DNA of 40,696 nucleotides from an uncultured Fluviicola sp. (GTDB lineage: Bacteria; Bacteroidota; Bacteroidia; Flavobacteriales_D; Crocinitomicaceae), in contig CALFOS010000062.1 in assembly GCA_937919725.1 (NCBI GenBank), forward strand, positions 1 through 40,696. Direction: 5' to 3'. Positions 1-40,696 of this stretch are shown here, one piece after another (position 1 is the stretch's first letter; each line of letters begins with the position of its first letter). The notes below the pieces were generated by a model that was not told the DNA's origin, did not search any database, and worked only from the letters and a program-made list of their open reading frames with translations. The translations under genes and the position numbers were made by a program.

Positions 1-265
1 CTGTGAAAATTTTACAATCATCGAGTAAATCTGCTGTTTTCGGAACGAGTACTTCTCTGATTTTCGCTCCAACTTCCTTTACCAAGTCTTCATTTTGATT
101 GTCTAGGCTGATGTGGAATCCTGCTTCAATTTTATTATCGAACTCCTGATTCTGGTAATAGTTCAAAAGCGACTCCACTTCCTCTTTTTGGAGCAAGGGA
201 AGTACAATAAATCCATCTTTGGAGAATTGCGCTTGAAGTTCATCATTTTTGAAAATAGTTCTCAT
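1..265 (-). CDS. N-terminal part of a PhyH-like (phytanoyl-CoA dioxygenase family) protein, truncated by the window edge
   Basis: The minus strand from the ATG at 265 reads MRTIFKNDELQAQFSKDGFIVLPLLQKEEVESLLNYYQNQEF..., open to the window edge. F..DGF.V...L...EV..L resembles PhyH N-termini. The iron-binding motif lies outside the window. Confidence 0.5.
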   Translation of the reverse strand, partial: MRTIFKNDELQAQFSKDGFIVLPLLQKEEVESLLNYYQNQEFDNKIEAGFHISLDNQNEDLVKEVGAKIREVLVPKTADLLDDCKIFT

Positions 266-274
266 AGCAGTAGT

Positions 275-1093
275 TTAGAGATAATCGACCAAGTTCCGTT
301 CAATATTCTTAAAGGTACGAATTCCCAGAATTAGTAGGACAAAAACGGGAAGAAATGAAACGCAATACATCCATTGAAATGGAAGATCAAAGAGCATGGA
401 ACGCAAGAAGTCAATCGTAGTTGCGATTGGGTTTGCGTAGTAAATGTATTCACGAAATGCTTCTGGAATCAATGTTGTAGGATAAAAAACGGGCGTTACC
501 CAGATTCCAAAATTTGTAAGGTAGGGAATCAAATGCTGTAAATCTCTTTTTTTGATGGTGAGGATATTTAACCAAATGGCGACGCTACTTCCAACTAAAA
601 CGGTCATCAAAATAGCAATTGGAAGAAACACAATTTTCGGCGAAAAGTCCATTCCTAAAACCAGCATGATGATGATCAATAACGAGAATGCGACAAAAAA
701 TTCAATTGTAGCAACGAGCACTTTTGAGATGGGAAGTAAGATTTTCGGGAAATAGACTTTTCGAATGAGTTCTTGTGAATTAAGCAAAGACGTTCCAGCG
801 CTGTGGACCATGTTCGTAAAAAAGTACCAGATTGTCATTCCACTGAAGGCGAACGCCACATAAGGTACGTCTCCCGTTTCAAGTTCAATTAATTTATCAA
901 AGAAAATGGTGAAAATCGTTAGGGCAATTAATGGCTGAATAATCATCCAAAGCACACCCAATTTTGTTTGAACGAAACGTGCCTTGAGATCGCGTTTTGC
1001 GAAGGAAAAGATCAATTGTCGGTATTGGTAAACGCTTCGGAGGTATTCCCCGAATTTCACTGCTTTGTTATTAATAACTGTTCTTCCCATCAC
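275..1093 (-). CDS. ABC-2 type polysaccharide/O-antigen export permease (Wzm/TagG-like)
   Basis: 272 aa, six or so hydrophobic segments, FAKRDLKARFVQTKLGVLWMIIQPL near the N-terminus, typical of polysaccharide ABC-2 permeases. Confidence 0.85.
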   Translation of the reverse strand: MMGRTVINNKAVKFGEYLRSVYQYRQLIFSFAKRDLKARFVQTKLGVLWMIIQPLIALTIFTIFFDKLIELETGDVPYVAFAFSGMTIWYFFTNMVHSAGTSLLNSQELIRKVYFPKILLPISKVLVATIEFFVAFSLLIIIMLVLGMDFSPKIVFLPIAILMTVLVGSSVAIWLNILTIKKRDLQHLIPYLTNFGIWVTPVFYPTTLIPEAFREYIYYANPIATTIDFLRSMLFDLPFQWMYCVSFLPVFVLLILGIRTFKNIERNLVDYL

Positions 1094-2073
1094 TTTTGCG
1101 AAAACATTTTACGGTGAACTTGTCGTCCGCCGATCATTCTTGGCGGCAACTTTACCATTTTTGGTTCTTTGGTGAAATCGTGGGTGTAAAAATCGTAGTA
1201 AATCACTTCTGGAATACTGAATGAAAGACGATAAAGCCATCTAAAAAAAGGATAATCCAAAAAGAAGAAAGGACCGAAACACCATTTTGTGAGATATCGA
1301 AAAGGCAACACAATTTTGCCTCCAAGAGACAATCGTTTTTGTTCTCTTTTGACCACTTGCCGCGCTTCTTCGAGGTAAGTCTTCTTTCCTACTTTTGAAC
1401 GTTGACCTTCTTTTCTGTGCCGAAATCCAGCGAGTTCGAGGGTGGTCGTGTGCAATTCCTCGAAGCGGAAAAAGCGCGACCACAGCTCCATGTCACCCGC
1501 TAAATCGTACTCAAAATCTAATGTGCCACCTGCTTTTTCCCACAATTCTCTTTTCCAAAACGATGATTCTTGTTGAATGAACTGGAAATCATTAGTGAGG
1601 TAACGGTATTTCGACCATCGACACCAAGGCAAAGTGATTTGTCCGACGAGCGCGCCATCTTCGGTGTACTCACGTGCCAAGCCCATCAACCAATTTACAT
1701 CCTTGTATTTATCAAAAATCTCCGCTACTTTGAAAAGTGAACGCGGCAAGTATTTATCATCCGAATTGAGCCACGCCATGATGTCGCCCGTCGATTTTTC
1801 GAAGCCTTTTTGAATCGCTTGGTATTGTCCTTCGTCGGGTTCACTGACCCAGTAAGAAAAATGTTTGGCGTAGCGCTCAATGATTTCTAAACTGTTGTCC
1901 GCGCTCCCACCATCAATCAGGATATACTCCAAATTAGGATAGTCCTGATCAATCACCGATTTAATGGTTTGCTCAAGGAACTCGCCATTGTTGTAGTTGA
2001 CAGTGACAATAGATATTTTCGGATAGCTTTTCACGTTGCAGAGTGTGGCTTCTAAAGTACACATATTAAACAA
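1090..2073 (-). CDS. Glycosyltransferase family 2
   Basis: PKISIVTVNYNNGEFLEQTIKSVIDQDYPNLEYILIDGGSADNSLEII plus MAWLNSDDKY (GT-A fold, DxD-like). Overlaps the start of the permease gene by 4 bp. Confidence 0.88.
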   Translation of the reverse strand: MFNMCTLEATLCNVKSYPKISIVTVNYNNGEFLEQTIKSVIDQDYPNLEYILIDGGSADNSLEIIERYAKHFSYWVSEPDEGQYQAIQKGFEKSTGDIMAWLNSDDKYLPRSLFKVAEIFDKYKDVNWLMGLAREYTEDGALVGQITLPWCRWSKYRYLTNDFQFIQQESSFWKRELWEKAGGTLDFEYDLAGDMELWSRFFRFEELHTTTLELAGFRHRKEGQRSKVGKKTYLEEARQVVKREQKRLSLGGKIVLPFRYLTKWCFGPFFFLDYPFFRWLYRLSFSIPEVIYYDFYTHDFTKEPKMVKLPPRMIGGRQVHRKMFSQK

Positions 2074-2133
2074 ACCTCCATTGATTTCTGCTCCTTTGAT
2101 TATTTGTAAATTTGATCTTCAACCAGAAGAATT

Positions 2134-2994
2134 GTGCGAAAAATAGCCCACATCATTAATCCTTTCAACGCTAGTCCAACTTCGGATTTGTACACTGCAC
2201 AGCCAATCACTTTTGCATCGATGCTCAACGCGAAAGAAATAGCTCGGAACACAGTTGAGGTTGACTTGTTAACAGCTCAATACCCTGAAGACCGAAACAT
2301 GGTGGTGGAAGGCTTTCGGTCCACACGCGATTTGGACAGATCTGTTCTGGACTTAGGTACATTTGAAAAGCAGATGAAACTGCCTCTGATCGGCGATATT
2401 GTTCAGCGACTCTACGAAGAAAGTGACGCGGATTACCTGATCTACACGAACGTTGATATTGGCGTTTACCCAAATTTTTACATCGAAGTGAATCGCTTTA
2501 TTGATGAGGGGTTAGACGCGTTTATCATCAATCGAAGAAGGCTTCCAGCCCACTTTACGAAAGTGGAAGAACTGGAAGAACTCTACCTCGAAAAAGGGAA
2601 AAAGCACCCCGGGTTTGACTGTTTTGTGTTTCACCGCGACCTTTTCAAGGATTTTCAGTTAGCAGAAGTGTGCATTGGAGTTCCTTTTATTGGGATCACG
2701 TTTGCACAGAATATTTTTGCACTGGCGAAGAATTATCGACTTTTTGAGGATGAAGTACTCACTTTTCACATCGGGATGGAAATTTTCAAAGGTCGCGCAG
2801 CTAGAGATTACTTTCGGTATAACCGAAAACAATTTTGGAAAGCGATTAATTCACCGTTGAATAAGCATCTTTCCTCAAAAAAATGGCCCTACAGCAATTC
2901 TATTTTACCTATTCGATTATTCAAATGGGGCTTACAACCTAGTTTACCTATTCGCCTAGGATTGAAGTTAGAATGGCGCAGGCATTTTGGATAA
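2134..2994 (+). CDS. Putative glycosyltransferase-like protein of unassigned family (GTG start)
   Basis: 286 aa ORF within a polysaccharide locus. DADYLIYTNVDIGVYPNFY resembles the GT-A acidic metal-binding segment. No family recognised with certainty. Confidence 0.55.
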   Translation: MRKIAHIINPFNASPTSDLYTAQPITFASMLNAKEIARNTVEVDLLTAQYPEDRNMVVEGFRSTRDLDRSVLDLGTFEKQMKLPLIGDIVQRLYEESDADYLIYTNVDIGVYPNFYIEVNRFIDEGLDAFIINRRRLPAHFTKVEELEELYLEKGKKHPGFDCFVFHRDLFKDFQLAEVCIGVPFIGITFAQNIFALAKNYRLFEDEVLTFHIGMEIFKGRAARDYFRYNRKQFWKAINSPLNKHLSSKKWPYSNSILPIRLFKWGLQPSLPIRLGLKLEWRRHFG

Positions 2995-2999
2995 TCAGT

Positions 3000-3578
3000 T
3001 TACTGAACTAAGAGATTCTTTTCATCACCGCTCATTTCAATTTTGGGTTTTGAGGGCGCCATTTTATTGAGAACTGGTAGAAATTTAGTTCGAGCAGATT
3101 CGTACAGATTTTTAAAAATATATAAATGTACTCTCTCGTTGTCTTTTGATTCGACTCTGTAACCTAATTGCAAATTGAAATCTATACCATCTGCGTTATC
3201 TTGTCGAACTGTCGCCCTTAATTTTGTAAAATTGAATTCGAAGAAAAAGGCATCCATCATAGCAAAAACAGCCTGAATAGGAGCCGCTGAATTTCTGTAT
3301 GCTGAATCACCAATAAAAATACCTGCTTCGCCCACACGTGTTCGCCAATTGATCTGCTTCAAATTGATCACACCAATCTTTTCGCCGTCTTTTTGAATGA
3401 TCAGATATACCGAAGTATCATCAAGGGAATTGAACCACTTCTGTTGCATTTCCTCGGAAACTTCTTCTTGAAAAAACATCTGTTCAGCAACATCCGGTTG
3501 ATTTCGCCAATTGCGAACCATCTCAAGATCAGACTCAGTCATGCTGATTAATTCTAAACCGTAATTAGAAATTTTCAT
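3000..3578 (-). CDS. GNAT-family N-acetyl/acyltransferase (RimJ/RimL or sugar N-acyltransferase-like)
   Basis: LISMTESDLEMVRNWRNQPDVAEQMFFQEEVSEEMQQKWFNSL... and RNSAAPIQAVFAMMDAFFFEFNFTKLRATVRQDNADGIDFNLQLGY are typical of RimJ/RimL-type GNATs. Confidence 0.8.
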   Translation of the reverse strand: MKISNYGLELISMTESDLEMVRNWRNQPDVAEQMFFQEEVSEEMQQKWFNSLDDTSVYLIIQKDGEKIGVINLKQINWRTRVGEAGIFIGDSAYRNSAAPIQAVFAMMDAFFFEFNFTKLRATVRQDNADGIDFNLQLGYRVESKDNERVHLYIFKNLYESARTKFLPVLNKMAPSKPKIEMSGDEKNLLVQ

Positions 3579-4495
3579 TAGATTTTTACTTTAATCGCGT
3601 AGTTTGGTTTCTTAACGCGTGAAGAATAAATTCGATTGATATAGATTCCGAAAACGGCAATACTCGCTGCAATAATAGCCATGGCTGCAAGAACGGCAAT
3701 CATGAATACGTCGATTGTGCTTCCTGTTTCGAGTTGAAAGTAGATGTAATAAATTGTCATTGCAATAATGGCAAAAGCCGTGAAGATGCAAAGCATGACC
3801 ATGATTTTTAGTGGTACACTCGTGTAATAAATGATCAATCTGAACGAAAGCAGCATCAATTTCCACAATGAATATCCTGATTTCCCTTCGTGCCTTGGAT
3901 TGTGTTCAACTTCAACGAATTGTGCATTGAGCGTATACCAACCAATCACTTGATTGATGAATAAGTGATCTTGTGAATGAAAACGAATGCGATCTACAAT
4001 GTGTTCATCCAATAAGCGAAAGGACGAACCGATAGTAGAACCTCCTTGGCTTTTGCTAAACATCCGTTTGACGAATTGGGAACCAATTCTCCGGAGCCAA
4101 GATGATTTAACTTCTGGATATTTTCCATAAACGACATCCGCTTCACTTTCCTGATGGAATTCGATCAGTTTTTTTATCTCCGTTGGTGACGTTTGGAGGT
4201 CGTCGTCTATCGTTATTACCTTTCTCCCATTCGCCTGATCGATTCCGCAGAGGGTCGCACCATTCTGTCCAAAATTTCGCGACAGTCGAATGCAGGAAAT
4301 TGAATCGCCATGGATTTTCTTCAAACGTAATAGTTCATTCCAAGATGGGTCTTCACCAGAGTCTTCTACGAAAACTACTTCGAAGGTGGATTTCAGTTCA
4401 TCCATCACTGATTGTATTCCATCAAAAAGTGGCTCGAGCGTCTGAACGCTTCGATATACAGGTACGATTACTGAGAAATCAACTTTGTTCATCAC
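3578..4495 (-). CDS. GT2 glycosyltransferase, DPM1/GtrB/ArnC-like, with two C-terminal transmembrane segments
   Basis: FSVIVPVYRSVQTLEPLFDGIQSV, VVFVEDSGEDPSW, ITIDDDLQTSPTEI, and two C-terminal hydrophobic helices as in polyprenyl-phosphate glycosyltransferases. Confidence 0.85.
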   Translation of the reverse strand: MMNKVDFSVIVPVYRSVQTLEPLFDGIQSVMDELKSTFEVVFVEDSGEDPSWNELLRLKKIHGDSISCIRLSRNFGQNGATLCGIDQANGRKVITIDDDLQTSPTEIKKLIEFHQESEADVVYGKYPEVKSSWLRRIGSQFVKRMFSKSQGGSTIGSSFRLLDEHIVDRIRFHSQDHLFINQVIGWYTLNAQFVEVEHNPRHEGKSGYSLWKLMLLSFRLIIYYTSVPLKIMVMLCIFTAFAIIAMTIYYIYFQLETGSTIDVFMIAVLAAMAIIAASIAVFGIYINRIYSSRVKKPNYAIKVKI

Positions 4496-5475
4496 ATTTC
4501 AATTAATTCCGGACATATGCAATCCGATAAACGAACGATTCCGGACCCCCATGAAAGTCCAACCCCAAATCCAGATAGAAGACATGTTTTCTCATCTGCT
4601 AGCACTTCTCGACCCAGCGATTTGACAATTGTCAGTGGTATAGTCGCACAGCTTGTGTTGCCAAATTCATTCAAGGTGTAAGGTACTTTTTCTGATGGAA
4701 TTTTCAATTTTTTTCTGATGGATTCATTGAGTAATAGATTCGCTTGATGAAAGATAAAATGATCAATTTCCTCCACGGCCATATTTCCAACTTCCAAGGT
4801 TCGCAGCACATTAGGAACGACTTCCTTCAAGCCAAAATGAAACACCTCATGTCCATTCATTCTCATCGCTTGACCTCGTTTCTGTTGAATCGCTTCATAC
4901 CCTTTTCCATCCGTTTGAAGATTGAAAACGGCATCGCTCGCATCCACTGTAAACTCCAGTGCTGTTGCGGTTCCGGCGTCTGAAAAAATTGGAACTGTCG
5001 ATTGATCCATTTCATCTAACAAGTGAGTAATTGTGTCTCCAACAAGTAAAAGTCCTTTTTTCAGCTTCGATCCAGACATTAAACTCATAATAGTTGATAG
5101 ACCATAGACGTAACCTGCACAACCTTGATTGAGGTCCATGGCCATGCATGATTTTGGAAGACCCAATTGCTCTTGCAATAGCATACTTGAACCTGGAATT
5201 GGTTGATTAGGTGTTTGAGTTACCAAAATGAGAATCTCTATTTCATCTCGATTCCATTTGAGTTCATTCAATAATTTTTCTGCAGCTGCTAAACACATAT
5301 CAGCTGTTGATAGTGTTATAGGCGCAATTCTTCTGCTGGAAATTCCAGTAGTTTGAATCAAGAGGTCGATTGATTCCTCTGATAGATTTTTTAATTCACG
5401 GTTCGAAGTTCGATTGTTTGGAATCGCCGCAGAAATCCCAGAAATTCTAACATTTTGAATTTGAATAACCGCCAT
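4492..5475 (-). CDS. 3-oxoacyl-ACP synthase III (KAS III/FabH-like)
   Basis: 327 aa with Cys-His-Asn triad contexts present: DLNQGCAGYVYGL, HFIFHQANLLLNESI, NEFGNTSCATIPLTI. Confidence 0.9.
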   Translation of the reverse strand: MAVIQIQNVRISGISAAIPNNRTSNRELKNLSEESIDLLIQTTGISSRRIAPITLSTADMCLAAAEKLLNELKWNRDEIEILILVTQTPNQPIPGSSMLLQEQLGLPKSCMAMDLNQGCAGYVYGLSTIMSLMSGSKLKKGLLLVGDTITHLLDEMDQSTVPIFSDAGTATALEFTVDASDAVFNLQTDGKGYEAIQQKRGQAMRMNGHEVFHFGLKEVVPNVLRTLEVGNMAVEEIDHFIFHQANLLLNESIRKKLKIPSEKVPYTLNEFGNTSCATIPLTIVKSLGREVLADEKTCLLSGFGVGLSWGSGIVRLSDCICPELIEM

Positions 5476-5699
5476 TAGTTCTTCAGCATTAAGAGTACTT
5501 TTTGGTGCAAATCTTCTAATGAGTTAATGCTCTTCAGATCAATGTGACTTATTAAAACATCGAAATGCTCATCAATTGTACTCACCACAATTAGTGATTG
5601 CATTGAGGTCCATTCGTCTATTTTATCATACGAACTAGCGAAAGAACCCTCAAATTGTTCTCTAATCAAGTTTTGAAAAAAAGTGAAACTCTTATCCAT
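5475..5699 (-). CDS. Acyl carrier protein-like (phosphopantetheine attachment domain)
   Basis: From Met at 5699: MDKSFTFFQNLIREQFEG...IDEWTSMQSLIVVSTIDEHFDVLISHIDLKSINSLEDLHQKVL. This matches the ACP pattern (W-x-S-M/L, E/DeF.v.I, ...DL). The ORF track extends to 5765, but the ACP homology begins at the internal Met. Confidence 0.72.
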   Translation of the reverse strand: MDKSFTFFQNLIREQFEGSFASSYDKIDEWTSMQSLIVVSTIDEHFDVLISHIDLKSINSLEDLHQKVLLMLKN

Positions 5700-5810
5700 T
5701 TTTGTGTTTAATCTCCCATAGTATGGTGCAATAGAGATTGAACCAAAGATAGTATTTATTGCCAATTTTCCTTTACTTTAGTCAACGCTAAGAACCTCGA
5801 ACAAAACTTT

Positions 5811-6947
5811 GTGATACCATTTAACAAACCCTTTCTCACTGGCCAAGAAGGTCGATATCTTGAAGAAGCCATTTCTATTGGACGACTTGCTGGCAACGGA
5901 GAGTTCACCAAGAAATGTCATGAACGTCTCGCTACCGAATTTGGTTTCAAAAATTGCTTTTTAACAACCAGCGCTACCGCTGCACTTGAAATGGCGGCAT
6001 TACTAGTAGATTTAAAACCTGGTGATGAAGTTATTTTGCCTTCGTTCACATTTGTTTCTACAGCGACACCTTTCGCTTCGAGAGGAGCAAAATTGGTTTT
6101 TTTAGATAGTCAGATCGATCAGCCGAATTTGTCACTTGAGAGTTTAAATCAGAAAATTTCAAAAAAAACAAAAGTCATCGTTGTGATGCACTACGCTGGA
6201 ATGGCTTGTGAGATGGACGAAATAATGGAACTCGCGAACCGACATGGAATTATCGTCATTGAGGACGCTGCTCACTCGATTGGGGCGAATTACAAAAATC
6301 GACCTCTAGGAACAATAGGACATTTGGCTGCATTTTCTTTTCATGAAACCAAAAATATCAGTTCTGGTCAAGGTGGATTATTGGTCGTTAATGACGATCG
6401 GTTTATCGAGCGAGCCGAAATAATATGGGATCGTGGAACCAACAGAAAGCAATTTAATCTTGGACTAGCGGATTATTATTCTTGGCAGGATCACGGCTCC
6501 AACTTTTACCCATCTGAAATCATCGCTGCCTTTCTTCTAGCTCAGCTAGAAAAGCGAAAATTCATCGAGACTGAACGGAGTAAAATTTGGAATTTCTATC
6601 ATGGTGCGTTAAAGATTCTTCCTTCCATAGGCTACAGACAGCCCACTATTATGAACACTCAAAGCAACAATCACCATATCTATTACCTGCTTTGTCCAAC
6701 GAAAGAAAAGCGTGATGCTCTCATTGATTACCTCGAAAAACAGGGGGTACTTGCCGTTTTTCATTACACTCCGCTGCACTCAAGTGATTTCATGCGTTCT
6801 CAAAACAAGCTCATTCCAACTCTTCCAAATGCGGATTATTTCTCTGATCACTTAGTTCGACTTCCAATTTTTGTTGGGCTCGAGGAAAAGGACCTTCAGA
6901 AAATTGTTGATGCTGTTATAACGTTTACCGCTTCGAATGTAGGCTAA
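5811..6947 (+). CDS. wecE: dTDP-4-amino-4,6-dideoxygalactose transaminase-like (WecE/RffA), DegT/DnrJ family
   Basis: GTG start. MIPFNKPFLTGQE..., LTTSATAALEMAALLVDLKPGDEVILPSFTFVSTATPF, IEDAAHSIGANYK, SFHETKNISSGQGG (PLP Lys), RGTNRKQF. Closely resembles WecE as I remember it. Confidence 0.88.
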   Translation: MIPFNKPFLTGQEGRYLEEAISIGRLAGNGEFTKKCHERLATEFGFKNCFLTTSATAALEMAALLVDLKPGDEVILPSFTFVSTATPFASRGAKLVFLDSQIDQPNLSLESLNQKISKKTKVIVVMHYAGMACEMDEIMELANRHGIIVIEDAAHSIGANYKNRPLGTIGHLAAFSFHETKNISSGQGGLLVVNDDRFIERAEIIWDRGTNRKQFNLGLADYYSWQDHGSNFYPSEIIAAFLLAQLEKRKFIETERSKIWNFYHGALKILPSIGYRQPTIMNTQSNNHHIYYLLCPTKEKRDALIDYLEKQGVLAVFHYTPLHSSDFMRSQNKLIPTLPNADYFSDHLVRLPIFVGLEEKDLQKIVDAVITFTASNVG

Positions 6948-7498
6948 CAGGTATAGACTAGCGTATAGTGCTCCGATTCTAGAAATTTCAAGAAGACTTC
7001 TTGTCCATTAGACCGCGCGATTCCTGAAATTCCAGTTAAATTGATTATTTCAATCTCCTCCTTCATTGATTCAATCTCTCCTCTGAAAAGTTTGAAAACG
7101 GCCTCTTTAATTCCCCAGCATTGTCTCAATTCGAGTGGATTTAATGTCAATCTTAGAATTTCAGATGGCTGAAGAAAATGACTCTGGATTTGATTAATTT
7201 TAGTTGAAGGGATTTCAATGTCCACACCTACGTTTCCCTTCGTAGAAAGGTACAAAGCGAACCAATTTTCCGAATGCGAAATGGAAATATTCAGGTCTGG
7301 TCGATTTACGATAAAGGGCGCTCCATTACTGAGATGATCAAGCTCGACATCCCCAAGAGTTGATCCTAGAAATTTCTTCATCACTCGCGATTCAAAGTTT
7401 TGACGTGTTTCACTATTCGATTGAACAAATCCATTATCGCTCGAATGGATGATCCAGATTCTGCCTGAATTGGTTTCAATATGTCGGTGGTACATCAT
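6944..7498 (-). CDS. 4'-phosphopantetheinyl transferase superfamily (Sfp-type)
   Basis: NVGVDIEIPSTKI and CWGIKEAVFKLFRG are the two diagnostic PPTase motifs; ISHSENW upstream. Confidence 0.87.
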   Translation of the reverse strand: MMYHRHIETNSGRIWIIHSSDNGFVQSNSETRQNFESRVMKKFLGSTLGDVELDHLSNGAPFIVNRPDLNISISHSENWFALYLSTKGNVGVDIEIPSTKINQIQSHFLQPSEILRLTLNPLELRQCWGIKEAVFKLFRGEIESMKEEIEIINLTGISGIARSNGQEVFLKFLESEHYTLVYTC

Positions 7499-7590
7499 CT
7501 TTACAAAGATAACTTTCGTATGAACAGTTTCTAAAGCAAGAATCGTTTTTTAAGTCCGAAACCTTCGTTTATTTTTTTTCATCAAAGTGA

Positions 7591-7623
7591 AAAACCCATT
7601 CAGCATAAGCTAAATGGGTTTTC
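7591..7623 (-). terminator. Rho-independent-like terminator downstream of the efflux operon
   Basis: AAAACCCATT cagcataagct AAATGGGTTTT hairpin. It lies just past the stop of the TolC-like gene (7656, minus), with T runs on the minus strand. Confidence 0.6.
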
Positions 7624-7655
7624 AATGTACTAAGATGACCAATAGTAAAGTACTA

Positions 7656-9089
7656 TCACTTCCAGCCACCGCCGAGTGCGCGGTATATTTGTACACGAGC
7701 GACAAGTTGTTCTTTCTTGGTATCGATCAATTCCAATTTTGCTTCTAGTGCATCTCGCTGAGTCATCAATACTTCCATATAATTCGCTCTTGCTGACATA
7801 TACAAATCATTTGAAATTCGTACACCGTCCGTCAATGCTTCAACTTGCTGTCTTTGCAATTCGTAGGTCTTTTGCAAATTATCGATGTTGCTCATTTCAT
7901 TGACCACTTCGATGTAAGCAGTAAGCAAAGTTTGTTCGTACGTGTATACTGCTTGTACCTGCTCAGCGTTCGCATTGTAGAATTTGGCCTTAATCGCGTT
8001 TCTGTTAACCAACGGCGTGATGAGATCCCCAGCCAGGTTGAACATTAAGGATTGTGGTCGAATTAAATAAGTTGGATTTAACGCGTTCAAGCCAATTCCT
8101 CCGTTCAATCCAATAGATGGGTAAAATGCTGCCTTAGCCGATGCAACGTCCAATTTACTTGCTTCTAGCAGCAATGTCACCTGGCGCATATCCGTTCTTC
8201 GATCCAATAATTGAACTGGAATTCCAGCTTGAATTGTATCGAAGTTCATCGCGTCAAAACTCTGTGAATTTCGCACTACTGGCTGAGGATATCTCCCCAC
8301 AAGGAAATTGATTCTGTTTTCGGCAACGACGATCATTTGCTGAATCTCAAATCGGCGGCTTGTAGTATGCAAAACTTCGGCCTGAAATCGTTTAACAGCA
8401 AGCTCGGTTGCCTTCGCTGATTCCTTTTGCAGCTTTACTATTCTCAATGCGTTACTTTGAAGTTGAATCGTACTATCTAGGATCTTTAATCTCTGATCCA
8501 ATGTCTGAAGCTCATAATACGAACTCGCTATTTCAGACACCATATTCGTGATCATGAAATTTCTACCTTCAATGGAAGATAAATAACGCAATGCAGCTGC
8601 TTTCTTGGCATTTCGAAGCTTACCCCAAATGTCGATTTCCCAACTTGCGAAAGCACTGATGTTTAGATCAGGGACAACTTCAGGGAGTTCTTCACCTGGA
8701 ACCAATTCTGTCGTAGCTTCCATCGCTCCATGCTTAGTATATCGTCCGACTTTATCTGCACCGCCGCCAGCCCGGACGCCAAGAGATGGGAGATACTCCC
8801 CTTTTCGAGCCATCACTTCATTCTGGGAGACATTTAATTCTCGAAGAACGATGTTCAATTCTTGGTTGTTCAACAACGCTGAATCGATCAGTACCGATAA
8901 GCAGGTATCCTGAAAATAATTCTTCCATGAAATATCAGCAATTGTCGTTGTGTCAGTCGACGTTGCATATGAATCCGGAACATTATCCAGCGGATCCAAT
9001 CTTCCGTAATCCGGCGTTTTACAAGAGGTCACAAGCAAAAGGCTCACTCCGGCCAGAACGGTAACTAAACTATAATATCTTGATTTCAT
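7656..9089 (-). CDS. TolC/OprM-like outer membrane efflux lipoprotein (NodT family)
   Basis: Lipobox-like LLLVTSCKTPDYG; ELNIVLRELNVSQNEV..., IPVQLLDRRTDMRQVTLLLEASKLDVASAKAAFYPSI, typical of RND outer-membrane factors. Confidence 0.92.
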   Translation of the reverse strand: MKSRYYSLVTVLAGVSLLLVTSCKTPDYGRLDPLDNVPDSYATSTDTTTIADISWKNYFQDTCLSVLIDSALLNNQELNIVLRELNVSQNEVMARKGEYLPSLGVRAGGGADKVGRYTKHGAMEATTELVPGEELPEVVPDLNISAFASWEIDIWGKLRNAKKAAALRYLSSIEGRNFMITNMVSEIASSYYELQTLDQRLKILDSTIQLQSNALRIVKLQKESAKATELAVKRFQAEVLHTTSRRFEIQQMIVVAENRINFLVGRYPQPVVRNSQSFDAMNFDTIQAGIPVQLLDRRTDMRQVTLLLEASKLDVASAKAAFYPSIGLNGGIGLNALNPTYLIRPQSLMFNLAGDLITPLVNRNAIKAKFYNANAEQVQAVYTYEQTLLTAYIEVVNEMSNIDNLQKTYELQRQQVEALTDGVRISNDLYMSARANYMEVLMTQRDALEAKLELIDTKKEQLVARVQIYRALGGGWK

Positions 9090-9092
9090 ATC

Positions 9093-12000
9093 TTATTTTT
9101 TACGTCCTCTTCGATTGACGACTTTTTTCATAGAAGAACTCATTTTTCGGAAGCTCTCTAATAATTTATTGCGAGCCTCACTGTTTCTCACAATACTCTC
9201 AGAGATAGACTCAGTTTCTTCAGTATTCATCATCTTCTTCCCATCTGACATCTTCGCAAAAATGTAGTACAGACCAGGAATTACGAGTACCCCTATCAGA
9301 GTTCCAAGTGCCATTCCGCCCATTGCGGAACCACCTATCGTTCTATTACCAATCGCTCCAGCTCCAGTCGCCATAACGAGTGGAATCAAACCTGCAATGA
9401 AAGCAAACGAGGTCATAAGGATCGGTCTGAATCGAACTTTAGCACCTTCAATTGCCGCATCATACACACTCATTCCCTCTCGTCGCTTATGCACAGCAAA
9501 CTCGACAATCAATACGGCATTCTTTCCGAGTAATCCGACCAGCATGATCAGTCCAACTTGCGCATAAATATCATTCGCAAGCCCCATCATCTTCAGCATA
9601 AAGAAGGAACCGAAAATCCCGACCGGGAGCGACAGAATAACCGCCAACGGCAATAAGAAACTCTCGTATTGTGCTGCAAGAACGAGATACACAAAGATCA
9701 GAACGACAAGAAAAATATATACTGATTCATTCCCTCTTTTCGCCTCATCATAGCTCAAACCTTCCCATGCGATATCATAACCAGCAGGCAATTTTTCTTT
9801 TGCCACCTCACGTACCGCTTGAATCGCATCAGCCGTAGTATATCCCTTTGCAGGTTGACCTTGAATCGACGCTGAATTGTACATATTATAGCGCGTAATC
9901 TCATTCGGACCTTGAGTTTTCACCAATCGCATGAAGGATGAATAAGGAACCATCTCACCTTGATCATTTTTTACATAAAGCTTCAAGATGTCGGATGGCA
10001 ACCTTCTAAATTCCGGAGAGGACTGCACATATACTTTGAAGAATCGACCGAATCGAATGAACCCTTGTTCGTACGTTGATCCAATCAAGATATTCAAGTT
10101 TTCCATGGCTGTCCCGATCGAGACTCCTTTCTGCATCGCCGCGGCGTTGTCAATTTCAAGTTCGTACTGAGGATAATTTGCCGCAAAGAAGGTGAACATC
10201 CCCATTAGCTCTTTTCGCTTCTTCAACGCATCCATAAAATCATTGTTGATTTTATCAAATTCATGGTAATCCGTAGAAGTTGTTTTATCAATTAAACGCA
10301 AGGAAATACCTCCTGAAGATCCAAACCCTGGTACTGCTGGTGGCTCAAAATACTCTATGATAGCACCCAAATCTTTCGATTTCTCCTCAAGTTCCTCCAT
10401 GATTTCATGTACCCCTCGAGATCTTTCGCCCCATGGTTTCAAGTCAATCATACACGTACCGGCATTCGAACCACGACCTTCAGTCATAATCTCATATCCC
10501 GCTAAAGACGACACAGATGATACACCCTCGACGCCTTCACAAATTTGTTGCAGTTCCTGAGCCACTTGATTTGTTCGCTCAAGTGTTGTTCCAGGAGGCG
10601 TTTGAATGATCGCATAAACCGTTCCTTGATCCTCACCAGGGATGAATCCAGATGGAACAACATTATTGGCTATCACAATCCCGAATGCAAAAGCTCCAAT
10701 GATCAAAATTGTGAGTAATCGTCTATTTACAATCAATCGCAGTAGTTTCACATAACGACCCGTTAACTTATCGAATCGTCTATTGAACCAAGCAATAAAT
10801 CGGGCAACAGGTGACTTACGTCTTGGTTGACCATGATTATTTTTCAGGATCATTGCACACAACACAGGCGTTAATGTGAGGGCGACAAGTGCAGAAAGAA
10901 TAATTGAACTCGCCATTGTGATGGAGAATTGCCGGTAGAACGTACCGACAGGTCCAGACATAAATGCAATTGGAACGAAAACGGAAACCATGACGAGTGT
11001 AATCGCGATGATCGCCCCACTTATCTCGCCCATTACTTTCTTAACAGCGTGATAAGGTGATAAATGCTCCTCCTCCATCTTGGCGTGGACGGCCTCAACG
11101 ACGACAATGGCATCATCGACGACAATTCCAATTGCCAATACGAGCGCAAATAATGTGATCAAGTTGATCGAGAGCCCAAACATTTGAAGAACGAAAAAGG
11201 CACCGATCAATGATACCGGAACGGCTATAATCGGAATGAGTGTTGAACGCCAATCCCCTAAGAAGAGGAATACAACTATCGCAACTAAGATGAAGGCATC
11301 CCGCAAAGTATGTGTCACTTGTTCAATGGATGCATCGAGAAATTGTGATACATCGTACGATATTTTATAATCTACTCCTGGAGGAAATGATTCTTTCATT
11401 TCTTCGAGCGTTGCTTTCACGTTTTCAATTACCTCGGTTGCATTACTTCCTACTGATTGTTTCAAGACAATTGCAGCGGATGGATCACCATCCAAATTGG
11501 AGTATATATCGAAGAATTCACTCCCCAACTCAATTTTCGCAAGGTCTCCCAATCGTAGAATTTCACCTTCAGAATTGGCGCGAACAATAATGTTTTCGTA
11601 CTCCTCTGGTTTATTGAATCGACCTTTATACGTCAACACATACTCTAAGGATTGCGATTTAATTCCGGAGCTTTGTCCAATTCGACCAGGACGCCCAATG
11701 ATACTTTGTTCGTTCATCGCCTCCATCACCTCTTCGACAGACACTTTGTACGCACGCATTCGATCAGGATTCAACCAAACCCTCATAGCGTAGGTTCTAC
11801 TACCCAATATTGTTGTTCGAGCGACACCAGGAATCCGATTGATCTCTGGAATCATGTTGACGTTCGCGTAGTTGTACAAGAACTTCTCGTCGATGCTTTT
11901 ATCCTTGCTGTATAAATTCACATACATCAACATACTCGGTTGAATCGGCGTAATGATGACACCTTCACGCTGCACAAGATCAGGGAGAAGCGGCATTACT

Positions 12001-12338
12001 TGATCGACTCTAGTTTTCACCCGAATCACAGCCTGATTGGGGTCGGTGCCGGGCTCGAAGACAATTCGAAGTGTTGCCTCCCCTGCACTCGTAGCATCGG
12101 TAGCCATGTAGCGCATTCCTTGAACCCCATTGATGGAATTCTCAAGCGTTGTTAATGTTGACTTCACCAAAACATCCGCACTGGATCCCGGATAGGCGAT
12201 AAATATATTCACTGTAGTCGGAGCAATTTCCGGAAACTGTGAAGTAGGTAATTGATTAATTGCTAGTAGACCCGTAAATACGATGACAACCGAGATAACG
12301 ATAGCCAGTACTGGTCTATGAATGATTTTACTAAACAT
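9093..12338 (-). CDS. HAE1-type RND efflux inner-membrane transporter (AcrB/MexB-like)
   Basis: 1081 aa; MFSKIIHRPVLAIVISVVIVFTGLLAINQLPTSQFPEIAPTTVNIFIAYPGSSADV; LALVLAIGIVVDDAIVVVEAV; GLLGKNAVLIVEFA. Confidence 0.96.
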   Translation of the reverse strand: MFSKIIHRPVLAIVISVVIVFTGLLAINQLPTSQFPEIAPTTVNIFIAYPGSSADVLVKSTLTTLENSINGVQGMRYMATDATSAGEATLRIVFEPGTDPNQAVIRVKTRVDQVMPLLPDLVQREGVIITPIQPSMLMYVNLYSKDKSIDEKFLYNYANVNMIPEINRIPGVARTTILGSRTYAMRVWLNPDRMRAYKVSVEEVMEAMNEQSIIGRPGRIGQSSGIKSQSLEYVLTYKGRFNKPEEYENIIVRANSEGEILRLGDLAKIELGSEFFDIYSNLDGDPSAAIVLKQSVGSNATEVIENVKATLEEMKESFPPGVDYKISYDVSQFLDASIEQVTHTLRDAFILVAIVVFLFLGDWRSTLIPIIAVPVSLIGAFFVLQMFGLSINLITLFALVLAIGIVVDDAIVVVEAVHAKMEEEHLSPYHAVKKVMGEISGAIIAITLVMVSVFVPIAFMSGPVGTFYRQFSITMASSIILSALVALTLTPVLCAMILKNNHGQPRRKSPVARFIAWFNRRFDKLTGRYVKLLRLIVNRRLLTILIIGAFAFGIVIANNVVPSGFIPGEDQGTVYAIIQTPPGTTLERTNQVAQELQQICEGVEGVSSVSSLAGYEIMTEGRGSNAGTCMIDLKPWGERSRGVHEIMEELEEKSKDLGAIIEYFEPPAVPGFGSSGGISLRLIDKTTSTDYHEFDKINNDFMDALKKRKELMGMFTFFAANYPQYELEIDNAAAMQKGVSIGTAMENLNILIGSTYEQGFIRFGRFFKVYVQSSPEFRRLPSDILKLYVKNDQGEMVPYSSFMRLVKTQGPNEITRYNMYNSASIQGQPAKGYTTADAIQAVREVAKEKLPAGYDIAWEGLSYDEAKRGNESVYIFLVVLIFVYLVLAAQYESFLLPLAVILSLPVGIFGSFFMLKMMGLANDIYAQVGLIMLVGLLGKNAVLIVEFAVHKRREGMSVYDAAIEGAKVRFRPILMTSFAFIAGLIPLVMATGAGAIGNRTIGGSAMGGMALGTLIGVLVIPGLYYIFAKMSDGKKMMNTEETESISESIVRNSEARNKLLESFRKMSSSMKKVVNRRGRKK

Positions 12339-12361
12339 GATAAATCTGTTTTATAAATGAC

Positions 12362-13447
12362 TTATTCCGCGTAAACATCTAAACCAGAAATTGCTTTAGC
12401 TGGCTTGACGTACGTGTACTTAATTTTCTCGTTGACCTTCACTTTTCGAAGACCATCAAGAAGAATTTTATCTCCCTCTTTAAGTCCATGAGTAATCACG
12501 TATAAGTGTTCAATTTCTTGACCAATCGTTATATTTCTCGAACGAACAATATTGTCTTTGTCAATTACGTAGACATATCTTTTGTCAAGAATTTCGAAGG
12601 TTGTTTTCTGAGGAATGATCAAGGCATCATTGATTTGCGTCGTCAATAAGATATTACCTGTTTCACCGTGTCTCAATAGCCCATCTGGATTAGGGAAAGA
12701 TGCTCTAAATGCGATGTTTCCAGTTTCGTTATTAAAATCTGCTTCGATTGTTTCAATGATTCCTTCCTGGTTAAAGATCTCTCCATTAGCCATCATCAAA
12801 GTAACCTTCGCATGCTCATCTGTACCGTGCTTCTTGCGATAATTGAGGTATTCAGCTTCAGGGACGTTAAAATAAACCCACATGGACTTATTATCTGATA
12901 GGCTTGTCAATAAATCACCTTCATCTAGAAGACTTCCTTGTCTTACCTGGAAACGGTCCATCATTCCTGTAAATGGTGCACGGATTTCAGTGAACCCTAA
13001 ATGCACTTGTGCGATTTCAAGTTGTGCCTTTGCTTTTTGATAATTCGCTTTGGCCATTGCTAATTCATTCTGAGAAACAATGTTTTGATCTGCGAGCGCT
13101 TTTGTGTTTTTATACTCAATCTCAGCAAAATCCGCTTCGGCTTTCGCACGGTGAGCTTCCGCTTGATAGAGCATTGGCATGATACGGAACATCAATTGAC
13201 CTTCTTTCACGGTTTGACCTTCATCCACAAATATTTTCTGTAGATATCCTCGTTCCAATGCCCTGACTTCGATGTGTTGAATTGAGTGAATTTGACAGAC
13301 ATATTCCTTTAAAAAGGTCGTGTCCATTATAATTGGATTTGTCACTAAGAAATTAGTTTCTTCTTCTTTTTCATGCTCCTCAGCCGATCCACAGCTTGTG
13401 AAGTAAAACATAGAAATCACGCCGAGTGAGATCAAAATTGTCTTCAT
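12362..13447 (-). CDS. RND efflux periplasmic adaptor (HlyD/AcrA-like membrane fusion lipoprotein)
   Basis: Internal start at 13447: MKTILISLGVISMFYFTSCGSAEE (lipobox). VRALERGYLQKIFVDEGQTVKEGQLMFRI and GFTEIRAPFTGMMDRFQVRQGSLL are characteristic. The ORF track extends to 13546. Confidence 0.92.
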   Translation of the reverse strand: MKTILISLGVISMFYFTSCGSAEEHEKEEETNFLVTNPIIMDTTFLKEYVCQIHSIQHIEVRALERGYLQKIFVDEGQTVKEGQLMFRIMPMLYQAEAHRAKAEADFAEIEYKNTKALADQNIVSQNELAMAKANYQKAKAQLEIAQVHLGFTEIRAPFTGMMDRFQVRQGSLLDEGDLLTSLSDNKSMWVYFNVPEAEYLNYRKKHGTDEHAKVTLMMANGEIFNQEGIIETIEADFNNETGNIAFRASFPNPDGLLRHGETGNILLTTQINDALIIPQKTTFEILDKRYVYVIDKDNIVRSRNITIGQEIEHLYVITHGLKEGDKILLDGLRKVKVNEKIKYTYVKPAKAISGLDVYAE

Positions 13448-13608
13448 AATTGATTGAATTAATTGTATTCGAAAAGTGTATTGAAAATGATAGTTGATGT
13501 TCGCGTTCTCATCAAATGAACCCTCTTGGAGTAAATGATGATGCAACTATGACGCAGGAGAAAACTAGCTCCAAGGAGATGGAAGAATCGGGACGACTCT
13601 AACTCATA

Positions 13609-14019
13609 TCAAACTCTAAAAACCTGGAAGATAACGCATCGACTTGAATGGAGATTCCAAACAAAACGCGCTGGGTGTGCTGCTGATTTCTGAACAGACT
13701 TTAAGTAACTTCCTGTAGAAGTATGAACTCGATTGAATATGGAAATTGGATTAGAATTAATCTGAACGCCAAGCTGTGAAGATTCTTCTTCATCGCTTTT
13801 TTCGTATTCAATCACCGTTGTTAGTGGAAGGTTTGCTTGATGATCCTCTTTTGGGGAGATTTCAAGATGGGCAAGGTTAATTGAAACCTGCTCATTTTCC
13901 GAGTGATTCTGTAGATTCTTCTCAAGGATTTCAGTACTTCCCGCAAATGAATTGCCTGCGTTGAACGTACAAAGCAGCACAACAAAAAGGAAACGATATC
14001 GATTGAAAACTCTATTCAT
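13609..14019 (-). CDS. Small secreted hypothetical protein upstream of the RND operon
   Basis: MNRVFNRYRFLFVVLLCTFNAGNSFAGS looks like a signal peptide. Same strand as, and 161 bp before, the adaptor gene start. Confidence 0.5.
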   Translation of the reverse strand: MNRVFNRYRFLFVVLLCTFNAGNSFAGSTEILEKNLQNHSENEQVSINLAHLEISPKEDHQANLPLTTVIEYEKSDEEESSQLGVQINSNPISIFNRVHTSTGSYLKSVQKSAAHPARFVWNLHSSRCVIFQVFRV

Positions 14020-14314
14020 CGAAACAAATGTACACAAAGTTCAGTTTTGATCTATTTTACTCTGTTATTTTAATGTTAATCACATCAAACTTTTTTCCAA
14101 CGAATTAATGCCTCTGAAACTGCGCCAATTTAAAGTGATACTAATCAATCGTTTGACTCGTTAAACTAACTTATCCATTAAGTGTACCTCAGTCGCTTTT
14201 ATGAAGAAAAATAGCGCTGCAAAATGAAATTTATTCGTTTCCTTCCTCACATTTTGTATTTCACTAATCGAGTACCTTTTGCCTTTGGATTAAGAATATT
14301 TACTAATATTAATT

Positions 14315-15118
14315 ATGCTTACGATTCCACTCAATTATCCCATGCCATCCGAACTGCCTGTTTTGGCAGTGGCGATAATTGTTTTCGCGCCAATCGTGAT
14401 TGGTTTGGGTATCTATTTCTACTTCACTCGGCACACGCGACTATGGAAAAAAGGGATTTATCCTCCTAAGTTGAAGTTTTCTGAGGATAATCTTCTAGAA
14501 GCGTATCTCAGTCTAAGTGCTCGAATGCTGAGAAATGAAATAGGAAAACGCGGCGTTCAAGTACAATTTATCAACCGATACTTCAACCGCTATTTCCCAA
14601 TGGCGAACTACCATTTTGCTGATTCTTTAGTGTTTTCAATGCGGCACCCTATTCAAATCCCTTCCGTTTGCGGATGGTTGAATGCCAGAATTGAAAAGGA
14701 AACCGAGCGAGCACAAGTCTTGTTCTTTTTAGCTGGAATTGCCTCACTGAATGGGGACATCGGTCAGAAAGAACGTTTATTCCTAGAACGAATTCGCCTA
14801 GAATTATCCGTTTCCAAGAAAATTTTGGAACATATCTACTCCATCTACGATTCGTTCAATGCGCATTTTGAAGAGCGGAAATCAGAGCGACCCATGCGGA
14901 AAAATGTTCGGGTGGACTTGTACCAAAAAATTATGGGAGTTTCTGCTACGGATGACGAGGTTGCATTGAAAAAAGCCTATCGTCGATTGGCGAAAATGTA
15001 TCATCCAGATGTGATCGTAAACGGAACAGAGGCTCAGAAAAAAATGGCGGAGGATAAGTTTTTGGAGATTCAGAATGCATATGAGTTTTTGCTGGAAGAG
15101 ATCAAGACTTCGATATAA
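14315..15118 (+). CDS. Membrane-anchored TerB-like plus DnaJ-domain protein (DjlA-like)
   Basis: N-terminal TM (LAVAIIVFAPIVIGLGIYFYF), TerB-like helical centre, and C-terminal J domain YQKIMGVSATDDEVALKKAYRRLAKMYHPDV with HPD motif. Confidence 0.85.
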   Translation: MLTIPLNYPMPSELPVLAVAIIVFAPIVIGLGIYFYFTRHTRLWKKGIYPPKLKFSEDNLLEAYLSLSARMLRNEIGKRGVQVQFINRYFNRYFPMANYHFADSLVFSMRHPIQIPSVCGWLNARIEKETERAQVLFFLAGIASLNGDIGQKERLFLERIRLELSVSKKILEHIYSIYDSFNAHFEERKSERPMRKNVRVDLYQKIMGVSATDDEVALKKAYRRLAKMYHPDVIVNGTEAQKKMAEDKFLEIQNAYEFLLEEIKTSI

Positions 15119-15224
15119 ATTAACCAACGTTCCTTTCGTACTCGGTCAGCTGACTTATCGGCTTGTTCAGCAAAAGCTGTCTGTTCAAATCGAATAACTA
15201 ATCACCAGAATATCGACCAAAAAA

Positions 15225-15257
15225 AAACACCTCCATCCAAAAAGGACGAAGGTGTTT
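15225..15257 (-). terminator. Rho-independent terminator of ahcY
   Basis: AAACACCT ... AGGTGTTT stem (15225-15232/15250-15257); minus-strand U-run immediately after; 22 bp beyond the ahcY stop. Confidence 0.75.
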
Positions 15258-15278
15258 CAAATGTATTAAAGCTTCAGA

Positions 15279-16589
15279 TTAATATCTGTAGTGCTCTGGT
15301 TTGAATGGCCCTTTCACTTCTACTCCAATGTATGAAGCTTGTTCTGGGCGCAAAACTGTCAACTCCGCTCCTACTTTCGCAAGGTGCAATGCTGCTACTT
15401 TCTCATCCAAATGCTTAGGAAGCATGTAAACGTCGTTTTCGTATTGGTCTGTGTTGTTCCACAATTCCAATTGAGCCAATGTTTGGTTCGTGAACGAGTT
15501 CGACATTACAAACGATGGGTGTCCTGTTGCACAACCCAAGTTTACCAAACGTCCTTCTGCAAGCAAAATGATGTCTTTTCCGTTGATCGTGTACATGTCA
15601 ACTTGTGGTTTGATCTCGATTTTAGATGCTCCGTGATTTTTGTTCAACCAGCCCATATCGATTTCGTTGTCAAAGTGTCCGATGTTACACACGATCGTTT
15701 TATCGCGCATTGCTTCGAAGTGTTGTCCTTGAACGATGTCTTTGTTTCCAGTCGTCGTTACAACGATATCCACTTTATCCACGACGTTTTCCAACAAACG
15801 AACTTCAAAACCGTCCATTGCAGCTTGAAGCGCACAAATTGGATCAACTTCAGTCACGATCACACGTGCTCCAGCTCCTTGCAATGATGCAGCAGAACCT
15901 TTACCAACGTCACCGTATCCACACACAACAGCTACTTTTCCAGCCATCATTGTGTCAGTAGCACGACGAATCGCATCTACCAATGATTCTTTACAACCGT
16001 ATTTGTTATCGAATTTCGATTTAGTAACCGAATCGTTCACGTTGATTGCAGGCATTACCAATGTTCCAGCTTTCTTACGCTCGTACAAACGGTGAACTCC
16101 AGTTGTTGTTTCTTCCGACAATCCTTTGATGTCTTTCGTCAACTCTGGGTAACGATCGAATACCATGTTTGTCAAATCTCCACCATCGTCCAAGATCATG
16201 TTCAACGGTTTTCCGTTTTTAAACGAGAACAATGTTTGCTCGATACACCAATCGAATTCTTCTTCGTTCATACCTTTCCAAGCAAAAACTGGAACTCCTA
16301 CCGCTGCCATTGCTGCTGCTGCTTGATCTTGCGTTGAGAAAATATTACATGATGACCATGTAACATCTGCACCCAATTCGATCAATGTTTCAATCAAAAC
16401 TGCTGTTTGGATCGTCATGTGAAGACATCCTGCGATGTTCGCTCCAGCCAATGGCTTAGACGCACCAAACTCCTCACGAAGCGCCATCAATCCTGGCATT
16501 TCAGCTTCGGCGATGTTAATCTCTTTACGCCCCCAATCAGCAAGACTAATGTCTTTTACTTTGTACTGTACTTTTTCTGTTGTACTCAT
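15279..16589 (-). CDS. ahcY: Adenosylhomocysteinase
   Basis: [76 protein letters not shown], ending HYRY. Confidence 0.98.
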
Positions 16590-16651
16590 ATTATTGTTCT
16601 ATTATTTCATTTTCCGAAGTGCAAAGGTACGAAGTTCCTCTGTGAATAGAA

Positions 16652-16860
16652 AATGGATTGTTGGATTGTTTGGATTAGTTGGATTTTTAGATCGTTGGAT
16701 CTTTGGATTAGTTAGATTATTGGATTTAATTGCGTTACGGAGAAATCAATAAATCCAAGCGCAAGCCGATCAGTCGGCTGACTGATCAAGACCTTTACGC
16801 TCCAAAAATTCAGCACCGCCGGAGGCAGCAGCGAAGCTAATCCAATAATCCAGTAACCCA
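16652..16860. repeat. Intergenic element with degenerate TTGGATT repeats flanking a palindromic core
   Basis: GGATT copies at roughly 8-9 bp steps over 16655-16726; GATTATTGGATT (16715-16726) is inverted as AATCCAATAATC (16839-16850); core palindrome GATCAGTC ggct GACTGATC at 16768-16787. Confidence 0.65.
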
Positions 16861-16861
16861 A

Positions 16862-17893
16862 TTAATCCATCCTACCCCTCACCAACTCTTCCAAGCCATC
16901 AATGAAGCGATCGTGGCTATTTGAGCTCGGAACCAACTGCACTTTTTCGCCGCCGTGCTCTTCGAAAATTTCTTGGTATTCATCACCAATTTCAATAAGC
17001 GTTTCGAGGCAATCGGCTACAAATGCTGGACTGAAAACCAATAATTTCTTTGCGCCTGCTTTGGCTTGCTCCTCAACGACTTTATCTGAAAACGGCTCCA
17101 ACCATTTTTTATTCAAACGCGATTGGAAACAAACCGTGTAATCTGATTCTTTCAATCCAAGTTTTGCTGCGATGAGGCGCGTGGTTGCAAAGCAAGTTGC
17201 TTTATAGCAAAATTTATTCGTGTCGTTGAGTTCTGTCTCGCACGGTTGATCTTCGCATAAATCGGAACCTTCGTACACTTTATCCACATGGCGATCTGGC
17301 AAGCCGTGGTACGAAAACAAAATATGGTCGTAATCATCAAAATTGAAGGCTTTAGCGCGGTCAATAATTGAATCGATGTACCCTTCGTTGTCCCAAAATT
17401 GATTGATCACACTCACTTGAGGGATAACCCACCATTTTCGCATGATGTCCATTGCCAAATCCATTGCCGACCCTGTGGAGGCACTTGCGTATTGCGGAAA
17501 AAGCGGCAAAACAATAATATGATCGTAATTTTCGGTACGCATCCTTTCAAGCACATCATACATCGAAGGATTTTGATAACGCATTGCCATGTGAACGCTT
17601 AGATTATCATCTGGAAAGCGCTTCTGAAGTTTCTCTACAACTGCTTCCGTATGCGTGATGAGCGGTGAAATTCCGCCAGAAATATCGAACAATTCTTTGT
17701 AAATCTTTGCTGATTTTGGTGCACGAAATGGAACAATAATTCCATTCACCAACAATTTTCGTCCCAACCATGGAAGGTCGATTACCCGCGGATCGTTCAA
17801 GAATTCGCTCAGGTAGCGCCGAACATCGTTCGTTTTTGGACTGTCGGGAGTTCCCAACTGAATTAACAGTACCCCAATTCGTTTTTTCATCAT
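16862..17893 (-). CDS. hemH: Ferrochelatase
   Basis: MMKKRIGVLLIQLGTPDSPKTNDVRRYLSEFLNDPRVID..., LFSYHGLPDRH, VFSPAFVADCLETLIEI. Internal start at 17893 preferred over the longer ORF, so the gene begins just after the upstream stop. Confidence 0.95.
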   Translation of the reverse strand: MMKKRIGVLLIQLGTPDSPKTNDVRRYLSEFLNDPRVIDLPWLGRKLLVNGIIVPFRAPKSAKIYKELFDISGGISPLITHTEAVVEKLQKRFPDDNLSVHMAMRYQNPSMYDVLERMRTENYDHIIVLPLFPQYASASTGSAMDLAMDIMRKWWVIPQVSVINQFWDNEGYIDSIIDRAKAFNFDDYDHILFSYHGLPDRHVDKVYEGSDLCEDQPCETELNDTNKFCYKATCFATTRLIAAKLGLKESDYTVCFQSRLNKKWLEPFSDKVVEEQAKAGAKKLLVFSPAFVADCLETLIEIGDEYQEIFEEHGGEKVQLVPSSNSHDRFIDGLEELVRGRMD

Positions 17894-17894
17894 A

Positions 17895-18749
17895 CTAAAA
17901 TAATTTTGTTCGCCAATCTGCTGCCTCATCTTCCGTAAGAAGTCCCAATTTCACCAAATAAGAAACCGTTTTCTCAAATGCCAGCGGATATTGAATTCCT
18001 GCGTAGTTCCAATCTGTTTCGTTGAGCCAATTTTCTACATGACTTCTGCGCAAATTGTATCGCCAGCTGATCAAGTCGATGGCATTTTCATTTTCTTTGA
18101 GTTCGAAGGCTTTTTGGTTCACGACTTCGCACATGCGCTTCAATTCTTCGGGATATTTCTCGAAAATTTCGTTTCGAACCGCAATCACAAAGCAGGGCCA
18201 TGGAGTGACAATTTCACCGATGTAGCGGCATTTTTTTTGAGCGGTATACGGATGCGTGGTATATTTTTCCCACAGAAATCCTTGTGCTTCATTGTTTTCG
18301 AGTGCCCAAAGTGCGCCGTAGACATCTCCCACAACATTAAATTTCAATGCTTCAGTATCCCAACCTTCCTTGTGCGCGGTTACGTAGGACATCAAATGCG
18401 ATCCTGATCCTTCCCGAGAAATCGCAAACGTTTTTCCTTCCAAATCTGCTACTTCATTGATGTTCGATTTGTACGGAACGTGTATTCCCCAGTGTAATGG
18501 TGTATTAACAAACACTTGAATAATTTTCGCATCCAATCCTTTCAAAATGGCACGCGTTCCACCTTCGGTGAGCAAAATGGCCACATCCAAAGCTTCCGTT
18601 TCAAGTCCACGGATCATCTGTCCAGTTCCGCCGCCCATATCGCTCCAATGGAGTTGAATTTGTTCGTCCTTAAATTTTCCTTCTTCAATTGCCATTCGCC
18701 ATGGTAAATTGAAATGCTCGGGTACTCCCCCTATTTTCAATCGCAACAT
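17895..18749 (-). CDS. Substrate-binding (SsuA/NMT1-like, periplasmic-binding type II fold) domain protein lacking an obvious signal peptide
   Basis: IGGVPEHFNLPWRMAIEEGKFKDEQIQLHWSDMGGGTGQMIRGLETEALDVAILLTEG... resembles NMT1/THI5-like binding proteins. The N-terminus MLRLKIGGVPEH has no hydrophobic leader. Confidence 0.78.
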   Translation of the reverse strand: MLRLKIGGVPEHFNLPWRMAIEEGKFKDEQIQLHWSDMGGGTGQMIRGLETEALDVAILLTEGGTRAILKGLDAKIIQVFVNTPLHWGIHVPYKSNINEVADLEGKTFAISREGSGSHLMSYVTAHKEGWDTEALKFNVVGDVYGALWALENNEAQGFLWEKYTTHPYTAQKKCRYIGEIVTPWPCFVIAVRNEIFEKYPEELKRMCEVVNQKAFELKENENAIDLISWRYNLRRSHVENWLNETDWNYAGIQYPLAFEKTVSYLVKLGLLTEDEAADWRTKLF

Positions 18750-18752
18750 CTA

Positions 18753-20531
18753 TTAATCGTTTAGTTTTCGGTCTTCCGAAAATTGCATGTCGTGCAAATT
18801 TCGATAGAATCCGTTCAATTCCAGTAATTCTGCTTGCGTTCCTTGTTCCACAATTCGCCCTTTTTCGAGTACCACAATTTTATCAGCCGATTGAATTGTC
18901 GACAGTCGGTGTGCAATCACGATCGCCGTTCGTCCCTTTGTTAATCGTGTCGTGGCTTCTTGAATCAATTCTTCCGATTCGTTATCCACACTCGAAGTTG
19001 CTTCGTCCAAAATTAAGATATGTGGATTGTACACAAACGCTCGAATGAAGGAAATCAATTGGCGTTGACCGACCGAAATCATTCCTCCGCGTTCGCCTAC
19101 TTGCGTGTCGTAACCTTGTGGCATTTTCATGATGAAATCGTGTGCTCCAACGGCTTTTGCGGCTGCAATCACATCCTCGCGCGTGATGGATTCGTCGCCA
19201 AGTGTAATGTTTTGCTCGATGGTATCCGAGAATAAGAAAACATCTTGTAGCACGATGGCAATATTTCTTCGGAGGTACACCAATTCGATGTCGCGAATGT
19301 GCACGTTTCCGCAACTAATTTCGCCTTTTTGGTACTCATAAAATCGACCCAACAGCCCGACGAGGGAACTTTTCCCAGCTCCTGTTGCTCCAACAAACGC
19401 AACGGTTGATCCAGGTTCAATCACCATATTGATGTCGCGCAGCACCCAGTCCTCGTCCGTGTATGCGAAGGAAACATTCTCAAATCGAATTTCAGCATCG
19501 AAATCGCATTCCGTTACTTTTCCTTCGTTCTGGATGTGGTCGTCTAAGTCGATAATTTCGAACACACGTTCCGCTCGCACAACTCCACGTTGGAAAATAT
19601 TGAACTTATCGGCCAATTGTCTGATCGGGCGGTACAACATTTGAATCCAAAGCGTAAACGAAATGAACAAACCGAACTGACTTTTGGCTCCTTCGAGATC
19701 AATACCGCGTACTTTTAGCGCGCAATAAACGATCAGAATCGCGATTGAAAAAGAACTCAGCAATTCGACCACAGGGAAAAAGATGGAATTGGCCCAAATG
19801 GCTTTCACGTGCGATTTTCGGTGTACAGCATTAATTTCTTTAAACGATTCGTATTCTTGATTTTGTCGGCTAAACAACTGTACCAACGACATTCCAGTGA
19901 GGCGTTCTTGCACAAAAGTATTCAGATTGTTTACCGCTTCGCGCTCCATCTTTAGGGATTTTCTCAACGCCCGAGCGAAAACTCGGGTCGCATAAAGTAA
20001 AATTGGAATCGGGAGTAGCGTAAGCAGAGCCAATTCCCAATCGAAGTAAAACATGCCCAAAATTGCGATTAGCACGGCTAGCACATCGCCCATTCCACTC
20101 ATCAAACCAGCAGAAAACACTTCAGTAATCGCTTCAAGATCAGAAACGAGTCGCGTGACCAGTGCACCAATTGGCGTTTTGTCGAAGTAACTCATTCGGA
20201 AGGTTAAGATCTTCGCCATGAGTTCTTTCCTCAAATCTCGGATGATGGATTGCGCAAATAAATTGGAATAATACGAAGATAGAAATTGAAAAAGTCCCTC
20301 AAAAATTAACAATGCGCCAACGATAATCGTCCACATGAGAAGCATGGATGCATCCTGCGATTGGGTGATGAATTTGTCTACCATCATTCCAATAATTGCC
20401 GGACGCATGGGTCCAAGAATACCAAGAATAACCGTGCAAATAATTGCGATCAGAAAAAGCCCTTTGTACAACCTCCAGTAGGAGAGCAGTCGCTTAAAAA
20501 CGTTCACATTGAGCTTGGATTTCATCTCCAT
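18753..20531 (-). CDS. ABC transporter with fused permease and ATPase (MsbA/BmrA-like exporter)
   Basis: Walker A FVGATGAGKSSLVGLL, signature ISVGQRQLISFIRAF, Walker B ILILDEATSSVD; N-terminal six-TM domain. Confidence 0.95.
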   Translation of the reverse strand: MEMKSKLNVNVFKRLLSYWRLYKGLFLIAIICTVILGILGPMRPAIIGMMVDKFITQSQDASMLLMWTIIVGALLIFEGLFQFLSSYYSNLFAQSIIRDLRKELMAKILTFRMSYFDKTPIGALVTRLVSDLEAITEVFSAGLMSGMGDVLAVLIAILGMFYFDWELALLTLLPIPILLYATRVFARALRKSLKMEREAVNNLNTFVQERLTGMSLVQLFSRQNQEYESFKEINAVHRKSHVKAIWANSIFFPVVELLSSFSIAILIVYCALKVRGIDLEGAKSQFGLFISFTLWIQMLYRPIRQLADKFNIFQRGVVRAERVFEIIDLDDHIQNEGKVTECDFDAEIRFENVSFAYTDEDWVLRDINMVIEPGSTVAFVGATGAGKSSLVGLLGRFYEYQKGEISCGNVHIRDIELVYLRRNIAIVLQDVFLFSDTIEQNITLGDESITREDVIAAAKAVGAHDFIMKMPQGYDTQVGERGGMISVGQRQLISFIRAFVYNPHILILDEATSSVDNESEELIQEATTRLTKGRTAIVIAHRLSTIQSADKIVVLEKGRIVEQGTQAELLELNGFYRNLHDMQFSEDRKLND

Positions 20532-20684
20532 AGCGCAAAAATAATCAAAGATTAGGGATTGCTAAGAGAAATTTGCGATTTGCTTCGGCAGAATCGGTCC
20601 TAATTTCGAGCCAGACAGATTTCTTCAAATCAAGGGGCAGAAGTGTGGCGAAAATCAACTAACTTTACGGTAAACTTCGTAGCA

Positions 20685-21332
20685 ATGGTTCACAACTTAT
20701 CCAACACAAAATCTATTTTCTCTACTTTTTTAGCTGAGATTCGAGATATCGACATTCAACACGATTCGATGCGATTTCGACGAAACCTCGAACGAATTTC
20801 GGAAGTGTTGGGTTATGAATTATCGAAAACAATGTCGTACGAAGACCGGTTGGTTACCACGCCTCTGGGCGAAGTGGATGTTCCAGTATTGAAGGATCAA
20901 CCAGTTTTAGCGACCATTTTGCGGGCAGGATTAGGAATGCACCAAGGATTGCTGAACTATTTCGATCGTGCGGAAAGCGCATTCGTATCCGCGTATCGGA
21001 AACATTCTACGGCCGAAGATTTCGAAATTTACGTGGAATACCTCGCCTCGCCAAAATTGGATAAACGCATTTTGATCATCAGCGATCCAATGTTGGCAAC
21101 TGGAAGTTCGATGGTAACGGTGTACAAAGCGATTTTAAAACAAGGAATTCCTGTTAAAACCTATATCGTTGCTGCCATCGCTACACCAGATGCATTGGAG
21201 TATTGTCAAGCGCATCTGCCCGACAACACCGAGTATTTTATTGGGGCGATCGATTCTGAATTAACTGCCCAATCGTACATTGTACCTGGGCTTGGTGACG
21301 CGGGAGATTTAGCTTACGGAGAAAAATTCTAG
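20685..21332 (+). CDS. upp: Uracil phosphoribosyltransferase
   Basis: PVLATILRAGLGMHQGLLNYFDRAESAFVSAYR, ILIISDPMLATGSSMV, C-terminal VPGLGDAGDLAYGEKF. Confidence 0.93.
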   Translation: MVHNLSNTKSIFSTFLAEIRDIDIQHDSMRFRRNLERISEVLGYELSKTMSYEDRLVTTPLGEVDVPVLKDQPVLATILRAGLGMHQGLLNYFDRAESAFVSAYRKHSTAEDFEIYVEYLASPKLDKRILIISDPMLATGSSMVTVYKAILKQGIPVKTYIVAAIATPDALEYCQAHLPDNTEYFIGAIDSELTAQSYIVPGLGDAGDLAYGEKF

Positions 21333-21334
21333 AG

Positions 21335-21799
21335 ATGTACTGGTCGAAACTAAGCGGGTTATTTTTGCTTTCAATTATCAAGTTTTTCTTTACACCACTT
21401 GGTGGGCCAGCGTTGAAATTGTCTTTTCTTGAAACATACCTGTCGTGTGTTTCAGGAGGTATTTTTGGAGCTGCCATTTTCTATTTCTCAGCCAGTTATT
21501 TCATACGCCGCGCTTTAGAAAAGCGAGCTGAATACCATAAAAAATGTTTAGCTGAAGGGATAGAAGTCATTGAAAAGCGAAAATTTACGCGTACGAATAA
21601 GTTCATTGTGCGTGTAAAAATGAAATTAGGAATCTTTGGTACCGCTATGTGGGTACCTCTGTTTTTATCGGTTCCGATCGGAAGTATTGTCACCGCAAAA
21701 TTTTATGGTCACGATAAGCGCACCTTTCCAATCATTGTATTTGGAATGTTTTTTAATGGTTTGGTGATGACGAGTATCGCTTATTTTATCATGGGATGA
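21335..21799 (+). CDS. Small membrane protein of unknown function
   Basis: 154 aa with several hydrophobic segments; sits between upp and the HAD gene, with a 4-bp overlap to the next start. Confidence 0.65.
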   Translation: MYWSKLSGLFLLSIIKFFFTPLGGPALKLSFLETYLSCVSGGIFGAAIFYFSASYFIRRALEKRAEYHKKCLAEGIEVIEKRKFTRTNKFIVRVKMKLGIFGTAMWVPLFLSVPIGSIVTAKFYGHDKRTFPIIVFGMFFNGLVMTSIAYFIMG

Positions 21800-22491
21800 A
21801 GCATCTTTTCTTTGATTTAGACAGAACACTTTGGGATTTCGATAAAAATTCGGAATCCGCCTTGACGATATTATATGACGAGTTGAAACTCGACGACCAT
21901 TTGCGCTCCTTTCAGTCGTTTCATACGAAGTATAAGAAAGTGAACGGTGAACTGTGGCACAAGTATTCGAAAGGGGAAATTAGTAAAGAGGTACTGCGCG
22001 TCAAACGTTTTGCCGACACGCTTCATCATTTTGATGTGAAGAACAAAGAACTCGCCGAAGCACTTGCTGATGGCTATGTTTCGCTCTCGCCGTATCAAAC
22101 CAATCTTTTTCCAGATACCTTGGAAACCCTGGAGAAATTGAAAAACGACAACTTCGAATTGCACATTATCACGAATGGTTTTAGCGAAGTACAACACATT
22201 AAACTCGACAAAAGTGGATTAAAGCCCTACTTTGATGTTGTTTTGTGTTCGGAAGAAGTAGGGAAAAGCAAACCATCTCGCCTCGTTTTCGATCATGCCT
22301 TGGAACTCGCGAAGGCAAAGGCCGATGAAAGTATTATGATTGGCGACAGCTACGAAGCGGATATTGTGGGTGCAGAAAATGCTGGAATTCGTGCGATTTT
22401 ATTCGACCCCGATCGCGTTCACCGCGAGGGAAGACACACGTGGCACATCCATGAACTAAAAGCAATTCCAGAAACGCTGCCTTGGATGTAA
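21796..22491 (+). CDS. yjjG: HAD-family hydrolase, YjjG-type noncanonical pyrimidine nucleotidase
   Basis: MKHLFFDLDRTLWDFDKNSESAL (motif I), HIITNGFSEVQHIKLDKSGLKPYFD, MIGDSYEADIVGAENAGI. Confidence 0.86.
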   Translation: MKHLFFDLDRTLWDFDKNSESALTILYDELKLDDHLRSFQSFHTKYKKVNGELWHKYSKGEISKEVLRVKRFADTLHHFDVKNKELAEALADGYVSLSPYQTNLFPDTLETLEKLKNDNFELHIITNGFSEVQHIKLDKSGLKPYFDVVLCSEEVGKSKPSRLVFDHALELAKAKADESIMIGDSYEADIVGAENAGIRAILFDPDRVHREGRHTWHIHELKAIPETLPWM

Positions 22492-22496
22492 GTGAT

Positions 22497-22970
22497 TTAG
22501 ACGTCTTTTTCTCTACTGAGATGCAATTTGATCGGCTTCGTTTCCGGTCCGTGATACACCTTGATAATTAATTTGTTCCGGTTGAGAAAGCCAAAGGAAT
22601 AATGAATTTCATAAGGCGTTGGAGCCGAAATGTTGTGAAATTTCAATTTTCTACCGTCACTCACAAAATCGTAGACAGTTGTGAACACCGAATCTTCAAT
22701 TACGTTATAATTGGTCATGGTGTAAATCAAGGATTTGTTCACCACTCGGATCCGCACATTTTCTACGCACGCAGTATCCATGGATTTTCTATGAACACGG
22801 AAACCCATTCCATGAAGTTCATCGCCATGAATTTCCATTACCTCAAAGCCGCTGTTGAATTTATAGTGCCATGTACCAGCCATTTTTTTGACCTTGTTTG
22901 GCAATTGCGCTTGCACCGAGACCGCGAGACACATTAAAACGAATAAACTCCCCAACTTTTTCATGATCAC
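22497..22970 (-). CDS. Secreted hypothetical protein, possibly DUF6265/lipocalin-like
   Basis: Signal peptide MKKLGSLFVLMCLAVSVQA; beta-rich body with AGTWHYKFNSGFEVMEIHGDELHGMGF. Confidence 0.6.
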   Translation of the reverse strand: MIMKKLGSLFVLMCLAVSVQAQLPNKVKKMAGTWHYKFNSGFEVMEIHGDELHGMGFRVHRKSMDTACVENVRIRVVNKSLIYTMTNYNVIEDSVFTTVYDFVSDGRKLKFHNISAPTPYEIHYSFGFLNRNKLIIKVYHGPETKPIKLHLSREKDV

Positions 22971-22976
22971 ACCAAT

Positions 22977-23801
22977 TTATGAATGTAATTCTTGTCTTAG
23001 CTTTTCATACAACACCATTCCAGTAGCAACACCAACGTTCAATGACGCAATTTCACCGATCATCGGAATTCTACAGGCCACATCGGCTAAGTTGATCAAA
23101 TCTGACGTGATTCCATCTTTCTCCGACCCCATAATTACAGCAACCGAACCGCGGAGGTTTGTTTGATACAGCGGAGTATTCGACTTTTCCGTACATGCCA
23201 CCACGCGCAATCCGCATTGTTGGATGTAAAATAGTGAATCTTTCAAATTGTCCGTACGGCAAATTTTAATACGATTGAGTGCACCCGCCGAAGCTTTAAT
23301 GGCATCAGGCGTAACTTGAGCAGAACCTTTTGCGGGAATCACGATCGCATCCACACCCTCACATTCCGCAGTTCTAGCAATGGCTCCGAAATTTCGAACA
23401 TCTGTGACGCGATCGAGCGCTAAAATGAATGGTTTTTTTCCGTCGGCAATTAACTCTTCGACCACCTCCTCAATTTTAAAATAACCGATCGGAGACGCCA
23501 TGGCGATTACACCTTGGTGATTTTGATCGGTAATGCCATCCAATTTTTCGCCTGGAACAAACTGCAATTGGTGATTTTTGCCCGCCAAAGCCTCTTTCAA
23601 TTCCATGAAAAGGTCTTTTTGCATCCCTTTCTGAATTAAGATCTTGTTGATCTCACGATCCGCTTTGATGGCTTCAATCACCGCACGCACTCCAAAAATA
23701 TACGATTCATCTGTCTTCTTTGGTCGGCGTTCGTAATTGCGTTCCTCTTGATCTGAATCTCTGTGGCGCTCACCGCTAAATTCTCTGTCTCTTTCTCCCA
23801 T
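22977..23801 (-). CDS. rlmB: 23S rRNA 2'-O-ribose methyltransferase (SpoU/TrmH family, RlmB-like)
   Basis: IFGVRAVIEAIKADREINKILIQKG, ALDRVTDVRNFGAIARTAECEGVDAIVIP, VIMGSEKDGI, IPMIGEIASLNVGVATGMVLYE. Charged N-terminal extension. Confidence 0.93.
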   Translation of the reverse strand: MGERDREFSGERHRDSDQEERNYERRPKKTDESYIFGVRAVIEAIKADREINKILIQKGMQKDLFMELKEALAGKNHQLQFVPGEKLDGITDQNHQGVIAMASPIGYFKIEEVVEELIADGKKPFILALDRVTDVRNFGAIARTAECEGVDAIVIPAKGSAQVTPDAIKASAGALNRIKICRTDNLKDSLFYIQQCGLRVVACTEKSNTPLYQTNLRGSVAVIMGSEKDGITSDLINLADVACRIPMIGEIASLNVGVATGMVLYEKLRQELHS

Positions 23802-23803
23802 CA

Positions 23804-24208
23804 CTAAAAAATATATACTATATCTACTTTCATTAATTCGCTGACCGATTTTGCCACAGGACAAGCTTCTGCCACTCGAACGATTCGTTTTTGAATTTCT
23901 TCATTCCATTTATTCATCGACAGATCGAGCCCAATCTCTAAACGTTCGATGCGTCGAGGTCCGGAAGCCATTGTTTTTGTCACCTCGCCTGTTCCGCCCA
24001 CCATTTCCAAATTGTGCTCGTTACAATAAATTCCAATAATGGAAATCATGCACGAAACATACGCTGTAGCAACAAGATCGGTAGGCGAAAATGCTTCACC
24101 TTTCCCATGATTGTCCGTTGGCGCATCCGTTAAGATTTCCGTTCCAGATTTGAGATGTGTGCATTTCGTGCGAAGTCCACCCAAATATTCGATTCTTGCA
24201 GTTGCCAT
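23804..24208 (-). CDS. OsmC family protein
   Basis: From Met at 24208: MATARIEYLGGLRTKCTHLKSG...FSPTDLVATAYVSCMISIIGIY...CPVAKSV; the two OsmC cysteine contexts are present. Confidence 0.85.
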   Translation of the reverse strand: MATARIEYLGGLRTKCTHLKSGTEILTDAPTDNHGKGEAFSPTDLVATAYVSCMISIIGIYCNEHNLEMVGGTGEVTKTMASGPRRIERLEIGLDLSMNKWNEEIQKRIVRVAEACPVAKSVSELMKVDIVYIF

Positions 24209-24301
24209 CTGTTTCGTTTTAAGTACTTTTGTAATCGGCTCTCGCTGTAAAATTAGCTTTTTTTTCAGCGTGCAGGTCAACAAATGGATTAAGTGCTTGC
24301 G

Positions 24302-25174
24302 ATGAGTGAAATAGTAGACGGAGAAAATAAGGTTCGAATTAAAAAACCGAAGTGGTTGCGTGTAAAATTGCCGACAGGTGAAAACTATAAACGCGTCCGA
24401 TCTTTGGTGGATGAGCACAAGCTTCACACCATATGTGAGAGTGGCAATTGTCCCAATATGGGCGAATGTTGGGGAGAAGGAACAGCAACATTCATGATTC
24501 TAGGGAATATCTGTACCCGTTCGTGTGGGTTTTGTGCTGTGAAAACAGGTCGTCCGGATGATGTAGATGAATTTGAACCAGGTCGTGTTGCCCATAGCGT
24601 GAAAACAATGGGAGTGAAACACGCGGTGATCACTTCAGTAGATCGCGACGATTTGAAAGATGGCGGAGCGCTAATTTGGGCGCAAACTATTCGAGCAATT
24701 CGTCAGCAATCGCCAACAACGACGCTCGAAACATTGGTTCCAGATTTCGCTGGAAAATGGGAAAACCTGCAGCACATCATCGACGTCGCACCGGAAATTG
24801 TTAGTCACAACCTCGAAACCGTTCGTCGATTGACGAAAGAAGTGCGTATCCAGGCGAAATATGATCGCAGTTTGGAGGTATTGTTTCGACTGAAAAAAGG
24901 CGGAATGAATACGAAATCAGGGATTATGCTTGGTTTGGGCGAAACCTATGACGAAGTGATCGAAACGATGGAAGATTTGAGGAGTGTAAACGTGGACGTT
25001 CTCACCATCGGACAGTACTTGCAGCCTACTGTAAAGCACCTTCCAATCGATGAGTTTATTACACCCGAACAATTCGCTGAATACAAAGAGCTTGGACTCA
25101 AAATGGGGTTTAGATATGTGGAGAGCGGACCGCTTGTTCGATCCTCTTATCGAGCTGAAAAACACCTGTTTTAG
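24302..25174 (+). CDS. lipA: Lipoyl synthase (radical SAM)
   Basis: [56 protein letters not shown] near the C-terminus. Confidence 0.98.
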
Positions 25175-25355
25175 ATTAGACGTGTATATTTTAGATAATT
25201 TTTTAGGTGAAGCTTAACGTACTATCCTTAGAAAAGCCATAATTTTACACAGTGAACGAATGCCAAAATGTGGTCTTAAAAAATGTTAATCTTCTAAGAA
25301 TTATTCGTAATTTGGCGCTCGCGATAAACTTTAAATTACTTGATAACATAAAAAT

Positions 25356-28300
25356 ATGAAGCGTAACAATGTTATAATCGGTTCGGTTGGAATTGTAGCA
25401 ATAGCTGCACTTTTCGCCGTTTCCCCTTGGAAATCAAACGATTCGGTAGGTGCTTACACCCAGGAATCATTCACTTCACTTACTGTAAAATCAGCAGACG
25501 ACGCGCGATTGTGGTTGGAAGCTAAATACATCGATCCAGAGACTGGAGAGAGAATTAGTGATAAAAAATTGCGCCAAATAGATGCTGCGGTTCTTAATAT
25601 TCCAAAAAGTCGTGCAGTTTCTTTCGTAGAACAAGGGCCTGACAATATTGGGGGTAGAACGCGAGCAATTCAAGTGGACAAACAGAACGGCAACATTATA
25701 TATGCTGGAGGTGTTTCTGGAGGATTGTTTAAATCTTTGAACAGTGCCAATCTTTGGACACGGGTAGATGCATATGAAACGCAATGTTCTCCATTTATTT
25801 CGTCGATGGCTCAGTTTTCGAACGGAACCTTATTCGTTTCAACTGGATCAAATCAAGAAGGCTGGGGCGGAAACGGAGTTTGGTATACACAAGACGGAGG
25901 TGATACATGGACAGTAGTACCTGGAACTTCTACGATCTCAAATATCACAGAAGTTGTCGCTCCTACTGGTGGTACAACTTTATGGTTAGCGACAACATCT
26001 GGATTGAAAAAATGGGGCTTTGGAGATGCTACCTTAACATCTGTTACGACGTCATCTGGAGGATGTAGCGCACTTGCTGCTTCACCAAACGGTCAAGTTA
26101 TGGTAGCCGCAATTGGATCTAATAAAGTATTTGTTTCTACCGATTACGGTGTTACTTTCATGGATAAATCGGGTACTGGTACAGGCTCAGTTCCAAGTGG
26201 ATCAGGGCGTTACGAATTTGCCGTGTCTCCAACATTGAATTCAAGTGGTAACTATTCTACTTATGTCGTTCGAACAGGTAGTAACCTTGTGGGGATGCAC
26301 GTTTCGCACGATAGTGGAAATACGTGGTCTCAGTTCGTTGGTTCCTCAGGAACTCCAAGTAACTTAGATATCTACCGAAATCAAGGAACGTACAACTCAA
26401 TCGTATCTGTAACTCCTCAAAATCCTGAGAAAATTTTAATTGGAGGGATTGATATTTGGAAATGGCAACAAACTACAAACAGTCCTCCATCAGGTGGGTT
26501 TGAGAAATTAACTCAGTGGTTCTTGCAACCAACTTCACCGAAGTATGCACACGCTGATAATCACGAAATGAAATGGTCGGGTAACAAACTCTACCTTGGT
26601 AATGACGGAGGTATCGGTATTACGTACAATCCCGAAGATGAGTGGTTCCCTGCAAATCGTGGGTACAATGTCACGCAATTCTACGGTATTGCATTCGATA
26701 AAAACGGAGCAGTGATGGGTGGAGCTCAGGACAACGGTACAGTCTACAACGATCATCAATTATCTACCTTCAAAGAATTTAAAGAGGTATCAGGTGGAGA
26801 TGGATTCCAGTGTGAAATTTCGTTCTTCAATCCTAAGGTGTTATTTACTACTTCACAATTTGGAAGTGGAATGCGCTCTACGGATGGTGGACAAACAATT
26901 GAATCTTTCCTTCCAGATGTTCCTTCTTCTTACGATGCTTTTGGAACAGATGGTTCATCATATCACCCATTCCACACCAATATCTTCTTGGCAGAGTATT
27001 ATGATGTGAACTCCCGCGATTCGGTTGTGTACACGCCAAATCAAAATCATTTAGCTGGCAGTACAATCATGGTTCCAAGTAAAACAACCAGTGATAGTAT
27101 GGAGTTCGTTCTGCCATATGCACTTTACTACAGCGATACATTGGATTATACTTCGTCCTTATCTATGACTGAAACATCAGTTGTAAATGGAATTAGTGGG
27201 CAAACAATATACCTTGGGCTCTACTCTTGGGTTCACCATGGAACTGCAGGTTCAGGACTTATTCCACCAATTGTTGGCGATTCAATATTAGTTGATTTTG
27301 AAACTGGAACAGATACCGTAGTTGTTGAGAGCGTTGGTTCATATATCCACTACTATTCTCAAAATACTTTATCACCAGACATCTACGATATGGGAATTGA
27401 TTCGGTTCTCTACGGTGTAGCTTGGAATAGAGTAACCGTTCAAGATCCTTACCAATCTTGGTTCTTGATGTACGTGAACGCAAACTCTGGCGAACTTTGG
27501 GGTACGCGTAATTCGCTTCGTCTTTCAACGCAAGATATGCAATGGGGAGTTATTGTTCGCGGTATCGGTGGTTCTGGTGGCGATATGGACGTTGAGTTCT
27601 CGAGAGATTTGAACCGATTATACATTACAACTGGTGGATCTACAGTGACGAGGGTCGACGGACTGAGGGATGTTTATACTTCCGACTCAACTTTCATGGC
27701 AGATGCTTTCTGGCACGAAGAGGGTGCACCTTCTGTTACTACTGCACCAAATGGAACTGCCAAACTTACGTTTAGTCCTGGTGGAAGCATAGAAGGAATT
27801 GCGGTTAACCCATCAGACGAAAACGATGTAGTCGTGGTAACAGGAGTAGGATCAAACAATATCAAGCGTTCTATGAATGCTGCTGGCCCCTCTCCAACTT
27901 TCACAAACGTAGGTTCGATCGCTGGTTCAAATAGCCCTGCAACCTACGACGCTATCATCGACAGAGATAATCCAAACATTATTGTAGTTGGAACTTCGAG
28001 CGGAGTATTCGTTACTGAAAATGGTGGGACATCTTGGACGAATGGTTCAGCTGGTTTCCTCGGAACACCAGTATATGAAGTAAGACAATCGTGGAGAACT
28101 TGGAACGAAGGTAACTTCCGACCAGGAGAAATATATCTCGGAACGTATGGACGTGGAATTTGGAGCTCATCGTCGTACCTCAGTACACCGGATATGAGCA
28201 ACAACGGAAACAACGGAACTTCAATCGAAGATTTCAAAACAAACTTGTTCCCTTATCCAAATCCAACTTCGGCAAGCACGAGTCTTTCATTCGAATTGGC

Positions 28301-28490
28301 AAAGGCTTCAGATGTTACGATTCAAGTGTACAACCTTTCTGGTCGTCTCGTGAAAACAATTACTAAGAAACACATGAGTCAAGGCTCACAAGTGGTTGAT
28401 ATCGATGGAGCAGATTTAGGCTCTGGCACGTACGTCGTGAAAATGGTTGCTGGTAAGCAACTTGCTACAACGAAGTTCGTGAAGATGTAG
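25356..28490 (+). CDS. Secreted BNR/VPS10-like beta-propeller protein with type A T9SS C-terminal sorting domain
   Basis: Asp-box-like motifs YTQDGGDTW, VSTDYGVTF, VSHDSGNTW, RSTDGGQT, VTENGGTSW. The C-terminus FPYPNPTSASTSLSFELAKASDVTIQVYNLSGRLVKTI...GSGTYVVKMVAGKQLATTKFVKM fits T9SS type A. Confidence 0.9.
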   Translation: MKRNNVIIGSVGIVAIAALFAVSPWKSNDSVGAYTQESFTSLTVKSADDARLWLEAKYIDPETGERISDKKLRQIDAAVLNIPKSRAVSFVEQGPDNIGGRTRAIQVDKQNGNIIYAGGVSGGLFKSLNSANLWTRVDAYETQCSPFISSMAQFSNGTLFVSTGSNQEGWGGNGVWYTQDGGDTWTVVPGTSTISNITEVVAPTGGTTLWLATTSGLKKWGFGDATLTSVTTSSGGCSALAASPNGQVMVAAIGSNKVFVSTDYGVTFMDKSGTGTGSVPSGSGRYEFAVSPTLNSSGNYSTYVVRTGSNLVGMHVSHDSGNTWSQFVGSSGTPSNLDIYRNQGTYNSIVSVTPQNPEKILIGGIDIWKWQQTTNSPPSGGFEKLTQWFLQPTSPKYAHADNHEMKWSGNKLYLGNDGGIGITYNPEDEWFPANRGYNVTQFYGIAFDKNGAVMGGAQDNGTVYNDHQLSTFKEFKEVSGGDGFQCEISFFNPKVLFTTSQFGSGMRSTDGGQTIESFLPDVPSSYDAFGTDGSSYHPFHTNIFLAEYYDVNSRDSVVYTPNQNHLAGSTIMVPSKTTSDSMEFVLPYALYYSDTLDYTSSLSMTETSVVNGISGQTIYLGLYSWVHHGTAGSGLIPPIVGDSILVDFETGTDTVVVESVGSYIHYYSQNTLSPDIYDMGIDSVLYGVAWNRVTVQDPYQSWFLMYVNANSGELWGTRNSLRLSTQDMQWGVIVRGIGGSGGDMDVEFSRDLNRLYITTGGSTVTRVDGLRDVYTSDSTFMADAFWHEEGAPSVTTAPNGTAKLTFSPGGSIEGIAVNPSDENDVVVVTGVGSNNIKRSMNAAGPSPTFTNVGSIAGSNSPATYDAIIDRDNPNIIVVGTSSGVFVTENGGTSWTNGSAGFLGTPVYEVRQSWRTWNEGNFRPGEIYLGTYGRGIWSSSSYLSTPDMSNNGNNGTSIEDFKTNLFPYPNPTSASTSLSFELAKASDVTIQVYNLSGRLVKTITKKHMSQGSQVVDIDGADLGSGTYVVKMVAGKQLATTKFVKM

Positions 28491-28510
28491 GCACCTTAAA
28501 AATAATACAC

Positions 28511-28547
28511 AAAGTCCCGATGCTCTCACGACATCGGGACTTTTTTA
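28511..28547 (+). terminator. Rho-independent terminator after the T9SS cargo gene
   Basis: AAAGTCCCGATG ctctcacga CATCGGGACTTTTTTT, 20 bp after the stop. Confidence 0.88.
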
Positions 28548-28619
28548 TTTCATGAAAACTGAACGAAAACAACCCCTCAATTCACCGAGAAATTCTACAT
28601 TTGTAGCAAACATAAAAAC

Positions 28620-30023
28620 ATGAGCACGTACGATATTACAATTATTGGATCTGGACCTGGAGGATATGTAGCAGCTATTCGTTGCGCACAACTAGGTATG
28701 AAAACAGCGATAATCGAAAAATACGACACCTTGGGTGGAACGTGCCTCAACGTTGGGTGCATTCCGTCGAAAGCATTACTCGACTCATCAGAACACTTTC
28801 ACAATGCTGCGCATAACTTCGAAGAACATGGAGTTGACCTAAACGGCGTGAAAGCGAACATGAAACAAATGATCAAACGGAAAAATGAAGTTGTCGCTCA
28901 AACATGCAATGGTGTTAAATTTCTCATGGACAAAAACAAGGTGGAGGTACATTACGGTTTGGGATCTTTTGTTGACAAAAATACGGTAAAAGTTACCGCG
29001 AAGGACGGAAAAGAAACGTTGCTTTCAACAAAAAACATCTTGATTGCTACTGGATCAAAACCGAACTTCTTTCCAGGAATGGAGCCAGACAAAAAACGGA
29101 TTCTTACATCTACTGAAATGTTGAACCTCGAAGAAATTCCAGGTAAATTGCTCGTGATTGGCGCTGGTGTTATTGGGCTGGAGCTCGGTTCCGTTTTCGG
29201 ACGACTCGGCACGCAAGTAGAAGTGGTGGAATTTGCTAAGGCAATTATTCCGACGATGGACAGCACACTCTCCAAAGAACTGACGCGTGTTTTGAAAAAG
29301 GACGGATTCAAATTTCATCTGGAACACCGCGTTCAAGGCGTAAAAAACACGGGGAAAGGAGTGAAATTAACCGCGCTCAACAAAAAAGGAGAAGAAGTTA
29401 CCCTGGAAGCAGACTATTGCTTAGTTGCTGTGGGACGGAAAGCATACACCGAAGGTCTTGGATTGGAAAACATCGGACTAGAGGTGAACAATCGCGGACA
29501 AGTAGACGTGAATGAGCACCTACAAACAAGTGTTCCAAACGTATACGCGATTGGCGATGTGATTAAAGGTGCAATGTTGGCACACAAAGCGGAAGATGAA
29601 GGTGTATATATTGCTGAGCTTCTCGCAGGACAAAAACCACACATCAACTACAATTTGATTCCAGGTGTGGTATACACGTGGCCAGAAGTTGCCGCAGTTG
29701 GAAAAACGGAAGAAGAATTGAGATCAGCAGGTGTCGAGATTAAAATCGGACAATTTCCAATTAAAGCCTTGGGTAGAGCTCGCGCAAGCGGTGACATTCA
29801 AGGTGTCGTGAAAATTATAGCAGACGCCGCTACGGATGAAGTATTGGGCGTTCACATGATCGCACCGCGCGCTGCCGATTTAATAATGGAAGCTGTTACA
29901 GCAATGGAATTTAGAGCTTCTGCTGAGGATATGGCCCGCATTTGTCATCCACATCCAACTTACTCTGAAGCTTTGAAGGAAGCAGCTCTAGCGGCTACAG
30001 ATGATCGCGCGATGCACGTATAA
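28620..30023 (+). CDS. lpdA: Dihydrolipoyl dehydrogenase
   Basis: IIGSGPGGYVAAIRCAQLGMKTAIIEKYDTLGGTCLNVGCIPSKALL; GDVIKGAMLAHKAEDEG; CHPHPTYSEALKEAA. Confidence 0.98.
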   Translation: MSTYDITIIGSGPGGYVAAIRCAQLGMKTAIIEKYDTLGGTCLNVGCIPSKALLDSSEHFHNAAHNFEEHGVDLNGVKANMKQMIKRKNEVVAQTCNGVKFLMDKNKVEVHYGLGSFVDKNTVKVTAKDGKETLLSTKNILIATGSKPNFFPGMEPDKKRILTSTEMLNLEEIPGKLLVIGAGVIGLELGSVFGRLGTQVEVVEFAKAIIPTMDSTLSKELTRVLKKDGFKFHLEHRVQGVKNTGKGVKLTALNKKGEEVTLEADYCLVAVGRKAYTEGLGLENIGLEVNNRGQVDVNEHLQTSVPNVYAIGDVIKGAMLAHKAEDEGVYIAELLAGQKPHINYNLIPGVVYTWPEVAAVGKTEEELRSAGVEIKIGQFPIKALGRARASGDIQGVVKIIADAATDEVLGVHMIAPRAADLIMEAVTAMEFRASAEDMARICHPHPTYSEALKEAALAATDDRAMHV

Positions 30024-30043
30024 TCAAAAAATCTTAGATATAT

Positions 30044-30066
30044 AAAAAAAGCGAACTGATGTTCAC
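30044..30066 (-). terminator. Probable terminator of the S46 peptidase gene
   Basis: Minus strand GTGAAC ATCA GTTCGC (one G-U pair) followed by TTTTTTT, just beyond the minus-strand stop at 30080. Confidence 0.5.
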
Positions 30067-30079
30067 CCTTTTTTCGTTA

Positions 30080-32260
30080 TTAGCATTTACTTTTACGACA
30101 TTTCTTTTTCTTCTTCTTTTTGCCTTTCACCAAAGTCATCTCATCGACCAAGTTCGTTGCGCCTGCATATTTGTCCATGATCCATAATACGTAACGGATA
30201 TCCACCGTAATATTCCTGCAACGATCCGCATCAAACATAAAATCGCTCATCGTGCTTTCCCACGAACGATCGAAGTTCAATCCCATCAAATTTCCTTCAG
30301 CATCGATCACTGGCGAACCAGAATTTCCTCCTGTCGTATGATTTGATCCTGTGAAACACACCCACAGCTCGCCATCTTGATCGTATCCGTCGTAATCTTT
30401 CGATTCTGCCAAGGCTCTGAAATCGGGCAACAATTCAAAATCGGCCTCGCCAGTATTGTTTTTATCCAAAATTCCGCGTAAGGTTGTATGTTCCGTGTAG
30501 GCCATTCCATCGTGCGGAGCAGATCCTTCCAGTTTTCCGTAGGTAATTCTCAAGGTTGAATTCGCATCTGCCCAATGTTTGTCCTTTGGGAACATTTCCA
30601 ACTTTCCTTCAACGTATACCTTCAATTGCTGATCCATCAACCCGTTGAATAAACGCACTTGTGGAATTACATTTTCGTACAAATCGGCACTCATTCCTTT
30701 CCAAAGTAGGTAGGCTGGATCGCTCGCAACAAAATGCGAGAGTGTGGAATCGTTGAGCCTATTCAAAAATGCATCAAAACGCGCTTCGTTCGTAAGCACG
30801 GAATTAGAATAAATGTCATTCGCCCATTCTTCCGCCGATTTCGATTTCAACAAATCGCTCATCCCATTTTTCTCCATTCTGCGGATGTATTCTTCCGTGG
30901 TTTTAACGAAGATTTTTCGATCGGTCATCTCGTCGTAATCCTTGAAAAATCCCTTCGCGTCCTTGCGCAGGTCTTCGATCGCTTTTGATAGGTCATCCTT
31001 ATCTAAATACGACTCAAATTCGTCCATGAATTTCTCAATACCCCGTGCACGTTTGAACGATTCTGCCCCAACGTACATGTACTCAATCGCCATTCCGTAG
31101 GCAAAATCACTTCCTTTATACAAAGCAACAATCTTGTTCATCTCCTCAATCACTCCACCATATTTCAACTTCCATTCCGGTTTCGAATTCGCCATGTCTA
31201 AGTAGATTTTCTCTCGATCCAGCTTGATTTGAATAGCATTAACCGTTTGCAGACCACCGATTTGTCCGATCCATTTTTTCCAGCCATTTGCGATACTTGC
31301 TTGCTTAGACGCGTATTTTATTCTGAGTAAATCTGAGGATCGCATACTCGCATCAATCACGCTCAGAGATTCTTGACGCATCGCAATTCGCGCTGGACGT
31401 TCTGTATCCATGATATAGCGCAAATGCTCTGAAGATAAATGCTGCTCCGTTGTTCCAGGGAATCCGTATACCATCGTAAACTCGCCTGGCACTCGATCTT
31501 TCACCGAAACCGGGAAAAAATGCAAGGGTTTGTACGGTTGATTCGACGGACTGTATTCGGCCGGCATATTGTTCGGTCCTGCATAAATTCTAAACACCGA
31601 AAAATCACCCGTATGTCTTGGCCACACCCAGTTATCAGTATCTCCCCCAAACTTCCCAACACTGCTTGGAGGCGCTCCAACTAATCGCACGTCTTTGAAT
31701 ACCTCTTGGACAATCATGTAATATTCGTTGCCGTAATTGAACGGCTTTATGGAAGCTTCGTAGTGCGTTCCGCGCGTTGCATCCTCAATTAATGTTTTGA
31801 TATTTGATTTCACCTTGTCGTCGTACGCCTGACCAGAAAGTCCTTGTGTTCCAAAGAAAACTGCTTTCGTCATGTCTTCAATTCGCACGATTCGCGCAGC
31901 CGTTAAACTAGGATTCGCTAACTCCTCCGCGAGCGTTTTCGCCCAAAAACCATATTTGATGTAATCATTTTCTAGAGAAGAGTGAGATTGAACTTGCGAG
32001 TATCCACAGTGATGATTTGTGAGTAGTAAGCCTCGATCGGACACCAATTCGGCGGTACATCCACCCCCAAAATGCATGATGGCATCTTTCATACTCGATT
32101 TGTTGACGCTGTAGATGTCCTCAGCAGACAGTTTCATACCCATCGCACGCATATCATCTTCAAATGCTTTAATCACCGAAGGAATTAGCATCCCCTCTTC
32201 CGCGGAAACACGGAAAAGCGAAATCATCATGCACAGCAGTGCTAAACTTATTCTTTTCAT
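30080..32260 (-). CDS. S46 family dipeptidyl peptidase, predicted DPP11-type (acidic P1 specificity)
   Basis: TNHHCGYSQVQ (catalytic His), GGNSGSPVIDAEGNLMGLNFDRSWE (catalytic Ser; Arg at Ser+18 as in DPP11), N-terminal signal peptide. C-terminal lysine/cysteine tail. Confidence 0.9.
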   Translation of the reverse strand: MKRISLALLCMMISLFRVSAEEGMLIPSVIKAFEDDMRAMGMKLSAEDIYSVNKSSMKDAIMHFGGGCTAELVSDRGLLLTNHHCGYSQVQSHSSLENDYIKYGFWAKTLAEELANPSLTAARIVRIEDMTKAVFFGTQGLSGQAYDDKVKSNIKTLIEDATRGTHYEASIKPFNYGNEYYMIVQEVFKDVRLVGAPPSSVGKFGGDTDNWVWPRHTGDFSVFRIYAGPNNMPAEYSPSNQPYKPLHFFPVSVKDRVPGEFTMVYGFPGTTEQHLSSEHLRYIMDTERPARIAMRQESLSVIDASMRSSDLLRIKYASKQASIANGWKKWIGQIGGLQTVNAIQIKLDREKIYLDMANSKPEWKLKYGGVIEEMNKIVALYKGSDFAYGMAIEYMYVGAESFKRARGIEKFMDEFESYLDKDDLSKAIEDLRKDAKGFFKDYDEMTDRKIFVKTTEEYIRRMEKNGMSDLLKSKSAEEWANDIYSNSVLTNEARFDAFLNRLNDSTLSHFVASDPAYLLWKGMSADLYENVIPQVRLFNGLMDQQLKVYVEGKLEMFPKDKHWADANSTLRITYGKLEGSAPHDGMAYTEHTTLRGILDKNNTGEADFELLPDFRALAESKDYDGYDQDGELWVCFTGSNHTTGGNSGSPVIDAEGNLMGLNFDRSWESTMSDFMFDADRCRNITVDIRYVLWIMDKYAGATNLVDEMTLVKGKKKKKKKCRKSKC

Positions 32261-32361
32261 ACTTCATTTTTGAGTCTGCATAAAGATAGGAATTTCGCTG
32301 GGAGTGTTGAAAATGAAGTACGACAATCCTCGAAACAAATCAATTTACGTATCTTTGTGGC

Positions 32362-33015
32362 GTGGAAATGTTAAACTTTATTTTTCGATTGGGCGTTGTT
32401 TTCGCTATTTACGGGTTCCTTTGGGGAATCATCGATCTTGGCATGCGTCTTCTAACGGCTTCACGACAACGCGCGATGGTAGAGACATACATCATCAAAG
32501 CATTCAAATACTTATTTTTGGTTGGCGTAACATTTATGTTCTGCATGGGCGATTTGAACAGACACCTCATCGTGAGCTATCAACTAGTTTTGGCTGGTGT
32601 GATTCTACTCACCTATTTTATCGGTAAACTTCAGAATTCGCAAAATCAAGTCATGATTTTCCAGATGATGGGTCGTGGACTTCCAGAAAAGCCCATGTTT
32701 TTATTCAATTTGAAAGCTGAAATAGGTGTGATTGTAGGTGCTCTCGCATTGTTCGTTGCATTCTGGTTTTATCCATCAATCGCTACAAACGCAGTGTCAA
32801 GTTGGTTTCACGATAGCATATTGAGCATTGAAAATGCCGTTATTTTTGGGTTTATCTTTAAAGTGATTGGATTCTTCTTTATTCTAAATATGATTTTTAA
32901 GATGATTGGTGGCTTCACTTTTCTGTTGAGCGGAGGAAAAAACCGGAAATCGTCTGATTACAGTGATAATGATCCGAGCGACGACGACTTCAACTATTAC
33001 GAAGAAGTAGAATAA
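32362..33015 (+). CDS. Integral membrane protein of unknown function with acidic C-terminal tail
   Basis: 217 aa; several hydrophobic segments; tail SSDYSDNDPSDDDFNYYEEVE. Start codon could be GTG 32362 or ATG 32368. Confidence 0.65.
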   Translation: MEMLNFIFRLGVVFAIYGFLWGIIDLGMRLLTASRQRAMVETYIIKAFKYLFLVGVTFMFCMGDLNRHLIVSYQLVLAGVILLTYFIGKLQNSQNQVMIFQMMGRGLPEKPMFLFNLKAEIGVIVGALALFVAFWFYPSIATNAVSSWFHDSILSIENAVIFGFIFKVIGFFFILNMIFKMIGGFTFLLSGGKNRKSSDYSDNDPSDDDFNYYEEVE

Positions 33016-33587
33016 ACTGTAAGTTCGTTAACAATCGTTTCAAGTTGAACAATTACTGGTTGCTGCTCATCATTCTCGATACAGTAATCCGCTAGTGAAA
33101 TTTTCTTATCATCCTCCCATTGATTTTTCATCCGATTTTCGACGTCTTCTCTTGAGCACATGTCCCTCTCCATCACGCGGATGATTCGGAGTTCACGTGG
33201 AGCGGTAACGAGAATCGTTTTATCATAAGAGCAGTAAGCGCCAGTTTCGAACAGAATGGCTGCCTCATTAAAAATGAGCTTGTTTGCATGTGTAACAGCA
33301 AACTCTACGAATTTCGCACGAACTTTGGGATGAACAAGTTCATTGAGCACCTCCTTGTCCTGAGGATTTGAGAATATTTTTGTGGCGATAAAAGCTCTAT
33401 TCAGCTCACCATAACAGAACGCTTCGATTCCAAAATGGGCAATAATTTCCGATTTCAACTCAGCATTGGACTGCATGAGTTCCTTAGCAACAGCATCTGA
33501 ATAGAACACAGGGTGCCCTATTGTTTCGAGAATCTTAGCTACGATACTTTTCCCTGATCCAATACCGCCAGTGATGCCAATGGTCAT
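32997..33587 (-). CDS. coaE: Dephospho-CoA kinase
   Basis: MTIGITGGIGSGKSIVAKILETIGHPVFYSDAVAKELM (P-loop), VHPKVRAKF, FNEAAILFETG. Confidence 0.94.
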   Translation of the reverse strand: MTIGITGGIGSGKSIVAKILETIGHPVFYSDAVAKELMQSNAELKSEIIAHFGIEAFCYGELNRAFIATKIFSNPQDKEVLNELVHPKVRAKFVEFAVTHANKLIFNEAAILFETGAYCSYDKTILVTAPRELRIIRVMERDMCSREDVENRMKNQWEDDKKISLADYCIENDEQQPVIVQLETIVNELTVYSTSS

Positions 33588-33589
33588 TC

Positions 33590-33973
33590 CTAAATCTCGT
33601 CGATTTCAAGAATTTTGAAGTCCAATCCTACGATAGCCGCATAATCTTCGCCCGCCTCTTCCATGTCCTCGTCGTCCGTTTCGTAGTACCAATTGATGAG
33701 CACCGAATTGTCGGGAGCGTTGATTTTTTCCAAGCGTTTGAATAAGTCGAGGATACATTTCGAAGATGAAGTGTTGAAATATTCCAATTTCATATCGACA
33801 CGTGTAGCAGTGTTCGGCATTGATCCATAAGCATCAACCCAATCGATGAGAGGTTGAAAAAACTCAATAGAATTCTCCGGAATGGATCGTCCTCTCATTT
33901 CCAAAACGCCAGCATCGCCATCGAAACTCACAAATGGAGTTTTAGCGGATCCTTCAATGTGCAATTTTTCCAT
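33590..33973 (-). CDS. siaC: SiaC-family regulatory phosphoprotein (DUF1987)
   Basis: KTPFVSFDGDAGVLEMRGRSIPENSIEFFQPLIDW, LEYFNTSSSKCILDLFKRLEKI, INWYYETDDEDMEEAGEDY. Thr68 in the YFNTSSSK motif. Confidence 0.88.
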   Translation of the reverse strand: MEKLHIEGSAKTPFVSFDGDAGVLEMRGRSIPENSIEFFQPLIDWVDAYGSMPNTATRVDMKLEYFNTSSSKCILDLFKRLEKINAPDNSVLINWYYETDDEDMEEAGEDYAAIVGLDFKILEIDEI

Positions 33974-33983
33974 AATTAATTAT

Positions 33984-34586
33984 TTATTCAATAACAATAT
34001 TTAAACAGAAAAACGAATAATCATCATTAATTCCGATGAATTCGTATCCCAGTTTATTCTTTGATTTTCGAGCAATATCAATAATACCGAGACCTGCTGT
34101 TCCTTGCAGGGACACGCTATTATTGAGCAATCGCTGTTGATATAATTCTCGTAATTCCTTCTCATCCAGCTTGTTCACCAGAATTAACTTTCTTTTCAAA
34201 TCGGCCATGCTCTCCTTTGGTATGTAGTTACCTGTGAGCACCATGATTTTGCGGTTCACGTATTTCACCATTACCAAAACTGCATTGCGTGATGCATGAA
34301 GTTCAGGTTCTCCGTTAGGCACTTCAATGTGGTGGTACAAATTCTGAAAGCATTCAACAAGTACATTGAATACTCGTTTTTTCATTTGCAGTGGAATTTC
34401 GAGTTCCACCATTTTACTTTCCATCAAATGTAAGATTGAGGTCAACAGCTCCGCTGAAAACTCACCTTTAAATGAAAGAATGACGTGTTCATCCTCCATT
34501 CTGCGGTAAAAATTGTAAACCTCTCTTAATGCCATGTTTATCGTAGAAACCAAATATACAGATTTCGATTTATATATGTTCACCAC
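33984..34586 (-). CDS. siaB: SiaB-family protein kinase (GHKL-like)
   Basis: VILSFKGEFSAELLTSILHLMESKMVE...KKRVFNVLVECFQNLYHHIE (N-box-like), LQGTAGLGIIDIARKSKNKLGY; adjacent to siaC. True start may be the internal Met MALREVYNFYRRMEDEHV. Confidence 0.8.
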   Translation of the reverse strand: MVNIYKSKSVYLVSTINMALREVYNFYRRMEDEHVILSFKGEFSAELLTSILHLMESKMVELEIPLQMKKRVFNVLVECFQNLYHHIEVPNGEPELHASRNAVLVMVKYVNRKIMVLTGNYIPKESMADLKRKLILVNKLDEKELRELYQQRLLNNSVSLQGTAGLGIIDIARKSKNKLGYEFIGINDDYSFFCLNIVIE

Positions 34587-34615
34587 TTCGTCAAAAGTTA
34601 TCTATCTTTGCTTCA

Positions 34616-35365
34616 ATGAAAATGCAGGACACGGAGTGGTTTGCCGAATGGTTCGATACTCCCTATTATCACACACTTTACAAGGATCGCGATTTCTCGG
34701 AGGCGGAAGGATTCATCGATCGTTTGGTCGGCACGCTCGATTTGAAAGCAAACGCTCGTGTTCTTGATCTCGCCTGTGGAAAAGGTCGACATGCACTCAC
34801 ACTTTCAACCTATGGTTTTCAAGTACTTGGAGTAGATCTATCCGCAAACAGCATCGAAGCCGCGAAAAAACTGGAAACAGACAAACTGAAATTTGCCGTA
34901 CACGACATGCGGGAGCCTCTGCTTGATCAGCAATTTGATGCGGTGTTTAATTTATTCACTAGTTTTGGTTACTTCGATTCCTTAGAAGACAATCAACGTG
35001 TGATTTCGGCGATTGCAAAGATGTTGAAGCCCAACGGACTTTTGATTATTGATTTTATGAATGTCCACCACGTCCTATCCAATTTGATGACGAAAGAAGT
35101 GAAACGGGTAGATGAAATAACGTTTAACATACAACGGAAATTTGACGGAAAGCACATTTATAAAACGATACAATTCGACGCAGACGGCAAATCGCACAGC
35201 CATACCGAACGCGTACAAGCCTTAGAAATTTCTGATTTTCGTGCTCTTTTGAGTGCCTCGAAATTCGAAATTCTTAGTAGTTTTGGCAACTTTGGTTTGA
35301 CGAACTACGATGAGGCCAGCTCAGATCGATTAATTATCATCGCACAATTGAATTCATGGAATTAA
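34616..35365 (+). CDS. Class I SAM-dependent methyltransferase
   Basis: ARVLDLACGKGRHALTLSTYGFQVLGVDLSANSIEAAKK (motif I), FDAVFNLFTSFGYF. Confidence 0.9.
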   Translation: MKMQDTEWFAEWFDTPYYHTLYKDRDFSEAEGFIDRLVGTLDLKANARVLDLACGKGRHALTLSTYGFQVLGVDLSANSIEAAKKLETDKLKFAVHDMREPLLDQQFDAVFNLFTSFGYFDSLEDNQRVISAIAKMLKPNGLLIIDFMNVHHVLSNLMTKEVKRVDEITFNIQRKFDGKHIYKTIQFDADGKSHSHTERVQALEISDFRALLSASKFEILSSFGNFGLTNYDEASSDRLIIIAQLNSWN

Positions 35366-36087
35366 TTTTTACTATCGTTGCTCTCATTGTATCCGTTTTT
35401 GTTGGAGGAATGCTTGTTGCGTTTGTTGATAAGAAAAATAACGACCAAATCATAAAGTTGATGCTCGCTTTTAGTGGCGGCTTTTTGCTTTCCTTAGCAT
35501 TTATTCATTTTATCCCTGAATTGTATCAAAATAGCTCCCTCAACATTGGGATTTATATTTTAATTGGCTTCCTTGTTCAACTCCTCTTGGAATTTTTCTC
35601 TGGAGGAATAGAGCACGGTCACGTTCACGCTGTTCATGGTGCAAAAGTTCCGATAGCCTTGGTCATTGCCCTTAGCGTTCACGCATTCTTGGAAGGAATT
35701 CCATTGGGAACCCAAATGGCAGGCGCCGAATTGGCTACCACGCACATGCACGATGGTGCGAATGGTTTGTTGATGGGGATTGTACTTCACCATATTCCAG
35801 TAGCTATCGCTTTAACAACCGTGCTTTACGCTTCCAAAATATCAAAGCGTAAGGTTTGGATTGTGCTTGGCATTTTTGCGCTTACTACACCAGTTGGAAT
35901 GTTGCTCGGGTGGAATTCTGTGGGTGTTTTTCAGATGGACTTTGATATTATTTTGGCAGCCGTAGTCGGAATGTTTTTACATATCTCTACTACAATTATC
36001 TTCGAAACCACCGAAAATCACCGCTTCAATTTCATCAAACTACTCGCGATATTCGGAGGAGCTGGACTCGCGTTTTTAATTCATTAA
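35356..36087 (+). CDS. ZIP family metal transporter
   Basis: LMLAFSGGFLLSLAFIHFIPELY, ALSVHAFLEGIPLG, GIVLHHIPVAIALTTVL, the conserved ZIP TM4/5 His motifs. Confidence 0.9.
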   Translation: MELIFTIVALIVSVFVGGMLVAFVDKKNNDQIIKLMLAFSGGFLLSLAFIHFIPELYQNSSLNIGIYILIGFLVQLLLEFFSGGIEHGHVHAVHGAKVPIALVIALSVHAFLEGIPLGTQMAGAELATTHMHDGANGLLMGIVLHHIPVAIALTTVLYASKISKRKVWIVLGIFALTTPVGMLLGWNSVGVFQMDFDIILAAVVGMFLHISTTIIFETTENHRFNFIKLLAIFGGAGLAFLIH

Positions 36088-36096
36088 CTTGCCAGT

Positions 36097-36738
36097 TTGA
36101 TGAATATTATTCCAAAAAATGTTCGAATTTATTTCGCTATAGCTCTTGTGGCTATCTTGAGTGGATGCTACTTTTTGATGGTGAGTGAAAAAGTGGAAGG
36201 TCACCTCTTCGTAAACGCGAGGCACGCGCCATTTTTTGACTTTTTCTTTACCTATTTCACACATGTTGGCGGTGGAACTTTCGTGATTGTAGGTTCCATT
36301 CTACTCTCCATTCTCTTCTGGAAAAAATACCGCTTCGGAATCGTGGTGTTGAGTTCGATCAACCTGCTTCTTGTTGCTGGCGTTACACAGTTTCTGAAAC
36401 ACTTCATCTACGCCGATGCCACTCGACCAATTGAATTCATTGTAAGCAAACTTCTTCATACTGCACCAGGCGTTGAAATGCACACCAGTAATTCCTTTCC
36501 ATCGGGTCACACTGCCGCAGGTTTTGCTTTCTTTGCACTCGTCTCATTTCTCTACGGAAAGAATAAATGGATTCAGCTGATTTGCGCTGGAGCGGCCATT
36601 CTTGTTGGTTTCTCGCGTATCTATCTATCTCAACATTTCTTGGAAGATACCGTGCTCGGTGGATCGATCGGTTTGCTCTGCTTTCTAGTGAGTTATTGGC
36701 TGGTAAAAAAGCAACTAATCCTAGAAAATATTTCGTGA
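36097..36738 (+). CDS. PAP2-family phosphatase
   Basis: KHFIYADATRPIEF, SNSFPSGHTAAGFAFF, SRIYLSQHFLEDTVLGGSIG, the three PAP2 motifs. Confidence 0.92.
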   Translation: MMNIIPKNVRIYFAIALVAILSGCYFLMVSEKVEGHLFVNARHAPFFDFFFTYFTHVGGGTFVIVGSILLSILFWKKYRFGIVVLSSINLLLVAGVTQFLKHFIYADATRPIEFIVSKLLHTAPGVEMHTSNSFPSGHTAAGFAFFALVSFLYGKNKWIQLICAGAAILVGFSRIYLSQHFLEDTVLGGSIGLLCFLVSYWLVKKQLILENIS

Positions 36739-36839
36739 TTTTTAGATCATCTAATTGAACTATTATCTACTTTCGCTGTCTGAATTAATGCTTTCAAGGG
36801 AAAGTTAATGTTCTAGCACTTATTTAGCATTGACGGCGT

Positions 36840-38789
36840 ATGCAACAGTCAAAAGCGATCACCACAGCAGGATTACTAATCACATTAGGAATTGTTTTTG
36901 GCGACATCGGAACCTCACCTCTTTACGTTTTTACGGCTATCACGGGTGGCAGTAATTTTGATCCAGAACTCATCATTGGCGGTATGTCGTGCGTTTTGTG
37001 GACCCTACTCATCATTGCAACCTACAAATATATTTACCTCGCTCTCAATGCAAACAATAAAGGGGAAGGGGGTATTTTCGCGCTCTACGCATTACTTCTT
37101 AATAAAAAATCGCGGTGGATTATCTTTCCCGCACTCATCGGATGTGCGTCACTCATCAGCGATGGATTCTTAACACCCGCTATTTCCATATCTTCAGCTG
37201 TGGAAGGCTTGGATGGGATCTTTCCTGGAATTAAGACCTTACCGATCGTAATCGTAATCATCATCGGACTCTTTCTATTTCAACAATTTGGAACACAACT
37301 GATTGGAAAGGCATTCGGGCCAGTTATGCTTTTATGGTTTCTACTACTTGGAACGCTCGGCTTCATGCAATTGATCGAAAATCCAATCGCCATCAAAGCC
37401 ATCAATCCAGCCTACGCTGTGAGCTTTATTTTCAATTATCCCGGTGGAATTTGGGTGATGGGTGCCGTGTTTCTTTGCACAACTGGGGCAGAAGCGCTTT
37501 ATTCAGATTTAGGTCATTTCGGAAAACAAAACATACGTATCAGTTGGTCGTTTGTGCTCTCAATGCTGCTGTTGAACTATTTCGGTCAAGCCTCTTTTTG
37601 TTTATCTCTACCTCCTGGCGCGAAGGTGGAATCGATCTTCTTCGCAACTGTACCAGCTGACTTACTTCCGTATGTAATCGGGATCGCGACACTTGCCGCC
37701 ATTATCGCAAGTCAAGCTCTCATTACAGGAATATTCACATTGGTAAACGAGGCAATCAAACTTAAATTATGGACGAATTTAAAGGTGAAACACCCAACTG
37801 AGGAGCGCGGGCAGGTCTATATTCCATTCATCAATTACTTCCTAATGATCGGTTGTATTTGCGTAGTGTTGATTTTTAGACGTTCAGCTCGAATGGAATC
37901 GGCTTATGGTTTAGCCATTGTTGTTGATATGTTAATGACCACGCTCCTATTCATTTTCTATTCCGTCTACATCAAAAAGAAGAAAGTTTGGTATTTGGTC
38001 CCGGGAATAATCCTATTCGGTAGTTTGGAACTCATTTTCCTCATCTCGAATGGTAACAAAATAGCGCATGGAGGATGGTTTACCTTGGTGATTGCATTCG
38101 GAATTTTTGTACTTCTCTATCTCTACTATCATGCAAAAATGATACGTCGAAAAATGGCCGAATATACTCAGATGTCTGAGGTACTTCCAATATTAATGGA
38201 TGTAATGGACGATAAATCTTTGCCCTTTGAGGCGACCAACTTAGTTTATCCAGCTCGCTCGAATTCAGTCGATTCGCTGGATACAACTATCGCTTATTCA
38301 CTTTTTAGAATGCGTCCAAAACGGGCAAACGTTTATTGGTTTGTCCACATTGAGACGATTAATGAACCGAACGGCATCGCGCATAAAGTGACCCCATTGA
38401 TCGATAAGCGTTGTTTCTTCGTTACGATAGAATTTGGATTTAAGGAAGATCATCGGATTGAACCAATTTTATTTGAAATCCAAGCGAATCTAAAAGCGAA
38501 AAAGAAGATTGCAGGTGTCAGCATTTTCAAAAGTGCCAAAACTAACGGCATTAGTCCCGATTTTAAATATGTTTTGTTGAACAGTCGAATTTCGGCGGAT
38601 TATCGCATGTCCTTTCTGGATGAAATGAGCATTCGCTTCTATCGCTTTATCCGAGTGATTGGTGTAAATTCTGCCGATGATTTTGGCTTGCACAACAGTA
38701 AAACGGTCACCGAATTCATCCCGATTCTACCTAGTACACTTGTAGATGTAAATGCACTCGAGGCGGAGCTTGATCCCGAAGAAGATTAA
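36840..38789 (+). CDS. kup: KUP/HAK-type potassium transporter
   Basis: LGIVFGDIGTSPLYVF, NNKGEGGIFALYALL, TTGAEALYSDLGHFGKQNIRISW, ASQALITGIFTLVNEAIKL. Confidence 0.95.
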   Translation: MQQSKAITTAGLLITLGIVFGDIGTSPLYVFTAITGGSNFDPELIIGGMSCVLWTLLIIATYKYIYLALNANNKGEGGIFALYALLLNKKSRWIIFPALIGCASLISDGFLTPAISISSAVEGLDGIFPGIKTLPIVIVIIIGLFLFQQFGTQLIGKAFGPVMLLWFLLLGTLGFMQLIENPIAIKAINPAYAVSFIFNYPGGIWVMGAVFLCTTGAEALYSDLGHFGKQNIRISWSFVLSMLLLNYFGQASFCLSLPPGAKVESIFFATVPADLLPYVIGIATLAAIIASQALITGIFTLVNEAIKLKLWTNLKVKHPTEERGQVYIPFINYFLMIGCICVVLIFRRSARMESAYGLAIVVDMLMTTLLFIFYSVYIKKKKVWYLVPGIILFGSLELIFLISNGNKIAHGGWFTLVIAFGIFVLLYLYYHAKMIRRKMAEYTQMSEVLPILMDVMDDKSLPFEATNLVYPARSNSVDSLDTTIAYSLFRMRPKRANVYWFVHIETINEPNGIAHKVTPLIDKRCFFVTIEFGFKEDHRIEPILFEIQANLKAKKKIAGVSIFKSAKTNGISPDFKYVLLNSRISADYRMSFLDEMSIRFYRFIRVIGVNSADDFGLHNSKTVTEFIPILPSTLVDVNALEAELDPEED

Positions 38790-39373
38790 CGGAGAAGCTT
38801 CCAGAGCGTCTTCCACATTATCTGAATATCGTGCCCAATTGTTGGTCGTTGCAAGTACCTTCTGTTGAGTTCTATTTTGGCAGGCATAATTTCTTCGAGG
38901 TATGTTTTTTGTGGATCAAGCGACGCACCCAACAAGGTGTTTTCGTTAAAATATTCAAGTGACGCATAATCTGTGATTCCTGGCCGAACAGCTAATACGT
39001 CTCGCTGTTCTTCGGTATAATGATCAACGTACTCTTGGACTTCTGGTCTGGGTCCAACAATGCTCATTTCACCTTTCAGGACATTGAGAAATTGTGGAAA
39101 CTCGTCGAGTTTGCTCTTTCGGAGGAAGTAGCCTATTTTGGTGATTCTACTGTCACGCATGCCCACGGTGAGTTTTCCATCGCGGTCAGCATTTTTCTTC
39201 ATTGTTCGGAATTTGTAGAGCCCAAAGTGTTTTCCATTTCTTCCTACACGTTCTTGAATGTAGAATGCCCCACCTCGACTCCCAAGAGTTATAAGTAGTG
39301 AAATAATCAATCCGAAAGGAAGAAAGATAATCAAAACGGTAAGGGAGACGAGTATATCAAAAATACGTTTCAT
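38786..39373 (-). CDS. Initiating sugar (phosphoglycosyl) transferase, PglC/WcaJ-like
   Basis: RVGRNGKHFGLYKFRTM, RITKIGYFLRKSKLDEFPQFLNVLKGEMSIVGPRPEVQEYV, RPGITDYASLEY. Confidence 0.92.
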   Translation of the reverse strand: MKRIFDILVSLTVLIIFLPFGLIISLLITLGSRGGAFYIQERVGRNGKHFGLYKFRTMKKNADRDGKLTVGMRDSRITKIGYFLRKSKLDEFPQFLNVLKGEMSIVGPRPEVQEYVDHYTEEQRDVLAVRPGITDYASLEYFNENTLLGASLDPQKTYLEEIMPAKIELNRRYLQRPTIGHDIQIMWKTLWKLLR

Positions 39374-39418
39374 GGATGGGGTAAAGTTAACTTAAAATTC
39401 CTTGAGAAAAATCGCTTG

Positions 39419-39680
39419 ACATTTCGCACGATTGCGAAATGTGCGAATGGTAAAATTGGACAACAAAATTGTGGGGTTTAGAAGAGGGTGTGGATGAAAT
39501 TTAGAGATGTAAATTGGCGAAATGAGATCAAAAAAACAGTTGTCATTTCGCAATATTGCGAAATGTACAAATGGCAAATTGAAATAAAAATTTCTAAGTA
39601 ACAATTAGCAAAATGAGAGCATAAAATCGGTCGTCATTTCGCAATATTGCGAAATGCACAAATGGCAAAATTGTATCAAA
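39419..39680. repeat. Three copies of a 22-bp palindrome within a larger degenerate repeat unit
   Basis: CATTTCGCAcgatTGCGAAATG (39420-39441), CATTTCGCAATATTGCGAAATG (39544-39565) and the same again at 39635-39656, each followed by a similar YRCRAATGGYAAA(A)TTG sequence. Confidence 0.9.
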
Positions 39681-39756
39681 AAATCACTCAAAAATCTTGC
39701 GGCAAGAATTAATATTCCTTAATTTCAAACAAACCTTATCACTTTACACTTACATT

Positions 39757-40107
39757 ATGGGGACAACTAAAAAACATTTCTACAAAGAAGATCAACTACA
39801 ATTCTCGGATCTTTGCAAGGCATTGGGGCACCCAGCTCGGGTTTCAATTATACAACTGCTCTCAAAAAATGGTCACACCAACTGCACGGAACTTCAGACA
39901 AAAATCGAACTTTCACCCTCAACTATTTCGCGTCATTGTCAGATTCTTCATCGCTATGGAATTATTGGATACGAAGTGATTGGGAGTAACTGTTTCTATC
40001 GACTGGACAACACTGTCTTGAATAACCTCAACGATTACATCGACGCAATCAATTGTGAAACAACATCTATTACGGGAAGAGTATATTACCCGCAAGCACC
40101 GATGTAA
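39757..40107 (+). CDS. ArsR-family winged-helix transcriptional regulator
   Basis: From Met at 39757: FSDLCKALGHPARVSIIQLLSKNGHTNCTELQTKIELSPSTISRHCQILHRYGIIGYEVIGSNCFYRLD, typical ArsR wHTH. Confidence 0.87.
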   Translation: MGTTKKHFYKEDQLQFSDLCKALGHPARVSIIQLLSKNGHTNCTELQTKIELSPSTISRHCQILHRYGIIGYEVIGSNCFYRLDNTVLNNLNDYIDAINCETTSITGRVYYPQAPM

Positions 40108-40132
40108 CAATTTCGAACTAACAATTAAAGAA

Positions 40133-40696
40133 TCAACCGATAATTTTTTGAACCGATTTGCGCACAGCATCTATCACCGTGTCCACCTGCTCATTCGTCA
40201 AATCGAAGTAAACTGGCAAACTGATTTCGTTGGCATATTTCGCGTATGCCTCAGGATAATCCTCCATTTTGTAGCCGCGCTTTTTGTAGGCTGTAAGAAT
40301 TGGAAGCGGTTGAAAATGAACATTTACCGATACATCACAATCGAAAATCTCTTGAATGATCGCATCGCGCTGAGCTTCAGTTATGCCTTTTATTCTGAGT
40401 AGATACAAATGATAACTCGATGTTTTGGTCGCTGTTTCGAATAGCGGTTCAATTGCCCAACTATCCGATTTGAACGCTATGGCATAGCGATGAAAAATTT
40501 CATTTCGTCGGATCAAGTTTTCCGCATAACGATCGAGTTCCACCAGTCCAATCGCCGCTTGAATATCGGTCATGTTACACTTAAAACCAGGTTCTTCGAC
40601 GTCGTATTTCCAATTTCCTTTTTGCGTTTTCGCTAATGCATCTTTGTTTTGACCGTGCAAAATTTTCACGCACATTTCACGGTAAATGTCTTCGTG
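40133..40696 (-). CDS. C-terminal part of a DegT/DnrJ/EryC1-family aminotransferase (truncated by the window edge)
   Basis: GFKCNMTDIQAAIGLVELDRYAENLIRRNEIFHRYAIAF and C-terminal SLPVYFDLTNEQVDTVIDAV; the frame stays open to 40696. Confidence 0.87.
   Translation of the reverse strand, partial: HEDIYREMCVKILHGQNKDALAKTQKGNWKYDVEEPGFKCNMTDIQAAIGLVELDRYAENLIRRNEIFHRYAIAFKSDSWAIEPLFETATKTSSYHLYLLRIKGITEAQRDAIIQEIFDCDVSVNVHFQPLPILTAYKKRGYKMEDYPEAYAKYANEISLPVYFDLTNEQVDTVIDAVRKSVQKIIG

Follow-up and report, generated by a model that had tools for sequence, protein, structure and literature searches.

A conserved acyl-carrier cassette, likely dedicated to an N-acylated 4-amino-4,6-dideoxyhexose, in an ABC-exporter locus of an uncultured Fluviicola

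The flagellin of Pseudomonas syringae carries a 4-amino-4,6-dideoxyhexose N-acylated with 3-hydroxybutanoyl, and the viosamine island of P. syringae pv. tabaci 6605 comprises vioA, vioS, vioR, vioB, acp, vioT and vioM; a vioR mutant lost the sugar, and the flagellin glycosylation island of P. aeruginosa PAK (orfA-E, orfN) is homologous to this island (PMC3927599). For wfpC-wfpG of the Flavobacterium psychrophilum O-PS R1, N-acyl synthesis resembling type II fatty-acid synthesis has been proposed (PMC6519341). The module described below is thus known in kind from both species, as a sequence-only reading of this DNA had allowed when it noted that the general chemistry may be known.

The window, i.e. 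the whole stretch of 40,696 nucleotides analysed here, comes from an uncultured Fluviicola sp. We consider the six genes from 3000 to 7498 likely to form a cassette dedicated to making an N-acylated 4-amino-4,6-dideoxyhexose, a reading that draws on observed gene content, order, conservation, residues and co-occurrence, and from which the reactions, acyl length and acceptor are predicted. The genes of this part of the window are:

1..265, minus strand: PhyH-family dioxygenase, 5' part only, truncated where the contig ends (its counterpart in L010 has a PhyH Pfam match)
275..1093, minus strand: ABC-2 (Wzm/KpsM-type) permease (PF01061; in 9/9 close loci)
1090..2073, minus strand: GT2 glycosyltransferase (PF00535; in 8/9 close loci)
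2134..2994, plus strand: orf286, conserved partner gene, probable GT-A-like nucleotide-sugar enzyme, without a Pfam family
3000..3578, minus strand: GNAT N-acyltransferase, PseH-like (PF13302/PF13420 above Pfam cut-offs)
3578..4495, minus strand: ArnC/GtrB-type polyprenyl-phosphate glycosyltransferase (PF00535 above the Pfam cut-off; two C-terminal TM segments)
4492..5475, minus strand: KAS III (beta-ketoacyl-ACP synthase III), 327 aa (PF08541/PF08545 above Pfam cut-offs)
5475..5699, minus strand: predicted dedicated acyl carrier protein (ACP), 74 aa (ATG at 5699; motif, PDB profile and predicted fold)
5811..6947, plus strand: WecE-type dTDP-4-keto-6-deoxyhexose 4-aminotransferase (PRK11706, TIGR02379; DegT above the Pfam cut-off)
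6944..7498, minus strand: Sfp/AcpT-type phosphopantetheinyl transferase (PPTase), 184 aa (PF01648, 27.9 bits against a cut-off of 25)

The ACP, KAS III, glycosyltransferase and GNAT genes form a single minus-strand run, in which base 5475 is common to the ACP and KAS III genes, positions 4492-4495 are the overlap of the KAS III and glycosyltransferase genes, and base 3578 is common to the glycosyltransferase and GNAT genes. The wecE gene is divergent from this run, and the PPTase gene is convergent with wecE, their 3' ends overlapping at 6944-6947. All six genes, with their overlaps and these two orientations, lie where the sequence-only reading had placed them.

The order ACP-KAS III-GtrB-GNAT is kept in nine close loci (the window counted as one), and because it recurs in this way we regard the arrangement as not due to chance; in all nine the GNAT gene lies within the same overlapping run as those for ACP and KAS III. 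The wecE gene adjoins the run in seven of the nine, window included, and the PPTase gene adjoins wecE in four (the window, L009, L010 and L048), so that the conserved linkage for which a gene-neighbourhood check had been proposed is found in relatives. The expected co-occurrence with WecE is also seen: genomes of the genus that carry the cassette or a diverged relative have wecE in eight of nine cases, versus two of 16 genomes without it (Fisher p = 3.4e-4, phylogeny ignored). Against the dedicated cassette, wecE does not adjoin in L008 and L011, each of whose genomes has a wecE elsewhere, and cassette variants in G018 and G026 occur without a close WecE. More distant relatives (L053-L055) carry an extra second KAS III, a ketoreductase and an adjoining GT-C-TPR membrane protein, with the GNAT gene coming after those for ACP and KAS III, and on plasmids of Parabacteroides and Pontibrevibacter, relatives of the KAS III are likewise accompanied by ACP and sugar genes.

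An intact Cys-His-Asn triad is required for decarboxylating condensation, and the KAS III triad Cys119-His243-Asn273 is present in 21 of 21 aligned sequences, window included. The enzyme's closest solved relative is 4efi, and it scores 234 bits on PRK09352, under the cut-off of 249. The genome's other KAS III-like genes are only 28-29% identical to it, a distance that makes a copy of the housekeeping FabH unlikely and agrees with the acyl-chain synthase postulated earlier. A CerJ-like acyltransferase with an altered triad is not supported, the Asn being kept.

The ACP gene had been read as starting at 5765, giving 96 aa; because relatives align only from residue 23 of that ORF onward, we consider this start over-extended and place the gene at 5475-5699. 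No Pfam or NCBIfam model matches the putative ACP. Nevertheless, W30 and S32 are invariant in a 13-sequence alignment (motif W-x-S-[ML]), the profile matches the Geobacter ACP 2lml in the PDB (E 3.3e-4), and the AlphaFold (AF2) model (pLDDT 85.7) has four helices, with Ser32 opening helix II. Its Foldseek neighbours are overwhelmingly ACPs, with probabilities up to 1.00 and, for so short a protein, E-values of 0.06 or worse. By motif, profile and predicted fold we identify the product as a real ACP, as had been suggested, apart from its start. The 2lml structure is holo-GmACP3 of Geobacter metallireducens, from a different phylum and with 16% identity in the structural alignment, and is likewise specialised with a W-x-S-[ML] site; its gene probably lies near LPS genes.

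The PPTase has the Sfp/AcpT-type features, i.e. the PF01648 domain, the G-x-D motif (GVDIE) and the W-x-x-K-E motif (WGIKEAVFK). It could be a second housekeeping enzyme present there by chance and outside the cassette, an alternative that is compatible with our reading of the other genes and that gains from its adjoining position in only four loci and from a close relative of it in G001 and G015, which have no cassette-type KAS III match. We consider this unlikely, given that another PPTase is encoded in the genome, on contig C196, and that a close relative or linked PPTase tracks the cassette or its variant across the genus (8/9 genomes versus 2/16 without; p = 3.4e-4). Moreover, the PPTase of L048 occupies the same spot beside wecE with a quite different sequence, which suggests independent recruitment.

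The aminotransferase scores above curated cut-offs on both PRK11706 (495 bits; cut-off 375) and TIGR02379 (443 bits; 434.85) and matches the WecE-type structure 6blg (E 2e-99). Its sequence favours the WecE type, the choice between Fuc4N and Qui4N being a prediction. The Rml dTDP-sugar dehydratase gene (rmlB) is present in the genome on another contig.

For the glycosyltransferase, homologues suggest the ATG at 4492 as start. The enzyme matches GtrB (5ekp) and ArnC (9hwj) in the PDB, as the sequence-only reading would have it, and resembles both in sequence, in its GT2 domain with the Asp motif IDDD, and in its pair of C-terminal TM segments (231-249 and 263-281). These features assign it to the ArnC/GtrB group, which makes a route of the acyl sugar by way of undecaprenyl phosphate probable. 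With 139 bits on the ArnC model, far under the cut-off of 529, the enzyme does not qualify as ArnC proper. The ArnC substrate is also an N-acylated (formyl) 4-amino sugar, a likeness to the substrate proposed here. The GNAT gene is present as described, and its product belongs to the GNAT family, but the likeness to WecD did not hold: PDB searches gave SpeG and PseH matches and none to WecD, which leads us to reject a WecD orthologue, and the score on the PseH model TIGR03585 (76.2 bits) is under its cut-off of 93.1.

The wider locus holds an ABC exporter (permease and ATPase) and is rich in PhyH-family dioxygenase genes, and the first 1.1 kb of the window has 78-79% DNA identity to L081/L083. 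Neither Wzx nor Wzy was seen among the annotated genes, several neighbours being without annotation, and in this respect the O-antigen-like locus proposed earlier needs amending. The product of orf286 (69-84% identity in the eight close loci, 35% in L054) has no convincing relative in a profile search of the PDB; its low-confidence model (pLDDT 61.6) has nucleotidyltransferases, ArnC, GtrB and DPM synthase as Foldseek neighbours, making it a probable GT-A-like nucleotide-sugar enzyme. A PMT_2-TPR protein encoded on contig C111 of the same genome is an orthologue of the GT-C-TPR type. A counterpart with 69% identity to it lies close to the cassette in G019, the only relative in which synteny ties the C111 protein to the window.

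In the pathway that we propose, the PPTase would convert apo-ACP to holo-ACP, and KAS III would join the acyl unit of a short acyl-CoA (acetyl-CoA being the probable one) to malonyl bound to the dedicated ACP, giving a 3-ketoacyl-ACP (acetoacetyl-ACP). As the cassette is without a ketoreductase, the housekeeping FabG would reduce this to 3-hydroxybutanoyl-ACP, or the keto form would be used as such. Starting from the product of RmlB, WecE would form dTDP-4-amino-4,6-dideoxyhexose, either Fuc4N or the C4 epimer Qui4N. The GNAT would then acylate the 4-amine of this sugar with the group carried by the ACP (use of acyl-ACP being assumed), and the ArnC/GtrB-like enzyme would pass the acyl sugar to undecaprenyl phosphate. 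A GT-C, possibly the C111 protein, may then transfer the sugar outside the cytoplasm onto an ABC-exported glycan or a protein. The dedicated ACP, distinct KAS III, linkage and WecE co-occurrence all fit the non-acetyl acyl group that had been predicted on the 4-amino sugar, the reactions themselves being as proposed here. The description of the cassette as self-contained was too strong, since it has no ketoreductase and rmlB lies on another contig.

No ketoreductase was found in the window or the eight other close loci (tblastn, five ketoreductase queries). An L053-type enzyme elsewhere in the window's genome was rejected on the lack of a match at E 1e-25, weaker SDRs such as FabG falling outside that threshold. 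We take 3-hydroxybutanoyl, formed via FabG, or the more novel acetoacetyl as the probable product. The vioR mutant of P. syringae lost its sugar despite the housekeeping FabG that this species presumably has, an observation that, with no linked reductase here, tells against the dedicated-cassette reading. Since the ketoreductase of the precedents is absent both from the cassette and from its eight close relatives, and FabG may not serve this ACP, an unreduced N-acetoacetyl (3-oxobutanoyl) group might be used directly by the GNAT, then by the polyprenyl-phosphate glycosyltransferase and a TMTC-like GT-C-TPR protein. We give this specific route a low probability; if true, it would mean a ketone-bearing surface glycan. 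A literature search on N-acetoacetyl amino sugars returned nothing of use.

GNATs usually use acyl-CoA, which weighs against the assumed use of acyl-ACP, and PseH, which the window GNAT resembles, uses acetyl-CoA. WecE and such a GNAT would alone suffice for ordinary dTDP-Fuc4NAc, as occurs in the enterobacterial common antigen route, leaving the KAS III and ACP to supply another sugar or an unusual lipid. This we think rather improbable: the GNAT gene shares the overlapping run in the nine close loci and follows the ACP and KAS III genes in L053-L055, the run holds no other acyltransferase or lipid gene, and precedent modules pair KAS III and ACP with a sugar N-acyltransferase. Also improbable is a longer or branched acyl group, from another KAS III primer (e.g. 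a branched acyl-CoA) or housekeeping chain extension; the primer range is not readable from sequence and Shewanella MR-4-type Qui4N carries 3-hydroxy-3-methylbutyrate or 3-hydroxybutyrate depending on the medium (review PMC3210612), but a second KAS, a dehydratase and an enoyl reductase are all missing from the cassette, and the form with two KAS and a reductase is confined to more distant relatives.

Returning to the dedicated cassette, literature searches on ACP/KAS O-antigen clusters with hydroxybutyryl, also with PPTase, found only unrelated work, and one on PhyH with O-antigen nothing of use. What is new here is the linked PPTase, a cassette without ketoreductase, and a polyprenyl-phosphate-type glycosyltransferase in a PhyH-rich ABC-transporter locus. 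In gene content the viosamine island is similar, clustering a 4-aminotransferase, a single KAS III, a small ACP, an N-acyltransferase and a glycosyltransferase. Two features of that type recur in the window, a KAS III with an intact triad beside a dedicated ACP and, in the divergent wecE, a sugar 4-aminotransferase linked to acyl genes; the third, a linked ketoreductase (VioR), does not. The island has this required vioR, a methyltransferase and a large 1,173-aa glycosyltransferase, with no PPTase among its seven ORFs, whereas the window has a PPTase and an ArnC/GtrB-type glycosyltransferase; the N-acyltransferases, set side by side by description, are of the VioB family and GNAT respectively. 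By analogy, the cassette would work like the viosamine-island type, but we do not file it as a member because the ketoreductase is missing. The wfpC-wfpG system resembles it by description as a Bacteroidota surface-glycan module with a dedicated ACP, a ketoacyl-ACP synthase and an N-acyltransferase, but differs in having two KAS and a ketoreductase, a PglD-type acyltransferase, a UDP-bacillosamine-type substrate, a 3,5-dihydroxyhexanoyl product and a Wzx/Wzy pathway (PMC6519341); its content of two KAS, ACP and ketoreductase is matched by L053-L055 and not by the window. The cassette would thus bring to a Bacteroidota clade a little-catalogued form of surface-sugar diversification, in which a miniature fatty-acid synthesis runs on a private ACP, and would do so in a version with its own PPTase and, probably, an undecaprenyl-phosphate route. 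From the contrast between versions with and without the reductase, acyl structure can be predicted from gene content in a simple way that is open to test.

The ACP-KAS III-GtrB-GNAT run, in one order and direction, was common to all nine close loci (the window, L008-L011 and L048-L051). Downstream of the GNAT gene in these loci lie convergent orf286, a GT2 gene (absent from L051) and an ABC permease. The divergent wecE adjoins the cassette in seven of the nine; L008 and L011 come from genomes that carry it elsewhere. The sequence-only reading had named six genes here, all of which were found, with overlaps as described. The ACP gene (5475-5699) is shorter than its open reading frame because its relatives begin at residue 23, and for the GT the ATG at 4492 is the probable start, since relatives align from residue 2. 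The assembly comprises 3.04 Mb in 315 contigs, of which the window is one complete contig (C62); Fluviicola sp., Crocinitomicaceae and Flavobacteriales are the labels of the nearest named relatives, all metagenome assemblies. The right end of the window (38786-40675) is the edge of another glycan locus, with a gene for an initiating sugar transferase (PF02397) and one that encodes the C-terminal part of a DegT aminotransferase.

Four of the nine close loci (the window, L009, L010 and L048) have a PPTase gene on the far side of wecE. The L048 PPTase is very different in sequence from the others, a divergence that argues for a functional reason for its position and not for inheritance alone. Across 25 genomes of the genus, WecE (E <1e-80) was found in 8 of the 9 with a KAS III match (E <1e-50; diverged forms in G010 and G018 included) versus 2 of the 16 without (Fisher p = 3.4e-4), a value that is only a guide because the genomes are related. 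The corresponding PPTase counts (8/9 versus 2/16, p = 3.4e-4) make a weaker test than that for WecE, as the groups were set by inspection plus the L048 gene.

The cassette ACP had no match in Pfam or NCBIfam, and more distant members of its group (L052-L055) score within one bit or a few bits of the PP-binding cut-off. The W-x-S-[ML] site is invariant in the alignment (n = 13 sequences), and the top PDB match of the ACP profile is a Geobacter ACP (2lml, E 3e-4, serines aligned), with more ACPs ranking below it. In the AlphaFold model (pLDDT 85.7) Ser32 opens helix II of four, and Foldseek neighbours are overwhelmingly ACPs (probability up to 1.00; E-values of 0.06 or worse, in line with a length of 74 residues). 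The sole Pfam-recognised ACP of the window's genome, on C304, is presumably the housekeeping one. KAS III retains Cys119, His243 and Asn273, as do 20 of 20 aligned relatives, and judged by these residues is expected to act as a decarboxylating condensing enzyme. WecE exceeds its family cut-offs, its nearest solved structures being WecE-type, and the RmlB-type dehydratase required for its substrate is on C291. The GNAT is PseH-like, under the PseH model cut-off; the GT falls in the GtrB/ArnC group and carries two membrane segments at its C-terminus; the PPTase carries the expected motifs, and a second PPTase lies on C196. Orf286 (2134-2994, plus strand) belongs to no Pfam family and is among the block's most conserved genes (69-84% identity in close loci); its model points weakly to a GT-A-like fold.

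An N-acylated 4-amino-4,6-dideoxyhexose, made via the dedicated ACP and loaded on undecaprenyl phosphate, is the most economical reading of the cassette; gene content, order, conservation and residues are observed, and the reaction steps are those we infer from family knowledge. The window type has one KAS III. A tblastn search with five ketoreductases found none in the window or the close loci, and at E 1e-25 nothing in the window's genome matched the ketoreductase of the variant locus L053. In Pseudomonas syringae a vioR mutant lost the modified sugar (PMC3927599), so a housekeeping FabG, which that species presumably has, did not stand in for VioR, and by analogy the window's product could stay acetoacetyl. 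We nevertheless consider a keto product unlikely, because 3-hydroxybutanoyl groups on 4-amino sugars are well known (PMC3210612, PMC8074265) and FabG could act here.

The variant loci L053, L054 and L055 contain two KAS III, ACP, ketoreductase (confirmed in L053 as an SDR/KR family member), GtrB and GNAT. A homologous protein adjoins the cassette in all three (37-39% mutual identity); PMT_2 passes the Pfam cut-off in the L054 copy only, the L053 copy has TPR matches only and the L055 copy had no Pfam match. The window's genome also encodes a relative of this GT-C-TPR type. It shares 69% identity with the copy in genome G019, where copy and cassette lie on one contig some 24 kb apart:

L107 (G000:C111) 1787-3676: GT-C-TPR membrane protein, weak PMT_2 match plus TPR repeats

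Its layout is similar to that of eukaryotic TMTC proteins.

The cassette sits in an ABC-transporter locus that in relatives includes several PhyH dioxygenases, a methyltransferase, WelO5-like oxygenases and a sulfotransferase. Beyond the contig end (window 1-265; L081, L082, L083 and L084) the locus runs on through several PhyH-family dioxygenase genes in a row, together with a methyltransferase, an ABC ATPase and further oxygenases, a density of Fe/2OG-type enzymes unusual for a polysaccharide locus. C50, which also carries an APS kinase, is probably the continuation of the window's cassette locus. Features on C50 and L081 are:

L106 (G000:C50) 1324-3450 and L081:7860-9437: WelO5-like oxygenase/halogenase-family gene (PF22814, 192-194 bits) beside a sulfotransferase
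C50 114-1319: ABC ATPase
L081:833-4039: 1068-aa protein that matches UbiA prenyltransferase, glycosyltransferase family 1 and GDSL lipase within a single chain

KAS III, ACP, aminotransferase, acyltransferase and GT were already known together from the viosamine island of P. syringae and the P. aeruginosa PAK island, and mass-spectrometric evidence for this kind of module comes from P. syringae mutants (PMC3927599). L053-L055 resemble in gene content wfpC-G of Flavobacterium psychrophilum, whose proposed product is 3,5-dihydroxyhexanoyl (PMC6519341). Plasmid relatives of the KAS III (Parabacteroides distasonis, Pontibrevibacter) lie in polysaccharide loci with ACP, SDR, AMP-binding or aminotransferase genes. 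The capsule-like loci on two P. distasonis plasmid records (L091, L092) are another form of acyl-sugar module and encode KAS III, two small carrier proteins, an AMP-binding protein, an SDR and an acetyltransferase. The cassette kind is already known; new here are the missing ketoreductase, the linked PPTase, a GT of the polyprenyl-phosphate type and a place inside a PhyH-rich ABC-transporter locus.
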